Assembly: GCF_006065315.1 (NCBI RefSeq)
Contig: NZ_CP040749.1
Span: forward strand, 2,990,501-3,054,500
Source of the DNA: Aureibaculum algae
Lineage (GTDB): Bacteria; Bacteroidota; Bacteroidia; Flavobacteriales; Flavobacteriaceae
DNA: 64,000 nt
Direction: 5' to 3'
A program made the position numbers and the translations under genes. Numbering within the stretch: the first letter of the stretch is position 1; the number at the start of each line of letters is the position of its first letter. Under the pieces are notes generated by a model that was not told the origin of the DNA, ran no database searches, and saw only the letters and a program-made list of their open reading frames with translations. Positions 1 through 64,000 of this stretch are shown one piece after another.

Positions 1-1
1 T

Positions 2-1096
2 GATGAGTGGATTGACCTTTATAAAAAATTAGTTCATTGGGAAATTCAATTGGAGTCTATTGATGATCCTGGAATGATTGAGATACTTGAAAGTCAGAAA
101 GAAGAAGCAAACTCTCAATTCTTTAAATTTATTCAGAAAAATTACCAAGGATGGTTTGAAGGTGAAGAAAAACCATTGCTTTCACATAATTTATTTGAGG
201 AAATTATTGTTCCTCAAATAAAAAAAGAAAAAACATTACTTATTGTTATTGATAATTTACGTTTCGATCAATTACGAGTATTAGAACCCATCATTAACAA
301 TTATTATAAGAAAGAAGAAGAAATTTCTTTTTTCAGCATCTTACCTACTGCGACGCAATATGCTAGAAACGCAATATTCTCAGGATTAACACCTTTAGAA
401 ATGTCTAAAAAGCACCCTGACTATTGGAAAAATGATACTGATGAAGGAGGAAAAAATCTATTTGAAAATGAATTTTTAGAAGCTCAACTAAAACGATTAA
501 AATTAGATATTAAGCATGAGTACTTTAAAATTACAAGCATGCCAAAAGGACGTGACTTAGCCGCAAATTTCAAATCTATAAAAGATAATGATTTAACTGT
601 TATTGTGTACAATTTTGTTGATATGCTGTCGCATTCTCGAACTGAAATGGAAATGATAAAAGAGTTAGCTAGTGATGATAAAGCATATCGCTCTTTAACA
701 TTAAGTTGGTTTAAAAACTCTCCTTTATTAGAGATGATTCAAAAAGCCCAAGAATACGGACTTAAATTAATCATTACTACAGATCACGGAACAATAAACA
801 CTAAAAAACCATCAAAAATTGTTGGTGAAAAAAGTATCAGTTCAAATTTACGTTACAAAACAGGAAGAAGCTTAACTTATACGGATAAGGAAGTTTACGC
901 GGTAAAAAACCCAGAAGACATTCAGTTACCTTCAATTCACATGAGTAGCTCTTTTGTTTTTGCCAAAGAAGACTACTTCTTCGCTTATCCTAATAATTAC
1001 AATCATTTTGTCAAATACTATAAAAACACATATCAACACGGAGGTGTTAGTTTAGAAGAAATGATTATACCCTGTATAATTATGGACCCAAAGTAA
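2..1096 (+). CDS. porX: PorX-type response regulator with PglZ domain, 3' part only
   Basis: The frame is open from base 2, so the gene begins upstream and only its C-terminal part is here; the first possible start inside (TTG at 50) is not a real start. The visible part is the alkaline-phosphatase-superfamily (PglZ) domain of PorX, the T9SS regulator whose missing N-terminus should hold the receiver domain. I see the metal-site segment LLIVIDNLRFDQ (about base 236-271), a Thr-rich catalytic-type segment LPTATQYARN, the metal-binding TTDHGT segment, and a C-terminal HGGVSLEEM. Known of the family: PorX acts with PorY and the sigma factor SigP to control T9SS genes, and its PglZ domain has been reported to have phosphodiesterase activity. 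T9SS genes elsewhere in the window agree. A strong hairpin follows the stop codon. Confidence 0.88.
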   Translation, partial: DEWIDLYKKLVHWEIQLESIDDPGMIEILESQKEEANSQFFKFIQKNYQGWFEGEEKPLLSHNLFEEIIVPQIKKEKTLLIVIDNLRFDQLRVLEPIINNYYKKEEEISFFSILPTATQYARNAIFSGLTPLEMSKKHPDYWKNDTDEGGKNLFENEFLEAQLKRLKLDIKHEYFKITSMPKGRDLAANFKSIKDNDLTVIVYNFVDMLSHSRTEMEMIKELASDDKAYRSLTLSWFKNSPLLEMIQKAQEYGLKLIITTDHGTINTKKPSKIVGEKSISSNLRYKTGRSLTYTDKEVYAVKNPEDIQLPSIHMSSSFVFAKEDYFFAYPNNYNHFVKYYKNTYQHGGVSLEEMIIPCIIMDPK

Positions 1097-1119
1097 TTAT
1101 TGCCCTCAATCAGTTAGAT

Positions 1120-1160
1120 AAACCCTATACTATTCTTTAAAAAAGAATAGTATAGGGTTT
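1120..1160 (+). terminator. Intrinsic terminator after porX
   Basis: A perfect inverted repeat of 19 bases per arm, AAACCCTATACTATTCTTT and its reverse complement, with a three-base A loop (arms 1120-1138 and 1142-1160), 24 bases after the porX stop. The downstream arm ends in TTT and is followed by ATTATTATTA, so the T-run is interrupted. Confidence 0.8.
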
Positions 1161-1299
1161 ATTATTATTAATTCTTTTAAAATCCTGATAAAAATCAGTA
1201 ATTATTAACAAATATTCTGTCTTTGTTATCAAATTTTGAATAATTCTTAACAATTATTCGTTATAAAATCCTCAAATTTGTGCTCTAATTTTACAATAA

Positions 1300-2364
1300 A
1301 TGAAAAAGCATAATTTTAGTGCAGGACCTTCTATTTTACCACAAGAAGTTTTGCAAAAAGCCTCAGAAGCAATATTAAATTTTAATGATGAAAATTTATC
1401 ATTAATAGAAATCTCGCATAGAAGCCCAGCCTTTGTTGCGGTTATGGAAAAAGCCAGCAATCTAGTTTTGGAGTTGTTAAATCTTGAAAACAAAGGTTAT
1501 TCAGCATTGTTTTTACAAGGTGGTGCCAGTTTAGAATTTTTGATGACTCCTTATAATCTAATGAAAGAGGGTGGAAAAGCCGCTTATTTAGATACGGGAG
1601 CTTGGAGTTCAAAAGCAATCAAAGAAGCAAAATTGTTTGGTGATGTAGAAATTGTTGCATCTTCTAAAGATAAAAATTACAATTACATACCAAAAGGATT
1701 TGAAATACCAGTTGATGCTGATTACTTTCATTGTACAAGTAATAACACCATTTATGGTACCCAAATGAAATCATTTCCGAAAAGCGATAGTTTACTCGTA
1801 TGTGATATGAGTTCGGATATATTTTCTCGTTCTTTAGATTTTTCTCAATTTGATTTAATCTATGCTGGAGCTCAAAAAAACATGGGACCCGCTGGAGCTA
1901 CTTTAGTTGTAGTAAAAGATGACGTTTTAGGAAAAACCGGACGAAAAATACCTTCAATGTTAGACTATCAAATTCATATTTCTAAAGACAGTATGTTTAA
2001 TACACCTCCTGTTTTTGCTGTTTATGTATCTATGCTAACATTACAATGGTTAAAAAATCTAGGTGGTGTAGCTGGAATTGAAAAAATAAACAATGCCAAA
2101 GCTGCATTATTATATGATGAAATTGATAGCAACCCTCTATTTAAAGGTGTCGCAGAAAAAGAAGACAGATCTAATATGAATGCTACCTTTGTCTTAACGG
2201 ATGAAACCTTAAAAGACAAATTTGATGCATTATGTAAAGCTGCTGGCCTAAGTGGAATCAATGGTCACAGATCAGTTGGTGGTTACAGAGCGAGTATGTA
2301 TAATGCCCTACCTTTGGAAAGTGTACAGGCCTTAGTAAATGTAATGAAAGAATTAAATAAATAA
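1300..2364 (+). CDS. serC: Phosphoserine aminotransferase
   Basis: Class V PLP-dependent aminotransferase that converts 3-phosphohydroxypyruvate and glutamate to O-phosphoserine and 2-oxoglutarate, the second step of serine synthesis; it also acts in some B6 pathways. The 354-residue length is normal. The N-terminus MKKHNFSAGPSILP is typical of SerC and fixes the start. GGASLEF (74-80) is the cofactor-phosphate/substrate region, and the PLP lysine is K193 in YAGAQKNMGPAG. The C-terminal GHRSVGGYRASMYNA substrate-binding segment is present. It lies 10 bases upstream of serA, so the two are one transcription unit. A weak promoter-like CAAATTTG (one mismatch to TAnnTTTG) lies at 1273-1280. Confidence 0.96.
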   Translation: MKKHNFSAGPSILPQEVLQKASEAILNFNDENLSLIEISHRSPAFVAVMEKASNLVLELLNLENKGYSALFLQGGASLEFLMTPYNLMKEGGKAAYLDTGAWSSKAIKEAKLFGDVEIVASSKDKNYNYIPKGFEIPVDADYFHCTSNNTIYGTQMKSFPKSDSLLVCDMSSDIFSRSLDFSQFDLIYAGAQKNMGPAGATLVVVKDDVLGKTGRKIPSMLDYQIHISKDSMFNTPPVFAVYVSMLTLQWLKNLGGVAGIEKINNAKAALLYDEIDSNPLFKGVAEKEDRSNMNATFVLTDETLKDKFDALCKAAGLSGINGHRSVGGYRASMYNALPLESVQALVNVMKELNK

Positions 2365-2374
2365 AAACAAGTAG

Positions 2375-3325
2375 ATGATAGTATTAGCAAATGACGGCAT
2401 TGCACAAAGTGGTGTTACAGCATTAGAAAATGCAGGTTATAAAGTAGATTTAACTACAGTAGCTCAAGATCAATTAATTGATTATATAAATACAAATAAA
2501 GTAGTCGTTTTATTGGTTAGAAGTGCAACTACTGTACGTAAAAACCTTATAGATGCGTGTCCTTCCTTAAAAATAATAGGCCGTGGCGGTGTTGGTATGG
2601 ATAATATTGATGTAGAATATGCGAGAGAAAAAGGACTTAAAGTCATTAATACACCAGCAGCATCTTCTCATTCAGTAGCTGAGCTAGTTTTTGCTCACCT
2701 TTTTGGTATGGTTCGTTTCTTACACGACTCTAACAGAAATATGCCATTAGAAGGAGATTCAAAATTTAAAGATTTAAAAAAGGCATATGCAAAGGGTGTA
2801 GAGTTAAAAGGAAAAACGTTAGGTGTTTTAGGCTTTGGTCGTATTGGACAAGCTACTGCTAAAATTGCTTTAGGTGTTGGAATGAAAGTTGTGGCATTTG
2901 ACCCCTTTTTAGAATCAGCTGATTTAGAATTAGATTTTTATGATGGACAACGTCTGAATTTCAAAATAGATACGATTTCAAAAGAAGAAGTATTAAAACA
3001 ATCAGATTTTATTACACTACATGTTCCGGCACAAGATGAGTATGTTATTTCTACTAAGGAATTTGACCTAATGAAAGACAAGGCTTGTATTGTTAATGCT
3101 GCACGTGGTGGTGTTATTGATGAAATTGCTTTGGTTGAAGCTATTGATAAGGGTAAAATTTCACAAGCAGCTTTAGATGTTTTTGAAAAAGAGCCTATGC
3201 CAGAAATTCAATTATTAATGAATCCAAATATTTCATTAACGCCTCATATTGGTGCTGCTACTAATGAAGCTCAAGAAAGAATAGGAAGTGAATTGGCAGA
3301 ACAGATTATTGCCATTTTAGGGTAA
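2375..3325 (+). CDS. serA: D-3-phosphoglycerate dehydrogenase (short form)
   Basis: NAD-dependent oxidation of 3-phosphoglycerate, the first step of serine synthesis. The 316-residue protein is a D-2-hydroxyacid dehydrogenase: Rossmann glycine motif GFGRIG (153-158), catalytic Arg in NAARGG (R244), Glu in the EKEP segment (about E273) and catalytic His in LTPHIGAAT (H291). It lacks the C-terminal ACT (or ASB) domain of the longer E. coli-type enzyme, so direct serine feedback through such a domain is not expected. It follows serC by 10 bases, which supports the serine role over that of a generic hydroxyacid dehydrogenase. A perfect inverted repeat follows the gene. Confidence 0.92.
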   Translation: MIVLANDGIAQSGVTALENAGYKVDLTTVAQDQLIDYINTNKVVVLLVRSATTVRKNLIDACPSLKIIGRGGVGMDNIDVEYAREKGLKVINTPAASSHSVAELVFAHLFGMVRFLHDSNRNMPLEGDSKFKDLKKAYAKGVELKGKTLGVLGFGRIGQATAKIALGVGMKVVAFDPFLESADLELDFYDGQRLNFKIDTISKEEVLKQSDFITLHVPAQDEYVISTKEFDLMKDKACIVNAARGGVIDEIALVEAIDKGKISQAALDVFEKEPMPEIQLLMNPNISLTPHIGAATNEAQERIGSELAEQIIAILG

Positions 3326-3354
3326 TCATATCTTTTTTATTTAAAATTTTTCAT

Positions 3355-3391
3355 AATTAAATTACTCCTAATTTTAAGGAGTAATTTAATT
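3355..3391 (+). terminator. Intrinsic terminator after serCA
   Basis: Arms AATTAAATTACTCCT (3355-3369) and its exact reverse complement (3377-3391) with a 7-base loop, about 30 bases after the serA stop. The downstream side is T-rich but not a pure T-run. It ends 23 bases before the ATG of the next gene, so it also argues against the upstream TTG start of that gene. Confidence 0.7.
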
Positions 3392-3413
3392 ATTGTTATT
3401 TAATAATATTTAT

Positions 3414-4067
3414 ATGAGCATTTCTGAAAATCTTAAAAAAATTAAACAAAGCCTACCTGCTAAGGTTGAATTGGTTGCTGTTTCCAAAACAAAACCAAAT
3501 TCAGCTATTTTAGAAGCCTACAGTACAGGACAACGTATTTTTGGAGAGAATAGAATTCAAGAAATGGTTGATAAATATGATGCTCTACCAAAAGATATTG
3601 AATGGCATATGATTGGTCATTTACAGCGAAACAAGGTAAAATATATGGCCCATTTTGTAAACCTTATTCACGGTGTTGATAGTCTTAAAACCCTTCAAGA
3701 AATTAATAAACAAGCAAAAAAACATAATAGGGTAATTCATTGCCTATTACAAGCCAGAATAGCAGAAGAAGATACTAAGTTTGGTTTACCGTTTACCGAA
3801 ATTGAAGAAATATTATCTTCAAAAGAACTTGAAGCATTAGAAAACATATCAATTACGGGTTTAATGGGCATGGCAACCTTTACCGATAATACAGAACAAG
3901 TTAAAGGAGAGTTTACCAAAATAAACACCCTCTTTAAAAAATTAAAAACCGATAACAAAGAGTTTACTACTTTATCTATCGGTATGAGTGGCGATTACAA
4001 ACTTGCCATTGAATGCGGTAGCACTATGGTTAGAGTTGGTAGTGCAATTTTTGGCACTAGAAATTAA
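3414..4067 (+). CDS. YggS/PROSC-family PLP homeostasis protein
   Basis: YggS-type pyridoxal-phosphate-binding protein (alanine racemase-like fold type III, no catalytic partner domain), 217 residues, which is the usual size. The PLP lysine is K25 in VAVSKTKPNS; FGENRIQEMVDK, WHMIGHLQRNK and the C-terminal GMSGDYKLAIECGSTMVRVG phosphate-binding segment are all present. Family members buffer free PLP and influence amino- and keto-acid balance. I chose the ATG at 3414 over a TTG at 3393: the TTG lies in the right arm of the preceding terminator hairpin, and homologues start with MSI-like N-termini. It is convergent with the LytTR regulator, with 5 bases between stops. Confidence 0.93.
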   Translation: MSISENLKKIKQSLPAKVELVAVSKTKPNSAILEAYSTGQRIFGENRIQEMVDKYDALPKDIEWHMIGHLQRNKVKYMAHFVNLIHGVDSLKTLQEINKQAKKHNRVIHCLLQARIAEEDTKFGLPFTEIEEILSSKELEALENISITGLMGMATFTDNTEQVKGEFTKINTLFKKLKTDNKEFTTLSIGMSGDYKLAIECGSTMVRVGSAIFGTRN

Positions 4068-4072
4068 AAAAA

Positions 4073-4789
4073 TTAACCATCAATGCGTTTTATAAATGCA
4101 TCTTTATAGTTTAATCCAATAGGTACTCTTTTATCGTCTATTACAATTCTATTTCGTTGTACTGATTTAATATGCTTTAATGACACTATAAATGACCTAT
4201 GAACTCTTATAAAATTAGCGGTTGACAATTTTTCTTCAAATATTTTCAAACTGTTTAAGGTTAAAATAGGTTTAGGATTTAAGTTTGTATAAATTTTTAC
4301 ATAATCCTTTAAACCTTCAATATAAAGGATACTCCTTAGATTTACCTTAACATTTTCATAATCAGATTTTACAAAAATAAATTCAGGCGGTGCTGAATTT
4401 ATAATTGCTATGTCCTTTTTTGAATCATTTTTTAAACTAAAAAGGTCTTGTGCTCTATTTACTGCTTTAATGAATCTATGAAAAGGTATCGGTTTTACTA
4501 AATAATCAACTGCATTTAAATTAAAACCTTCCAACGCATAATGTGAATAAGCAGTGGTAAAAATAAATAGTGGTTTTACTTCCAATGATTTGATAAACTC
4601 AACACCAGAAAAATCAGGCATTTCAATATCTGTAAATATTAAATCTATTTGGCTAGATTTTATTGTTTCAGTTGCTTCCATTGCATTTGAACAACTTTTT
4701 TCTAATTGCAAAAAGGGAACCTTTGAAACAAAATCTTCTAATAACTCTATAGCTAGTGGCTCATCATCAATAATTAAACATCGCATCAT
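4073..4789 (-). CDS. LytTR-family response regulator
   Basis: 238-residue regulator: receiver domain with acidic pocket IIDDE (6-10), phosphoacceptor D54 in IFTDIEMPD and conserved lysine K99 in YLVKP; then a LytTR DNA-binding domain (about 135-235), recognisable by LYIEGLKDYVKIYT and FIRVHRSFIVSL. It is translationally coupled to the kinase gene by an ATGA overlap at 4786-4789, so the two form a two-component system. The start may be either of two adjacent ATG codons. Targets are unknown; the DUF4907 and Kelch genes transcribed toward it, and the divergent DUF4270 pair, are the nearest candidates. Confidence 0.93.
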   Translation of the reverse strand: MMRCLIIDDEPLAIELLEDFVSKVPFLQLEKSCSNAMEATETIKSSQIDLIFTDIEMPDFSGVEFIKSLEVKPLFIFTTAYSHYALEGFNLNAVDYLVKPIPFHRFIKAVNRAQDLFSLKNDSKKDIAIINSAPPEFIFVKSDYENVKVNLRSILYIEGLKDYVKIYTNLNPKPILTLNSLKIFEEKLSTANFIRVHRSFIVSLKHIKSVQRNRIVIDDKRVPIGLNYKDAFIKRIDG

Positions 4790-5832
4790 TTTCTTTTTAA
4801 TTTTAAAGTTAAAAAAACACGAAAGTGATCATTTTCATCTGTTATAATTAACTCATGATTATTGGGATATAATAAATTCAATCTGTTTTTTATATTGTGT
4901 AAACCAACTCCGGAATTATGCTCATTCTTTTTACGCAATGAGGAGATATGATTGATAACTTCAAAAATTAAATGTTCATCTTCAACGGTCATCTTAATTC
5001 TAATATCAGTTTTACCCGTAAAATCAGTGCCATACTTAAAGGCATTTTCAATAAATGAAATCAATAATAATGGCTCTATCTTATGGTCTAAACTACCATG
5101 CATATTAAAACGCACTCCAATAGAATCTTTTATCCTTAAGGTCTGTAAGGATATATAGTTTTTGATATAATTTAATTCGTCCTCTAAAGGTACTAACGCT
5201 CTATCTGTTTCATAAATCATGTATCTCATTAATTCAGATAATGTTATAATTGCCTCACTAGTATCATCAGATTTTTTATTAGCTAATGCATAAATACTAT
5301 TTAACGAATTAAATAAAAAATGAGGATTTAACTGTGCTTTTAAAAATGACAATTCAGTATTAACCTTTTCCGATTGCATAAGTACCTTTTGCTTTTCATT
5401 TTTGTACCACTCTAACGCCAATCTAAGACTAGTGCTTATTGCAAAAAACAATAAAACGGTTATTAATTTTGAATATTTAACAAAAAATGGAGGTGCTTTT
5501 CTCTCTCCTTCTAATCTATTTAAAAGTAGATTGGGCCTAAACTGATTTAACATTGTATCTGGCCTGAATTCGTGTCCCATTACATAGACGGTAGTGGCTA
5601 TTATCAATACAATTATTACATAAAATAAAATCTTATGTTTTAAAAGTAGTTTGGGAACTAAAATAAAATAATTTATATAAAAGATTAAGACTAGAACTAA
5701 CCAAAATATATAAACATTAGTAGGAATATACTCCAGCTTGTAATATAGCTGAATTATACCAATTGCAAACATGAGCATCCATGCTAAAACGTGGATTATT
5801 ATGACGTTTATATATTTATGGTTTTTTATCAA
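4786..5832 (-). CDS. LytS/YehU-type sensor histidine kinase
   Basis: 348 residues. Four predicted membrane helices (about 10-30, 42-60, 68-85, 120-140) with no sizeable extracellular sensor, then the His_kinase (PF06580) domain with phosphoacceptor H171 in AQLNPHFLFNSLNSI and an HATPase domain with the N-box in ISFIENAFKYGT and the glycine box GVGLHNIKNRL. Such kinases pair with LytTR regulators; here its stop codon overlaps the regulator's start. With no periplasmic domain, it likely senses within or near the membrane. The ligand is not deducible. Confidence 0.92.
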   Translation of the reverse strand: MIKNHKYINVIIIHVLAWMLMFAIGIIQLYYKLEYIPTNVYIFWLVLVLIFYINYFILVPKLLLKHKILFYVIIVLIIATTVYVMGHEFRPDTMLNQFRPNLLLNRLEGERKAPPFFVKYSKLITVLLFFAISTSLRLALEWYKNEKQKVLMQSEKVNTELSFLKAQLNPHFLFNSLNSIYALANKKSDDTSEAIITLSELMRYMIYETDRALVPLEDELNYIKNYISLQTLRIKDSIGVRFNMHGSLDHKIEPLLLISFIENAFKYGTDFTGKTDIRIKMTVEDEHLIFEVINHISSLRKKNEHNSGVGLHNIKNRLNLLYPNNHELIITDENDHFRVFLTLKLKRK

Positions 5833-5864
5833 AATAACAGTTAGTATAGTTCAAAATCAGTAAG

Positions 5865-6200
5865 TTAATTTAGTAGTGTGACACCAATACTATTTAACTC
5901 TGCAATAGTAATTGTTGGTAATTTGTTTTGATCTAATCTTATTATAACCAAATTAGCAGTATTATACGCCTCCATTTCTGAGACAAAAGGTCGATTGCCT
6001 TTTACTGCTGGTATAAAATTTTGTTTAATAAAAATTTTATCATCTTTCAATATCTTATACCCCCAACCATCATCAATTTTAAATGTTTCTATTGAATATG
6101 ATTTAGATGCGGGTTCGAAAGTATTGCTTTTATTAATAAAAAAAACAATTATGGTTGTTAATAATATAACAAAACTTATAATTAGAAATCTATTTTTCAT
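5865..6200 (-). CDS. DUF4907-family membrane-anchored or secreted protein
   Basis: 111 residues. An N-terminal hydrophobic helix (about 5-22), then a compact domain with GWGYKILKDDKIFIKQ, IPAVKGNRPF and LPTITIAELNSIGV, the pattern I associate with DUF4907 in Bacteroidota. No catalytic residues are evident. It lies between the Kelch gene (upstream in transcription) and the kinase, all on the minus strand, with 32 bases to the kinase. In the family the function is unknown; the setting suggests an envelope accessory of the Kelch protein or of the two-component system. The family assignment is from memory of motifs. Confidence 0.75.
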   Translation of the reverse strand: MKNRFLIISFVILLTTIIVFFINKSNTFEPASKSYSIETFKIDDGWGYKILKDDKIFIKQNFIPAVKGNRPFVSEMEAYNTANLVIIRLDQNKLPTITIAELNSIGVTLLN

Positions 6201-6214
6201 CCTTAAAAAATAAC

Positions 6215-6253
6215 AAAAGGCAGTAGATTATAATTTCAAACCTACTCCCTTTT
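6215..6253 (-). terminator. Hairpin between Kelch and DUF4907 genes
   Basis: On the minus strand the arms AAAAGGGAGTAG and CTACTGCCTTTT pair with a single central mismatch around a 15-base loop, followed by a T-rich stretch (GTTATTTTTT). It looks like a leaky terminator or processing site that would lower expression of DUF4907 and the two-component genes relative to Kelch. Confidence 0.5.
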
Positions 6254-6290
6254 TAATAATTAATCTATATTAACATGAACTATAAAATTT

Positions 6291-7265
6291 TTAGTCGTCT
6301 TCATCGACTTCATCTAAAGGTTTAAACTCCCAAATATCATCGAAGTAATAACTACCACTATTACCCATGGTTAAAAAAGCTCTATCACCAAAATTAAAAC
6401 CAGAAGCGTCTTGACGTCCACTTCCTTCAAAACTTGACAACTCTTCCCAGGTATCATCAGAAGGATCATATTCCCAAACATCAGAAGTGTAATTACCAGA
6501 TACTAAATATCCTTTACCGTCTAACGTAAACCCTACAGAACTACTTCTAGTAATTGAGTATTCATCTTCTTCATCTAAATCTGTCAATTTTGTCCACACT
6601 TCTGTATCACCATCAAACACATAAAAATCTTCTTCATAAATACCATTATGAATACCTGTTCCTAAATAAACTTTATTTCCAATGGTAAAAGTTGCTGCAT
6701 CTTTTCTTTTTGAACCACTATATCCTACAGATTGCTCCCAAGAATCAGCAACATCATCATATTTATAAAAATCTTTCAATTCACTACCATCATAACCCGT
6801 TCCAATATAACCATTACCTGAAACTGAAAACCCTATGGCACCATATCGTTCGCTTCCGATAAAATCTGCTCTAGGTTCCCAAGAATTCGTAGTAGCATCG
6901 TAGGCCCAAAAATCGTTTAATTTATCATCTCCATCATAACCGGTACCTAAATAACCAACTCCATTTAACTCAAAGCCAACAGCTCCACTACGAGCCGTAC
7001 CTGGAAAATCAGCTTTCTGTACCCAATAATTACCTTCAGCAGAGTACTCCCAAACATCGACCAAATAATCGTCCCCATCATAACCAGTTGCTAAATATCC
7101 TTTATCACCAATTACAAACGAAACTGCATTTGCTCGAGCATCACCATCAAAATCAGAGCTTTCAATCCAATTTCCATAATCTTCATCATCATCGTCTGTA
7201 CAACCGATAGTTATCATAAAAAGCATAAAGAACACGCTTTTAAAAATCATTTTTGTTAATTTCAT
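6291..7265 (-). CDS. Kelch-repeat surface lipoprotein
   Basis: 324 residues from the ATG at 7265 (a second ATG lies nine bases upstream at 7274). A lipoprotein signal ends at ITIGC, followed by an acidic stretch, then six tandem Kelch-like units of about 45-50 residues, each with a hydrophobic strand, a GYLGTGYDG-like turn, an aromatic D-W/F-Y segment and a W-containing strand. Together these should close into a six-bladed beta propeller at the cell surface or in the periplasm. The extreme C-terminus is acidic. Propellers of this type bind proteins or glycans; no enzyme motif is visible. It begins a minus-strand series with DUF4907 and the LytTR system, and is divergent from the DUF4270 gene across a 278-base gap. 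Confidence 0.88.
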   Translation of the reverse strand: MKLTKMIFKSVFFMLFMITIGCTDDDDEDYGNWIESSDFDGDARANAVSFVIGDKGYLATGYDGDDYLVDVWEYSAEGNYWVQKADFPGTARSGAVGFELNGVGYLGTGYDGDDKLNDFWAYDATTNSWEPRADFIGSERYGAIGFSVSGNGYIGTGYDGSELKDFYKYDDVADSWEQSVGYSGSKRKDAATFTIGNKVYLGTGIHNGIYEEDFYVFDGDTEVWTKLTDLDEEDEYSITRSSSVGFTLDGKGYLVSGNYTSDVWEYDPSDDTWEELSSFEGSGRQDASGFNFGDRAFLTMGNSGSYYFDDIWEFKPLDEVDEDD

Positions 7266-7324
7266 ATTTATCATATTTATAATTATTTTAATGCATAAGT
7301 ACCTTTTAGCATTACTTTATGAAG

Positions 7325-7332
7325 CAAAAGTA
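7325..7332 (-). promoter_or_regulatory. Possible -7 element for the Kelch gene
   Basis: TACTTTTG on the minus strand matches the Bacteroidota TAnnTTTG -7 consensus. The -33 position 18 bases upstream reads TTTT rather than TTTG, so the match is only partial. It implies a leader of about 55 bases. Confidence 0.4.
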
Positions 7333-7489
7333 TAACCAAAGCTTTTAATAAAAATTATAAAATAGATGAACCATCAAATTTTGTCTACTAACTGATAATA
7401 CTTACATACAAACTATTAAAATTACTGATTTACAGTGTTTTAACAAAATTTTAGCTTTTTAGTCGATACAAATACGCACTTAATCTATT

Positions 7490-7525
7490 TTGTAGAACTT
7501 ATACATTATGATTGAGATACTTTTG
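7490..7525 (+). promoter_or_regulatory. Possible promoter for the DUF4270 gene
   Basis: TACTTTTG at 7518-7525 matches TAnnTTTG exactly and is the same octamer seen on the opposite strand before the Kelch gene. A TTG at 7490-7492 is 25 bases upstream, longer than the usual 19-21. The remaining 269-base divergent region holds no gene I can support. Confidence 0.4.
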
Positions 7526-7543
7526 GGCAAAATTGAAAACTAA

Positions 7544-8884
7544 ATGAGATATTATACGATTGGTTTACTGTGTTTAATACTACTTTCTATGTCATGCGAA
7601 AGTGATAGTGCAACCTACGAAATAGGGGAAGATTTTGTTGATAACAATCTAAAGGTTAAGTTGGTTGATACATTGACATTAAATAGTTCAACCATCGTTT
7701 TTGATTCAATTGTTACTTCGGGTACAGAAAGAATTTTATTAGGTACTGTTAATGATGATGACTTGGGAAGTATCACATCAAAAAGTTTCTTTCAGGTAGG
7801 AAACAATACTATAGCTATTGATGATGATGCTACATATGATTCTATTGCTCTAGTTCTATATTATGATACTTATTATTATGGTGACACTACTAAAATACAA
7901 ACATTTAATGTACATAGAATTAATGAAACTTTTGAACCAAATAATGATGATGAAGATGACGAAGATGCTAATTTTTACAACTCTTCTTCATTAACTTATG
8001 ATGATGATGCCTTAGGGTCTTTAAGTTTTTATCCCAAACCTATAGATGCAGAACACGATTCAATATATATTAAACTAAGCCACGAGTTTGGATTAGATTT
8101 ATTTGATAAAATACAGAATGATGAAATTGAAGATAATGATGACTTCACAGATTATTTAAAAGGAATAGCTGTAATTCCAGACAATAATAACAGCTCATTT
8201 TTAGGTTTTAGTTTTTCTGCAGAGGCGACCTTTAATAATTCTGCTATAAGGCTGTATTACACGATAAAGGATGACGATGATGAAAACAATGATTATTATA
8301 AAGAATTTTACATTACAAGCACGGCCAATCAGTTTAACAATATTTCTTATGATAAAGAAAACTCCATTTTAAATGGTATTGTAGATAGCGAAAGCTCCTT
8401 ATCAAGTAGTGAGACCAATAATTCAACTTTTATACAATCAGGTACCGGTATTTGTACCAAAATCGAAATTTCAAATTTAAAAGAATTATTGAGGCTTGAA
8501 GAAAACAGTACCCTATTAGAAGCCATCTTAAAAATAGTACCCAATAAAAGTAGTTACAACAGCAAAACAAAATTGAGTGAATCTATAATTGCTTATGTTA
8601 TAGACAGTAAAAATAGATATGTTAGTCAACTTTTAGATTCAGACTCAAACACTTTATATGCAACACTTCAAAATGAAGATGACGAGTTTAATAATAACAC
8701 CTATTACACCTTAGATTTAACTTCGTTTGTCGAGAGTACTGTAACGACAGATTATGATAACAACTATTCAATAATGCTACTATTACCTGATTCTGACAAA
8801 ACTTTAGATAAATTAAAATTAGACGATTTCTCCAGTTCTGAAAACACCAAAATGGAATTAGCGATAACATATCTTACCTATTAA
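7544..8884 (+). CDS. DUF4270-family lipoprotein
   Basis: 446 residues. Lipoprotein signal with lipobox LLSMSC (Cys18), followed by the EIGEDFVDNNLKVKLVDTLTLN segment that typifies DUF4270 proteins of Bacteroidota. The body is beta-rich, with several D/E/N-rich loops such as NNDDEDDEDAN, suggesting a calcium-loving extracellular protein. It is followed after one base by an outer-membrane barrel gene, so the two are translated together and probably form a surface lipoprotein/barrel pair. Function of the family is unknown; no catalytic motif is visible. Confidence 0.88.
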   Translation: MRYYTIGLLCLILLSMSCESDSATYEIGEDFVDNNLKVKLVDTLTLNSSTIVFDSIVTSGTERILLGTVNDDDLGSITSKSFFQVGNNTIAIDDDATYDSIALVLYYDTYYYGDTTKIQTFNVHRINETFEPNNDDEDDEDANFYNSSSLTYDDDALGSLSFYPKPIDAEHDSIYIKLSHEFGLDLFDKIQNDEIEDNDDFTDYLKGIAVIPDNNNSSFLGFSFSAEATFNNSAIRLYYTIKDDDDENNDYYKEFYITSTANQFNNISYDKENSILNGIVDSESSLSSSETNNSTFIQSGTGICTKIEISNLKELLRLEENSTLLEAILKIVPNKSSYNSKTKLSESIIAYVIDSKNRYVSQLLDSDSNTLYATLQNEDDEFNNNTYYTLDLTSFVESTVTTDYDNNYSIMLLLPDSDKTLDKLKLDDFSSSENTKMELAITYLTY

Positions 8885-8885
8885 A

Positions 8886-10136
8886 ATGATCATGATAAAA
8901 AAAATTATAATTATAATAACTATCGGTTTATCAAGTATCGTTAGTGGACAAAATGACACAAGCTCTCCATATTCACTTTACGGGTTAGGCATAGAAAATA
9001 CGACTTATTTTAATCGTTTTACTTCTCTTGGTAACTCAGGTATTGCCTATAGAGATCATTATTCATTAAATAACACAAACCCTGCTTCTCTAGCTGATAT
9101 TGGCAATAATACTTTCTTATATGAATTGGGTGTTAACGGTGTTATGTCAAACAATGAAACAAGTTCCATTCATGAACAAACCTATGACTTTAATTTTTCA
9201 CATTTAGCATTGGCCTTTCCTATTAAAAAAGGCTGGGGTCTAAGTTTTGGATTGTTACCTTATACTAAGGTTGGTTATGAAGTTGATATTTTAGAAAATA
9301 TTGAAAGCTCAACAAACAGTTACAAAACCAATATCATTGGTTCAGGTGGATTAAATAAAGTCTTTTTAAGTAATGGTATTAAAATCAATAAGAATATAAA
9401 TGTAGGCGTAGATATGTCTTTTCTCTTTGGTGCAATTACTCAAGAAAAATGGGTGTATACAACCAATTCAAGTGCATATTTAGAAAATTCAAGTTACTAC
9501 AATGGCTTTGACGCTAAATTTGGTCTACACTATACTAATTATAAATTATTGAAAGGAACAACTTTTGGAGCTACATTAGATCTACCCACTAGCTTAAGTG
9601 GAAAAAACACCCTTAATGCTTATAAAACACTTTCAAATTCGAATCAAGTTACTTTCGAAGAAGAAGAAGAAACAGATTTAGATAACTTTCAATTACCTGT
9701 AAAACTTGGCATAGGAATAAGCAGTAGAATTAATAAAAACATCACATTTAATTTTGATTATAAGAAAAACTTTTGGTCAGATACGAGTCAAAAAGATAAT
9801 ATTGGAGCATATACCAATCAAGATATTTATGCCTTAGGCTTAGAATATGGAAAATCAAACAATGAAAGTTTCTTTTGGAATAACGTAACATATAGATTAG
9901 GTTTTAACTACGATTCAGGTTTCTTACGTTTGTCAAATAATAATATAGATAACTATTTTGGCACTATTGGATTAGGCATGCCTTTGTCAGCTACGAATAG
10001 TTCAATGCTGAACCTTTCTTATAGTTACGGAAAACAAGGTACTACAGATAATAGTTTAATTCTTGAAAACTACCATAAACTAACACTAAATATTAGTTTA
10101 AATGCTAGTTGGTTCAAAAAGAAAAAAATATTTTAA
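8886..10136 (+). CDS. Outer-membrane beta-barrel protein
   Basis: 416 residues with a cleavable signal peptide ending at VSGQ. The mature part is built of alternating amphipathic strands and ends in aromatic-rich strands, with an N-terminal segment SPYSLYGLGIENTT and a RFTSLGNSGIAYRD motif similar to FadL/PorV-like barrels of Bacteroidota. It starts one base after the DUF4270 stop, which argues for a shared function. I cannot say whether it is a transport channel or an assembly barrel. A polar and acidic loop (EEEEETDLD) lies near residue 260. Confidence 0.8.
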   Translation: MIMIKKIIIIITIGLSSIVSGQNDTSSPYSLYGLGIENTTYFNRFTSLGNSGIAYRDHYSLNNTNPASLADIGNNTFLYELGVNGVMSNNETSSIHEQTYDFNFSHLALAFPIKKGWGLSFGLLPYTKVGYEVDILENIESSTNSYKTNIIGSGGLNKVFLSNGIKINKNINVGVDMSFLFGAITQEKWVYTTNSSAYLENSSYYNGFDAKFGLHYTNYKLLKGTTFGATLDLPTSLSGKNTLNAYKTLSNSNQVTFEEEEETDLDNFQLPVKLGIGISSRINKNITFNFDYKKNFWSDTSQKDNIGAYTNQDIYALGLEYGKSNNESFFWNNVTYRLGFNYDSGFLRLSNNNIDNYFGTIGLGMPLSATNSSMLNLSYSYGKQGTTDNSLILENYHKLTLNISLNASWFKKKKIF

Positions 10137-10316
10137 ACACATTTTGAAAATAATTATTTATACAATATATGTAACTTTTTACATTTAATTGAAAGTATTT
10201 ATGATGGTAAATACTATGAATTCAACTGTTGTTATCCCTATCAAGTTTTAGGAATTGATTAGTTTTGAAATTCTTATATAAAATCTATATCTTCACGCCT
10301 TATTTTTATTTTTTAA

Positions 10317-10880
10317 ATGAGAGAGAAGAGACAAAACCAAGCTAAAATTTTACGGATTTTCAGAAAAATACACCGAACTATGGGTGCTTTCTTATTTATA
10401 TTTTTTTTTATCATATCAATTACTGGTTTTCTATTGGGGTTAAAAAAAAATAGTAATGAGCTTCTCTTACCTAACACATATGTTGGTACTTCAAATAATC
10501 TTACCGAATGGATTACTATCGATCAACTTCACAAAATTGCAAATCAGGTTTTACATGATTCTATTGATACTAACTTGTCAATAGAACTTGATCGAATAGA
10601 TATAAGAAAAGAAAAAGGTATTATTAAATTTGTGTATCAAAATCATTCAAACGAAATTCAATTAGACGGAGCTACTGGCAACGTTTTAAATATTGGAAAA
10701 AGACATTCAGATACTATAGAAAATATACATGATGGCTCTATATTAGATAATTATTATAACACTTCCTACGGCCAAATAAAAATTATTTACACTACAACGA
10801 TGAGTTTAGCTTTACTTCTCTTTACCATAACAGGTTTTTGGCTTTGGTACGGACCCAAAAGAATGAAAAAGACGAGGTAA
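10317..10880 (+). CDS. PepSY-associated transmembrane protein
   Basis: 187 residues: an N-terminal cytoplasmic basic segment, RKIHRTMGAFLFIFFF starting a first membrane helix (about 22-43), a periplasmic region of about 100 residues containing a PepSY-like segment (LDGATGNVLNIGKRHSD), and a second helix (about 155-178) ending in GFWLWYGPKRMKK. The layout and the HRTMG and W-Y-GPK motifs are those of short PepSY_TM proteins, often linked to iron reduction or redox at the inner membrane. It stands alone; neighbours do not clarify its job. A TAGTTTTG at 10260-10267 may be its -7 element. Confidence 0.82.
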   Translation: MREKRQNQAKILRIFRKIHRTMGAFLFIFFFIISITGFLLGLKKNSNELLLPNTYVGTSNNLTEWITIDQLHKIANQVLHDSIDTNLSIELDRIDIRKEKGIIKFVYQNHSNEIQLDGATGNVLNIGKRHSDTIENIHDGSILDNYYNTSYGQIKIIYTTTMSLALLLFTITGFWLWYGPKRMKKTR

Positions 10881-11159
10881 CACCAAAAACGTAATTGTTA
10901 ATAACAAAAATTTGAAATTTTAACAACTTTGTGAATAACAGCGATTTACATTTTTTTTACGCCAATTTTAATTACATTTATAAATGCTTGTAGCACAACT
11001 ACTTAAGTGCAGTGACCTTAATTTAAATAGTTAAATTAAAAGTTTTTAATACGCTTAATATACTAAAATGATATTTTAAGAGTTATTAACAAAAACAAAC
11101 ACCCATTATTATATGTAGCATAAATTACTTCTTATAACCCTAATGTTTTTATCTCAAAA

Positions 11160-12209
11160 ATGAAGAAGTTTAATTTATGTATTATAAGTTGCGTTTTTAC
11201 GTTACAACTTATTTTTCCACAATCAGTTTCAGATAATCCTGAATTAATTTCCGCAATATTAGCACCCGATAATTTGGTTACCCATACCAGTTGTAATCAG
11301 AATGGTTTTGGAGGACATTATAATGAAATACATGATGATGAATTAAACATCAAAGTTGGTCAATTTCAAATACATAAATCTGATGATACTGAAGCTTGTG
11401 AAAATTTCGGTACAAAGTTTAACGAATTTGAAACTGTATCAGATGCACCAAAAAATTTATTAGGAGAAGCTGGGGAAACCATAACCTATTCTTGGAAGTT
11501 TAAGTTTGATGATCATTTTGTTGTGCGTAACAACAACATGGATATTCATCAATTAAAAGCTATTGGAGGATCTGAAGCTGAAGTACCCTTATTCACACTA
11601 ACAACATCTAGGAAAGGCAGATTTGAAAGTTTAGAATTACGATATTCCGAAATGGATACTCAAGTTATTTTAAAATCTATTGACATTACCAATTTAAAAG
11701 GTCAATGGATTGAAGTTTCTGAGACCATTACCTATAATGAAATAGGTGCTTATGATATTAGCATAAAAACATTGAATGATGAAAAAACTGTATTAGAATA
11801 TAACGATGATGCCATTAGAACTTGGAAAACAGATGCTGAATTTATTAGACCAAAATGGGGAATTTTCAAAGCATCTGTTGAAATAGATACTACCACAGAA
11901 AAAAAGATATTTTTCTCTGATTTTAACATTGAAGAAAACGTTAATATTTCTAAATTTCAATCATCTTTGGACAGCAAAGCTATTGCTATTTATCCAAATC
12001 CTGCTACTGATAAAGTAACCATGAAAGGTAACAATTTAGATGGCTATGATGCCATTGAATTACATGACAGTTTTGGAAGAGAAGTTCGTTTAAAAAGACC
12101 TATGGATAATAATTCCTTTAATGTCTCTAACTTAAAGAATGGTATTTATTTTGTTGTATTTAAAAAAGATAATGAGATAAGTGTAGTCAAAAAATTATTG
12201 AAATTTTAA
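11160..12209 (+). CDS. T9SS-secreted protein, polysaccharide-lyase-like jelly roll
   Basis: 349 residues: signal peptide to about residue 22 (ends at IFPQS), a beta-rich catalytic-type domain (about 30-265) and a type A T9SS sorting domain (about 275-349) starting at AIYPNPATDKVTM and ending VVKKLLKF. The central domain has YSWKFKFDDHFVVRNN, IHQLKAIGG, GQWIEVSETITYN and a late RPKWGIFKAS, a pattern that resembles the concanavalin-like fold of heparin-lyase-type proteins (PF14099). That would make it an exported glycan-degrading enzyme, but the assignment is by pattern only and a binding-only role is possible. The 279 bases upstream hold nothing I can name. Confidence 0.72.
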   Translation: MKKFNLCIISCVFTLQLIFPQSVSDNPELISAILAPDNLVTHTSCNQNGFGGHYNEIHDDELNIKVGQFQIHKSDDTEACENFGTKFNEFETVSDAPKNLLGEAGETITYSWKFKFDDHFVVRNNNMDIHQLKAIGGSEAEVPLFTLTTSRKGRFESLELRYSEMDTQVILKSIDITNLKGQWIEVSETITYNEIGAYDISIKTLNDEKTVLEYNDDAIRTWKTDAEFIRPKWGIFKASVEIDTTTEKKIFFSDFNIEENVNISKFQSSLDSKAIAIYPNPATDKVTMKGNNLDGYDAIELHDSFGREVRLKRPMDNNSFNVSNLKNGIYFVVFKKDNEISVVKKLLKF

Positions 12210-12260
12210 AATACTTTGTTGAGTTTTAAATAGAAACCCAATTACTAACGGAATCGGTCA

Positions 12261-13265
12261 TTAATGCATCACCTTGAATAACAACTCTTTCAGAATATCT
12301 CCATTGGGCATATTTTGAGCACCAACACCTTTACTTTTGAGATCTGCTTCTCGTAAATAAGCGACAACTTGTGATACTTTTCGCATTGGATAATTCCGTG
12401 CAGCATTTACATAGTCACCCACAAAATAAGGATTAACCCGTAATGCTCTGGCAACATTTCCTTTTGATTTATCTGATAAACCATGATAAATTAATAGCTG
12501 TGTAAAGAAACTATTGAGTAAAGAGATCGTAACCACTAAGGGATTACTTTTAGGGTTTTCAGCAAAATAATTTATAATCTGATTCGCTTTTACCAATTCC
12601 CTTTCTCCTACTGCCTTACGCAATTCAAAATTATTAAAATCTTTACTGATTCCTATATTCTCTTCAATATGAATGGGTCTAATCAAACTTTCTTTAGGTA
12701 AGACAACCATCAACTTTTCCAGTTCATTTGCAATTTTAGAAAGATCAGTTCCTAAAAATTCAACAAGCATCAAAGCCGCTTTTGGCTCAATTTGATACCC
12801 TTTACCAGCTAATACTCTACGAATCCAATCACCGACTTGATTTTCATATAGTTTCTTACTTTCAAATAGCAGTCCGTTTTTTCCTATAATTTTACTTAAC
12901 TTCTTACGTTTATCTAAGGTTTTATATTTATAACATATAACCAAAACTGTTGAAGGCTGTGGGTTTTCAACATAAGAAACCAAATTCTCTATTGTTCTTG
13001 ATAGGTCTTGGGCTTCTTTTACAATAACCACTTGCCTTTCAGCCATCATTGGATAACGTTTTGCATTGGAAACAATATCATCAATGCTAACATCTCTACC
13101 ATACAATACCATTTGGTTAAATCCTTTTTCTTCTTCGGTAAGCACCTTACGTTCAATATAATCTGATATTTTATCAATATAATACGACTCTTCACCCATT
13201 AAAAAATAAATGGGTTTGATATTTCCGTTTTTAATGTCAGAAACTATTTGATTGATGCGTTCCAT
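12261..13265 (-). CDS. holA: DNA polymerase III subunit delta
   Basis: 334 residues, the clamp-loader delta subunit that opens the sliding clamp. The N-terminus MERINQIVSDIKNGNIKPIYFLMGEESYYIDKI is split here by function: the segment PIYFLMGEESYYID is the degenerate P-loop region of HolA; later KLMVVLP and the C-terminal collar domain follow. Length is normal. It is divergent from the HSDR_N gene, with 29 bases between the starts, an arrangement I recognise as common in Bacteroidota. Confidence 0.93.
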   Translation of the reverse strand: MERINQIVSDIKNGNIKPIYFLMGEESYYIDKISDYIERKVLTEEEKGFNQMVLYGRDVSIDDIVSNAKRYPMMAERQVVIVKEAQDLSRTIENLVSYVENPQPSTVLVICYKYKTLDKRKKLSKIIGKNGLLFESKKLYENQVGDWIRRVLAGKGYQIEPKAALMLVEFLGTDLSKIANELEKLMVVLPKESLIRPIHIEENIGISKDFNNFELRKAVGERELVKANQIINYFAENPKSNPLVVTISLLNSFFTQLLIYHGLSDKSKGNVARALRVNPYFVGDYVNAARNYPMRKVSQVVAYLREADLKSKGVGAQNMPNGDILKELLFKVMH

Positions 13266-13294
13266 TTCTAAGAAAAAATATTCATTTTTGTAGT

Positions 13295-13741
13295 ATGGTT
13301 GTATTGAATTTGCCTAAGGCCGAATTAAGCGTCAAAAGTAAAGAAAATAAGCAGTTTATTTTTGATATTATCAGAAAAAAAAATATGGTGCTTACACCCG
13401 AAGAATGGGTAAGACAACATGTGGTTCATTATTTAATTAATCATCTAAATTATCCAAAATCTATAATTGCCGTTGAAAAGCAACTGACCATTAACACGTT
13501 AAAAAAACGTTTTGACATCTTGGTGTTCAATACAAAAGGGAACCCTGAAATAATTATTGAATGCAAAGCTCCTAAAGTAAAAATAACTCAAGATACATTC
13601 GATCAAATTGCACGATATAATTTAAATTTAAATGCCAAATACTTAATGGTTACAAATGGTCTTAATCATTATTTTTGCCAAATGGATTCAGAGAATGAAA
13701 AATATGTTTTTTTAGAAACACTGCCTAATTATAGCCGTTAA
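13295..13741 (+). CDS. HSDR_N-type (type I restriction R N-terminal) nuclease-like protein
   Basis: 148 residues, resembling the N-terminal domain of type I restriction enzyme R subunits (PF13588-like) as a free-standing protein. The PD-(D/E)xK core is visible: RFDILVFNTKG supplies the Asp and EIIIECKAPKV supplies E-x-K, preceded by a PEEWVRQHVVHYLI helix. No methylase, specificity subunit or helicase lies nearby, so this is not a restriction system. The pairing with holA is a housekeeping context, which suggests a role in DNA repair or replication rather than defence; that is inference. Confidence 0.88.
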   Translation: MVVLNLPKAELSVKSKENKQFIFDIIRKKNMVLTPEEWVRQHVVHYLINHLNYPKSIIAVEKQLTINTLKKRFDILVFNTKGNPEIIIECKAPKVKITQDTFDQIARYNLNLNAKYLMVTNGLNHYFCQMDSENEKYVFLETLPNYSR

Positions 13742-13786
13742 TCAATTATATATTCAGATTGAAATAAAAAATAGATTCCTCGGACC

Positions 13787-13821
13787 TTGGAATAACAAGA
13801 ATAATAAAAACCTTAAGTTTG
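13787..13821 (+). promoter_or_regulatory. Possible promoter for the glycosyltransferase
   Basis: TAAGTTTG at 13814-13821 matches TAnnTTTG exactly and lies 17 bases before the TTG start codon. A TTG at 13787-13789 sits 24 bases upstream, slightly longer than ideal spacing. Confidence 0.4.
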
Positions 13822-13838
13822 CAACCTAAAATTATCAC

Positions 13839-14840
13839 TTGAAAATAGCTGTAGTCATATTAAACTGGAATGGAAAACAACTCTTAGAGCAGTTTTTACC
13901 CGCAATGCTAAAATACAGTGAAGGTGAAGCTGATATTTATGTAGCTGACAATAACTCACCAGACGATTCTGTTGCATTTGTAAAGCAACAATTCCCTACG
14001 GTTAAAATTATTCAGAATAGCGAAAATGGTGGTTATGCTAAAGGATATAATGATGCATTAAAACATATTGATGCAGATATTTACGCATTGGTAAATTCAG
14101 ATATTGAAGTAACAGAAAACTGGTTAAAGCCAATTATTGCTGAATTTGAATCCTCTAAGGATACGGTGGCTATTCAGCCAAAAATTTTAGACTTCAAGGA
14201 TAAATCTAAATTTGAATATGCGGGTGCTGGCGGCGGATTTATAGATTTTTATGGGTATCCATATTGTAGAGGTAGATTATTCTCTGATGTAGAAGAAGAC
14301 AAAGGCCAATACAATGATAATACAGGTATATTCTGGGCTTCCGGTGCCTGTTTTTTTATTCGTAAAGAAGTCTATCATCAGTTAAATGGCTTTGATGAAG
14401 ATTTTTTTGCACATTACGAAGAAATAGACTTGTGTTGGAGAATAAAAAATGAAGGTTATACCATTAAATATATTGGAACCTCAACGGTATATCATGTTGG
14501 AGGTGCTACTTTAAACCAAGCCAATCCTAAAAAAACGTATTTAAATTTTAGAAATAGTTTACTTTCAATTCTAAAAAATGTACCAAAGCAATATTTAATA
14601 GTAGTACTTTTATTAAGATTTATACTTGATGGTTTTGCAGGAATTAAGTTTTTGACAGAATTACGTCCAGGACATACTTGGGCCATTGTCAGAGCCCATT
14701 TTAACTTTTACGGGAACATTCCTAAATTCCTGAAAAAACGTAGAAATACAGTTAATAAAAGCATCAATTACTACCAATGTAAAAGTATTGTTTGGCAACA
14801 TTTTGCACTGAAACGGAAGACATTTAGTGAGATAGATTAA
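13839..14840 (+). CDS. Family 2 glycosyltransferase
   Basis: 333 residues, GT-A fold, related to rhamnosyltransferase/WbbL-type enzymes. MKIAVVILNWNGK is the typical start and is read from a TTG codon; no in-frame ATG exists before residue 28, so the rare start seems real. VADNNSPDDS and NGGYAKGYNDAL form the nucleotide-sugar site, LVNSDIEV carries the DxD-like Asp, and EEIDLCWRI holds the likely base. The C-terminal 60 residues include hydrophobic stretches that may bind the membrane. It likely adds a sugar to a surface polysaccharide or lipid. It is not in a polysaccharide cluster, so the acceptor is unknown. Confidence 0.9.
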   Translation: MKIAVVILNWNGKQLLEQFLPAMLKYSEGEADIYVADNNSPDDSVAFVKQQFPTVKIIQNSENGGYAKGYNDALKHIDADIYALVNSDIEVTENWLKPIIAEFESSKDTVAIQPKILDFKDKSKFEYAGAGGGFIDFYGYPYCRGRLFSDVEEDKGQYNDNTGIFWASGACFFIRKEVYHQLNGFDEDFFAHYEEIDLCWRIKNEGYTIKYIGTSTVYHVGGATLNQANPKKTYLNFRNSLLSILKNVPKQYLIVVLLLRFILDGFAGIKFLTELRPGHTWAIVRAHFNFYGNIPKFLKKRRNTVNKSINYYQCKSIVWQHFALKRKTFSEID

Positions 14841-14939
14841 AAGCCCCATCCCTTCTATATCAATTACTATACATTACATTAAAACAACCAACATCAACTT
14901 TTATAAAGCTCAAATTTAAAGACTATTACTTTTATTAAA

Positions 14940-16274
14940 TTAAATAAGTCCTTTAGCCTTAAATTCTAGATACTTATTAATTACATTAACGCTTAAGTTT
15001 TGAGGTTTTGTAAGAATAGCATGTATTCCTCTATTTTCTAATTCTTTTACGATTAAACGTTTTTCGTAAGCAAATTTTTCTGCTATTGTTTTATGATAAA
15101 TACTTTGTAAATCTTCTACATTTTCAGATATTAGATCATCCAATTCTGTATTTTCAAAAAATACTGTCACCAATAAGTGTTGTCTCGAAATTGCTTTTAA
15201 AAATGGTAATTGTCTATGCAAGGAAGAAATGTGTTCAAAATTAGTATAGAGAATTAAGAGACTACGTTGATTTATTTTCCTTTTAATAGTTGCATATAAA
15301 TAACCAAAGTCAGAATCTGTAAATTTAGTATCTACATTATAAAGAGCTTCATTTATAACATTAATATGAGTCCGTTTATTACTAGCGGGAATCAGTTTCT
15401 CCAACTTTTTTGAAAAGGTAAGCAGGCCTGCTTTGTCATTTTTTAACAAGGCAATATTTGATAACGCCAACGTTGAATTTATGGCGTAATCTAATAATTT
15501 CAATTCCTCAAAAGGCATTTTCATAACCCGCCCTGTATCCACAATCGAATAAATAGGTTGTGACTTTTCATCTTGATATTGATTCACCATCAATTGAGCT
15601 CGCTTCGCCGTTGCTTTCCAGTTTATAGTTCTTACATCATCACCAGCAACATAATTTTTAATCTGTTCAAACTCCATCGTATGCCCTATTCGACGTATTT
15701 TTTTAAGTCCAAATTCTGTTAATTTATTACTCAATGCTAAAAATTCATATTTACGCATTTGAATATACGACGGATATACAGCCACCATTTGTTCAGCATC
15801 AAATCGGTAACGCCTAGCTACCATTTGCAAAGAAGAGGAAACAAATAAATTTAAGTTCCCAAAATTATATTCACCTCGTTCTACAGGTCGCACTTGATAT
15901 TCAAAATTATGAGATTGCTTTGTAGCAATCTCGGTATTAAGTTCAAAATCTCTTTTTTGAAATTGCTTGGGCAACTCATCTATAACTTTTAAAAATATTT
16001 TTATAGGATATTTATTTTCAATAGTAACTGGGACTGGGTTTTCATCAGAATTAGAAAATTTATCTGGTAAAATACGTCTGGCTTTAATTCCGTTTTTAAA
16101 ACGAAATAAAACAAAAGCATCAAATAAGAATAACACTGCTAAGCCCAATACAAATAACCAAGCTACTTGATATAATAAGTCCACCCAAAAAGAAACCAAA
16201 AAAAGGGCTGCTATAATGCTTATATACACAAAAAAGCGTTGATGAATGTACAAGTTTTTGAAAAGATTGATCAT
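14940..16274 (-). CDS. DUF58-domain membrane protein
   Basis: 444 residues. Two membrane helices near the N-terminus (about 14-32 and 34-55), a beta-rich periplasm-side domain, and the DUF58 signature YVAGDDVRTINWKATAKR followed by a von Willebrand A-like region. DUF58 proteins usually travel with a MoxR ATPase and other vWA proteins; here neither is adjacent, which is unusual. It ends convergent to the glycosyltransferase, and the upstream gene is a secreted protein of unknown function 28 bases away. Its role is probably envelope maturation or stress, as inferred for the family. Confidence 0.9.
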   Translation of the reverse strand: MINLFKNLYIHQRFFVYISIIAALFLVSFWVDLLYQVAWLFVLGLAVLFLFDAFVLFRFKNGIKARRILPDKFSNSDENPVPVTIENKYPIKIFLKVIDELPKQFQKRDFELNTEIATKQSHNFEYQVRPVERGEYNFGNLNLFVSSSLQMVARRYRFDAEQMVAVYPSYIQMRKYEFLALSNKLTEFGLKKIRRIGHTMEFEQIKNYVAGDDVRTINWKATAKRAQLMVNQYQDEKSQPIYSIVDTGRVMKMPFEELKLLDYAINSTLALSNIALLKNDKAGLLTFSKKLEKLIPASNKRTHINVINEALYNVDTKFTDSDFGYLYATIKRKINQRSLLILYTNFEHISSLHRQLPFLKAISRQHLLVTVFFENTELDDLISENVEDLQSIYHKTIAEKFAYEKRLIVKELENRGIHAILTKPQNLSVNVINKYLEFKAKGLI

Positions 16275-16302
16275 AGAAAGCGTTTGGTAGGCTAATTTAA
16301 AT

Positions 16303-17166
16303 TTAAAGATTGTTATCTAACAAAAATAAATATTTTGTTGGCTCTTTTACTTTTTTAAATTGTCTAATTTTAGAAATATCAACATTTAAATATTTCTTAG
16401 ATTCATTGTTCATGATATATACTTTTTCCACTTCCCCTTCGGAAACATAAACTATAACTGGAATTGGATACTTAATTTCGATACCTTCATTTTTCAAAGT
16501 TTTTTTCACCTGCAACATGATTTTATTCGAAACGTTTGAATTATTTTCAAGTATAAATTTTTTAAAATTATATCCATTCCCAATTGTTATATCATCACTG
16601 AATTTCACATTTCTTTGAGTTACATTATTAGCTACAAACTTAAATGTTCCAGACTTATTTTTCGTTTTAATTTGAATCTTATCAACATAAGGTAATTCAG
16701 TAGCTATTTTATTCACCTTTCTTTCTAAATCCTTAAAGAGAGCATCAGAGTAAATCCAATTTCCTAGTATTAGTGCAGAATTTGTCATAATTGAGCTAAC
16801 TTTACTATCCTGAAACATATAAATATTAATTGAATTTACTTGGCTAACGGTAGTTATACTAATTTTAATCTCATTATCAATTTTTGAAACCTTAAAACTG
16901 CTTGAATTTAAATGGTTAAGTGGAATTTCATACAACCATTGATAGAAATGACTCTTCCCTTCAGCGGATAATCTTATATCCTCAATGTATAATTTATTTT
17001 TTATAGTGTCCACTCTAAATGAATACTTTTTCTCTGTATTGAATTCTGGTGCATTTACTTCTATTGTGTTTGGCATGTCATCTAAAGAATAAAATGCAGA
17101 CTGAGCACATCCATACTCTAAATTAAAGAGTAACAGTACATTCAAAAGTGTCGAAAAAAATTTCAT
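16303..17166 (-). CDS. Secreted protein of unknown function
   Basis: 287 residues with a signal peptide ending near GCAQS (about residue 22; a Cys precedes AQ, so a lipoprotein is possible). I do not recognise a family. The C-terminal third has a segment KNEGIEIKYPIPVIVYVSEGEVEKVYIMN that resembles a small TonB-C-like or bacterial beta-alpha domain in its rhythm, with positively charged runs before it. It lies 28 bases upstream of the DUF58 gene on the same strand and may share its transcript. Base composition is like its neighbours. Confidence 0.75.
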   Translation of the reverse strand: MKFFSTLLNVLLLFNLEYGCAQSAFYSLDDMPNTIEVNAPEFNTEKKYSFRVDTIKNKLYIEDIRLSAEGKSHFYQWLYEIPLNHLNSSSFKVSKIDNEIKISITTVSQVNSINIYMFQDSKVSSIMTNSALILGNWIYSDALFKDLERKVNKIATELPYVDKIQIKTKNKSGTFKFVANNVTQRNVKFSDDITIGNGYNFKKFILENNSNVSNKIMLQVKKTLKNEGIEIKYPIPVIVYVSEGEVEKVYIMNNESKKYLNVDISKIRQFKKVKEPTKYLFLLDNNL

Positions 17167-17304
17167 GATAATTATTTTATATAACTAGTTATAATCATAA
17201 TACAAAAAATATTCTATCAAATATAAGTTCAATGTAAATTTTTAAATTACATTATCCAATAGTTATATTCAAATACTTTCTGTTTTTAATATCCTTAACA
17301 TTAT

Positions 17305-18738
17305 CTATGGATATTTAAAACCTAAATCATTATGCCTTACTTTTTTTAATTTCTTCTTTAATTTCTTTTGAAAAGAGGATACTATCTTTTTGTAGTTAAG
17401 GTCATTGGCCAAGTTTGTAAATTGCTGAGGGTCTTTGACCATATCAAATAATTCAATACCTGCAGAAGCATCTTCGTTGTATTGAATATAAGCCCATTTT
17501 TCTGTTCTTAACAAAAAAGACTTCCCTCCTTGTGATACACTAAAGGCTTCTTGTCTAACTTGAAATTCAGCATTATCTATAGTTTTAACCAAACTCTTAC
17601 CCTGTAAATGCTTTGAGGTTTTTAGACCTGCCAATTCAGAAATTGTAGGATATAAATCCAACAACTCTACAAATGAATTACAAACTTTCGGATCTTTACC
17701 TGGAACTTTTACAATCAAAGGAACCCGAACAGATTCTTCATGCAAACTCACTTTCATCCAAAAATTATGCTCTCCTAAATGAAATCCATGATCTGAAGTA
17801 AAAATAACTATGGTATTATCCTCTAATCCCTCATTTTTTAAAGTTTCAAGCACTTTACCCACTTGAGTATCCATATATGATACCGAGGCATAATATGCAG
17901 CCACTGCTTTTTTCTCTTGCTCTAAAGACATTTGTCCATTAACGCTTGTAACATAATTGATACCTCTTTTAGGAATATCATCCCAATCACCTTTTACTTT
18001 TTCAGGCATTATGATTTCTTCATGTGGATAGGGTTCAAAATATGCTTTTGGAGCTACAAAAGGCACATGAGGTCTCACAAAACCTAGAGCCAAAAAGAAA
18101 GGTTCGTTTTTATGTTTCTTGATTAATTCTATGGCTTTTTGAGCTGTTTTTCCATCAGAATGGACTAAGTCATCACCTTCAGCCTTAACAATGGTCATCA
18201 CATTACCTCCTTTTCTTTCTATTTTACCATCAGGATTTCCTTGGACTAATTCCGCTTCGCCGATGGCTTTCCATTCAGGCCCTTGACTATTAAAACGCTC
18301 CGTCCAAGATGCTTCATCATCTTGACCATTAGATCCTGTTTCAATATCAATAGGAACTCCCATATGGAAAATCTTACTTACTCTTGCCGTGTAGTATCCG
18401 TTATCTTTGAACAATTGTGTCATTGTTTTTCTATCGGAACCAATATTTTCTCGCCCACTAACATAACCGAAAGTCTTGGTAGCATTAGGATAATACCCAG
18501 ACATAAACGAAGCTCTTGAGGGGCCACATACAGGGTATTGAGAATATGCTTTTGTATACCGAACTCCTTCTGAAGCTAATTTATCAATATTTGGCGTTTT
18601 ACTAGCCTTATTTTCATAAGATGAAACTGCGGTTGCCGTTAAATCATCAGCTATAATGAATAAGATATTTGGCTTTTTCTGTTGAGAAATGGAACTTAAA
18701 CTCCAACATAAAATGGAGATAAAAATAAATTGCTTCAT
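17305..18738 (-). CDS. Sulfatase, iduronate-2-sulfatase-like
   Basis: 477 residues with a cleavable signal (to about residue 19). Sulfatase family S1: metal-binding Asp in IIADDLTATAV (D31, D32) and the signature CGPSRASFMSG with C71 in the C-x-P-S-R context, which needs oxidation to formylglycine by a sulfatase-modifying enzyme not found here. RPHVPFVAP and DHGFHLGEHNFWMK are typical of iduronate-2-sulfatase relatives (S1_7-like). It acts on sulfated glycans in the periplasm, consistent with algal polysaccharide use in marine Flavobacteriia. It sits 65 bases after hisH but has no metabolic link to it. No SusCD pair is near. Confidence 0.92.
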   Translation of the reverse strand: MKQFIFISILCWSLSSISQQKKPNILFIIADDLTATAVSSYENKASKTPNIDKLASEGVRYTKAYSQYPVCGPSRASFMSGYYPNATKTFGYVSGRENIGSDRKTMTQLFKDNGYYTARVSKIFHMGVPIDIETGSNGQDDEASWTERFNSQGPEWKAIGEAELVQGNPDGKIERKGGNVMTIVKAEGDDLVHSDGKTAQKAIELIKKHKNEPFFLALGFVRPHVPFVAPKAYFEPYPHEEIIMPEKVKGDWDDIPKRGINYVTSVNGQMSLEQEKKAVAAYYASVSYMDTQVGKVLETLKNEGLEDNTIVIFTSDHGFHLGEHNFWMKVSLHEESVRVPLIVKVPGKDPKVCNSFVELLDLYPTISELAGLKTSKHLQGKSLVKTIDNAEFQVRQEAFSVSQGGKSFLLRTEKWAYIQYNEDASAGIELFDMVKDPQQFTNLANDLNYKKIVSSFQKKLKKKLKKVRHNDLGFKYP

Positions 18739-18803
18739 AGTTAGTTAATTATAATTGCAAGTTAAAACTATATAATTAAAGTCCTATTCTACTAATTTAT
18801 GAC

Positions 18804-19388
18804 CTATTTTAACTCCAAAAAATTCTTCAATAACAACTCCCCAGCACTGCTACTCTTTTCTGGATGAAATTGTACCCCATAAAAATTATCCTTTTTTAAA
18901 GCCGAAGAATAGTCCATTTCATAATTAGTGACGGCAATGGTTTCAGCACAAATTGGTGCATAAAAACTATGTACCAAGTACATATATTCTTGCTCTCTTA
19001 TCCCTTTAAACAAAGTAGATTTTAAATCTGTAAGTGTATTCCAACCAATTTGGGGTACTTTTACGTTGTTACTAAATTTGACAACATTTACATCAAAAAT
19101 ACCCAATCCTTTTGTATTGCCTTCTTCACTGTAGTTGCACATCAATTGCATTCCTAAACAAATACCTAAAACGGGTTGTTTTAATTGTGGAATAAGGGTA
19201 TCCAACCCAGTGGATCTTAACTTTTCCATGGCACTACTCGCCTCTCCTACACCAGGAAAAATAACTTTATCGGCGGATTGAATGGTCTCCACATCATGAC
19301 TTAGAATGGCTTCGTATCCCAATCTTTGAATAGCAAATTTGATGCTTTGAATGTTTCCGGCTCCGTAGTCGATGATGACTATCTTCAT
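18804..19388 (-). CDS. hisH: Imidazole glycerol phosphate synthase, glutaminase subunit
   Basis: 194 residues, class I glutamine amidotransferase that supplies ammonia to HisF in making imidazole glycerol phosphate and AICAR. The nucleophile is C77 in PVLGICLGMQLM, and the His-Glu pair is H175, E177 in GVQFHPEKS. MKIVIIDYGAGNIQS is the standard start. It follows hisB after 113 bases, a longer gap than elsewhere in this operon. HisF, its obligate partner, is not encoded next to it as expected; a sulfatase is there instead. Confidence 0.95.
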   Translation of the reverse strand: MKIVIIDYGAGNIQSIKFAIQRLGYEAILSHDVETIQSADKVIFPGVGEASSAMEKLRSTGLDTLIPQLKQPVLGICLGMQLMCNYSEEGNTKGLGIFDVNVVKFSNNVKVPQIGWNTLTDLKSTLFKGIREQEYMYLVHSFYAPICAETIAVTNYEMDYSSALKKDNFYGVQFHPEKSSSAGELLLKNFLELK

Positions 19389-19501
19389 AGTATAAATATT
19401 ATTATAAGATTTAAATAAATAATCCCTCCACTTTTTTCCAAACCTGAAGTGTATTGCTTGACAAATATAAGCTTACAGGTTAACAATGGAGCTTTCTCTA
19501 T

Positions 19502-20635
19502 TTACAACATTCCTTTTGTGCTTGGTAGTATCATTTTATCAGCATCACGTTTTACAGAAGCTTTAATAGCTTTAGCAAAAGCTTTAAAAATTGCCTCAAT
19601 TTTATGATGTTCATTTTCACCTTCAACTTTTACATTTAAGTTCGCTTTAGCACCATCTGTAAAAGATTTAAAGAAATGATAAAACATCTCTGTAGGCATT
19701 TTTCCAATCATTTCGCGTTTAAAATCAGCATCCCAAACCAACCAATTTCTGCCTCCAAAATCAATACTAACTTGAGCTAAACAATCGTCCATAGGTAAAG
19801 AAAAACCATAACGTTCTATACCTAGTTTATTACCTAATGCCTCACTAAAAACTTCTCCTAGAGCAATGGCCGTATCTTCAATAGTATGATGTTCATCAAC
19901 TTCTAAATCGCCTTTAACACTAATTTCTAAGTCCATTTGTCCGTGACGTGAAATTTGGTCTAACATATGGTCAAAAAAAGCAATTCCAGTATCAATTTTA
20001 CTTTTTCCGGTACCATCAAGGTTCAATTTGATGCTAATATCCGTTTCATTCGTTTTTCTTTGAATCTCTGCCGTCCTATTATCTAATTTCAAAAACTCAT
20101 AAATGCGTTGCCAATCATTCGTTTCTAACGCAATGAACTCATCTAATTCATCACGCTTAACCGTAATCTCATCTGTTCCTAAATGTGTATTATCATTTAT
20201 AAAAAAACCTTTTGACCCTAAATTTTTAGCCAACTCGATATCTGTTAAACGATCTCCAATAACAAATGAATTTTTTAAATCATATTCCTCTGAAAAATAC
20301 TTTGTCAATAAGCCTGTATTTGGCTTTCTTGTCGGTGCATTATCTTTAGCATACGTTTTATCAATTACTATTTCGTTAAATACAACACCTTCATTTTTAA
20401 AAACATCGACAATAAAATTATGAACGGGCCAAAATGTATCTTCTGGAAAACTCTCCGTTCCCAATCCATCTTGGTTGGTTATCATAACCAATTCGTAATC
20501 TAATTCATTGGCTATTTTTGGTAAATAGGCTAATGCCTTTGGATAAAATGTTAATTTTTCAAAACTATCAATTTGCTCATCAGTAGTCTCTCTAATAATT
20601 GTTCCGTCTCTATCAATGAAAAGAACTTTCTTCAT
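19502..20635 (-). CDS. hisB: Bifunctional histidinol-phosphatase / imidazoleglycerol-phosphate dehydratase
   Basis: 377 residues. The N-terminal half is a HAD phosphatase with D8 and D10 in LFIDRDGTI and a [14 protein letters not shown] motif III-IV region; the C-terminal half (from about 185) is IGP dehydratase with [16 protein letters not shown] and [15 protein letters not shown] metal-binding histidines. The fusion is known in Enterobacteria and Bacteroidota. It abuts hisC (two bases between stop and start), consistent with translational coupling. Confidence 0.95.
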
Positions 20636-20637
20636 AA

Positions 20638-21681
20638 TTATATTTCTTTTAATGCTTTTATCAATTTTTCATTTTCTTGTTCTGTACCAATTGTAAATCG
20701 TAAACAATTTTCACATAATGGTTGACTTGATCTATTTCTAACTACAATTCCCTTTTCTAATAATTGTGCATACCTTTTATCCGCATTATCTACTTTCACT
20801 AACACAAAATTACTATCTGTGGGATAAATAGTATCAACATATTTCACTTCAAGTAACTCTTCAAGTAACTTATTCTTTCCGGCTGTAATTATGTTAATTT
20901 CATTTTCAATAACAATAACATCTTCCAACCTTTCAATTGCTCGCTGCTGCGTTAATTCATTAACATTATATGGTGGTTTAATTTTGTTTACTACTGCGAT
21001 AATTTCTGAAGAAGCATAACAAATTCCCAGTCGTATTCCTGCCATACCATACGCCTTAGATAGTGTTTGTGTAACTATTAAATTTGGATAATTCTGAAGT
21101 TTATTCAACCAACTATCTCCTGATGAAAAATCGACATATGCTTCATCGATGACTACCAAACCATTAAATGATTTTAGTAAATTTTCAATAATTGCGGCAT
21201 CAAAAGTATTACCCGAAGGGTTATTTGGTGAACATATAAACAACAACTTTGTGTGCTTGTCAACTGCCTTCAAAATTGCATCAACATCCGGCTGAAAGTC
21301 ATTTACTAGTAACACTTCCTTATTCTCAACATTATTAATGTTAGCTAAAACTCCGTACATGCCATATGTTGGTGGTAATGTAATTACATTATCTTCTTTG
21401 GGCTCACAGAAAGCTCGATAAATGAGATCTAAAACTTCATCACTCCCATTACCTAACAAAATATTCTCTAGTTGAACACCTTTTTGTTCTGCTAATATTT
21501 TTTTTACAGTCCTTTGTTGCGGATCTGGATAACGATTTACACCATTTTCAAAAGGATTTTCATTCGCATCTAAAAAGACCATATCCTGATCAAAATCTTT
21601 AAATTCATCACGTGCTGATGAATACGGTTTTAACGCCTTAACATTTGGACGAATTAAACTATTTAGATTAAAATTATTCAT
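20638..21681 (-). CDS. hisC: Histidinol-phosphate aminotransferase
   Basis: 347 residues, class I/II PLP aminotransferase making histidinol phosphate from imidazole acetol phosphate and glutamate. The PLP lysine is in [27 protein letters not shown] and [10 protein letters not shown] are the ring-binding and cofactor motifs, and RFTIG is the substrate-carboxylate Arg region. Its start overlaps the end of hisD by 8 bases, so translation is coupled. Confidence 0.95.
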
Positions 21682-22963
21682 CTTTTAAACTATTTAACCG
21701 CAATGTAACTGCATTTTTATGAGCTTGTAAACCTTCGGCACTAGCCATTATTTCTATGGCATTGCCAATATTCTTAATTCCTGTTTTCGTCACTTTTTGA
21801 AAAGTCATACTCTTTAAAAAGCTATCTAAATTTACACCACTATATTGCTTAGCATAACCATTAGTAGGTAAGGTATGATTAGTACCCGAAGCATAATCTC
21901 CAGCACTCTCAGGTGTATAGTTCCCTATAAAAATAGAACCTGCATTTTGTATACCATCTATATAAAAATCTTCATTTTCAGTGCAAATAATAAAATGTTC
22001 TGGTCCATATTGATTGATTAAATTTAAGGCAATAGCATCATTATCAACATAAATTAATTTGGAATTATCTATTGCTTTTTGAGCCATAGCTTTTCTCGGA
22101 AGATCTTCTATTTGTATTTCTATTTCTGATTCCACTTTATCTATTAAAGATTTAGAGGTAGAAACTAGAATAACTTGACTATCGGAACCATGTTCAGCCT
22201 GACTCAATAAATCAGAAGCCACAAAACTGGCATTTGACGTATCGTCGGCTACTACTAACAATTCAGAAGGCCCTGCTGGCATATCAATTGCTACACCATA
22301 TTTTGTTGCTAATTGCTTAGCTACGGTTACGAATTGATTACCAGGCCCAAAAATTTTAAATACTTGTGGTATCGTTTCGGTACCAAAAGTCATTCCGGCA
22401 ATAGCCTGAATTCCACCAACTTTATAAACCTTAGTAACCCCACAAAGTTCAGCTGCATATAAAATTGCTGGATTAATATTCCCTTCCTTATCAGGAGGAG
22501 AACACAATACAATTTCTGAACACCCAGCCAATTTAGCTGGAATAGCTAACATTAATACCGTTGAAAACAACGGAGCGGTACCGCCTGGAATGTAAATTCC
22601 AACTTTTTGGATAGGGCGTTTTTCTTGCCAACAATTGACACCAACAGCAGTCTCAACTTCAATTTTTGAGGTTTTTTGAGCTTTATGGAATTTTTCAATG
22701 TTGTTCTTAGCCAAAAGAATGGCTTGTTTTAAACTCTCGTCAATGGTTTTCCCTTTTTCAGAAATTTCAGTTGCAGAAACTTGTATATTCTTTAACTCTA
22801 TACCATCAAAAAGATTGGTGTATTTTTCAATGGCAACATCACCTTTCTGTTTTACCTCATTGAAAATTTCTAACACCGTTGCTTCAATATCTTCCACAGT
22901 CTGTGTAGGTCTCGATAATAGCGTTGACCAACTGTCTTTTTCTGGGTTGTATATTTTATTCAT
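21674..22963 (-). CDS. hisD: Histidinol dehydrogenase
   Basis: 429 residues, the Zn- and NAD-dependent enzyme of the last two steps of histidine synthesis. Diagnostic segments: MPAGPSELLVVAD, SQAEHGSDSQVILV (zinc/substrate), GPEHFIICTE and TNHTLPTNGYAKQYSGV. Length is normal. It overlaps the GNAT gene by 8 bases at its start and hisC by 8 bases at its end. Confidence 0.96.
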   Translation of the reverse strand: MNKIYNPEKDSWSTLLSRPTQTVEDIEATVLEIFNEVKQKGDVAIEKYTNLFDGIELKNIQVSATEISEKGKTIDESLKQAILLAKNNIEKFHKAQKTSKIEVETAVGVNCWQEKRPIQKVGIYIPGGTAPLFSTVLMLAIPAKLAGCSEIVLCSPPDKEGNINPAILYAAELCGVTKVYKVGGIQAIAGMTFGTETIPQVFKIFGPGNQFVTVAKQLATKYGVAIDMPAGPSELLVVADDTSNASFVASDLLSQAEHGSDSQVILVSTSKSLIDKVESEIEIQIEDLPRKAMAQKAIDNSKLIYVDNDAIALNLINQYGPEHFIICTENEDFYIDGIQNAGSIFIGNYTPESAGDYASGTNHTLPTNGYAKQYSGVNLDSFLKSMTFQKVTKTGIKNIGNAIEIMASAEGLQAHKNAVTLRLNSLKDE

Positions 22964-23393
22964 TTGTATATGTCTTTCTAAAATGGAAACCTAACTTTTG
23001 ACAACCATAGTTTTCCCAAAATTTATTTCCTCTATTGTTACCAATATAACTATTTAATTCTGTTGCAACACAACCAATTGATTTGCCATAATCATTAACC
23101 CAATCTAAAAGCAATGGGCCAATTTCTTTCCCCCTATAATCTGGATGAATCATCACATTATCAGCTTCTAAATGTTTACCAATATAATACTTGAACAACA
23201 CCCAAACACCACAAATTCCAATCAATTTATCTTCTTCATAAACTCCAGCACATTTATAATGATGCTTTAGCATTTCTGGGAGCCTTTCTTTTAAAACCTC
23301 AACACTTATTCTATCATCAAGTCGCCTTAAATAAGGAATAAGTGTAAAAATATCCTCATCAGCTATAAATTTGATTTGATAAGGTGAATCCAT
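22956..23393 (-). CDS. GNAT-family acetyltransferase inside the his operon
   Basis: 145 residues. GNAT fold: DKLIGICGVWVL is strand 4 and VMIHPDYRGKEIGPLLLDWV contains the acetyl-CoA pyrophosphate-binding R/Q-x-x-G-x-G/A-like motif A; ATELNSYIGNNRGNKFWENYGCQKLGF covers motif B. The substrate cannot be read from sequence. It starts one base after the hisG stop and overlaps hisD by 8 bases, so it is fully embedded in the operon and must be co-translated with it. This placement is not standard for histidine operons I know; it could modify a pathway intermediate or a pathway protein, or be a passenger. Confidence 0.88.
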   Translation of the reverse strand: MDSPYQIKFIADEDIFTLIPYLRRLDDRISVEVLKERLPEMLKHHYKCAGVYEEDKLIGICGVWVLFKYYIGKHLEADNVMIHPDYRGKEIGPLLLDWVNDYGKSIGCVATELNSYIGNNRGNKFWENYGCQKLGFHFRKTYTNE

Positions 23394-24251
23394 TTATAAA
23401 ACCATTTTTTCAATTGGGCAAACTAAAATCCCTTCTGCTCCATTCAACTTTAATTCATCAATTACATCCCAAAACCTATCTTTATTAATTACAGTATGTA
23501 TTGAACTCCAACCTGCTTCTGCCAAGGGTAAAACTGTTGGGCTTTTCATTCCTGGCAGGATTTTTATAATATCAGCTACCTTATCGTTTGGAGCATTTAA
23601 CAACACATATTTACTATTTCTTGCTTTAAGAACCGATTGAATTCTAAATTGAAGTTTATCTAATATACGCTGCTTTTCATCAGATAATGAAGGTGAAACC
23701 GTTAAAACAGCCTCACTTTTTAATAAGACTTCAACTTCTTTTAAGTTATTTTTAAATAAAGTACTACCACTTGAAACAATATCGACAATAGCATCAGCCA
23801 ATCCAATATTTGGAGCAATCTCTACAGAACCATTAATAACATGTAGCTCTGATTTTACGCCTTTTTTATCTAAAAACTGATTGACCGTATTTGGATAGGA
23901 GGTTGCAATTCTCTTACCTTCTAAATCCTTAATTGATCCGTATTCAACTGATTTAGGCACAGCAATAGAAACTTTACATTTCGAAAAGCCTAATTTTTCA
24001 ACTATGGGTAAGTCGTTTCCTTTTTCAATTAATGTATTTTCACCTAATATAGCAGCATCTACTACACCATCTCTAAGATACTGAGGTATATCTCCATTTC
24101 TTAGATACAAAACTTCAATAGGGAAATTTCTTGCAAAAGCTTTTAATTGATCTTTTCCATTATCAATGGAAATACCACAATTTTTAAGCAATTCTAATGA
24201 TTCTTCGTTTAATTTGCCTGATTTTTGAATGGCAATTTTTAATTTATTCAT
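23394..24251 (-). CDS. hisG: ATP phosphoribosyltransferase (long form)
   Basis: 285 residues, the first and committed step of histidine synthesis. Long form HisG_L: catalytic part to about residue 210, including GDIPQYLRDGVVDAAILGEN and DIVSSGSTLFKNNL (PRPP-binding loop), and a C-terminal regulatory ACT-like domain (about 215-285) with MKSPTVLPLAEAGWSSIHTVI, which allows histidine feedback without HisZ. It is the first gene of the operon and lies 30 bases after the attenuator terminator. Confidence 0.96.
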   Translation of the reverse strand: MNKLKIAIQKSGKLNEESLELLKNCGISIDNGKDQLKAFARNFPIEVLYLRNGDIPQYLRDGVVDAAILGENTLIEKGNDLPIVEKLGFSKCKVSIAVPKSVEYGSIKDLEGKRIATSYPNTVNQFLDKKGVKSELHVINGSVEIAPNIGLADAIVDIVSSGSTLFKNNLKEVEVLLKSEAVLTVSPSLSDEKQRILDKLQFRIQSVLKARNSKYVLLNAPNDKVADIIKILPGMKSPTVLPLAEAGWSSIHTVINKDRFWDVIDELKLNGAEGILVCPIEKMVL

Positions 24252-24288
24252 TTATTTAAAATTAGGTTCGATAGTGCAAACAAATAAA

Positions 24289-24317
24289 AAACCCGCTTGA
24301 ACTATTCAAACGGGTTT
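24289..24317 (-). terminator. his operon attenuator terminator
   Basis: On the minus strand, AAACCCGTTTGAA (24317-24305), loop TAG, then TTCAAGCGGGTTT (24301-24289), with one G-U wobble and a tail of T residues (TTTATTTG). It stands between the leader peptide and hisG. The segment UUCAGGCGAG of the leader (24360-24351) can pair with the left arm: eight successive pairs, two of them G-U, then one mismatch. That is an antiterminator. Confidence 0.85.
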
Positions 24318-24346
24318 ATATGATTTTAGATTTAAAACACAACAAC

Positions 24347-24400
24347 TCACCTCGCCTGAAAGCCAGTATGGAAATGATGATGTATGTGATTTAAAGACAT
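24347..24400 (-). CDS. hisL: Histidine operon leader peptide
   Basis: 17-codon reading frame MSLNHIHHHFHTGFQAR with five histidines in seven positions (5, 7-9, 11). It starts 20 bases after the -7 element and ends 30 bases before the terminator hairpin. A ribosome stalled at the His codons would leave the downstream FQAR-coding bases free to pair with the left terminator arm and so allow hisG transcription; with ample His-tRNA the ribosome covers those bases and the terminator forms. The C-terminal FQAR codons are thus part of the RNA switch. It is too short for gene callers. The peptide itself probably has no other role. Confidence 0.88.
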   Translation of the reverse strand: MSLNHIHHHFHTGFQAR

Positions 24401-24419
24401 TTTTTCTATTATTGAAGCA

Positions 24420-24452
24420 CAAATTTAATGGATAAATTTTTTATAATGCAAA
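24420..24452 (-). promoter_or_regulatory. his operon promoter
   Basis: TTTG (24452-24449), 21-base spacer, TAAATTTG (24427-24420) on the minus strand: a full match to the Bacteroidota -33/-7 consensus. Transcription would start around 24414, about 14 bases before the leader ATG. Confidence 0.75.
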
Positions 24453-24509
24453 TTTTTTAGGATTTTTTTTCTTGTTTTTGAAATACTTATATAACCATTG
24501 TTCAATAAC

Positions 24510-25418
24510 TTATCCTTCCTTTAACTTATTCATTTCTACTTGATGCTGCTTTTTAGCATAAGTATATCCGTAATGCCACCATTTGGCCATTAGCTTTTTA
24601 TTGAACACTAAAGAATTTGTAGTTAAAACGGTTGGTGTATAATATAAATTAAGTTTCACATTATCGTGTGCTGCCTGTAATTTACCAATGGTTACATTAT
24701 GCCTTTCCACTTGGTCCATCATAAATTGAACCACATGAGTAATTAATGAAAAGGGGTTTTTTGAAGGAATTCTATTGAGTTGGCTTACTTCAGTTTCTAA
24801 AATAATTACATCAATTTCAGTTGCTCCTCTCAATATGGCTTCTCTTATAGGCACTAAAGAACCAAAACCTCCATCGGCATATTCACATCCATTTTTACGC
24901 AATAAACTCATAAATGGCACATAGTTACAAGATGCCCAAATCCAATCACAAAAATCGAGATAGGTACAATCTTGTATCGCTTTATACTCTACTACATTTT
25001 TGGTTAAGTTTGATACAGTAACTACCACGTCTTTTTCTGATGCTTTTATACGGTCAAAATACGATTCAGTAACATACTTTTTTATCAATTTTCTTAAATT
25101 TTTACTTTCACCAAAAGTCCGCCGTCCATTAATAAAATTCCACACTGTATTTAAATGATTAATGGAAACCACTTTTTCTCCATCAACGGTTTTTACAACA
25201 AAAGGATTATTGCTGAAAATTTTTCGTTGATTTATAGTCGTATAAATAGCTTTTAACTCATAAAGCTTTCCTAACGCCAAATGCGACACCATTAAGCTAC
25301 CTGTTGATGTGCCTAAAAATAAATCGTATGTATTATTTTTTTCATCTATAAGATATTCAGCAACACCACCTGCAAATGCCCCTTTACTTCCTCCCCCTGA
25401 AATTACTAATGCTCTCAT
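24510..25418 (-). CDS. Patatin-like phospholipase
   Basis: 302 residues. Patatin fold with the oxyanion loop GGGSKGAF (8-15), nucleophile S38 in GTSTG, and catalytic D182 in YADGGFG. No signal peptide or membrane helix, so a cytoplasmic or membrane-associated lipid acyl hydrolase. It is a free-standing patatin domain without the BamA-like barrel (surface antigen domain) that some Bacteroidota patatins carry. It is divergent from a Ycf48-like lipoprotein gene; no functional link to the his operon downstream is evident. Substrate unknown. Confidence 0.92.
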   Translation of the reverse strand: MRALVISGGGSKGAFAGGVAEYLIDEKNNTYDLFLGTSTGSLMVSHLALGKLYELKAIYTTINQRKIFSNNPFVVKTVDGEKVVSINHLNTVWNFINGRRTFGESKNLRKLIKKYVTESYFDRIKASEKDVVVTVSNLTKNVVEYKAIQDCTYLDFCDWIWASCNYVPFMSLLRKNGCEYADGGFGSLVPIREAILRGATEIDVIILETEVSQLNRIPSKNPFSLITHVVQFMMDQVERHNVTIGKLQAAHDNVKLNLYYTPTVLTTNSLVFNKKLMAKWWHYGYTYAKKQHQVEMNKLKEG

Positions 25419-25457
25419 ATTTATACTATAATTCTTAGCTATTTTAATTTAAAATTT

Positions 25458-25465
25458 TACTTTTG
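25458..25465 (+). promoter_or_regulatory. Possible -7 element of the BNR-repeat gene
   Basis: TACTTTTG matches TAnnTTTG and lies 19 bases before the ATG. The -33 position is poor (TTA). This divergent gap is only 66 bases. Confidence 0.4.
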
Positions 25466-25484
25466 ATAAAACTAACACATTTAT

Positions 25485-26531
25485 ATGAAATTGAAATTAT
25501 TTATTTTTCTATTTATTACTACCGTTTTAATAATTTCCTGCAAAAATACAAGTATTCCTAGAACTATTGAAAAGATCACTATCGAAGAAATAACTATAGA
25601 TAGTTCAAGTATAAGAGCCATTTACCCGATGAAAGATTCTAGTCTCTTTTACGCAACTTCTGATGGTTATTTGGGTTTAATACTACCGACAAATCAAAAT
25701 ATTAAAGATAAAAAGGTGTTTTATGATACTATTGTTCCTCATTTCAGAGCTATAGCCTCTAATTCAGAAAACATTTTTATGCTAAGTATAGGCAACCCTG
25801 CACTTTTGTACAAATATGACGAAGGTGATTTAGAAATTGTTTATTCAGAAAATCATCCGAAAGTTTTTTATGATGCCATGGCTTTTTTTGACGAAAAAAA
25901 TGGAATTGCTATGGGTGACCCGACGGACGATTGCTTATCTGTAATTCTAACTAATAATGGGGGGGATTCTTGGCAAAAATTACCATGTGATGTGTTACCA
26001 AAAATTAATGAAGGCGAAGCTGCTTTTGCTGCAAGTAATAGCAACATTGCAATCCAAGGAAAAAATGTATGGTTAGTGACTGGAGGTAAATCAGCCAGGG
26101 TTTATCATTCTCCTGATATGGGAAAAAGTTGGAAAGCTTACGAAACACCAATGATTCAAGGTGATGATATGACGGGCATTTATAGTATCGATTTTTATGA
26201 TGCAAAAAACGGAATTATATTTGGAGGCGATTGGAATAATAAAGATAATAATAAAGGTAATAAAGCCGTTACAAAGGATGGCGGTAAAACTTGGCAATTA
26301 GTAGCTGAAGGTTTAGAACCTGGTTATAAAAGCTGTGTGCAATATGTGCCAGACACTAATGGACAAGAATTATTTGCGGTAGGCACCACTGGTGTTTCCT
26401 TTTCTAAGGATAGTGGAGTCACTTGGAAAAAAGTTAGTGATGATGCCTATTATACGATCCGATTTGTGAATAAGAATTTTGCATGGTTGGCGGGTAATAA
26501 TAAAATAGGAAAGCTTATTTTAAATAAATAG
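25485..26531 (+). CDS. Ycf48-like/BNR-repeat lipoprotein
   Basis: 348 residues with a lipoprotein signal (lipobox LIISC, Cys19). The rest is a beta propeller with Asp-box (BNR) repeats S/T-x-D-x-G-x-T/S-W: TNNGGDSWQKL, SPDMGKSWKAYE, TKDGGKTWQLV and SKDSGVTWKKV, as in Ycf48-like and sialidase-type propellers. Plants and cyanobacteria use Ycf48 for photosystem II assembly, which cannot apply here; homologues in Bacteroidota are commonly annotated as oxidoreductases without evidence. No sialidase catalytic residues (such as an N-terminal RIP motif) are visible. It is followed after 22 bases by another lipoprotein gene and then pepT, so a small operon is likely. Confidence 0.87.
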   Translation: MKLKLFIFLFITTVLIISCKNTSIPRTIEKITIEEITIDSSSIRAIYPMKDSSLFYATSDGYLGLILPTNQNIKDKKVFYDTIVPHFRAIASNSENIFMLSIGNPALLYKYDEGDLEIVYSENHPKVFYDAMAFFDEKNGIAMGDPTDDCLSVILTNNGGDSWQKLPCDVLPKINEGEAAFAASNSNIAIQGKNVWLVTGGKSARVYHSPDMGKSWKAYETPMIQGDDMTGIYSIDFYDAKNGIIFGGDWNNKDNNKGNKAVTKDGGKTWQLVAEGLEPGYKSCVQYVPDTNGQELFAVGTTGVSFSKDSGVTWKKVSDDAYYTIRFVNKNFAWLAGNNKIGKLILNK

Positions 26532-26553
26532 TAATTCAACTTAAGAACAATAA

Positions 26554-27111
26554 ATGAAAAAATTAATAATTTTAGTATTGGCAATAGGTTTTGTTAGTTG
26601 CCAAAGTAATTCCTTAAAAAAAGAGTTTAATTGTGGTGCAAGTTCTGAAAATTCAGAATTAAAAGAATACAGAGATTTTTTAAAACATTTTAAAATTGAG
26701 ATTCCAAAAAGTTGGAAAACCACACTTTATTATGATGAGTATTCTTCAGATATTTACACCGCAGATACCTCAAAACAATTCACAGATTCTTTTGTAGTTG
26801 AAATTTCCTGGAAACAAGGAGAACTGACTTTAGATGAGTCTTTTGCAAAAAAAATAAATGATACGTTACAATTCAAAGAGAAACTAAAAATGGTCAAATC
26901 TGGTTTTGGTGAATTCAAAGAGAAACCAATGTACTATAACCTATCAGAAGGGTCTCGTTCGGGAATGAATCACAAATTTTTACAAGTTTACTTAAAAACA
27001 AATATTGATGAATACATAACCTTAACTTCAAAAGTTTATGGCGACAGTTTAGTAGATCAAAGAATTTGTAATTCAATAGAAATTTTTGATAACCTTAAAC
27101 TGATTGAATAG
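26554..27111 (+). CDS. Lipoprotein of unknown function
   Basis: 185 residues, lipobox GFVSC (Cys16), then a mixed alpha/beta domain with IPKSWKTTLYYDEYSSDIYTAD and VVEISWKQGELTLDESF. The layout (a short peptide that begins with a protein-like IPKSW strand, then W-containing strands) recalls PsbP/DcrB-fold lipoproteins, but I would not assign the family. It lies 22 bases after the BNR lipoprotein and 43 before pepT, same strand. Confidence 0.75.
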   Translation: MKKLIILVLAIGFVSCQSNSLKKEFNCGASSENSELKEYRDFLKHFKIEIPKSWKTTLYYDEYSSDIYTADTSKQFTDSFVVEISWKQGELTLDESFAKKINDTLQFKEKLKMVKSGFGEFKEKPMYYNLSEGSRSGMNHKFLQVYLKTNIDEYITLTSKVYGDSLVDQRICNSIEIFDNLKLIE

Positions 27112-27154
27112 GGTCAATTTGGAACAGAAATCTTAAATAATTAAAAATAATAGC

Positions 27155-28393
27155 ATGCAACACATCATAGATAGATTTATAAAATATATTACCATTGACA
27201 CCCAATCTGACCCTGAAAACGAAGCCTTTCCTAGTACAGAAAAACAATGGGACCTAGCTAAGGTTTTGGTTGAAGATTTAAAAAATATTGGTTTACATAA
27301 TGTTACGTTAGATGATAATTGCTATATCATGGCAACATTGCCAAGTAATGTTGCTCATAAAGTACCAACTATTGGTTTTATTTCTCATATAGATACGAGT
27401 CCAGATTATAGTGGAACTAATGTTAATCCACAAATTCATAAGAATTATGATGGAAAAGACATTGTTTTAAACCAAGAAGAAAATATAATTTTGTCTCCAG
27501 ATTATTTTGATGATTTATTACAATACAAAGGACAGACATTAATTACTACTGATGGTTCTACCCTATTAGGTGCTGATGATAAAGCGGGAATTACAGAAAT
27601 TATAACCGCAATGGAATACCTCATACAACATCCTGAAATAAACCATGGTGAAATTAGAATAGGCTTTACACCTGATGAAGAAGTTGGCAAAGGTGCACAC
27701 CTTTTTGATGTAGATAAATTTGGAGCCGAATGGGCTTATACTATGGATGGTAGCCAAATTGGAGAACTTGAATATGAGAATTTTAATGCTGCTGGTGCAA
27801 AGGTTGTTATCACTGGAAAAATTGTACATCCCGGTTATGCAAAAGGCAAAATGATAAATTCAATGCTTATTGCTAGCGAATTTATTGCCGCTCTACCTAA
27901 AGATGAAGTTCCAGAAAGAACCGAAGGTTATGAAGGATTCTATCATTTACATACCTTAAATGGTGAAGTTGAAAAAACAGAATTAGGATATATTATCCGT
28001 GACCATGATATGGAATTATTCAACAAAAGAAAAGCTGTTTTTCAAAAAGTAGCAGATGATCTTAATTCTAAGCTAGGCAAAGATTTAGTTCATGTTGAAA
28101 TTACAGATCAATATTATAATATGAAGGAAAAAGTAGTACCTGTAATGCATATTGTTGATATTGCAGAAGAAGCTATGAAGGCGGTTGGTGTAACACCATT
28201 AATTAAGGCCATCCGTGGAGGTACAGATGGTTCTCAATTATCTTATAAAGGACTACCCTGCCCTAATATATTTGCCGGTGGACATAATTTTCATGGTCGT
28301 TATGAGTATGTTCCTGCAGAATCTATGCAAAAAGCAGTTGAAGTAATTGTGAAAATTGCTGAGATTACAGCAACGAGAGAACTGAACAAATAA
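27155..28393 (+). CDS. pepT: Peptidase T (tripeptide aminopeptidase)
   Basis: 412 residues, M20 metallopeptidase releasing N-terminal residues from tripeptides in the cytoplasm. Two-zinc site: H78 and D80 in [11 protein letters not shown], bridging Asp in [13 protein letters not shown], catalytic Glu pair in [11 protein letters not shown], Asp in [16 protein letters not shown], and the late His in [15 protein letters not shown]. Length is normal for PepT. Confidence 0.95.
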
Positions 28394-28471
28394 GTTAATT
28401 TTGTAATTATTCAAACAAAAGTTAAATCCTTTTAATTAGTTCCTTATTTTTACCGCTTTTAAATTTCAACC

Positions 28472-29680
28472 ATGGATAGAAAATTATTATTATCGCTTGC
28501 TAAAAAATACGATACACCTTTATATGTTTACGATGCTGACAAAATCATTTCGCAATATGAGCGTATGACTAAAGCCTTTTCAGGAGTTAAAAATCTGAAA
28601 ATAAATTATGCTGTTAAAGCTCTTTCTAACATTAACGTATTAAAAGTTTTTAAGCAATTAGATTCTGGAATTGACACCGTTTCTGTTCAAGAAGTCCAAT
28701 TAGGTTTGAAAGCTGGTTTTGCACCAGAAGATATTATTTTTACACCTAATGGCGTTTCTTTAGAAGAAATTGAACAAGCAAAAGATTTAGGAGTTCATAT
28801 TAACATCGATAATATTTCTATTTTAGAGCAATTTGGACAAAAATATCCAGAAACACCTGTTTGTATCCGTATCAATCCACATGTTATGGCAGGTGGGAAT
28901 TCAAAAATTTCTGTAGGTCATATCGATTCTAAATTTGGTATTTCTGTACATCAATTACCGTTAATTCTTCGTGTGGTAGAAAATACGGGTATGCGAATTA
29001 ATGGAATACATATGCACACCGGCTCTGACATTTATGATGTAGATGCCTTTTTAAGAGCAACTGAAATTCTTTTTACTGCGGCTGAATCATTTCAAGACTT
29101 AGAATCTATTGATTTCGGAAGTGGTTTTAAAGTTCCTTATAAAGAAAACGACATCTCTACAGATATAGAAGAGTTAGGTAAAAAACTCAGTAAACGTTTT
29201 AATGAGTTTTGTAAAAGTTATGGTAGAGAGCTAACGATTATGTTTGAACCTGGTAAATTTTTAGTAAGTGAAGCAGGTAAACTATTAGTTCATGTAAATG
29301 TTGTAAAACAAACTACTTCAACTGTTTTTGCAGGTGTAGATAGCGGATTGAATCACTTGATAAGACCGATGTTTTATGATTCTTATCATCAAATAGAAAA
29401 CATTTCTAACCCAAAAGGAAAAGAACGTTTTTATACGGTTGTTGGTTACATCTGTGAGACCGATACCTTAGGTGCCAACCGAAGAATAACTGAAATAACT
29501 GAAGGGGATATTTTGAGTTTTAGTAATGCCGGAGCATATTGTTTTTCAATGGCTTCCAATTATAATTCTCGTTATAGACCTGCAGAAGTTTTAGTGAAAG
29601 ATGGTAAAGATTATCTAATACGTGAACGAGAAACAATTCAAGATTTACTGAAAGGACAAAATTTAGATTTGAATTTTTAG
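28472..29680 (+). CDS. lysA: Diaminopimelate decarboxylase
   Basis: 402 residues. PLP-dependent decarboxylation of meso-diaminopimelate to lysine, the last lysine step. PLP lysine K49 in INYAVKALSN; HMHTGSDI and SIDFGSGFKVPY bind cofactor; FEPGKFLVSEAG, CETDTLG (the catalytic Cys) and NAGAYCFSMASNYNSR form the active site. A terminator follows the gene. TAATTTTG at 28396-28403 may be its -7 element. It lies only 3.2 kb from thrAB, the other aspartate-family unit. Confidence 0.95.
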   Translation: MDRKLLLSLAKKYDTPLYVYDADKIISQYERMTKAFSGVKNLKINYAVKALSNINVLKVFKQLDSGIDTVSVQEVQLGLKAGFAPEDIIFTPNGVSLEEIEQAKDLGVHINIDNISILEQFGQKYPETPVCIRINPHVMAGGNSKISVGHIDSKFGISVHQLPLILRVVENTGMRINGIHMHTGSDIYDVDAFLRATEILFTAAESFQDLESIDFGSGFKVPYKENDISTDIEELGKKLSKRFNEFCKSYGRELTIMFEPGKFLVSEAGKLLVHVNVVKQTTSTVFAGVDSGLNHLIRPMFYDSYHQIENISNPKGKERFYTVVGYICETDTLGANRRITEITEGDILSFSNAGAYCFSMASNYNSRYRPAEVLVKDGKDYLIRERETIQDLLKGQNLDLNF

Positions 29681-29707
29681 ATTCAAAATATTTACTTAAT
29701 ACTACAT

Positions 29708-29748
29708 AAATAACCCCGAAATGAATTCAAGTCCTTTCAGGGTTATTT
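29708..29748 (+). terminator. Terminator after lysA
   Basis: Arms AAATAACCCCGAAA (29708-29721) and TTTCAGGGTTATTT (29735-29748) with one mismatch and a 13-base loop, starting 28 bases after the lysA stop. Confidence 0.7.
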
Positions 29749-29824
29749 AATTTAGAACCATTCTAAGATACTAGGTATTATTGTTGTTACCTATTTCGTT
29801 TACAAACTCATCACAAATTCAGAT

Positions 29825-30391
29825 ATGAAAAAATTTATAGTTGCCACGGTCTTGGTTTTACTTTCTTATAGTGCAACATCACAAAATGCTTCTGTTGAAG
29901 ATCATGTTTTTGGTGTACAAACAGGGTTTTTAGGTCTCTATTTTCATGGGGAAACGAAGCTATCAGATAAATTTGCCTTAAGAGGCGAATTAGGGCTAGA
30001 TTTTGGATTTTGGGAAAGAGGAATATATCAGGATAATCGAGGATTTCTATTAACCCCCGTAATTGTTATAGAACCAAGATTTTACTATAACTTAGAAAAG
30101 CGTGTTAAAAAGTCAAAAAGAATTGACGGTAATAGTGGTAATTTCATTTCCATAAAAACGAGTTTCAATCCTGATATATTTACTATATCAAGCGACCAAA
30201 ATGTATCTATTATTCCAACGCTACAAATAGTCCCAACATGGGGAATTCGAAGAAATATAGGAAAACATTTTAACTATGAAACTGGGCTTGGAATTGGATA
30301 TTACAAAGAGTTTTATAAACAAAATGGATATTCTAGTAATGAAAGCGGTACAGCCATTAATTTACATTTACGAATTGGGTATCGCTTTTAA
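29825..30391 (+). CDS. Small outer-membrane beta-barrel protein
   Basis: 188 residues, signal peptide ending about residue 20 (SATSQN), then alternating hydrophobic strands and a C-terminal aromatic YRF, as in OmpA/OmpW-like eight-stranded barrels (porin family of Bacteroidota). WGIRRNIGKHFNYETGLGIGYYKEF is a typical strand pair. A polar loop (KKSKRIDGNSGN) precedes a long strand. The role is unknown; it lies alone between two hairpins and a convergent VOC gene. Confidence 0.8.
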   Translation: MKKFIVATVLVLLSYSATSQNASVEDHVFGVQTGFLGLYFHGETKLSDKFALRGELGLDFGFWERGIYQDNRGFLLTPVIVIEPRFYYNLEKRVKKSKRIDGNSGNFISIKTSFNPDIFTISSDQNVSIIPTLQIVPTWGIRRNIGKHFNYETGLGIGYYKEFYKQNGYSSNESGTAINLHLRIGYRF

Positions 30392-30445
30392 GAATACTTA
30401 GATTTCAACCTTAAAAGGGGTTTAAAACATTTTCGAAGTTATGAA

Positions 30446-30817
30446 TTAAACATGTTGGTCAATAAGAATCTGATTACCATCAGGGTCTGTTAACATCATA
30501 CTGGCAGGTCCAGTTGTTGTTTCATCTGCTTTCCTATCCAATTTAACTTTATTATTCTTTAGGCTTTTCTGAATTGTTCTAACATCATCAAAAGATTCTA
30601 ATTTTTTTGCATTTTCATCCCATCCAGGATTAAAAGTTAAAATATTGTCCTCAAGCATTCCTTCAAATAACCCTATTAAAGAATTTCCATTCTTCATAAT
30701 GAGATACTTACTTTCTATAGAACCTGCAAAAATTGTAAATCCCAATTTTTTGTAAAATTCTACTGAGACATTAATATCTTTTACATTTAAACTTATTGAA
30801 AATGCTCCTAATTTCAT
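30446..30817 (-). CDS. VOC-family (glyoxalase-like) protein
   Basis: 123 residues, one vicinal-oxygen-chelate domain: INVSVEFYKKLGF at the N-terminus and TGPASMMLTDPDGNQILIDQ with the C-terminal metal-site strand. The glyoxalase I ligand set is not fully evident, so the reaction is unknown. It starts 38 bases after the upstream aminopeptidase gene on the same strand and could be co-transcribed with it. Confidence 0.88.
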   Translation of the reverse strand: MKLGAFSISLNVKDINVSVEFYKKLGFTIFAGSIESKYLIMKNGNSLIGLFEGMLEDNILTFNPGWDENAKKLESFDDVRTIQKSLKNNKVKLDRKADETTTGPASMMLTDPDGNQILIDQHV

Positions 30818-30855
30818 AATTGATGATTTTAAATTATTATCAATAGCTATTTACG

Positions 30856-32493
30856 TTAATCATCTAACTTTGGTAAATTAAAACTGTTTAATACACTCGT
30901 TTCTTTCATTAACTTTTCAATTTCATCTGCTTTTCTTGGTGCAGCGGCTGACAAATTTACAGGGCCCTTTTCAGTCACTAAAATATCATCTTCGATGCGA
31001 ACGGCAATACCCCACCATTTTTTATCACATGGGCTATTTTCAGGAATATAGATTCCCGGTTCAACGGTCACTACCATATCTAATTTAAATTCACCTTGAC
31101 TACCCGCATCGTGTACGTCTAAACCAATATGATGGGATGAGCCATGTGGATAATAATTATGTTTCTCATCGATGGTTTTAATAATGCCTAATTTCAACAA
31201 ACCTGCATTCACTATTTTTCGTGTAGCTTCATGAGATGCTGCAAAAGTACTTCCAGTTTTTACCAAAGCGATACCCGCTTCTTGGGCATCATAAACAATA
31301 TCATAAATGGCTCTTTGTTCCGTTGAAAACTTACCATTTGCTGGAATGGTTCTAGTTACATCGGCTGTATAGCCTCTGTATTCTGCTCCTAAATCCATCA
31401 ATACCAAATCATTACCTACTTTTGTTTTGCTATTCTCTATATAATGTAGAATACAGCCATTATGACCACCTCCAACAATAGATGGATACCCTTCGTACTC
31501 TGCACCATACTTTTTATATACAAATTCATGTACTCCTTGAATTTCAGCTTCCGACATATTAGGGTGCATTGCCTTCATAATTTCTCTTTGTCCTATAGCT
31601 GATATTTCAACCGCTTTTTTTAACAACTTCATTTCTTCGGGTTGCTTTTTTTCTCGTAAGTCTCCCATAAAATCATTTAAACTACTGATATCAATATTCG
31701 TTTTAGGTGGAGCTTCTAATTTTAAGCTTATTTTTTGTTTAAATTCATTTCTGAGCTCATCATTCGCCGCATTATGATATCCATTGATCAATTCATCTTC
31801 CTTTAATTCTGGATAATAATCCATATACCGACCTAAATCTTGAGCCACATTTGCACTATTTTCTATTCCCGTTGCTTTTATTACTTCATATATTCTGTCG
31901 GTTGTAGGATTTGACAATAAACTTTTATCATATTTTGCCTTTTCTTTAAACTGTTGTACTAAATCATATAAATCGGCCTTATTTTTACCTGAATCTCTAT
32001 AATCATCATTAAAATCAACAATTAATACTTTACTGAATTTTTCAAAATCATAGGTTGCAGTACTAAACTCACTTCCGTTAAACACTTTATTAAACCCTAA
32101 CTGTTCTTTAACACCAGTTACGCCCAACCTTTTACCTGTCCACTGTTCTGCTCTAGGATCTTTTTCTTGTACATAAATTGCTTCGTTATATGTAGTATCT
32201 CCATCCGTCTGATTTTCTGAAAAAATCAATAAAACAGCATGAGGTTCTTTATAACCAGTTAAATAATAGAAATTGGGATCTTGATGATATATATACTCTA
32301 CATCATTTGCTCTATTGCGAACAGGGTTCGCAAATAATACGGCAACACTGTTTTTTGGCATTTTTTGTCGTAAAGCAGCTCTTCTTTCTTTATGAAATTC
32401 TTTAGACAAGTAATCAGTTGGTAATTGATCATCTTGGCCAAAACTGAATTGAAAAATAAGTAACGCAAACAAACAAGTTAGGAGGGATTTCAT
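30856..32493 (-). CDS. Xaa-Pro aminopeptidase-like M24 peptidase, secreted
   Basis: 545 residues from the ATG at 32493. Signal peptide MKSLLTCLFALLIFQFSFGQ, an N-terminal aminopeptidase P domain (about 25-190) and an M24 creatinase-fold domain with the dinuclear metal ligands DLGAEYRGYTADVTRT (two Asp), HGSSHHIGLDVHD (His), TVEPGIYIPE and RIEDDILVTE (two Glu). It should release N-terminal residues before proline in the periplasm. An upstream TTG at 32520 would lie inside the -7 promoter element, so I reject it. A promoter TTTC-N19-TACTTTTG supports the ATG start. Confidence 0.9.
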   Translation of the reverse strand: MKSLLTCLFALLIFQFSFGQDDQLPTDYLSKEFHKERRAALRQKMPKNSVAVLFANPVRNRANDVEYIYHQDPNFYYLTGYKEPHAVLLIFSENQTDGDTTYNEAIYVQEKDPRAEQWTGKRLGVTGVKEQLGFNKVFNGSEFSTATYDFEKFSKVLIVDFNDDYRDSGKNKADLYDLVQQFKEKAKYDKSLLSNPTTDRIYEVIKATGIENSANVAQDLGRYMDYYPELKEDELINGYHNAANDELRNEFKQKISLKLEAPPKTNIDISSLNDFMGDLREKKQPEEMKLLKKAVEISAIGQREIMKAMHPNMSEAEIQGVHEFVYKKYGAEYEGYPSIVGGGHNGCILHYIENSKTKVGNDLVLMDLGAEYRGYTADVTRTIPANGKFSTEQRAIYDIVYDAQEAGIALVKTGSTFAASHEATRKIVNAGLLKLGIIKTIDEKHNYYPHGSSHHIGLDVHDAGSQGEFKLDMVVTVEPGIYIPENSPCDKKWWGIAVRIEDDILVTEKGPVNLSAAAPRKADEIEKLMKETSVLNSFNLPKLDD

Positions 32494-32517
32494 TATATGT
32501 AATAATTGGTTATAAAT

Positions 32518-32548
32518 CAAAAGTACAATTATATTCCTTTCAATGAAA
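32518..32548 (-). promoter_or_regulatory. Promoter of the M24 peptidase gene
   Basis: TTTC (32548-32545), 19-base spacer, TACTTTTG (32525-32518), a near match to the Bacteroidota consensus (TTTG to TTTC). It places the transcript start about 20 bases before the ATG at 32493. Confidence 0.6.
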
Positions 32549-32631
32549 GTCTTAAATTATAATTATTTGAAAAAAAAAAATACTGATTCATCAATAATTA
32601 ATAAAAAACATAATAAAACATTAAACATAGA

Positions 32632-32661
32632 TTGTTATTAAAACAATAACTAGTACATTTG
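32632..32661 (+). promoter_or_regulatory. thr operon promoter
   Basis: TTG at 32632-32634, exactly 19 bases, then TACATTTG at 32654-32661: an exact match to the consensus. The transcript would start close to 32666, at or next to the GTG of the leader frame. The full 315-base thrA upstream region holds this promoter, the leader frame and a weak hairpin. Confidence 0.75.
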
Positions 32662-32665
32662 AAGT

Positions 32666-32758
32666 GTGCAATTAAGAACATTACATACCAACACAACTAC
32701 TCGCATAAAAAGTACGATTTTTAATGCATTTACTTCAGTTTTCACCCTTTGGGGTTAA
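32666..32758 (+). CDS. thrL: Threonine-rich leader peptide upstream of thrA
   Basis: Reading frame of 30 codons from a GTG with eight Thr and two Ile, including RTLHTNTTTRIKSTI (residues 4-18), ending at TLWG and a TAA. Ahead of a fused aspartokinase-homoserine dehydrogenase such a run of Thr and Ile codons is what attenuation requires, since Thr and Ile derive from this pathway. The start codon is uncertain: GTG is the only recognised start in the frame before the Thr run, and it would lie almost at the transcript's first base, so translation might be leaderless. The upstream frame is closed by TGA at 32660. Confidence 0.62.
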   Translation: MQLRTLHTNTTTRIKSTIFNAFTSVFTLWG

Positions 32759-32775
32759 TCATTCTTACACATCCG

Positions 32776-32808
32776 TTTTATTTGGTCTATTAAGGAATAA
32801 CCATAAAA
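32776..32808 (+). other. Bulged hairpin between thr leader and thrA
   Basis: Arms TTTTA-tt-TGGT-c-TATT and AATA-ACCA-TAAAA with an AAGG loop: 13 pairs with two bulges on the left. The downstream bases are A/T-rich but not a clean T-run. It might be a weak attenuator or a structure near the thrA start (27 bases away). It may also be chance in AT-rich DNA. Confidence 0.3.
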
Positions 32809-32835
32809 TAATTATTTATCAGTAATCCACTATTT

Positions 32836-35280
32836 ATGAAAGTTTTAAAATTTGGAGGAACATCAGTAGGTTCATCAAAAAATATTAATAAAATAATTGA
32901 AATTGTAAAAGCTAACGAAGAAGAAAAACAAATTATTGTTGTTTCTGCATTTGCAAAAGTCACCAATTTATTGCTAGAAGCTGCTCAGCTTGCATCTATC
33001 AAAAAAACAGCATACACCTCTGTTATTGAAGATATTAAAACAATACACAATCAGATAATTTCAGATTTATTTACAGAAAAGGATAAAAATGAAGTTTTAA
33101 AATTTGTAAATCAAAAACTTGCTGATCTTAAATCTATATTAGATAGTATTTCATTAATAAGCGAACTTTCCGCAAAAAGCGAAGCTAATATAGTTAGTCA
33201 TGGTGAACTATTATCCTCATTTGTAATAGCAAAAGCATTACAAGTGAATCATATTGATGCGGAGCGAAAAGATACTAGAGAACTGATTTTAACCAATACT
33301 AATTATACAAATGCTTCAGTAAATTTTGAAGTTTCGAATCGTCAAATTCAAGATTATTTTAAATCAAATAAAGCGAAAGTTACTGTTTTACCTGGGTTTA
33401 TTTCTTCTGCTGAAAATGGAGACACCACAGTACTAGGTCGTGGTGGTTCTGATTACACTGCCGCTATTGTAGCTTCAGCACTTGATGCAGATGTATTAGA
33501 AATATGGACTGATGTAAGTGGAATGTTTACAGCTAACCCTAATGTTGTTCCTCAGGCCATGCCAATAGAGCAAATTTCTTATGAAGAAGCAATGGAATTA
33601 TCGCATTTTGGAGCCAAAGTTATATACCCTCCAACGATTCATCCGGTATTAAAAAAGGAAATACCTATTCTTATAAAAAACACCTTAAAACCAGAAGACG
33701 CAGGTACGCTTATCACAAAAACTAGTAAAGACAAAAAAAATCCTGTGAAAGGAATTAGTCATATAGATGATGTAACATTAATTACTTTAGAAGGATCTGG
33801 AATGGTAGGTATTCCGGGATTTTCAAAACGATTATTTGAAACATTGGCTACTGAAAAAATCAATGTGAAATTAATTACGCAAGCATCATCTGAGCATTCT
33901 ATTTGTATCGGTATTGATGACAGTAATGCTAATTTGGCCAAAATTGCTATTGATAGCACTTTTGAATTCGAAATATTAAAAAATAAAATTAAACCCTTAC
34001 AGATAGAAAAAAACTTATCTATTATAGCTATTGTTGGCGATCATATGAAAAGTCACCAAGGTATTAGCGGAAAGATGTTTGGTACTTTAGGTAAGAATAA
34101 TGTGAACATAAGAGCCATTGCTCAAGGTGCTTCTGAAAAAAATATTTCTGCTGTAATTGCAGCCAAGGATGTTAAAAAAGGAATCAATAGCCTGCATGAA
34201 AGTTTCTTTAAAAACAATAACAAGCAACTTAATTTATTTATTACTGGTGTTGGTAATGTTGGTGCTAAACTGATTGAGCAAATAGAACAGCAACATGAAT
34301 TTTTGTTAAATAATTTAAACATTAATATCAGGATTGTTGGTTTGTCAAATTCAAGACAAATGATCTTTGACGATGAAGGAATAGACCTATCTTCATGGAA
34401 AGAGCAGATAAAAAAAGGGGTACCAGCTTCGTTAGATAGTTTTCTTGAACAGGTAAAAGCTTTGAACCTTAGAAATAGCGTTTTTGTAGATATTACAGCA
34501 AATGCAAAAGTAGCTGATATGTATGCCAAGTATTTAAAAAACAGTACAGCTGTTGTTGCCTGTAATAAAATTGCGAGTTCTGCTACTTATAAAAAATACA
34601 AAGAACTTAAAGAATTATCACGATCATATGACGTACCTTATCTATTTGAAACGAATGTTGGTGCAGGTTTACCGATTATAGATACCTTAAATAATTTAAT
34701 TACTTCAGGAGATCAAGTACATAAAATTCAAGCCGTTTTATCTGGAAGTTTAAATTTCATTTTTAATAATTTCACCACTGAAACTGAATTTTATGATGTG
34801 GTTAAACAAGCACAGCTAGAAGGCTATACAGAACCTGACCCTAGAATTGATTTAAGTGGTGTTGATGTTGCTCGAAAAATACTCATTTTAGCAAGAGAAA
34901 GCGGTATTAAAATCAACTTAGAAGATATTGAAAATGATTCATTCCTTACGGAGAATAATCACAAAGCAGATAGTGTTGATGACTTTTACAATTCATTAAA
35001 AACTGATGCTGATCATTTTAAAGAGTTATTAAAATCAGCGAACAGTAACAATTGTCAATTAAAGTATGTAGCTGAGCTTATTAACGGTAAGGCTAAAGTA
35101 GGTTTAAAGGAAATACCAGTAGGACATCCTTTTTACAATTTGGAAGGCAAGGACAATATCGTAATGTTTTATACAAAAAGATATCCAGAACAACCTATGA
35201 TTATTAAAGGTGCTGGTGCTGGTGCAGACGTTACAGCTTCAGGACTTTTTGCAGATATTATTAAAATTGCAAATAATTAA
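32836..35280 (+). CDS. thrA: Bifunctional aspartokinase / homoserine dehydrogenase I
   Basis: 814 residues. Aspartokinase part (1 to about 300) with MKVLKFGGTSVGSSKNI and LGRGGSDYTAAIVASAL; two ACT regulatory domains (about 310-455) with LEGSGMVGIPGFS; homoserine dehydrogenase (about 465-814) with nucleotide loop FITGVGNVGAKLIEQ, NKIASS, the catalytic YLFETNVGAGLPII, and SGSLNFIFNNF. It makes aspartyl phosphate and later reduces aspartate semialdehyde to homoserine. The fusion is normal for this phylum. It is followed by thrB after 2 bases and preceded by the leader. Confidence 0.96.
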   Translation: MKVLKFGGTSVGSSKNINKIIEIVKANEEEKQIIVVSAFAKVTNLLLEAAQLASIKKTAYTSVIEDIKTIHNQIISDLFTEKDKNEVLKFVNQKLADLKSILDSISLISELSAKSEANIVSHGELLSSFVIAKALQVNHIDAERKDTRELILTNTNYTNASVNFEVSNRQIQDYFKSNKAKVTVLPGFISSAENGDTTVLGRGGSDYTAAIVASALDADVLEIWTDVSGMFTANPNVVPQAMPIEQISYEEAMELSHFGAKVIYPPTIHPVLKKEIPILIKNTLKPEDAGTLITKTSKDKKNPVKGISHIDDVTLITLEGSGMVGIPGFSKRLFETLATEKINVKLITQASSEHSICIGIDDSNANLAKIAIDSTFEFEILKNKIKPLQIEKNLSIIAIVGDHMKSHQGISGKMFGTLGKNNVNIRAIAQGASEKNISAVIAAKDVKKGINSLHESFFKNNNKQLNLFITGVGNVGAKLIEQIEQQHEFLLNNLNINIRIVGLSNSRQMIFDDEGIDLSSWKEQIKKGVPASLDSFLEQVKALNLRNSVFVDITANAKVADMYAKYLKNSTAVVACNKIASSATYKKYKELKELSRSYDVPYLFETNVGAGLPIIDTLNNLITSGDQVHKIQAVLSGSLNFIFNNFTTETEFYDVVKQAQLEGYTEPDPRIDLSGVDVARKILILARESGIKINLEDIENDSFLTENNHKADSVDDFYNSLKTDADHFKELLKSANSNNCQLKYVAELINGKAKVGLKEIPVGHPFYNLEGKDNIVMFYTKRYPEQPMIIKGAGAGADVTASGLFADIIKIANN

Positions 35281-35282
35281 TT

Positions 35283-36209
35283 ATGAACTCAATCAAAATA
35301 TTTGCTCCCGCAACCGTCGCAAATGTGTCCTGTGGATTTGATGCCTTAGGATTTGCAATAAATGCTGTTGGTGATGAAATGATCTTTACAAAAACGGTCG
35401 ATAAAGGGGTTACAATAAGTAAAATTGAAGGAGCTGAATTAACTTTTGACAGTCGCAAAAATGCGGCTAGTGTGGTTGCTTGGGCAATGATAGATGAAGC
35501 CAAACCTGATTTCGGAATAGATATGCAACTATTCAAAAAAGTTAAACCAGGTAGCGGTTTGGGTAGTAGTGCTTCAAGCTCAGCTGGTGCTGCTTTTGGG
35601 GTGAACCAATTATTAGGAAAACCATTTTCTAATTTAGAACTTACTGAATTTGCCCGATTAGGAGAAAAAGCAGCTTGTGGATCACCTATAGCAGATAATG
35701 TTGCCGCTGCTATTTATGGTGGCTTTATATTGGTGAAAAGCTATGAACCGTTAGAAATTGTTAAACTACCAGTACCGAAAGAATTGTGGGTCACAGTAAT
35801 TCATCCACAAATAGAAATTAAAACCGAAGATGCTCGTAATGCCATACATCCAACTGTTACCGTTGCTAATGCTGTAAAGCAAAGTGCAAACTTAGCAGGT
35901 TTAATTAGCGGACTGTACACGGATGATTATGAGTTGATTAGTCGCTCGTTAGAAGATGTAATTGCAGAACCATTTCGCAAAAAATTAATCCCTCATTTTG
36001 ATGCTATAAAAACAGAAGGCTTAAAAGCAGGAGCTTTAGGTGTTGGAATTTCTGGGTCTGGCCCTACCATTTTTGCTTTATCTAAAGGAGAAAAAATTGC
36101 AGAAAAAGTAGCCGAAACTATGCGGAACATATATCAAAACACCGCTATCGATTTTAACATTCACGTTTCAAAAGTGAATTTAAGCGGCGTTGATATCATC
36201 AATAATTGA
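35283..36209 (+). CDS. thrB: Homoserine kinase
   Basis: 308 residues, GHMP kinase that phosphorylates homoserine. ATP-binding motif PGSGLGSSASSSAG and the C-terminal GVGISGSGPTIFAL glycine motif are present; IFAPATVANVSCGFDALGF is the N-terminal motif. It starts 2 bases after thrA. ThrC, which usually follows, is absent; the next gene faces it with 4 bases between the stops. Confidence 0.96.
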   Translation: MNSIKIFAPATVANVSCGFDALGFAINAVGDEMIFTKTVDKGVTISKIEGAELTFDSRKNAASVVAWAMIDEAKPDFGIDMQLFKKVKPGSGLGSSASSSAGAAFGVNQLLGKPFSNLELTEFARLGEKAACGSPIADNVAAAIYGGFILVKSYEPLEIVKLPVPKELWVTVIHPQIEIKTEDARNAIHPTVTVANAVKQSANLAGLISGLYTDDYELISRSLEDVIAEPFRKKLIPHFDAIKTEGLKAGALGVGISGSGPTIFALSKGEKIAEKVAETMRNIYQNTAIDFNIHVSKVNLSGVDIINN

Positions 36210-36213
36210 TCTT

Positions 36214-36969
36214 TTATTCCAACCAATCTTTAAAATCTCGGACACGTTCTCTACTTACGATAATATCTTGATGCTGGTATGTGTTCAATTTAATTTGAAG
36301 GCGTGAATTAGTGTACGATATTATATCTTTAATCGCATTTACATTTACATAGAACTTACGACTGGTTCTAAAAAAGGTTTGCGGTTCTAACTCTTGTTCT
36401 AATTGATCTAAGGTTAAATCTATTAAATAATCTCTACCTTCCGTGGTATGGATATAAGTTCCTTTATTCTCGCTATAAAAACATTCAATAGTATCAATAG
36501 AAACCATTTTTAAATGTTGTCCAACCTTGATTGTAAAACGCTTTTTGTATTCACGTTCTAAGGGGTTAACCAATAATTTTTTTATATCATCAAAGTCAAT
36601 AGCCACTTTTTGTTTTGTGGGGATTCGTTCTTTAAATTTTGTGTAGGCATTTTCCAAATCGTCCGTATCAATTGGCTTTAACAAATAGTCAATACTATTC
36701 AATTTAAAAGCTTGCAATGCATATTCATCATAGGCAGTGGTAAAAATAATAGCACTATTAATATCTATGTTTTCAAATATTTCAAACGACAAACCATCAG
36801 ACAATTGAATATCTAAGAAAATAAGATCAGGATGTTCATTTTCATTAAACCATGTTAACGATTCTTCTACTGAATGTAACATAGCCATGGCTGTGACACC
36901 AATTTTTTGTAACATTCTATCTAATCTTCTTGCGGCTGGTTTCTCGTCTTCTATTATAATTACATTCAT
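36214..36969 (-). CDS. LytTR-family response regulator (second system)
   Basis: 251 residues. Receiver with IIIEDEKPA, phosphoacceptor D53 in LIFLDIQLSDG and the LLKPID lysine, then a LytTR domain (about 145-250) with FFRTSRKFYVNVNAIKDI and a C-terminal VSRERVRDFKDWL. It is the last gene of a minus-strand unit that begins with a LytS-type kinase and includes three 2TM proteins, so its partner kinase is at 38073-39401. Targets unknown. Confidence 0.93.
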   Translation of the reverse strand: MNVIIIEDEKPAARRLDRMLQKIGVTAMAMLHSVEESLTWFNENEHPDLIFLDIQLSDGLSFEIFENIDINSAIIFTTAYDEYALQAFKLNSIDYLLKPIDTDDLENAYTKFKERIPTKQKVAIDFDDIKKLLVNPLEREYKKRFTIKVGQHLKMVSIDTIECFYSENKGTYIHTTEGRDYLIDLTLDQLEQELEPQTFFRTSRKFYVNVNAIKDIISYTNSRLQIKLNTYQHQDIIVSRERVRDFKDWLE

Positions 36970-37023
36970 AAAAATTTAATAAGGAATTGTTGGTTGATTT
37001 TATAGTTTTATTAAGTTACATTC

Positions 37024-37359
37024 TTACTTATATTTTCGAATTTGTCTTTCATCTTCTTCCATAATTTTTTTTATTTTCCCTTCTTCCCAATTTTTACCTA
37101 AAATTAAAGGATAACCAAAAACATTCATTCCGTGAAAAAAGATTCCTATTCCCCAAAAAAACCATACTGAGAATGTGTCAAAATTCCAAATAGCTTCATT
37201 TAAAGATTCTCCATTATAGTAGTTTCTAATCACTTTATTCACCGTTAAAAATAAATTTACCAACATATAAATTGCAAAATGCCAATAAAATCCTTTCAAT
37301 TCTTTAACGCGTTGTTTTGCTTGTCTATATTTTCTATTATTTCTGTGTTCTGATTCCAT
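37024..37359 (-). CDS. 2TM-domain protein
   Basis: 111 residues. Basic N-terminal segment KYRQAKQRVKELKGFYWH, two predicted membrane helices (about 28-48 and 70-90), and a C-terminal LGKNWEEGKIKKIMEEDE. This is the 2TM architecture: helix-helix with a charged cytoplasmic tail carrying G-K-x-W-E. It is one of three free-standing copies between a LytS-type kinase and its regulator. Function unknown; a membrane partner of the kinase is plausible. Confidence 0.85.
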   Translation of the reverse strand: MESEHRNNRKYRQAKQRVKELKGFYWHFAIYMLVNLFLTVNKVIRNYYNGESLNEAIWNFDTFSVWFFWGIGIFFHGMNVFGYPLILGKNWEEGKIKKIMEEDERQIRKYK

Positions 37360-37392
37360 AATTATATTATTTTAAAGAAAATGATGTGCTGA

Positions 37393-37716
37393 TTACTTAT
37401 TCATAATTTTTTTTAACTTTTTCTCTTCCCATTTTTTGAGAAATGACAGTTTGAATTTATTGAGGTACAGTCCATAAATAAGTATTATTATACCCCATAA
37501 TACGGGCACTAATATTATGTTTATATTCAACCAATTTAAAAAATTATTATCCACATTATCGGTATGTGTTCGCACAAACGCTATGATGTTATTTTTAAAA
37601 TTAAGCCAAACTATAACAAAAATAATGTAAACAAAAACCTGCTGATAAAATTCTCTCAACCTAATTACATGCTCTAATGCATCTTCATGTTTTGTTGAAT
37701 TCATGTTTTTTTTCAT
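37393..37716 (-). CDS. Divergent 2TM-like protein
   Basis: 107 residues from the ATG at 37716; a longer frame opens with TTG at 37737 inside the next gene's end, and a second ATG is at 37704. Two predicted helices and the terminal LKKWEEKKLKKIMNK match the 2TM layout, but the GKDWE motif, the second-helix FFHG/HGM motif and the R-V-E-K-I-K-G-F-Y block are degenerate (RLREFYQQ remains). So it is a diverged paralogue. It overlaps or abuts its neighbour at 37728. Confidence 0.72.
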   Translation of the reverse strand: MKKNMNSTKHEDALEHVIRLREFYQQVFVYIIFVIVWLNFKNNIIAFVRTHTDNVDNNFLNWLNINIILVPVLWGIIILIYGLYLNKFKLSFLKKWEEKKLKKIMNK

Positions 37717-37727
37717 CTTAATAAAAT

Positions 37728-38042
37728 TTACTCCCAATGTTGGGTCTTTTTGTACTCCTTATTATCCCTATCCATATACTCTTTTATCTTTCGCTCTTCC
37801 CAATCTTTCCCCATAAAAGGGTTCCATTCAAGTGCTTTAAGGGCATGAAAGAATAAACCAATACCCCAACCAAAGGCAGCCCATAAAAACCAAGGGTATC
37901 GCCATCCATCAGTATAATAATTTAACCCTGCTAAAAAACCTATAAATATCAAATAGGAAAGTAAATGACTGTAAAATTTTTTAATTTTTTCTACTCGCTC
38001 TTTCGCTTTTATATATTTATTTTCGTTGTCTAAATTTTCCAT
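37728..38042 (-). CDS. 2TM-domain protein, close paralogue
   Basis: 104 residues. KYIKAKERVEKIKKFYSHLL, two membrane helices, AAFGWGIGLFFHALKALEW and the tail GKDWEERKIKEYM. It is the standalone copy most like the 2TM domain fused to the adjacent kinase (the same KAKERVEKIK block and GKDWE tail), which suggests local duplication. It lies 30 bases after the kinase gene on the same strand. Confidence 0.87.
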   Translation of the reverse strand: MENLDNENKYIKAKERVEKIKKFYSHLLSYLIFIGFLAGLNYYTDGWRYPWFLWAAFGWGIGLFFHALKALEWNPFMGKDWEERKIKEYMDRDNKEYKKTQHWE

Positions 38043-38072
38043 ACTAGTTAATTTTTATCTCATTAATCTGTT

Positions 38073-39401
38073 TTAGTCTTTGTTCATAAATTCTCTAATT
38101 TTACGGTCTTCCCAATCTTTACCTAAAAGCGGATTGTAACCATAAGCTTCCATACCATGCATTACAATTCCGAACCCCCAACCAAGCATAGGAAAAACGA
38201 TCCAAGGAAAACTTGTAGTTTTATAATTAAGATAAGCTAAACAAGGAATGATGATAACGTAAGAAATTAAATTACTATAAAACCCCTTTATTTTTTCTAC
38301 TCTTTCTTTTGCCTTTAAATAGCGTTTATCTTCTATATAATTTTCTTGTGTTTGCATAACTGAAATTTGTTTGGTTAACATGGGTAACTTTACAATAAAA
38401 GAACCCTCTGTTTTATTAATACTCACTTTACGATCGGTTACCAACTGATAGCGTTGCTGAATGTTGGACAGTCCTACTCCACTACTCTTTTTTAATACTT
38501 CTTTAATCTGTAAATTATTTTCAACTACCAATTGCCCACCTTCTTCGTAAATTTTTATAGTTAACGGATTCTTAGAATTTACAATATTGTGTTTTACTGC
38601 ATTTTCTAGTAACAATTGCAATGCTAAGGGTACCACTTTAGCTTCAGAATTATTCGCCTTCTCCGGAACGCTAAAAACAATACTATCTTCAAATCGCATT
38701 TTTAATAAACTCACATAGGTTTTAGCAAATTTTAATTCTTCATCTACACTTATAAGCTCTTTATTTTTCTGCTCTAACACATAGCGATATACTTTTGACA
38801 ATGCCGTTGTAAAGTCTTGAGCCGCATCTGGGTTTTCATCAATTAAACTCGTTAATACATTTAAACTATTGAATAAAAAATGTGGATCTAATTGGTTTTT
38901 TAAGGCATCAAATTGAGCTGAAGCGGTACCTGCAATAATTTTCTGTTCGGTAACTTTTTCCTTTTGAGATTTTTGATAAAAATAAACCGCATGAAAAAAA
39001 ATGCTAGCTACTACAGTAATGATTACACAAGTAAAATAGAACTTTCCATTACTTAACTCTTCCGTATAAAATTCTGTAAACCCCTCTCCATTTACAGCCA
39101 TTTCTTGAAACATCCTCAACAAAACAATAGCAATCATTGTCAACACGACACCTCCTAGACTACCAAAAAGCATTCTATATCGGCCATATTTTTTCCACTC
39201 AATCTTATTCAAATAACCAAAAAAGGTTGAATTTACAAAAGTCAAAACCAAAGAATACATTTGGTAATATCCGAAGGCAATTAATAGTTGATTATTAAAC
39301 GTAATTGAATACCCTGACAACACTCTAAAGATCATATCAATAATCATTATCAGGACACCAATTACAAACCCTATAAATATTACTTTTCTGTATTCAGACA
39401 T
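38073..39401 (-). CDS. LytS-type histidine kinase fused to a C-terminal 2TM domain
   Basis: 442 residues. N-terminal membrane region with about four helices (about 5-28, 38-63, 78-97, 120-141); His_kinase domain with phosphoacceptor H174 in KNQLDPHFLFNSLNVL; HATPase with LLLENAVKHNI and SGVGLSNIQQRYQ; then a complete 2TM module (360-442) with RYLKAKERVEKIKG, two helices, MLGWGFGIVMHGM and LLGKDWEDRKIREFM. The extra pair of helices after the ATPase domain means both ends are membrane-tethered, unusual for a histidine kinase. Homologous fusions are known by annotation in Flavobacteriia. It heads a unit with three 2TM genes and a LytTR regulator. Confidence 0.9.
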   Translation of the reverse strand: MSEYRKVIFIGFVIGVLIMIIDMIFRVLSGYSITFNNQLLIAFGYYQMYSLVLTFVNSTFFGYLNKIEWKKYGRYRMLFGSLGGVVLTMIAIVLLRMFQEMAVNGEGFTEFYTEELSNGKFYFTCVIITVVASIFFHAVYFYQKSQKEKVTEQKIIAGTASAQFDALKNQLDPHFLFNSLNVLTSLIDENPDAAQDFTTALSKVYRYVLEQKNKELISVDEELKFAKTYVSLLKMRFEDSIVFSVPEKANNSEAKVVPLALQLLLENAVKHNIVNSKNPLTIKIYEEGGQLVVENNLQIKEVLKKSSGVGLSNIQQRYQLVTDRKVSINKTEGSFIVKLPMLTKQISVMQTQENYIEDKRYLKAKERVEKIKGFYSNLISYVIIIPCLAYLNYKTTSFPWIVFPMLGWGFGIVMHGMEAYGYNPLLGKDWEDRKIREFMNKD

Positions 39402-39493
39402 CTCTTATCTTTCTAATTAATTCTAATAACTATCCTTATTTTTACTGTAGCCAAGTTTCTTTAATAAGATTATAGTTCGTCTTTGGCACATTC

Positions 39494-40516
39494 TTAAAAT
39501 TTAATAGTTAAATCTAATGATTTATTTTCAACTGTAAATTTAGCAATATCAAAAGTAGGAGGTCCCATTAAAACAGGATTGTTAGTCATACCCCAATCTT
39601 CTTTTGGCATTCCGTTTTCATCATAATCAAGTGCATCGTTATTATTACCATCATGATAACAAATAATAGCATATTCACCAGGAGCTACATTATTTAACTC
39701 AATTGAGGCTGCACCATCTTTTATTTTAGCTACTTGACCATCTAAAGGAGTTTTCATAAAGGTAGCTTTATCATATAAAGCAAAACGTAAGACTCCTTTA
39801 TCACTAGTAACATTTGGCACGTTTACAGTAAGGATTATCCCTTCTACTTTTTCTGTAACTTCTTGGTCAACTTCTTCGGCAGCTTCATCATCACTTCCAC
39901 ACTCTTTTAACACGCCTACTACCCATTCTTTACCCCAATTTGGGTGAAATTTTGAAGCGGGTTTAAAATTATCATACAATGCGATGGTTGCTTTTAGTCT
40001 TTTACAATAGGGACTTAAGTCTTGATTAAAATAACGAGCTCCACCCATTTCAAATTCTACTAAACCACTATGTGCTCTCGGGTTACTTTTATCTAAAGCT
40101 ATAGCTTTTTGATAAAATGCTATTGTTTCCGGAGATAAACTAGCTCCATTAGTCATCGGATCCATTACTATTTTAGCCACATTAATAAATGCTTTTAATA
40201 CATAAATTTCTGAATTGTCTGGTGAAATAGCGGCTGCCTTATCAGCAAATTCTTCTGCTGCTTTAATTTCTACGGCTACCTTTTTTTTATCTGCCATCTG
40301 AAAGGTAGTTCTTGCTTTAAGCAACGCCAAATTGTAGTATGGCAACCAATTATCGGTTTCTACTTGAGCAATGCGTTCAAATGCATTGGCAGCTTCATCA
40401 TTTTTATTTTGGGCCATTAATGTAAAGGCTTTTTGCATGCCTTGTTCAAATTTTGTTTGTGATGCTATCACTTGACTTACTAAGAAAATTACGAGTACTG
40501 TTACGAGTCTGATCAT
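39494..40516 (-). CDS. TPR/DUF2141 secreted protein
   Basis: 340 residues. Signal peptide to about residue 19, TPR-like helical repeats (about 22-215; AFTLMAQNKNDEAANAFERI and later AIALDKSNPRAH), an acidic linker (DEAAEEVDQEVTEKVE) and a DUF2141 beta domain (about 228-340) with GVLRFALYDKATF and EYAIICYHDGNNNDALDYDENG, a D/N-rich turn that looks calcium-like. The fusion is unusual in my experience but both parts are clear. It is divergent from the S41 peptidase gene and lies upstream of the kinase operon on the same strand. Role unknown, likely periplasmic. Confidence 0.83.
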   Translation of the reverse strand: MIRLVTVLVIFLVSQVIASQTKFEQGMQKAFTLMAQNKNDEAANAFERIAQVETDNWLPYYNLALLKARTTFQMADKKKVAVEIKAAEEFADKAAAISPDNSEIYVLKAFINVAKIVMDPMTNGASLSPETIAFYQKAIALDKSNPRAHSGLVEFEMGGARYFNQDLSPYCKRLKATIALYDNFKPASKFHPNWGKEWVVGVLKECGSDDEAAEEVDQEVTEKVEGIILTVNVPNVTSDKGVLRFALYDKATFMKTPLDGQVAKIKDGAASIELNNVAPGEYAIICYHDGNNNDALDYDENGMPKEDWGMTNNPVLMGPPTFDIAKFTVENKSLDLTIKF

Positions 40517-40715
40517 GATTGTTTGATTTTAGTTATTAATTACCCTTCAAAAGTCCATAAAAAGAAAGGTGTTAAAAAAAAGTAATGACCCAATTGTATT
40601 TTTTTAAGGATGAATTGTTAAATTAGATGTAGAATTTGAAAGTATGAAGTTCGTTTATTGATACTAAAGTCACCTCAGTATTAAAAGGACTTCATATAAA
40701 ACAATTACATCCAAT

Positions 40716-42356
40716 TTGAAAAGAACACTATTTCTACTATTCACATTTTCCATAACTTTAAGTAGTTGTGGTCATAGCAATTCTATAGAAACTGAAAAAC
40801 TTGCAACAACAGCAAAAATATGGGGTTTTTTAAAATACTATCATCCAGAAGTAGCTACAGGTAAATTCAATTGGGACAAGCAATTATTTGAAATTTTACC
40901 TAAGGTTTCAACGGCTAAAAACAAACAGGAACTTTCTAAAATCTATCTAGAATGGATTAATGCATTAGGGAAAGTAGACATGTGCAACACATGTACTACA
41001 AAAGAGAATAAAAATTATTTTGGCAAAAATTTTGACCTAGCATGGATTAAGGACACCACACTTTTCTCTAAAGAATTAATTGCAAAACTCAAGTTTATCG
41101 AAAAAAATAGGTTTCAAGGCGAGCATCATTACGTTTCTGTAGGAAGAGCAGGTAATGTCATAATTGAGAATGAGCCACATTACAAAAATTTTAGTTGGGA
41201 AAACAAAAATTTAAGATTATTGTCCTTATTTAGATATTGGAACTACATCGAATATTTTTTTCCGTATAAGTACCAAACAGATAAAGATTGGGATATGGTT
41301 TTAAAGGAATCCATTCCAAATTTCTACAATTCAAAAACGGAAACTGACTACCATGTTGCTTTGCTTGAATTAATAGTAAATATTAACGACAGCCATGGTG
41401 ATTTTTGGACAGACTTGACAGTTAAACATTTTGGTGAATATAGGCTTCCTGCCAAATTTAAAATCATAGACAATAAAGTTATTATAACTGGCTTCTATGA
41501 AGTAGAAATAGCCAAAGAAAATGATTTACAAATTGGGGATGTAATACTTAAAGTGGATGGAAAAAAGATAAAAGACTTATTAACCATACGCGATAAATAC
41601 ATTAGTGGATCCAATACTTCTGTGAAGTTGAGAAATGCAAAAGGGAAACTACTCAGTGGTTCAAAGGAAACCGTTACAATTACTTTTGAAAGAAACAATA
41701 TTATTCAAGAAAAAAACATAAAACGTCATCCATATTATGCATTAAAAATCGAAAAATCAATAGATGATACATGGAAAATTTTTAAGAATAATATTGGCTA
41801 TGTTAATATGGGGCAACTTGAAAAGGATGATGTCAAATTGGTCATGGACACCTTAGCCGGCACCAAAGCGATTATCTTTGATATTCGAAATTATCCGAAG
41901 GGTACCATGTATCCAATTTTAGAATATCTACATAAAAAACCTAAAGTGTTTGCAAAATTTACCAAACCTGATTTATCCTATATTGGTAAATTCAATTGGG
42001 CAGAAACATATACTTGTGGGCGAGAGAACCCTCACTCATATTCGGGCAAAGTTATTTTGTTAGTTAATGAAACTACCCAAAGTCACGCAGAATTTACAGC
42101 AATGGGACTGCAAACGGCCGAAAATGCTATAACAATTGGTAGTCAAACCTCTGGTGCAGACGGAAATATAAGCATGGTCCGTATAATCGACAACTTATAT
42201 ACCGTATTTTCTGGAATTGGAGTTTTTTACCCGAATGGTAAAGAAACACAAAGAATAGGAATCGTTCCAGACATCAATGTTCTACCGACAATTGAAGGTG
42301 TAAAAAAGGCTCAAGATGAAGTTTTGGAAAAGGCCTTAGAAGTAGCATTGGAATAA
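40716..42356 (+). CDS. S41-family peptidase, lipoprotein
   Basis: 546 residues, read from a TTG start: MKRTLFLLF begins a lipoprotein signal with lipobox LSSC (Cys18) and there is no other start that keeps it. A PDZ-like segment (IAKENDLQIGDVILKVDGKKIKDL, quoted in two parts: AKENDLQIGDVIL and KVDGKKIKDL) precedes the peptidase core, with nucleophile S456 in ETTQSHAEFTA and GSQTSGADGNISM. It is a C-terminal-processing-type or tricorn-like protease at the outer or inner membrane. It stands alone between two divergent/convergent genes. Confidence 0.88.
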   Translation: MKRTLFLLFTFSITLSSCGHSNSIETEKLATTAKIWGFLKYYHPEVATGKFNWDKQLFEILPKVSTAKNKQELSKIYLEWINALGKVDMCNTCTTKENKNYFGKNFDLAWIKDTTLFSKELIAKLKFIEKNRFQGEHHYVSVGRAGNVIIENEPHYKNFSWENKNLRLLSLFRYWNYIEYFFPYKYQTDKDWDMVLKESIPNFYNSKTETDYHVALLELIVNINDSHGDFWTDLTVKHFGEYRLPAKFKIIDNKVIITGFYEVEIAKENDLQIGDVILKVDGKKIKDLLTIRDKYISGSNTSVKLRNAKGKLLSGSKETVTITFERNNIIQEKNIKRHPYYALKIEKSIDDTWKIFKNNIGYVNMGQLEKDDVKLVMDTLAGTKAIIFDIRNYPKGTMYPILEYLHKKPKVFAKFTKPDLSYIGKFNWAETYTCGRENPHSYSGKVILLVNETTQSHAEFTAMGLQTAENAITIGSQTSGADGNISMVRIIDNLYTVFSGIGVFYPNGKETQRIGIVPDINVLPTIEGVKKAQDEVLEKALEVALE

Positions 42357-42506
42357 TTACTATTTTCAACAATACTTATCCTGTTAATTTTTGCGTAGGT
42401 ATCGTTCAAAAACAAATGAAAAACGCGACCATTTATTAAATTGCATACATAAAATAGAGTTCAAAATGGATGTAACTATAAAACCCGAGCGTCAAAATAT
42501 TTTCTC

Positions 42507-43223
42507 TTAGTTACGCAATTTTTCTACTTCAGAAAAGGTCGCCCTATACTTCCGTAAATTTTGTTTTACAATATGTTTAGACTCTGATGACAACTCGTTT
42601 AAAATATCCATTCCTTTAGCTTGTTTCCCATTATCTAGTAATAATTTGGCATAGGCCAACCGCTCTTCATAATTGGTAAAACTACTATTAATTTGCTCTA
42701 ATTGTGATTCTGCTTCATTAAATCTACCTACTTTTACCAAAGCCTTTCCATATAAAAATTGTGTATGCGACTTTTTAAATTCACCATGGCTTTCAATATT
42801 TTCTGCATACATTATCACTTTTTTATAATTGTTTACCTTATCATATGCTCTAACCAATTGCTGTTGCGTATAAAAATCATTTTGAAATCTACCTTCTAAC
42901 GCTGAATCATACTGTTTAATAGCATTTTCAAAGTCATTTATTTCAAAATAGGCATCTGCCAAGTCTATCTTGTTTTGAAAAGTATCAGAAAATTCCAGTT
43001 TTGCTAGTAAGTCTTTTACTTTTTTGGTAGGGTTGATTATTGCAGTAATTCCTTCAGTAATTAACTCAGCATCACGTTTGTTATATACTTGTGTTATTAA
43101 GTAAACGATGCTGCCCAATACAGGAACAAAAAGAATAATAAAAATCCAATAGTATTGGTTTTTATTTTTAAGTAAATGATAAATACAAAAAATTTGTAAA
43201 GCAACAATTATGTAATAAAACAT
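42507..43223 (-). CDS. Membrane-anchored TPR protein
   Basis: 238 residues. Two N-terminal membrane helices (about 2-18 and 26-46; YYWIFIILFVPVLGSIVYLI resembles the PLDc_N-type membrane segment), then TPR repeats (about 85-230), e.g. LADAYFEINDFENAIKQYD and LYGKALVKVGRFNEAESQLE. It probably scaffolds proteins at the membrane. No partner is visible. About 150 bases before it and 204 after hold no gene or clear signal. Confidence 0.83.
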   Translation of the reverse strand: MFYYIIVALQIFCIYHLLKNKNQYYWIFIILFVPVLGSIVYLITQVYNKRDAELITEGITAIINPTKKVKDLLAKLEFSDTFQNKIDLADAYFEINDFENAIKQYDSALEGRFQNDFYTQQQLVRAYDKVNNYKKVIMYAENIESHGEFKKSHTQFLYGKALVKVGRFNEAESQLEQINSSFTNYEERLAYAKLLLDNGKQAKGMDILNELSSESKHIVKQNLRKYRATFSEVEKLRN

Positions 43224-43427
43224 GAATTAAGATTATAGATGCAAATTAATAAAACAAAAAGGATAAACCATTAAATAATTAAGTCCATTTGATATACTTA
43301 GTCATGACGCAAAAAATTGGTTTAAAAACATTTTAAAGCGTAATTTCTTATCATACATCAATGCACAGATTTTTTTTTCTAAGTTATTTTGTATTAAATA
43401 AATTATTAACATATAAAATATAATAAA

Positions 43428-43937
43428 ATGAATTGGAAAATAGATAACACGCATTCAGAAATTACATTCAAAGTAAAGCATATGATGATTTCAACAGTAA
43501 CAGGTTATTTTGAAAATTTTGACGCAACTATTAATACAAATGATGAAAGCTTCGAAAACGCATCTGTAGAATTTAATGCCAAAATAGATTCTATTAACAC
43601 AAAAAATAAAGATAGAGATACACATCTTAAATCTGATGATTTTTTCAATTCGGAAAAATTTCCAGAAATGAAATTTATTTCCAAATCTTTTAACGGACAA
43701 CAATTAATTGGTGATTTAACTATAAAAGATGTTACGAAAACAGTTCAATTAGATGTTGATTTTAATGGTATTGCAGTTGACCCTTATGGACAAACAAAAG
43801 CAGGTTTTGAAATAAGTGGAAACATTAATAGAAAGGATTATAATCTAACTTGGAATGCCGTTACAGAGGCAGGAAATATAGTCGTTTCTGACAAAGTTAA
43901 AATAGTAATTGATGCACAATTCATAAAACAAGCCTAA
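43428..43937 (+). CDS. YceI-family lipocalin-like protein
   Basis: 169 residues, the full length of the family without a signal peptide: WKIDNTHSEITFKVKHMMIST at the start, LKSDDFFNSEKFPEMKFISKS and TIKDVTKTVQLDVDFNG, and a final NRKDYNLTWNA strand. YceI proteins form a beta-barrel that binds isoprenoid-like lipids. Absence of a signal suggests cytoplasmic location or that the start is upstream; no upstream start extends it. A strong terminator follows. Confidence 0.92.
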   Translation: MNWKIDNTHSEITFKVKHMMISTVTGYFENFDATINTNDESFENASVEFNAKIDSINTKNKDRDTHLKSDDFFNSEKFPEMKFISKSFNGQQLIGDLTIKDVTKTVQLDVDFNGIAVDPYGQTKAGFEISGNINRKDYNLTWNAVTEAGNIVVSDKVKIVIDAQFIKQA

Positions 43938-43994
43938 GATTTATATTAAAAAATTTGTAGTTTTTGATTTACTGCAATAAGCCATAAAAACAAT

Positions 43995-44022
43995 AACGGT
44001 TTGAGTCTCTACTCAAACCGTT
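43995..44022 (+). terminator. Terminator after the YceI gene
   Basis: AACGGTTTGAG (43995-44005), loop TCTCTA, CTCAAACCGTT (44012-44022), perfect 11-base stem, followed by TTGTATTT. About 58 bases after the stop. Confidence 0.85.
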
Positions 44023-44113
44023 TTGTATTTAATTAAGTATATTGTTATGCGAAAATCAGACCTTTATAAGCTGCTATTGGTTTTATACAAAAACGTTGTG
44101 ACTAAATTCCAAA

Positions 44114-44725
44114 ATGAAAAAGATAATCTACATAATAAGTGCTTTTTTATTAACAAGTTGCTTTTCTGAAAGTAACAATACTTTAAGTTCTGATAATTTA
44201 ATTAATGAAACATTTAATAAATCAGAAATTAAAGATTTACAGCATATTTTGAACTTTTTTAATAATGAAATTTGTAATTCAAAATTTGAGAACATGAATA
44301 AATGTTATCTTAATTATTGTTTAGAAATTAATACACAAATTAAAAAAACTGGCACTTTCAATTCTAATCTAAACTTTGAAAAACAACGAGAATTATATAG
44401 TAAAATTGATAATAATACTTTCAATGAAATATGGGTTTTTGAAAAAAGTTTACCACTTAATAAAAGAAAAGATACTTTGAAATATCTTGATTTAAATTAC
44501 GAAGGAAAATATAGAAATTTTATAAATGAATATGGAAAAGAAAATATAGAAATTAAAAAATATGCTGAAAGTTACAATGTCTCTGCATGCTTATCACCTT
44601 CTATGTTTGCTGAAATGACTGAAAACTATGAATTATTTAAAATTATCAAACTAAAAACTAAATTGGTTATAGCAATACATTATTTGACATTGAATGATCA
44701 AAATTGGAGGAATGAAAAATATTAA
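44114..44725 (+). CDS. Lipoprotein of unknown function
   Basis: 203 residues with lipobox LLTSC (Cys16). The mature part is mostly helical and rich in Asn, Lys and Glu, with several Cys residues (ICNSKFENMNKCYLNYC). I do not recognise the family. It lies 60 bases before a hexapeptide transferase on the same strand. Very AT-rich codons, as in the neighbours. Confidence 0.7.
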   Translation: MKKIIYIISAFLLTSCFSESNNTLSSDNLINETFNKSEIKDLQHILNFFNNEICNSKFENMNKCYLNYCLEINTQIKKTGTFNSNLNFEKQRELYSKIDNNTFNEIWVFEKSLPLNKRKDTLKYLDLNYEGKYRNFINEYGKENIEIKKYAESYNVSACLSPSMFAEMTENYELFKIIKLKTKLVIAIHYLTLNDQNWRNEKY

Positions 44726-44785
44726 TACAGTGACTATGCACATGCATTACAGCTATTTAACCGATCGGCAAAAAATAAAAAATAT

Positions 44786-45397
44786 ATGATTGACATCAAA
44801 GATTTTATCTCAAATATCCCATCCTTTCTTCTCCTAGAAAAATATACTTCTCCTTGGAGTATAACCAAAGACATAAAAGAAATAATTAAAGCAATTATAC
44901 CAAATCTTGGAGAGGATTTTAATGTTGAAAATGGAATAGCTATTCATAAGTCTGCAATTTTAGAACAAGGTATTACCTTAAAAGGTCCAATAATTATAAT
45001 GGACAACTGTCAAATTGGTGCTCATGCCTATTTTAGAGAAGGTGTTTTTTTGGATAGTTCGGTAAAAATTGGACCTAACTCAGAAATAAAAAATAGTTTG
45101 ATATTTTCTAATACTGCCATTGCTCATTTAAACTATATCGGAAATAGTATTATTGGTAGCAATGTAAATTTTGAAGCAGGTTCAATCGCTGCAAATCACT
45201 ACAATGAAAGAACAGACAAAAGGATTTATGTAAGTTTCCACAACAAAATAATTGATACAGGATTGGAAAAATTCGGAGCTCTAGTAGGAGATAATTCTAG
45301 AATTGGTGCCAATGGAGTTTTGTCTCCTGGAACATTATTAGAAAAGGACTCAATTGTAAAGAGACTCGAATTAATTGAACAATGTAAAGAAAAATAA
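44786..45397 (+). CDS. LpxA-family hexapeptide-repeat transferase
   Basis: 203 residues. An alpha-helical N-terminal section is followed by a left-handed beta helix with hexapeptide I/V/L-G-x4 repeats (residues about 45-175): VNFEAGSIAANHYNE resembles the acetyl-CoA-binding GSITANYDG-like loop of GlmU and sugar-nucleotide acetyltransferases. It lacks a nucleotidyltransferase domain. It is probably an acyl- or acetyltransferase; substrate unknown. No sugar operon nearby. Confidence 0.85.
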   Translation: MIDIKDFISNIPSFLLLEKYTSPWSITKDIKEIIKAIIPNLGEDFNVENGIAIHKSAILEQGITLKGPIIIMDNCQIGAHAYFREGVFLDSSVKIGPNSEIKNSLIFSNTAIAHLNYIGNSIIGSNVNFEAGSIAANHYNERTDKRIYVSFHNKIIDTGLEKFGALVGDNSRIGANGVLSPGTLLEKDSIVKRLELIEQCKEK

Positions 45398-45519
45398 AAA
45401 CGGCAACAGCAGAAGCTAAAATTTATTGTGGCAAAATTTTCTGTAAGAAATTGAAATCTTTAATACATCGCTTGCTATTGATAGAAAAGTCATACCACAA
45501 TTAAACCGTAAAACGATCC

Positions 45520-47682
45520 CTACAAATTATCCAACTGATTTTTGCTTTTATCGTCGCTAATGGTCCAAAAGAAGCCTACAAAAAAGAATCGGTCTGCACT
45601 TGGCACAATGGCTTGGCGTTGAAACATTCCGTTTACATCTGGAGTATTGGCATAGGTATAACCATATGTATTTTTAAGTCCCATTATATTAGAAACTGAT
45701 ACAAATAGTATTTTTTGTTGTGAAATTAAATAACTCCAATTCATACTTAAATTGTTATACGTTTTGGTTTTTCCACTCATAAATTGGCTGGTGTTAGGAT
45801 TGTCATAAGGTCTACCACTTGCAAAACTATAGGTTGCCCCTACTTGGCTACGCCAATCGTTTATCCAATATTTCGTTACTAAAGAAGCATTGTGTTTTGT
45901 GGCAAAACTTGGCATTACTTGCTCAGAAAAATCTCTATACTTTCTTTCGGTATCTAAATAGGAATAGGAAACCCAATACTGTAAATTTTTAATATTTTTA
46001 CTGTCTTTCCAAAACAGGTCTATACCTTTCGCAAAGCCAAATCCGTTATTATTAAAATTTGCCGTTGGAACATCAATTTCGGTATCATACTGCAATAAAC
46101 TGGCATAATCTTTATAATAAACTTCTGCTCTAAACAATTGCTTGTTCTTTTTATATTGGTAGTTTAAAATATAATGTGTTGCCTTTTGAAAGCTTAGGTT
46201 TTGCTCAATTTTCAATTCATTATTTTGAGGTGTTTGGTAAAAGTCTCCATAAGCAAAAGACAATTGCGATTGTCCGTTTAACTTATACGCCAACGATACT
46301 CTTGGCGAAAAAGCGTAGTCTTTTAATAGAGCATTATATTCACCACGAATACCAAATTTACCTGCAAAATTGGTAGAGAAAAACACTTCAGATTCCGCAA
46401 ATAGAGACCCCATGGTATGGGTAAATTCGTATTGAAAGTTTTCATTTTGGCTTACACTTCCTTTTTCATTAAAGTTGATGGATGTCAATTCTACTCCATA
46501 AGCCAGCTTAAATGCGTTACTAAAAGTATGTTTTAATTTAGTCTTAAAATGTAACGCATTTTCCACATCATTTACATCTGTTTCTTCAAAACCTACGTCT
46601 GTATTACTGTTACTATAACTAAGACCAGTTGTTAATTTTATATTATCACCTATAAACCCGTCAAAAGACAAATTTGTATACCAATTATTGTCTTTTAATT
46701 TGAAGCGAACTAAATCTTTATAATTGATATTCTCTTGCTCCACATCAAACTTAGAAAAACTATAAGCAGTGTAAAACTTAAACAAACCGTTATTGGTAGT
46801 ATGCCTATAAACCGCTTCACCAGAAAGAGATTCAGGTAATTTATTCCACGAATCCCTATCAGGAGCTAATTTGTTATACGGAGCCAAGTTGATATAACTG
46901 GTATTTATAATTAAGGCATCTTTTTCCCATTTTTGGGTATGACCAATACCTAAACCTAAAGACATCAATGAAATGTTAGTTTCATTCTGTTTAGGCTCTT
47001 TAATGGTGTTTAACAACAAAACACTAGATAAAGCATTACCGTATTCGGCGGAGTAGCCCCCGGTACTGAATGTAATTCCATCAAACAAAAAAGGAGAATA
47101 ACGGCCTCGTGTTGGTGTATTATTTGTGGTGGAGATATAAGGTTTAAACACTTGTAATCCGTCAATATAAACACCCGTTTCATCAGCGGTTCCACCGCGG
47201 ACAAATAGGCGTCCGTCCTCCCCTACAATTTGTGTACCCGGTAAGGTTTGTAAGGCTCCAATAAAATCACCCGCAACACCGGCTGTAGTTACAACATCTA
47301 ATGGACTCATTACAGAAACAGCCGTAGTACCACCCGCCTTAAATGAACCTGCCGAGAGCACAACGGCATCTAAGGTGTTTATCGCCTCTTTTAATACAAT
47401 TTTAAGTCCATCTAAGGCATTTACGTTATCAAATTGTCTGAATGTATGAAAATTCAAATTGGAAACTACCAGCGTTTGCTCACCTGTTTCAGTTGTTGTA
47501 AATCTAAATTTACCGTCTAAATCAGTTGTAGCACCGTCATAAGTGTTTTCTAAATACACATTGGCACCTGGTATTGGTTCTCCTTTCTTGTCTCTAACAG
47601 TACCAGAAATCGTTGTTTGAGCGTGGAGTTGGGTGAATATTGTTAAAAATAGTATGGTAAAAATTGTCTTTATAGCTTGCAT
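45520..47682 (-). CDS. TonB-dependent receptor
   Basis: 720 residues from the ATG at 47682; an upstream TTG at 47703 would add 7 non-signal residues and is rejected. Signal peptide ending HAQ, a carboxypeptidase-regulatory-like domain (ISGTVRDKKGEPIPGANVYL, about 25-110), then a plug domain (about 115-230, with GALQTLPGTQIVGEDGRLF and VRGGTADETGVYIDG) and a beta barrel to the C-terminus. It lacks a SusD-like partner, so a SusC role is unlikely; iron-siderophore or another ligand is possible. It is divergent from a lipoprotein gene 164 bases away. Confidence 0.92.
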   Translation of the reverse strand: MQAIKTIFTILFLTIFTQLHAQTTISGTVRDKKGEPIPGANVYLENTYDGATTDLDGKFRFTTTETGEQTLVVSNLNFHTFRQFDNVNALDGLKIVLKEAINTLDAVVLSAGSFKAGGTTAVSVMSPLDVVTTAGVAGDFIGALQTLPGTQIVGEDGRLFVRGGTADETGVYIDGLQVFKPYISTTNNTPTRGRYSPFLFDGITFSTGGYSAEYGNALSSVLLLNTIKEPKQNETNISLMSLGLGIGHTQKWEKDALIINTSYINLAPYNKLAPDRDSWNKLPESLSGEAVYRHTTNNGLFKFYTAYSFSKFDVEQENINYKDLVRFKLKDNNWYTNLSFDGFIGDNIKLTTGLSYSNSNTDVGFEETDVNDVENALHFKTKLKHTFSNAFKLAYGVELTSINFNEKGSVSQNENFQYEFTHTMGSLFAESEVFFSTNFAGKFGIRGEYNALLKDYAFSPRVSLAYKLNGQSQLSFAYGDFYQTPQNNELKIEQNLSFQKATHYILNYQYKKNKQLFRAEVYYKDYASLLQYDTEIDVPTANFNNNGFGFAKGIDLFWKDSKNIKNLQYWVSYSYLDTERKYRDFSEQVMPSFATKHNASLVTKYWINDWRSQVGATYSFASGRPYDNPNTSQFMSGKTKTYNNLSMNWSYLISQQKILFVSVSNIMGLKNTYGYTYANTPDVNGMFQRQAIVPSADRFFFVGFFWTISDDKSKNQLDNL

Positions 47683-47846
47683 CTTGTTGATTTTATGATG
47701 CAAATATTAGATAACCGAGTGGTTTAGCATAAAAACACTATCTGAATTGTAATTCTTTTAGGATGAATTGTGAAAATTACTAATATTAATAACTAAATTT
47801 CGTTTAGTACTCTAAAACAGAAGCCTTGATGCCTAGAATAAATAAT

Positions 47847-48437
47847 ATGAAAAGTAACCTTTCCTTTTTAATTGCTATTTGTAGTATATTACTTCTTACA
47901 AATTGTAAATCAACTGCAAACATTGCAATTCATCAAAATAAAAAGAAAGTATCAATTAAAAAGAACGATCAGATTGTTTCTATTACAAAAAGTCCTTTTT
48001 CATTTTATTTTAATATAAACAAGTACACTAAAACAAGCCCCATTGTTGCCAAATTAGCTGCATTTTCAAACAAAAATGATTTAGATGCATTGAAGGTTGG
48101 CTTAGATGTTAGCCAAACGGAATGTTTTGCCCTTGGTGATGCTTTAGCACTAAGACCTATTACGGGCTACGATGCTCTGTTTATTCTTGATTATGGTTTT
48201 CATGCCTTGTATTATGAAAATTCATTAGATAAATCAGTTGAACTTATTTATGAAAAAGATGATTTTGCAAATGTTGCTTTTCATATAAACCAATTGTTTA
48301 CCAATGGCGAATACATTCCATTTGAGGCATATAAACTACCCAAAATCTACATTGCTTTATTTATTGATACGAATACAAATAACACCATTGATGAAGAGGA
48401 GTTAACTAAGTTTACCATTCAGTTTATTAACAAATAG
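47847..48437 (+). CDS. Lipoprotein of unknown function, divergent from TonB receptor
   Basis: 196 residues from the ATG at 47847; upstream TTG at 47826 and ATG at 47829 read through non-signal residues. Lipobox LLTNC (Cys19). The mature part has a DTNTNNTIDEEELTKFT segment that looks like a calcium-binding EF-hand or D-rich loop. Family not recognised. It may work with the adjacent receptor, by divergence only. Confidence 0.7.
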   Translation: MKSNLSFLIAICSILLLTNCKSTANIAIHQNKKKVSIKKNDQIVSITKSPFSFYFNINKYTKTSPIVAKLAAFSNKNDLDALKVGLDVSQTECFALGDALALRPITGYDALFILDYGFHALYYENSLDKSVELIYEKDDFANVAFHINQLFTNGEYIPFEAYKLPKIYIALFIDTNTNNTIDEEELTKFTIQFINK

Positions 48438-48501
48438 TCTACAACATAACAACTAGCTCCATACTAATATTAATCTACGAGAAAAATATTTAGTGCTTGG
48501 T

Positions 48502-49941
48502 CTACATCATTTTTCCAAAGAAAATTGCATTCATTAATAACTTATTAGTGCCGTACCAAAAGGCTCTAAAATTGGTATTATCTGTAAAAACAATAACCTC
48601 ACCTCTTCCCAAACTTGCTGTTTTAAACGGAATGGTTCCTTTTATTGCTTTTAAATTCTCTTTAGAAATATAACCACTTAATAAGGCTTTTTTAGTGTAC
48701 TGTAACGGTTTTTTATAATTAGTGCTATCAGGATTTATAAAGAGTGTTGTATTTCGAAATAACGCTATTTTATTCTTGTTATACCCATAACCAATAGGGT
48801 GTGTTAAATCTATCTCCGCCTCAAAAATAGCACCTCCAATTACTTGAGCACCTCTAAAGTCAGCACGATCAGCGAAGGAAATATCTTTTCCTGTTATTTT
48901 AGATTTTTTAAAATCTAAGTTTATAAAGTTTTTGCTCTCTAACCATCGTAATGCATTTCTATACCCAATTAAAACACCTCCATTTTTAACAAATGTTTTT
49001 AAATCATCAGTGGCGTTGTTTAATGAACTCCCAAAGGTATTTGAAATAATTATGGTAGTATATTTGCTTAAATCTGCTCTACCTAAATTTTTAGTGTCCA
49101 ATTTTGTAATCGGTATTTGGTATCTCGTATCTAATAAATGCCAAATTTCACCAGCATCAGAAGAAGTAATACCATCACCCACCAACACAGCAATTTTTGG
49201 TTGTTCTAAAGATTTAAAATAAGTACTCCCTAAATCGATACCCGTTGTAATACCCGTTGTTGCTCCGTCAAAATCAACACCTGTTTCTTTTGCTATTTCT
49301 TTTAATATACTGTGAATCTCTTCACTGGTTTTTACTTGATTGGCTACCGGAATTAATATAGTTCCATAATCATACTTTTTATTACCAATACTAAACGGTT
49401 TTGTGGCCACTTTAGCTCTAAGGTTATTTTTTAAAATAGTGTATAGAGCTTTTGGTGTGTAATATTCATCCCATTCAAAAACATAGGCATAATCACTATT
49501 TAAACTTACCCTACCTACTGGAAAATCAAGCGAATGAACTACTTCTCCTATCGATGTAAGACTATTGGTATACCCATAATTTAAATCAAAAGCCATAGGC
49601 AAGGTCCAAGCAGAAACATCATAAAATAAACTATCTTGAAAGCTAGTTCTGGTTTCAAACATAGCCTTAATCATTCTATAATTAGGCTGATCGGCTGGTA
49701 TCATATAACTATCATTTGTCATAAATTTAGTACCGCCAGCAGTAACACTTGAACTTAATTTATGAAATTTAATATGCTGACGTTCTAACATTTTAGCAAA
49801 TTGATAGGTTTTGCCCTTATCATTTCGATCTCCAAAAACAATAGCTTTATTTTTGTCTTTATGTACTTCCTGTTTTGCGTTTTGGTAAAAATCGTACTGA
49901 TATTTTAACAATTCTTCACGCATATTTCTACCTGCTTCCAA
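48502..49941 (-). CDS. C-terminal fragment of the M14 peptidase
   Basis: About 479 residues if read from a TTG at 49941 (an ATG is at 49923). The frame stays open upstream to about 50055. It has no signal peptide and no catalytic Zn motif. The part KIAVLVGDGITSSDAGEIWHLLDTRYQIP resembles ThuA/GATase-1-like domains of these large M14 proteins. It ends after AFWYGTNKLLMNAIFFGKMM. A separate function is unlikely. Confidence 0.7.
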   Translation of the reverse strand: MEAGRNMREELLKYQYDFYQNAKQEVHKDKNKAIVFGDRNDKGKTYQFAKMLERQHIKFHKLSSSVTAGGTKFMTNDSYMIPADQPNYRMIKAMFETRTSFQDSLFYDVSAWTLPMAFDLNYGYTNSLTSIGEVVHSLDFPVGRVSLNSDYAYVFEWDEYYTPKALYTILKNNLRAKVATKPFSIGNKKYDYGTILIPVANQVKTSEEIHSILKEIAKETGVDFDGATTGITTGIDLGSTYFKSLEQPKIAVLVGDGITSSDAGEIWHLLDTRYQIPITKLDTKNLGRADLSKYTTIIISNTFGSSLNNATDDLKTFVKNGGVLIGYRNALRWLESKNFINLDFKKSKITGKDISFADRADFRGAQVIGGAIFEAEIDLTHPIGYGYNKNKIALFRNTTLFINPDSTNYKKPLQYTKKALLSGYISKENLKAIKGTIPFKTASLGRGEVIVFTDNTNFRAFWYGTNKLLMNAIFFGKMM

Positions 49942-49988
49942 TGTAGATAATGCCGCAGTAAACTGATTACGGATGGTAAAAGGAAAAG

Positions 49989-51020
49989 TTAATAAACCAT
50001 TCTCACTATCTTGAGCATGACCTCTAGAACTGGCTTGTTCAAATAAAATACCAATCCCCCATTAATATCAGGAAAAGTGGAACCTTTTCCGTAATAAAAA
50101 TCGTCGTAACGTTCTTCTGTAAAATATAATGAACCAATTTTATCAAAAGCTTTAGCGTGATACTCTCCTATTTTTGCCGTTAATTTTTGATTTAATTTTG
50201 GAGTTAACGGATGTGTTCTTGAAGGAATACCTGGTTGAAAAAAGAAGGATGAATTCGTTCCCATTTCATGATGATCCGTTAAAATATTCGGTTTCCATTT
50301 ATGAAACGTTTTAATTCGAGCTTGAGATTCTGGTAATTGTGTCACCAACCAGTCTCTATTCATATCAAACCAATAATGATTTGTTCTACCACCAGGCCAA
50401 ACTTCATTATATTCTCTATCATTATTGTCTGATGTTATGTTTTGATTTTTATGAATGTTAACCCAACTGGCAAATCGATTTAATCCGTCAGGATTAAAAG
50501 AAGGATCAAATAGAATTATTGTTTTATCTAACATTTCATCTATTTCTTTACCCTCAGCCGCAGCCAAATAGTATGCCGCTAATAAACCAGCATTGGCACC
50601 ACTAGGTTCATTACCATGTATGGAGAATCCTTGATATAACACCACAGGCATTTCACTTAAATTTACAGCTGAATTTGTAGCATCAGACAATTTTAAATGT
50701 TCCGTTCTTATAGTTTCAAGATTTTTATGATTTGTTACAGAAGTTATCGTCAGTAATAAGAGGGGTCTGCCTTCATATGTTTTTCCTCTTTCTTCTATAC
50801 TAATTCTATCTGAAGCCTTGGCCAAGGCTTTCATATAGTATACTAGCTTGTCATGAGAAACATGCCACTCACCTACTTGAAATCCAATGACACTTTCTGG
50901 CGTAGGAATATCAGCATTATAACTTACATTTTGTGGTAAATAATAATTAAGATCTACTTTTTCTTGAGCATATATAATTGAAGTAATAATAAAACACAGA
51001 AATAATACTATTTTTTTCAT
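49989..51020 (-). CDS. N-terminal fragment of the M14 peptidase
   Basis: 343 residues from the ATG at 51020 (an upstream TTG at 51029 is not used). Signal peptide MKKIVLFLCFIITSIIYAQ, then the M14 fold with zinc-binding SIHGNEPSGANAG, ILFDPSFNPDGLNRF and TDHHEMGTNSSFFFQPG. It ends prematurely in a 25-residue frame-shifted tail. If not an error, the truncated protein keeps most zinc ligands but may lack later active-site parts. Confidence 0.78.
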   Translation of the reverse strand: MKKIVLFLCFIITSIIYAQEKVDLNYYLPQNVSYNADIPTPESVIGFQVGEWHVSHDKLVYYMKALAKASDRISIEERGKTYEGRPLLLLTITSVTNHKNLETIRTEHLKLSDATNSAVNLSEMPVVLYQGFSIHGNEPSGANAGLLAAYYLAAAEGKEIDEMLDKTIILFDPSFNPDGLNRFASWVNIHKNQNITSDNNDREYNEVWPGGRTNHYWFDMNRDWLVTQLPESQARIKTFHKWKPNILTDHHEMGTNSSFFFQPGIPSRTHPLTPKLNQKLTAKIGEYHAKAFDKIGSLYFTEERYDDFYYGKGSTFPDINGGLVFYLNKPVLEVMLKIVRMVY

Positions 51021-51076
51021 GAAGTGCAATGTAAATAAGAGATGAAGGTTATGGGTTAACGACTTTCTTTAAATAA

Positions 51077-51214
51077 TTAGATTACTTTAAAAACATATCC
51101 TAATAACCAATACAAAATTATAAAAACAAAAAAGGTACCTATACAGCCACATCTACCACCTCCAATTTTTTTTGCACCAAACCAAGCTATAATTATTCTC
51201 AATAATTTTTCCAT
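51077..51214 (-). CDS. Small membrane protein, 45 residues
   Basis: Reading frame starting MEKLLRIIIAWFGAKK, then IGGGRCGCIGTFF and IILYWLLGYVFKVI: an amphipathic N-terminal helix, a glycine- and cysteine-rich turn (GGGRCGC) and one hydrophobic helix. It is below usual length cut-offs. The GGGxCGC turn plus YWLLGY looks like a conserved short protein in Flavobacteriia as I recall it, but I have no search to confirm. It lies between the M14 gene and DUF3276, all minus strand. The rest of the 387-base gap has nothing but the DUF3276 terminator. Confidence 0.68.
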   Translation of the reverse strand: MEKLLRIIIAWFGAKKIGGGRCGCIGTFFVFIILYWLLGYVFKVI

Positions 51215-51368
51215 AATAGTATTTATTTCTCGTAAATATACTTGAATTTCATTTATTTAAAAAAGTTGTTATTAGATAAAACAAATTGAATAATAATTTC
51301 AGCAGAAATCATCCAATTCATTGGGACTTAAAAATATTAAAATCACTCTTTTTATTACACAAAAAAAA

Positions 51369-51388
51369 GACTACCGATTAGGGTAGCC
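51369..51388 (-). terminator. Terminator of the DUF3276 gene
   Basis: On the minus strand GGCTACC (51388-51382), a short loop, GGTAGTC (51375-51369), then eight T (51368-51361). A textbook intrinsic terminator, 28 bases after the DUF3276 stop. Confidence 0.85.
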
Positions 51389-51416
51389 TTTATTTCAATT
51401 TGAGTTAGTAATACTA

Positions 51417-51794
51417 TTAAATATCGTCAAAATCTACATCAGTAAAACTAGTAGTAGATTTAATTTCTTGTTCTTCAACGCTGTCTTCGGTTGGCTTTTG
51501 ATAGTCTTTTTGGTGACGTTCAGAAATTACTTCTTCACCTTTTTCATTAATAATATAGTCAGTTGCTTTTACTAACATTTCATTAAACTCGGTAAAATCT
51601 TCTTTATACAAATAGATTTTGTGCTTTTTGTAATGGAATGAACCATCGTCATGCGTAAATTTTTTACTTTCAGTAACTGTTAAATAGTAGTCTCCAGCTT
51701 TTGTAGATCGTACGTCAAAAAAATAGGTTCTTCTACCGGCTCTTAATACCTGAGAAAAGATTTCTTCTTGTTCTGTGTATTCTTTATCACTCAT
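51417..51794 (-). CDS. DUF3276/PUR-family protein
   Basis: 125 residues, one PUR-alpha-like nucleic-acid-binding domain: IFSQVLRAGRRTYFFDVRSTKAGDYY, then LTVTESKKF and KHKIYLYKEDFTEF (segments quoted separately), followed by an acidic tail. Bacterial PUR proteins bind single-stranded DNA/RNA. Small, usually single-copy and conserved across the phylum. Promoter and terminator are both clear, so it is a monocistronic gene. Confidence 0.92.
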   Translation of the reverse strand: MSDKEYTEQEEIFSQVLRAGRRTYFFDVRSTKAGDYYLTVTESKKFTHDDGSFHYKKHKIYLYKEDFTEFNEMLVKATDYIINEKGEEVISERHQKDYQKPTEDSVEEQEIKSTTSFTDVDFDDI

Positions 51795-51838
51795 AATAAT
51801 CTTAACTTAATATTGGTAAAATTTAGTAAATTACATGA

Positions 51839-51868
51839 CAAATCTAAAAAAATAAATGATTTGAACAA
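51839..51868 (-). promoter_or_regulatory. Promoter of the DUF3276 gene
   Basis: TTG (51868-51866), exactly 19 bases, TAGATTTG (51846-51839) on the minus strand: a perfect match to the Bacteroidota consensus. Expected transcript start is about 40 bases before the ATG. Confidence 0.75.
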
Positions 51869-51903
51869 CACTTTATTATATTTCTTTTAATATTTAAATT
51901 CAA

Positions 51904-53661
51904 TTAGTGAGCACTTTGCTCCATAAGTTGTTGGTTATAAATATCTTGATAAAAGCCCTTCTGATTAAATAATTCATCATGAGTACCTTTCTGCACTATT
52001 TTACCTTTATCTAAAACAATAATTAAATCTGCATTTTTAGCAGATGAGACTCTATGTCCAATAATAATTGATGTTTTGTCTTTACTAATGGTTTTTAAAT
52101 TGTTTAATATAATCTCTTCTGTTTCCGTGTCAACGGCAGATAAACAGTCGTCTAAAATCAAGATTTCAGGTTCCTTAATAATTGCTCTTGCAATAGAAAT
52201 TCGTTGTTTTTGACCACCTGATAAGGTAACTCCTCTTTCCCCTACATAAGTATCATATGATTTAGAGAAATCTTCAATATTATCATGAATATGAGCATTT
52301 TTTGCCGCATTTTCTATAACCTCTTTAGCGGCATCTTCATTACCAAACTTTATATTATTGGCTATAGTATCAGAAAATAAAAAGGCCTCTTGCGGTACAA
52401 AACCGATGCTTTTTCGTAAGCTGGTTAAGTTAATTTGCTCTATAGGCTTATCATCAATTAAGATTTCGCCTTTATCTACATCATACAATCTAGCAATTAG
52501 TTCTGCTATGGTAGACTTCCCTGATCCTGTTTTACCCAAAATGGCCAACATCTTCCCTTTTTCAAGAGTGAAACTAACATCTCTTAAAGCTGTTGTATTG
52601 GTATCATCATAAGTAAAGGTCACATTTTTGAATTCAATTTTACCTTCAATTTTGGTGGGTGCTTCTATTGTATTTTGAATTTCTGGTTCCACATTTAAAA
52701 ACTCATTTATTCTTTTTTGTGAGGCTTCTGCCTCTTGAACTATTGAGGTTACCCAACCTACAACCGCAACCGGCCATGTTAACATATTCACATAAATAAT
52801 AAACTCAGCAATGAGCCCAAAAGAAATCAATCCATTTAAATAACGTATACCTCCAATATAAACCACCATAATGTTACTTATACCGATTAATAAAATCATC
52901 AATGGAAAAAACAATGCTTGCAATTTATATAAGGCAATATTCTTTTCTTTACTTTCATCAGCAACTTCATTAAAATCTTTAAAGGTTGGTTTTTCAATTC
53001 CATAAGCTTTAATAACATTCATACCTGAAAAGAACTCTTGTGTAATAGATGTTAATTTCGATAAAGTTTCTTGCTTTATTCTACTCCGTTTATTGATCTC
53101 TCTACTTAAAAAATAAATAGATATAGATAATATTGGTAAAGGCACCAATGTATAAAGAGTTAGTGTAACATCTTTTTTCAGCATATATGAAATAACAATA
53201 ACGAACAATGTTATCATATTTATAGTATACATAATCGCCGGTCCAAAATACATTCTAACCTTACTAACATCTTCACTAATTCTATTCATTAAATCGCCAG
53301 TTCTATTTTTTTTATAGAAATTTAACGAAAGCTTTTGATAATGTTCATAAATTTCATTTTTAAGATCAAATTCTATATAACGAGACATATTAATTATGGC
53401 TTGTCTCATTATAAAAGTGAATATGGCCGCAAGTAATACGGCACCGAGCATTAATAATATGTTTTTTGACAACAGATCTTTTACAGCTTGTAAATCTGTT
53501 GTTTCACCATTTATATACTTTTCTACTCCGTCTAAAGAATCACCAATAAGAATTGGCACTATTAGCGACAAAATTCTAGCAATAATAGTACAAATGGTAC
53601 CTATAATTAGCCGTTTTTTATATTTTACAAAAAATTTATTTAGATAACGTAAAGCTTTCAC
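51904..53661 (-). CDS. ABC exporter (MsbA/multidrug type)
   Basis: 585 residues, half-transporter. Six membrane helices (about 17-320), then an ATPase domain (about 340-580) with Walker A GKTGSGKST, Q-loop FVPQEAFLF, signature LSGGQKQR, Walker B ILILDDCLS and H-loop GHRVSSAK. The catalytic Glu after Walker B is replaced by Asp or Cys context (DDCLSAVD), which may slow hydrolysis as in some asymmetric exporters. It likely works as a homodimer exporting lipid or drugs. It is divergent from nusB. Confidence 0.92.
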   Translation of the reverse strand: MKALRYLNKFFVKYKKRLIIGTICTIIARILSLIVPILIGDSLDGVEKYINGETTDLQAVKDLLSKNILLMLGAVLLAAIFTFIMRQAIINMSRYIEFDLKNEIYEHYQKLSLNFYKKNRTGDLMNRISEDVSKVRMYFGPAIMYTINMITLFVIVISYMLKKDVTLTLYTLVPLPILSISIYFLSREINKRSRIKQETLSKLTSITQEFFSGMNVIKAYGIEKPTFKDFNEVADESKEKNIALYKLQALFFPLMILLIGISNIMVVYIGGIRYLNGLISFGLIAEFIIYVNMLTWPVAVVGWVTSIVQEAEASQKRINEFLNVEPEIQNTIEAPTKIEGKIEFKNVTFTYDDTNTTALRDVSFTLEKGKMLAILGKTGSGKSTIAELIARLYDVDKGEILIDDKPIEQINLTSLRKSIGFVPQEAFLFSDTIANNIKFGNEDAAKEVIENAAKNAHIHDNIEDFSKSYDTYVGERGVTLSGGQKQRISIARAIIKEPEILILDDCLSAVDTETEEIILNNLKTISKDKTSIIIGHRVSSAKNADLIIVLDKGKIVQKGTHDELFNQKGFYQDIYNQQLMEQSAH

Positions 53662-53808
53662 GAGATAATTTTAAATTGATAAGCATTAAAATTTTGACAC
53701 CAATGAGTAATACTCTACCTTTGCCAAGATTTTTTTATACCGCCGAATATACAAGTTTAAAATGATAGTACAAATTCTAAGTTCTTTGACTTATAAAATG
53801 ACAAATTT

Positions 53809-54750
53809 ATGCTAAACAGGAGACACCTGAGAATAAAAGTGATGCAATCTGTTTATGCCCTATTGCAATCTAACAGTGATGACATAGTTAAGGAAAGAAA
53901 ATTCTTAACCTATAGTATTAACAAGATTTATGACTTATATGTGTTGCAATTAAATTTGCTTGCGGAAGTTAGAAACTTAGCTGAAAAACATCAAGAAATT
54001 GCCAAAAAGAAATATTTGGCCACTAGTGAAGATAAAAATCCGAGCAGAAAATTTATTGATCACCCTTTTTTATTGGGTTTGAAAAATAATCTTGCACTGC
54101 AAGATTATATCAAAACACAAAAATTAAAGAACTGGAAAGAAGATAGCGAGTATGTTCGATTAATTTGGGATGCCATTCGTGAAAGTGATATTTATGCTGA
54201 CTATATAAATAGTACTGAGAGTCCTTCTCCCAAAGAAGATTTAAACTTAATAAGTGAACTTTATAAAAATGTAATTGCACCTAACGATAAGTTATTTGAT
54301 TATTACGAAAGTCAATTGATTACTTGGGTAGACGATATTCCTTTTGTGAATACTTGGATTCTCAAAAACTTAAAGAAAATAAACCCCAACACACGATTTG
54401 ACAAAAGCTTGTTATTTAAGGATAAAGAAGATGAAGAATTCGGACTGGAATTATTTAAAAAGACGGTATTACACCACCATGAATTCATGGATGACATTGA
54501 CGCAAAAACACCCAACTGGGATAGTGATAGAATTGCAGAGGTAGACTTTATTTTGATGAAAATGGCAATGGTAGAATTGGTTTACTTCCCATCTATACCA
54601 ACGCGAGTAACCATCAATGAATATATAGAAATTTCAAAAGATTATTCAACGAATAAGAGTAGCTTTTTTATAAATGGAGTTTTAGATAAACTTTTAAAAG
54701 AGTATACTACTGAAGATAAGATCAAAAAAATAGGAAGAGGATTACTTTAA
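53809..54750 (+). CDS. nusB: Transcription antitermination protein NusB (long form)
   Basis: 313 residues. Bacteroidota NusB is longer than the 140-residue E. coli type: MLNRRHLRIKVMQSVYALLQ at the start (RNA-binding end), a lineage-specific middle, and the conserved NusB core near the C-terminus (DRIAEVDFILMKMAMVELVY, TRVTINEYIEISKDYS). It aids rRNA transcription and processing. It opens a plus-strand series with DUF1573, yajC, ybbR-like, coaE. Confidence 0.92.
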   Translation: MLNRRHLRIKVMQSVYALLQSNSDDIVKERKFLTYSINKIYDLYVLQLNLLAEVRNLAEKHQEIAKKKYLATSEDKNPSRKFIDHPFLLGLKNNLALQDYIKTQKLKNWKEDSEYVRLIWDAIRESDIYADYINSTESPSPKEDLNLISELYKNVIAPNDKLFDYYESQLITWVDDIPFVNTWILKNLKKINPNTRFDKSLLFKDKEDEEFGLELFKKTVLHHHEFMDDIDAKTPNWDSDRIAEVDFILMKMAMVELVYFPSIPTRVTINEYIEISKDYSTNKSSFFINGVLDKLLKEYTTEDKIKKIGRGLL

Positions 54751-54833
54751 AATTCCTTAATTTTACCCTCGTTTAGGGTTTAGTAAAATATAGTAAAGCG
54801 AGTGTAATGTACACAATTATAAAACAAAATATT

Positions 54834-55295
54834 ATGAAGTTACAAGTAAAATTATTAGCATTTTTAGTTGTATTCACTTTATTTTCATGTAAAGATAATG
54901 CGACTTCAAAAATTAAAAAAGAAAATTTAGAAATAGCAAAAGAACGTGATTACAAGATGACTGAAGGTGCTTCTGTCATTTCTTTTTCTAAAACTGAACA
55001 TGATTTCGGTACAATTAACGAAGGTGATAAGGTAGAAACTACTTTCGACTTTAAAAATACGGGGAAATCTGCATTAATTATTACAAATGCAAGAAGTACT
55101 TGTGGTTGCACAATTCCTGAATACCCAAAAGAACCTATACCAGTTGGTGGCACCGGATCTATCACTGTTAAATTTAATTCAACGGGAAAACCAAATCAAC
55201 AAAACAAAGTAGTAACATTAACAACAAATACTGCAAGTGGTAAAGAAACTGTTGTTATTAAAGCAAATGTTACACCCAAACAAAAAGCAAGTTAA
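54834..55295 (+). CDS. DUF1573 lipoprotein
   Basis: 153 residues from the ATG at 54834 (an upstream ATG at 54807 would add nine residues before the signal). Lipobox TLFSC (Cys20). DUF1573 domain: FSKTEHDFGTINEGDKVETTF, then RSTCGCTIPEYPKEPIP and GGTGSITVKFNSTG (quoted in parts), an Ig-like fold with a CGC motif. The family is very common in Bacteroidota; function unknown. Next to yajC and nusB as in many relatives. Confidence 0.92.
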   Translation: MKLQVKLLAFLVVFTLFSCKDNATSKIKKENLEIAKERDYKMTEGASVISFSKTEHDFGTINEGDKVETTFDFKNTGKSALIITNARSTCGCTIPEYPKEPIPVGGTGSITVKFNSTGKPNQQNKVVTLTTNTASGKETVVIKANVTPKQKAS

Positions 55296-55307
55296 AACAA
55301 ATTATTT

Positions 55308-55622
55308 ATGTATTCAACAATTTTATTACAAGCCGGAGGTGGCGGAATGGGGAATTTTATATTAATTCCTGCAATGTTATTGGTTATTTATCTTTTTATG
55401 ATAAGACCACAAATGAAAAGAGCAAAAAATGAGAAAAAATTTCAAGCAGAAATAAAAAAAGGTGCAAAAGTGATAACCACAAGTGGTATTCATGGTAAAA
55501 TTGTAGATTTAACTGATGATGCTGTTGTGATTGAAACTGGAGCCGGTAAAATTAAATTTGAACGTTCTGCAATATCAATGGAATTAAGTAAAAAATATTT
55601 AAGCCCTGTGGTTAAAAAATAA
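55308..55622 (+). CDS. yajC: Preprotein translocase accessory subunit YajC
   Basis: 104 residues. One N-terminal membrane helix (FILIPAMLLVIYLFMI, about 17-32), then RPQMKRAKNEKKFQAEIKKG and KVITTSGIHGKIVDLTDD typical of YajC, which associates with SecDF. It starts 12 bases after the DUF1573 gene. Confidence 0.95.
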   Translation: MYSTILLQAGGGGMGNFILIPAMLLVIYLFMIRPQMKRAKNEKKFQAEIKKGAKVITTSGIHGKIVDLTDDAVVIETGAGKIKFERSAISMELSKKYLSPVVKK

Positions 55623-55695
55623 TTTTATTTTAAAATAGTTAGAAGTGAGTTTTATTCTGGTAAAACTCACTTTTTTTGTTTACTTTTAAAAGATA

Positions 55696-56667
55696 ATGAA
55701 GGTCAAAAAATATAAATCAAACAGTAAAATTAAAGCCACTAAAAAAACCAAAATGATTTTGGGATTTTTAGTTTTATCTTTTTTGTTTTGGGTATTGATT
55801 AAACTATCAAAAGAATACATAGATGTGGTGCCGGTTAATGTAGAATACATAAACCTACCCAAAGGTAAAATGCTTCAAAAAGAGCCTCAAAAAACCGTAC
55901 AGCTTACCTTAAAAACATTTGGTTTTGATCTTGTTAAATATCATCTCTTTAAAAGAAAAGTAACCGTAGACTTACAATCAATAAAACCAAAAAATTCAAG
56001 CCTATATTATCAACCCTCTGCAAACTTATTGACTGAAATACAAAGTCAATTAGTATCTGATGTAGAAATTTATTCCATTAAACCAGATACTTTGTTTTAT
56101 AATATCGGACAAGCGATAACAAAAACTGTTCCTATTGAAACCAATCTAGAAATAGATTATAAATCTGGTTATAATTTATTTGGAAATTTAAAAATTGAGC
56201 CAAATGAAGTCACAATTTCTGGTCCAGAACTCCTAGTAGATTCTATTCTAAAAGTTGTAACACAGAAGAAAACATTAGCTGATGTAAATTCTAATTTTGA
56301 ACTTACCATTCCGATACTCAAACTAGAAAATAACTCCAAGATAACCTACTCTACAAATGAAATAAAAGTTAGTGGTGTAGTTGATAAATTTACCGAAGCT
56401 AAATTTACCATACCGGTTCTTGTTAATAATTTACCAAAAAATTATAGCATCAGCACATTTCCAGATAACGTTGAAATTATTTTTCAAGTAGGGATTTCTG
56501 ATTATAATAAAATCAATAAAAATGATTTTAAAGTAAGTTGCGATTATGAACGCTCTGTAAAAGATGGACTCAGCTATTTAATTCCTAAAGTTGTATTAAA
56601 ACCCTCTTATGTTTCTGATATTAGAATAGTACCAAATCAAATAGATTATTTAATTAAAAATGATTAA
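55696..56667 (+). CDS. YbbR-like protein
   Basis: 323 residues. One membrane helix near the N-terminus (about 22-40), then YbbR-type repeats of beta strands in the periplasm (e.g. VDVVPVNVEYINLPKGK and EPNEVTISGPELLVDSI). In Bacillus the YbbR protein CdaR regulates the cyclic-di-AMP cyclase; no such cyclase gene is adjacent here, so the role is open. It overlaps coaE by 8 bases. Confidence 0.88.
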   Translation: MKVKKYKSNSKIKATKKTKMILGFLVLSFLFWVLIKLSKEYIDVVPVNVEYINLPKGKMLQKEPQKTVQLTLKTFGFDLVKYHLFKRKVTVDLQSIKPKNSSLYYQPSANLLTEIQSQLVSDVEIYSIKPDTLFYNIGQAITKTVPIETNLEIDYKSGYNLFGNLKIEPNEVTISGPELLVDSILKVVTQKKTLADVNSNFELTIPILKLENNSKITYSTNEIKVSGVVDKFTEAKFTIPVLVNNLPKNYSISTFPDNVEIIFQVGISDYNKINKNDFKVSCDYERSVKDGLSYLIPKVVLKPSYVSDIRIVPNQIDYLIKND

Positions 56668-57250
56668 AGTAGGCTTAACAGGTGGCATAGGTAGTGGTAA
56701 AACAACAGTGGTTAATTTCTTTAAGGAACTAGGTGTACCCGTTTACATTGCTGATTTAGAAGCAAAAAAATTAATGAACACTTCTAAAAGTATTCAAAAA
56801 AACTTAATCAAAGTTTTTGGACCTCAAGCCTATGTAAATGGGAAGTTAAACAGGCCCTACTTAGCTCATCAAGTTTTTAATGATGAAGAAAAATTAAAAG
56901 CAATCAATAGTATTGTACACCCGAAAGTTGCTAAACATTTTTCTAAATGGCTACAACAACAAAATGCTCCGTATTGCATACAAGAAAATGCAATTATTTT
57001 TGAAAATAATAAAGCCGCTGATTTTGATTTTATAATTTCAGTTACTGCCCCTAAAGACATCAGAATAGAAAGAGTCTTAAAAAGAGACTCCACATCTAAA
57101 TCAGAAATTATGGCTAGAATTAATAATCAATGGGATCAAGCCAAAAAAAATGAGTTAGCCAATTTCATTATTGAAAACACTACGTTAACTGACACGAAAA
57201 AGCAAGTTAAAAAAATACATGAAATATTACTTAAAGCGGCTTCTGATTAG
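56660..57250 (+). CDS. coaE: Dephospho-CoA kinase
   Basis: 196 residues, last step of CoA synthesis. P-loop GLTGGIGSGKTTV at residues 5-17, IADLEAKKLM, NSIVHPKVAKHF and ENAIIFENNKAADFD. Its start overlaps the ybbR-like stop by 8 bases, so they are coupled. Confidence 0.95.
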   Translation: MIKVGLTGGIGSGKTTVVNFFKELGVPVYIADLEAKKLMNTSKSIQKNLIKVFGPQAYVNGKLNRPYLAHQVFNDEEKLKAINSIVHPKVAKHFSKWLQQQNAPYCIQENAIIFENNKAADFDFIISVTAPKDIRIERVLKRDSTSKSEIMARINNQWDQAKKNELANFIIENTTLTDTKKQVKKIHEILLKAASD

Positions 57251-57344
57251 TGTATTTCTTAAAAAACTGTTAAATTATTATTCTTTTTGTTAATCTTAGT
57301 TAAATCAATACTAAAGATTAAATACTTAAGTTAAATTTGTTTGA

Positions 57345-58916
57345 ATGAGTAAACGTGTATTTGTACTCCTAATTATATTAATGAGTATTGCCTTAATAGG
57401 TATAATTTCAGTTCAAATTTATTGGATTAAAAGTTCTGTTGACATACGTGAAAAGCAATTTGAAAATGATGTTAAATTTGTTTTGTCAAAAGTATCTGAA
57501 AACATTCAAGAAAGAGAAATTAGCGATTATTATAGAGAATATAAAACTGTAATTGATAGTGCAACTAGATCTGATGGTGAATTAATTAAAAAAGATTTCT
57601 ATTTTTCGAAAATTGATACAGTGACCAATGAAATATTTTCATTTAGACAAAGTGTTCTCGAAAATAGTTTTAAAACCGACATACCTTTATTCGAAAATGA
57701 TTCTTTAATCTTTAAAGATATACTTTCGGAAGAAGTACAAGAAGTAAGTTCTTTTAATGATTTTTTCCAAAGCGACATAAATGATGTTACACCTACTGAA
57801 CGTATTTATAATGTGGCTCGAGATAGTAGATTGATAGCTTTAAATTTTGAAAATAATTTTAAAAAAATTGCAGCACAGAAACCTATTTATGATAGAATTG
57901 GCACCAATGAAATCTCTTTAAATCTAGAAAACGAGTTACGAGACAGGGGTGTTGATATCAAATTTAACTTTGGGGTTTTTGGTGATGGTTTAGCCACAAA
58001 AGTAAAATCATCTAAGTTTAAAAACATTGAAGGTAAAAGTTATAGCGTTCCTTTATTTATTGATGATGATGGTAATAGTAATTATGAATTACGGGTAACA
58101 TTCCCTTCAAAAAACGAATATATTTTTGCTTCAATTACTAATATATTGATATTGGCAGCTATTTTTATATTGGTGATTATGTTGGCTTTTGGAAGTGCTA
58201 TTTATCAATTAATTAAACAAAAACAGATATCGGAAATAAAGACCGATTTTATAAATAATATGACGCATGAGTTTAAAACACCAATTGCGACTATCAATTT
58301 AGCATTGGATGCTATTAAAAATCCGAAAATAATTGGTGATAAAGATAAAGTATTGAGATATACCGAAATGATTCGTCAAGAGAACAAAAGAATGCATGGT
58401 CAGGTAGAAAATGTGTTACGAATTTCGAGATTAGAAAAAAATCAATTAGATATTTCGCAAGGAGTAAATGATTTACACGACATAATAGAAGATGCTATTA
58501 CTCATGTACAATTAATAATAGACGATAAAGGTGGTTATATTAATTTGCATTTAGAAGCTTTACAAAGCGAAGTGATGATTAATAAATTTCATTTTACGAG
58601 TGTAATAACTAATATTTTAGATAACGCAATTAAGTACACTAATGAACCACCAAAAATTGACATTTATACAGAAAATGCAGGTAATTATGTAATCTTACAT
58701 GTTAAAGACCAAGGAATTGGAATGAATAAAAATGTTCAAAAACATGTATTTGATAAATTTTATAGAGAACAAAAAGTTAATATTCACGACGTTAAAGGAC
58801 ATGGTTTAGGCCTGTCATACGTAAAAAAAATAGTTGAACACCACCATGGTAATGTTTATGTAGAAAGTGAAAAAGGAAAAGGAAGCACATTTACAATAAA
58901 ATTACCGTTAATTTAA
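57345..58916 (+). CDS. Sensor histidine kinase (two-helix)
   Basis: 523 residues: helix (about 7-28), periplasmic sensor (about 30-260), second helix (about 262-285), HisKA with phosphoacceptor His in NMTHEFKTPIATIN, HATPase with DNAIKYTNEPP, KDQGIGMNKN and GHGLGLSYVKKIVEHHHG. No HAMP domain is obvious. It resembles RprX-type kinases of Bacteroidota. The regulator follows after 5 bases. A TAAATTTG at 57332-57339 directly before the ATG could be a promoter, leaving almost no leader; I give this low weight. Confidence 0.93.
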   Translation: MSKRVFVLLIILMSIALIGIISVQIYWIKSSVDIREKQFENDVKFVLSKVSENIQEREISDYYREYKTVIDSATRSDGELIKKDFYFSKIDTVTNEIFSFRQSVLENSFKTDIPLFENDSLIFKDILSEEVQEVSSFNDFFQSDINDVTPTERIYNVARDSRLIALNFENNFKKIAAQKPIYDRIGTNEISLNLENELRDRGVDIKFNFGVFGDGLATKVKSSKFKNIEGKSYSVPLFIDDDGNSNYELRVTFPSKNEYIFASITNILILAAIFILVIMLAFGSAIYQLIKQKQISEIKTDFINNMTHEFKTPIATINLALDAIKNPKIIGDKDKVLRYTEMIRQENKRMHGQVENVLRISRLEKNQLDISQGVNDLHDIIEDAITHVQLIIDDKGGYINLHLEALQSEVMINKFHFTSVITNILDNAIKYTNEPPKIDIYTENAGNYVILHVKDQGIGMNKNVQKHVFDKFYREQKVNIHDVKGHGLGLSYVKKIVEHHHGNVYVESEKGKGSTFTIKLPLI

Positions 58917-58921
58917 AAATT

Positions 58922-59626
58922 ATGGCAAATAAAAAAATATTATTAGTTGAAGATGACCCAAACTTTGGTACCGTTTTAAAAGACTACCTAATGTTAAATG
59001 ATTACTCCGTTACCCATGCAAAAGATGGTTTAGAAGGTTTAATTATGTTTAAAAATGATGAATTTGATCTTTGTATTTTAGATGTGATGATGCCAAGAAA
59101 AGACGGCTTCTCATTAGCAAAGGATATAAGAACAACAAATACGGATGTTCCCATTGTTTTCCTAACTGCGAAAACTATGAAAGAAGATGTTTTAAAAGGA
59201 TACGAATCTGGTGCTGATGATTATTTGAATAAACCATTTGATTCAGAAGTGCTATTACATAAGATCAAAGCGATTTTACAGCGTAAAGAAATTGACATGA
59301 GTGCTGATGATGAAAAACATGAATTTCAGATTGGCAAGTTTTTCTTAAACTCTAAATTAAGACATTTATCTTACGATGGAGGTGAAATACGAAAACTATC
59401 TCCTAAAGAAAATAAACTTTTAAAAATGTTAGCTATACATGTAAATGATTTAATGCCAAGAGAATTAGCATTGACTAAAATTTGGAGAGATGATAACTAC
59501 TTTACTTCAAGAAGTATGGATGTTTATATTGCAAAACTTCGTAAGTATTTAAAACCAGATCCTTCGGTTGAAATTGTAAATATTCATGGAGAAGGTTTTC
59601 GACTAATAGTTGGAGACGCTCAATAA
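58922..59626 (+). CDS. OmpR-family response regulator
   Basis: 234 residues. Receiver with ILLVEDDPNFG, phosphoacceptor D54 in CILDVMMPRKDG and the conserved Lys in LNKPFD, then a winged-helix DNA-binding domain (about 135-230; LSPKENKLLKMLAIHVND, VYIAKLRKYL, GEGFRLIV). Resembles RprY. It pairs with the kinase 5 bases upstream. Target genes unknown. Confidence 0.94.
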   Translation: MANKKILLVEDDPNFGTVLKDYLMLNDYSVTHAKDGLEGLIMFKNDEFDLCILDVMMPRKDGFSLAKDIRTTNTDVPIVFLTAKTMKEDVLKGYESGADDYLNKPFDSEVLLHKIKAILQRKEIDMSADDEKHEFQIGKFFLNSKLRHLSYDGGEIRKLSPKENKLLKMLAIHVNDLMPRELALTKIWRDDNYFTSRSMDVYIAKLRKYLKPDPSVEIVNIHGEGFRLIVGDAQ

Positions 59627-59628
59627 CT

Positions 59629-59670
59629 AAAAGAAAAAGACTATCATATTAATGATAGTCTTTTTCTTTT
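59629..59670. terminator. Bidirectional terminator
   Basis: AAAAGAAAAAGACTATCAT (59629-59647), loop ATTA, reverse complement (59652-59670), perfect stem with A-run/T-run sides. It serves the regulator (+) and the convergent small gene (-). Confidence 0.85.
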
Positions 59671-59692
59671 AAATTAAATACGAATATATTTT

Positions 59693-60016
59693 TTAGCCTT
59701 CTTCAGACTCAATACCCATAACTTTACCTTTTTCGCTTACAAGTAATATATATGGAAAGTTTTTTCGCTCTATTTTGAATCTGTAAATTTTGTCTGATTT
59801 ACTGTTTGATGATTTCAATTTATAGCTTACATCCTTAGAAATTTTATAGCCTGAATAACTTTTTAATGTCTCTTTTACACTGTCGGGTACTTCAAGCATT
59901 TGAACTTTAAATACTTTCTCTTCTTGTTTATCCGCAACCGTAGACTGAGCATTCATGTTTTGAAGTCCAACATAACCTAAACAAAGTAACACTGCAATAA
60001 TTCTTATATTTTTCAT
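59693..60016 (-). CDS. Small secreted protein
   Basis: 107 residues: signal peptide to about residue 24 (ends MNAQ), then a basic domain with VPDSVKETLKSYSGYKISKD and YILLVSEKGKVMGIESE that resembles a PepSY-like or inhibitor-like small fold. Function unknown. It lies 22 bases after the PorP/SprF gene on the same strand and may be part of the adhesin unit. Confidence 0.72.
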   Translation of the reverse strand: MKNIRIIAVLLCLGYVGLQNMNAQSTVADKQEEKVFKVQMLEVPDSVKETLKSYSGYKISKDVSYKLKSSNSKSDKIYRFKIERKNFPYILLVSEKGKVMGIESEEG

Positions 60017-60037
60017 TTTATTTTTTTTAAAATTTAA

Positions 60038-61003
60038 TTATTTTCTTGAACTCCAACTTGTATTATATCTACCTCCATCAAAATCATATCCTAACACTAA
60101 TAATGGTGTTCCATAAGATCCAAATTGTATAGATTCGTTAATATTAAATTGGTACCCTAGACCTAAATACATTTTATCTTTTTTTAATCCTAACAATGGG
60201 GAAACTGATAAGGGCTTAAAACCTTGATCATTTAAGAACCTTGTATTAATACCTGCCCAATAATATCCATCATCTGTTAATTTTCTAGCTTTAAAGTTAA
60301 TATCAGAAACCGAACGTCCATCACCCTCAAAATATTTGAAAAATAAAGAAGGTTCATATTCATATTCGTCGTTATCACTTAAAAATGTATAACCGGTAAA
60401 TAAATAATAATTTCTTAATTTAACTGGTTCTGAATTATCAAATATTTTTGTAGCTTTATTTAGTATATTAGATGCATTAGCACCTACAAAATAATTTTTA
60501 ATTCTATATAAAGCTCCTACTTCAAAATTATGGTTTGACGTTGATTCACTTGCTCCAACATGCGGATCATTATTTCCTGTACCCGTACCATCATCAAATT
60601 TATCTGTATCAATTTTAAAATGATTGAATTTATAAGAAAGTCCAAATGACAAATATTCATCATCGGCTTCAGATAAAATTAAATGATAAGCGTAAGACAG
60701 CTGAGCTCCCATTTGCTTGGTATTACCATTTCGGTCATTATATAATATAACCCCTACACCTGTATTCTCACTTATTCTTGTATCATATGATAACTGTTGA
60801 GTTAAAGGTGCGTTTTCCACGCCTAACCATTGAGCTACACCGCTTAAACGTAGTTTATGCACATCATCAATACCTGCATAAGCTGGAGAAATAACAAAGG
60901 TATTCTCTACTAAGTATTGCGAATAGGGTGATAATTTTAATTCTTGTGAATTTGCCATAATAGTAAAGGCAAATAACATTACGGTATAAATATATTTTTT
61001 CAT
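60038..61003 (-). CDS. T9SS PorP/SprF-family membrane protein
   Basis: 321 residues, signal peptide (MKKYIYTVMLFAFTIMANSQ), then an outer-membrane barrel with SPYSQYLVENTFVISPAYAGID and an ending GYDFDGGRYNTSWSSRK (the PorP/SprF C-terminus). SprF-type proteins assist secretion and attachment of the cognate gliding adhesin; the adhesin gene lies 21 bases upstream. Confidence 0.93.
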   Translation of the reverse strand: MKKYIYTVMLFAFTIMANSQELKLSPYSQYLVENTFVISPAYAGIDDVHKLRLSGVAQWLGVENAPLTQQLSYDTRISENTGVGVILYNDRNGNTKQMGAQLSYAYHLILSEADDEYLSFGLSYKFNHFKIDTDKFDDGTGTGNNDPHVGASESTSNHNFEVGALYRIKNYFVGANASNILNKATKIFDNSEPVKLRNYYLFTGYTFLSDNDEYEYEPSLFFKYFEGDGRSVSDINFKARKLTDDGYYWAGINTRFLNDQGFKPLSVSPLLGLKKDKMYLGLGYQFNINESIQFGSYGTPLLVLGYDFDGGRYNTSWSSRK

Positions 61004-61024
61004 TGGGTTGAATAGTTTTTAATG

Positions 61025-64000
61025 TTATCTATATAAGGTAAAGTTGCCTTTAAACTCTCTTTTGTCATTTGCCGCATTAAGTTTAATGATATACCAATAG
61101 TCACCCGATGGTAATAATTTACCTTTATAAACGCCATTCCATGACTGTTGAATTCCTTTATACTCCTGAATTAATCGTTGGTATCTATCAAATATCTTTA
61201 CCGTTATATTCGGATATATTGCAATGTTTCTAGGATACCATGTATCATTTATACCATCACCATCCGGTGTAAAGAAGTTTGGAATTTCAATATCTTTTAC
61301 CTCAATAATTTCCGATACAACACACCCTTTATTATCTTTTACATAGAAAGTGTAAAAACCAGCTCCAGATACTGTAAATACATTAACACTTCCAAAGTCT
61401 TCATCTTTAACCTCTGGTGATATTAATTTATCAGTATTCTTAAGCATTGCATATTGATATTCAGGCTCACCGTTTGTCGCATTAACAACATATTCAACTA
61501 AAGAATTTGCTGAGTTGTCTACATTAAAACTCACAGGCGTATATGCTTCAACAAGAACTACAACAGGCTCATCAGTACAACCAGTACTTGTGTTTCTAAC
61601 TCTAACTGTATGCTCACCATTTGCTACATCTTCAAAAATATTTGATGTTTGATATGAACCACCATCTAAACTGAATTCAACTTCATTTTCGTATTCCGTT
61701 GCTACAGCTGTTATAATTTGATTTTCAGAACCTTCACATTTAAATCCTGCGTCAGCAGTAAATTCTAAAAATGTTAATTGACTTAAAGTAACTGACTCCG
61801 TAGTTTCACAAGTATTTACACCTTTTACTTTACGTATTATAATTTCGTAATCTCCAGCAACCAATCCACTAAATAAAGAGGACGCTTGATAAGTTGTTCC
61901 TCCATCAATACTATAGGATAATGCATTACCTGATGTGTTCTGACTTACATTAATGTTAATAGAACCATCACTACCTCCATAACATAATACATCTTGTTTT
62001 TCAACAGTGTATTCAATTTCTGGATCAAAATCAATGTTAGCAACAGTTGTTGTTGTACAACCATTCGCATCTTTTACTGTGATCGTATGATCTCCTTCTG
62101 TAGAAACTTCGAAAATGTTAGAATCTTGATAACTTGTACCATTATTGATACTATATTGATACGGTGGCGTACCTCCTGTTCCCGTAGCATCTATTCTTCC
62201 GCTTAGGGCATTACCATTACACGGCATAATATTATCTAAAACACTATTCGTAGCTTGTAATAAAGTTGGTTCACCAATGGTAAAGTTGAATACATCAAAA
62301 CAACCATCAGTGTTCGTAACTTTAACTGAATAGTCTCCAATATCTAATCCTGTAAAATCAAATGATTTCGCTGCTGTAGGCCCTTCCGTTGCAATAACAC
62401 TACCAGCTTGTGATAATTCATAAGTAAAAGTAGCTGCATCATCAGTTATAGTAACATTAACCTTACCATCTTCACTATCCTTACATAAGGCATCAGAAGG
62501 AGTGAATGCAACATCTAAACCAAGAACTGTTATTGTTCGAGTAGTTATCGTACAACCTATTTTTGTTTGTGTAACAGTATAAACACCAGGTCCATTAATT
62601 GAAATCGTTTGACCGGTACCTAAATCATTACCATTCTGGTCTACCCATTCATAAACATTATAACCATCATGACCAGAAATTGTTAACGTATTATTACAAT
62701 ACTCTTCAGTACTATCAAATTGACAAGAACTAGTATCTACATATAAATCCATAGAACCAACATTTGGCAATCCACAGCCATTAACTCCTATTAAACCTGG
62801 TTGATCTGAAACATTTTCACCAGAAGTTACCCCTCCATATGATGAGCTGATTGTATTTTGTAATAAATTAGTACATGCATCTGTATAATCAAAACAATTA
62901 TCAGAAGCAGTTACTTGATATCTTATATTATATGAATCTGAAGCACTATTTCTTAAGACTAGTGTATCATCAATAGTAAACGTTATTTGTCTGGTAGCAG
63001 CATTAAATGTATGTGTAATTAAACCAGCGGCCAATGGTGTGCCTGATGCATCTAAAAATTCAAATGTAGTATCATCTAAAGTTACATTTAGAGGTAACGT
63101 GTTAGTCACCACCGTGCTTGTAGCATCATCAGTACCAATATTTTTAAAATTAACATTATACCAAACTGTTTCACCTAGTTGTACTGGTGAATTATAGGTT
63201 ATTGGATTGTTAGAAGTATCTTCAACACTAGTTAGTACTTGTAATACAGGCTCAATTATATTTATTGAAAAAGTATTTAAAAAAGTAAAGATATGATCTC
63301 CACCTACATTATTTGTTACCCGTACAGTTGCTCCAGTTTCACCATTTCCAATTAGCACATTACCCCCATTTAATGGTGTGAAATCTAATATTTTCTGATC
63401 CCATCCTAACGTGTTAGAACTATTTAAATTTCTATCGGTGTCTACAACTCCATCATGAGTAATATTACTACTGAAAAAATTATTGATATCATTTGCATCA
63501 TCATATAATGAAGTAAAACTAGTTTTTCCATCTGCCTTAAACTGCATATGATCACCATACAAACCTAAATCTCCTTCTAAGGCTGCAACCCCCACTTTAC
63601 CCTCAACAGGACCTGATGGTGGAGTTGTAAAACCTGAATAACTAAAATCAACTACGTTGTTTGGTGAATTTCTAACCGCAGACATACCATCAAACGTACT
63701 GATGTACTTTCGTGGCTCAGATGGATCTTCATATACAATAACTAAAGACCAACCTGCGGCATTATTTGTACCAACATTTGTACTTAAGTCAGCTACATAG
63801 TAATCTCCATTAGGGTTGGTAATAGAAGTTACAATACTTGTAACATCTTTATAGAACACTAAATCTAAATCTTCTCTTTTAGAGACGTCTGTTATATCGG
63901 CTGTTATTAGCTGATAGGCACCTCCAGGTATTTTAAATTTAACTTCATTAGGAGCCGGAGTTGAAGGAGCTCCCACTGCACCCCAATATAAACCAGCATA
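61025..64000 (-). CDS. Gliding-motility-type adhesin with type B T9SS sorting domain, N-terminus cut
   Basis: About 992 codons are visible; the frame is open to the window's end (YAGLYWGAVGAP precedes an internal GTG at 63976), so the gene is longer. Order: an N-terminal adhesin head with a DUF11-like segment (QLGETVWYNVNFKNIGTDDA), several SprB-type repeats (about 480-850; GTPPYQYSINNGTSY and SYSIDGGTTYQASSLFSGL), then the gliding-motility C-terminal domain IPNFFTPDGDGINDTW ending FKGNFTLYR. It is a surface adhesin exported by T9SS with its PorP/SprF partner next door. Confidence 0.92.
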   Translation of the reverse strand, partial: YAGLYWGAVGAPSTPAPNEVKFKIPGGAYQLITADITDVSKREDLDLVFYKDVTSIVTSITNPNGDYYVADLSTNVGTNNAAGWSLVIVYEDPSEPRKYISTFDGMSAVRNSPNNVVDFSYSGFTTPPSGPVEGKVGVAALEGDLGLYGDHMQFKADGKTSFTSLYDDANDINNFFSSNITHDGVVDTDRNLNSSNTLGWDQKILDFTPLNGGNVLIGNGETGATVRVTNNVGGDHIFTFLNTFSINIIEPVLQVLTSVEDTSNNPITYNSPVQLGETVWYNVNFKNIGTDDATSTVVTNTLPLNVTLDDTTFEFLDASGTPLAAGLITHTFNAATRQITFTIDDTLVLRNSASDSYNIRYQVTASDNCFDYTDACTNLLQNTISSSYGGVTSGENVSDQPGLIGVNGCGLPNVGSMDLYVDTSSCQFDSTEEYCNNTLTISGHDGYNVYEWVDQNGNDLGTGQTISINGPGVYTVTQTKIGCTITTRTITVLGLDVAFTPSDALCKDSEDGKVNVTITDDAATFTYELSQAGSVIATEGPTAAKSFDFTGLDIGDYSVKVTNTDGCFDVFNFTIGEPTLLQATNSVLDNIMPCNGNALSGRIDATGTGGTPPYQYSINNGTSYQDSNIFEVSTEGDHTITVKDANGCTTTTVANIDFDPEIEYTVEKQDVLCYGGSDGSININVSQNTSGNALSYSIDGGTTYQASSLFSGLVAGDYEIIIRKVKGVNTCETTESVTLSQLTFLEFTADAGFKCEGSENQIITAVATEYENEVEFSLDGGSYQTSNIFEDVANGEHTVRVRNTSTGCTDEPVVVLVEAYTPVSFNVDNSANSLVEYVVNATNGEPEYQYAMLKNTDKLISPEVKDEDFGSVNVFTVSGAGFYTFYVKDNKGCVVSEIIEVKDIEIPNFFTPDGDGINDTWYPRNIAIYPNITVKIFDRYQRLIQEYKGIQQSWNGVYKGKLLPSGDYWYIIKLNAANDKREFKGNFTLYR

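Follow-up and report, generated by a model that had tools for sequence, protein, structure and literature searches.

A very probable histidine attenuator precedes hisG in Aureibaculum algae and is conserved in Flavobacteriaceae

In Aureibaculum algae a short His-rich open reading frame and a hairpin stand between a patatin-like gene and hisG, which raises the question whether both belong to one device controlling the histidine operon or are neighbours by chance. We analysed the locus within a window of 64,000 nt (64 kb; contig NZ_CP040749.1, positions 2,990,501 to 3,054,500), the whole stretch of DNA to which the coordinates below refer. The parts of the element and the genes from hisG to hisH lie on its minus strand. 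The genome consists of one contig of 5.17 Mb, and its HisG core is 99% identical to that of Aureibaculum flavum over 155 residues. Based on the analysis below, the element is very probably a ribosome-mediated transcription attenuator of the hisG operon. A preliminary description of the same DNA had proposed a complete histidine attenuator with classic logic, and this overall reading is supported by the conservation of the leader and of the antiterminator pairing in relatives.

From the patatin-like gene towards hisG, the order on the minus strand is promoter boxes, leader ORF, 29 nt, a hairpin with six T, 34 nt and hisG. The predicted leader peptide ORF, MSLNHIHHHFHTGFQAR plus TGA, has 17 codons (24347..24400). 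His occupies codons 5, 7, 8, 9 and 11 (24368..24388), the presumed stall sites of the ribosome according to our stall model, and the previously described 17-residue leader with five His in seven positions is confirmed for codons 5-11. The hairpin (24317-24289) consists of a left arm, AAACCCGTTTGAA (24305..24317, segment 3), and a right arm, TTCAAGCGGGTTT (24289..24301, segment 4). The arms form 13 pairs around a 3-nt loop, TAG, and the T run of the intrinsic terminator comprises six T (24286..24291). One of the 13 pairs is G-U; the earlier term "perfect" for this hairpin was thus slightly too strong, although the hairpin itself is present before hisG. When the 64 kb were scanned on both strands for a short ORF with an excess of one amino acid and a strong terminator behind it, the hisG leader was the single place returned, and no other amino-acid leader was found in the window at the thresholds used. 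The patatin-like gene upstream of the leader (24510-25418) shows a weak match to a CBASS cGAMP-activated phospholipase (E 2.4e-8, below the cut-off).

Upstream of the leader two boxes are found 21 nt apart, TTTG (24449..24452, -33 type) and TAAATTTG (24420..24427, -7 type). The latter is located 19 nt before the leader ATG, a spacing common to many relatives. TTTG and TAnnTTTG boxes are what we take to be the Bacteroidetes promoter motif (-33 and -7). Of the consensus promoter claimed before, the boxes stand, but the pattern is not above chance, with four occurrences in the 64-kb window versus 5.2 expected. Since it arises about five times per window by chance, the pattern alone is no evidence. 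In 94 of the 182 distinct family leaders, the end of a TTTG-type box is 16-19 nt upstream of the start codon. The distance is 7-8 nt in 22 (L028, L036, L043, L064 and 18 others), another 53 have the box elsewhere, and 13 have none within 60 nt. With the start codon only 7-8 nt behind the box, the mRNA of those 22 leaders may be nearly leaderless. In leader L047 the start codon follows such a box after 4 nt.

To judge conservation we used a set of 199 Flavobacteriaceae genomes (198 genera), 166 of which have hisG. The DNA upstream of hisG was read in 111 genomes (110 genera), namely A. algae, 30 loci and 80 that were fetched. Under a strict rule, with three or more His required within 7 residues, 107 of the 111 have a His-cluster leader upstream of hisG. 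For the reverse strand this rule gave 1 of 111, and for first-order Markov shuffles 2.7 of 111 on average. The misses (L008, L011, L051 and L082) are leaders with two clustered His. A simpler rule (ATG, three or more His) gave 97 of 104 parsable loci. A relaxed rule was applied to 191 loci, i.e. the 111 genomes and 80 named loci, the best 80 of at least 584. It succeeded for 190, the sole miss having 61 nt of upstream DNA; as this rule also scores TCARGCG when picking among ORFs, 190 of 191 is not an independent count. Dropping 8 duplicates from the 190 left 182 distinct leaders, from which L018 was dropped for some analyses owing to a terminator missed by the scan (181); five of the 182 lack a parsable arm, which leaves 177. 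Missing leader conservation in relatives had been named beforehand as an observation that would speak against attenuation. When this was checked, a short leader ORF with tandem codons for the amino acid of the pathway was found to be conserved under the strict and the relaxed rule alike. A terminator lies between leader and hisG in 181 of the 182 distinct family leaders.

The occurrence of the element was followed genome-wide with a covariance model, R1, built from 34 family leaders and run over the 199 genomes; its E-values are rough. R1 matches 182 of the 199 family genomes at E ≤ 0.001. All 166 hisG genomes match at E ≤ 4e-8, whereby 34 of them supplied the model and 55 were searched with R1 only, the leader itself being read in the other 111. 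Of the 33 genomes without hisG, 17 have no match, 15 have none better than 7e-7 and one falls below 1e-7. Three weak matches in hisG-less genomes were inspected (L315, L316 and L317) and are plain terminators. Among loci available with flanking DNA and not used to build the model, the strong match lies just upstream of hisG on the same strand in 18 of 18. In A. algae the hisG leader is the single strong place, and R1 finds no second one near the hisA/hisF/hisI cluster or anywhere else in the genome. Genome G027, 99% complete and with no hisG found, nevertheless keeps an attenuator element (L308; G027:C11:14402-14521, minus strand; R1 E 1.5e-16). Inspected by eye, it is a well-preserved His leader with terminator and no his gene behind it, possibly an orphan or fossil attenuator.

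The end of the leader deserves particular attention. The antiterminator strand (segment 2), TTCAGGCG (24353..24360), is located within codons F-Q-A and pairs with CGTTTGAA of the terminator left arm (24360-24353 with 24312-24305) by eight consecutive pairs, two of them G-U, exactly as proposed in the preliminary description. The proposed double role of the last codons, as coding sequence and as antiterminator, is likewise borne out. In fixed register, seven of seven antiterminator pairs are present in 150 of 177 leaders, and in an alignment of 34 sequences 99.2% of the antiterminator cells are paired, versus 19-54% in slid registers. CARGCG is found inside the ORF in 156 of 182 distinct leaders when any frame is allowed, and 154 of these 156 carry it in frame. 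Spacing is rigid: in 148 of 156 leaders the word starts 12 nt upstream of the point where the stop codon ends. The distance from the His run to CARGCG is exactly five codons in 145 of the 153 leaders with an HH run before the word; in the A. algae leader HHH also stands five codons ahead of CAG.

Codon choice points in the same direction. For Ala, the rare codon GCG is used in 85 of the 88 leaders with a QA ending, whereas in 11 CDSs of the window 14 of 210 Ala codons are GCG. The duplex of leader end and left arm has an energy of -12.9 kcal/mol compared to -7.5 kcal/mol for synonymous recodings. Ranked against 100 such recodings, drawn with the codon usage of the A. algae genome for every species, the natural duplex is at rank ≤ 5 in 143 of 181 leaders and beyond rank 50 in two. 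The 26 of 182 leaders without CARGCG in the ORF were inspected singly. The stop codon falls inside the antiterminator word in L282, L298 and L304, and the word lies behind the stop codon in L092. It is read in another frame in L267 (as CAGGTG) and in L002 and L300 (as CARGCG). L095 has GTG and CAT in place of GCG and CGT, a matching change on both strands. The preliminary description had expected conserved FQAR codons. As a peptide FQAR is not conserved; it is the RNA word TCARGCG that is kept, in some leaders even where the frame or the stop codon has shifted. Conservation of the leader end thus concerns its RNA, not its peptide.

A co-varying antiterminator had been predicted for relatives as well. 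Here the pairing is conserved and the covariation consistent with it, but there is little of it: one pair is changed on both sides, which 28 of 500 shuffles also reach. Within the word, CAA occurs together with CGTTTGA in 104 cases and with CGTCTGA in none; for CAG the counts are 42 with CGTTTGA and six with CGTCTGA. The terminator helix shows changes on both sides in 5 of 12 pairs. RNAalifold was applied to 95 leaders chosen for CARGCG. With the right arm unmade it returned the antiterminator only, and for the full RNA the terminator only. The antiterminator overlaps the 3' end of the leader, and antiterminator and terminator are mutually exclusive.

These elements suggest the following course. 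RNA polymerase would start just upstream of the leader and a ribosome would begin the 17-codon ORF. If charged His-tRNA is scarce, the ribosome is expected to stall on codons 5-9, so that TTCAGGCG(A)GG, downstream of the His codons, is left free and may pair with the terminator left arm once this arm is made. The terminator could then not form in time and hisG would be transcribed. If His-tRNA is plentiful, the ribosome would reach TGA and cover TTCAGGCG, left and right arm would pair and transcription would stop before hisG. In a leader that is not translated, TTCAGGCG might be hidden by base pairing of the His codons with the sequence that follows the stop codon. The terminator would form by default due to this 1:2 pairing, which is the least certain step. 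The predicted 1:2 hairpin, obtained as the minimum free energy structure, spans 24331..24395 with the antiterminator strand inside.

We modelled the effect of ribosome position on the A. algae RNA made up to half of the right arm. With the ribosome on His 5-9 the probability of the antiterminator reaches 0.92-0.98 (12 or 15 nt footprint). On His 11 it still reaches 0.74-0.75 with the 12-nt footprint and 0.25-0.32 with the 15-nt footprint. Without a ribosome it is ≤ 0.17 and with the ribosome at the stop codon 0. In the full RNA at equilibrium the terminator prevails in every ribosome state (0.92-0.94). The switch would therefore have to be kinetic, i.e. decided during RNA synthesis. Other attenuators likewise decide while the RNA is being synthesised. 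Across 181 relatives the stalled antiterminator exceeds 0.5 in all 181, but so it does in 381 of 455 synonymous controls (five for every second leader), with medians of 0.87 and 0.66, respectively; with the ribosome at the stop codon it is below 0.2 in only 132 of 181. As the synonymous controls are nearly as good, the ribosome-position model carries little weight over the relatives.

Could the attenuator work without the 1:2 step, with antiterminator and terminator only, as drawn in the preliminary description? RNAalifold would agree with this, as it gives no consensus for a 1:2 helix, neither on the 95 CARGCG leaders nor on a hand-anchored block of 143. Either the 1:2 pairing drifts in register or it is weaker than thought. 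Moreover, the antiterminator without ribosome has a median of 0.40 in the relatives and stays below 0.5 in only 107 of 181. On the other hand, pairing of the His codons with the post-stop stretch beats shuffles, being at rank ≤ 5 of 50 in 99 of 182 leaders versus 18 expected. Among the first 90 of the 182 leaders, 75 give a fold of leader plus post-stop stretch with z < -2, and the A. algae RNA has a fold of -16.9 kcal/mol before the terminator is made. An attenuator lacking the 1:2 step is in our view unlikely, though it keeps some weight.

Three further readings compete with the ribosome-mediated attenuator. The hairpin might be the terminator of the upstream patatin-like gene and the His-rich ORF a product of chance. 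Intrinsic terminators behind a gene on the same strand are indeed common, and shuffles of the surrounding kilobase contain 0.5 terminator-like hairpins on average. Yet leader, antiterminator word and spacing recur before hisG genus after genus, and the element follows the presence of hisG according to R1. A mere terminator with a chance ORF is refuted by this conservation, leaving it an extremely small probability. The leader might also act as a peptide instead of via its RNA end, by nascent-chain sensing or by translational coupling and re-initiation at hisG. Its C-terminus looks conserved (QAR, QAS, QAK or QAN), and for bacteria, Bacteroidetes among them, a mechanism of re-initiation at leader genes has been put forward (PMC4833913). 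Such a role is very improbable nonetheless: the leader stop lies 95 nt before hisG with the terminator in between, frame-shifted or early-stop leaders keep the RNA word and lose the peptide, and the rare GCG codon is nearly fixed. Finally, a T-box or a histidine-binding riboswitch could control hisG, T-boxes being an alternative for his genes in other phyla (PMC9413887). However, nowhere in the window does an Rfam family score at or above its gathering threshold. No T-box covariance match does so either, nor is there one among the 18 matches up to E 10 on the stretch, where the best sub-threshold family is His_leader. We attribute next to no probability to this reading and retain the ribosome-mediated attenuator.

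His_leader (RF00514), the enterobacterial hisL element, is the best of the Rfam families listed for the stretch with 30.5 bits (E 0.0021). Its gathering score of 49 is thus not reached here, and neither is it in any of 41 family genomes; the E. coli control scores 131.6. Hence the attenuator in its present form is not covered by Rfam. Both elements share a tandem-His leader directly before hisG, an intrinsic terminator and an antiterminator that uses the left arm of the terminator. The flavobacterial one differs by its fixed word TCARGCG and its Bacteroidetes-type promoter box, and the likeness implies no common descent. The preliminary description took the leader to be shorter than the enterobacterial one, which is wrong: E. 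coli hisL comprises 51 nt including the stop codon and encodes 16 residues, compared to 17 in Aureibaculum. The enterobacterial his leader RNA follows an A-F segment scheme with more segments than the flavobacterial one. The RNA had been called simpler, which holds for the number of segments but misses the pairing between His codons and post-stop stretch predicted above. A 2004 abstract by Vitreschak et al. is said to name Bacteroidetes/Chlorobi among the groups with candidate amino-acid attenuators. This kind of attenuator may well have been predicted for the phylum already.

Similar arrangements are described for other bacteria. His-leader attenuators in Firmicutes (hisZ/hisS and his operons) also combine a short leader, three to five His codons, a terminator and an antiterminator, as described in parts of PMC9413887 and PMC2965389. 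They belong to another phylum and are given for six, five and six species in three lineages in the corresponding part of PMC9413887, compared to a whole family here; the likeness is one of description. Within the same phylum, leader-like sORFs in long 5' UTRs of B. thetaiotaomicron are described by their authors as reminiscent of attenuation leader peptides. The example, however, precedes the hypothetical protein BT_4401, and the word histidine is absent from the text (PMC7366714). A survey from 2010 states in one of its passages that no leader-peptide system had been shown outside Proteobacteria and Actinobacteria (PMC2965389). We found no description of a his attenuator from Bacteroidetes in the literature covered, most subscription journals being outside this coverage. 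The respective passages of PMC9413887, PMC2965389, PMC4833913, PMC7366714 and PMC8632094 describe none. The mechanism itself is textbook, and the find is solid but expected in kind, with unusually clean family-wide evidence. It provides a concrete, testable attenuator in a phylum for which those literature passages describe no his attenuation, and lends itself well to finding out if flavobacteria couple the ribosome to the polymerase. Moreover, with matches in 166 of 166 hisG genomes, it provides a very sharp marker for annotating a leader gene of 17-18 residues and for a missing Rfam family.

Beyond the family, we considered a further 115 loci drawn from the order, class and phylum; five of them again belong to Flavobacteriaceae (f1). 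A His-cluster leader precedes hisG in 78 of the 115. By the strict rule 77 are found; the reverse strand yields 4 and shuffles 4.35. For 24 of the 115 loci orientation is doubtful due to low HisG similarity, and re-orienting them by hit strand gained no leaders. The 37 loci without leader comprise 24 with a different HisG type, four from 0.6-Mb genomes of family f16 and nine others. The scan detected a terminator in 47 of the 78 leader loci, and the duplex of leader end and arm ranks ≤ 10 of 100 shuffles in 27 of these 47. Leader ends and terminator arms vary between clades outside the family. Tentatively, control of hisG by His attenuation could be old and extend over much of the phylum, with leader-end codes that are specific to clades, such as the five-codon ruler in Flavobacteriaceae and a differently built switch in family f35. 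If true, this would imply close coupling of transcription and translation across Bacteroidota. Bacteroidota mostly start translation without Shine-Dalgarno sites.

Two of these families show peculiarities of their own. The f16 loci L118 and L121, from 0.6-Mb genomes, have no leader ORF, and a hairpin with T run is located between a TTTG-type box and hisG. This looks like decay of an attenuator in reduced genomes. Family f35 (18 loci; L145, L147, L148, L173 and 14 others) has His-rich leaders that begin a few bases behind a TATnTTTG-like box and start with GTG in 14 of 18. The scan found a strong terminator before hisG in none of the 18 loci. In four of five folded leaders a helix GRTGTCC...GGACATC is found inside the leader. 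Family f35 possibly has a differently built His switch.

Downstream of the attenuator, the genes belong to the pathway of the same amino acid. The presumably regulated gene hisG (ATP phosphoribosyltransferase, 23394..24251, TIGR00070) is followed by hisD (21674..22963, TIGR00069), hisC (20638..21681, TIGR01141), a bifunctional hisB (19502..20635, NF003937) and hisH (18804..19388, TIGR01855), the last his gene of the cluster. Between hisG and hisD lies a GNAT-like acetyltransferase gene with no family over the cut-off (22956..23393). L335 has a relative of it (43% identity) in the corresponding position; none was found in L334 and L336. The operon is split. After hisH follow a sulfatase-like gene, an unknown gene and a DUF58-like gene (window 14940-19388), and hisA, hisF and hisI are located about 0.9 Mb away at genome positions 2120994-2123900 (L332, L331), behind a MoxR-type ATPase gene; the names MoxR and DUF58 were assigned by eye. 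In G119, of the same genus, a DUF58-like gene directly follows hisH, and in L335 and L336, from other genera, the order is hisH-hisA-hisF-hisI. From these gene orders, it looks as if two operons were fused by a rearrangement that also separated hisAFI from the attenuator.
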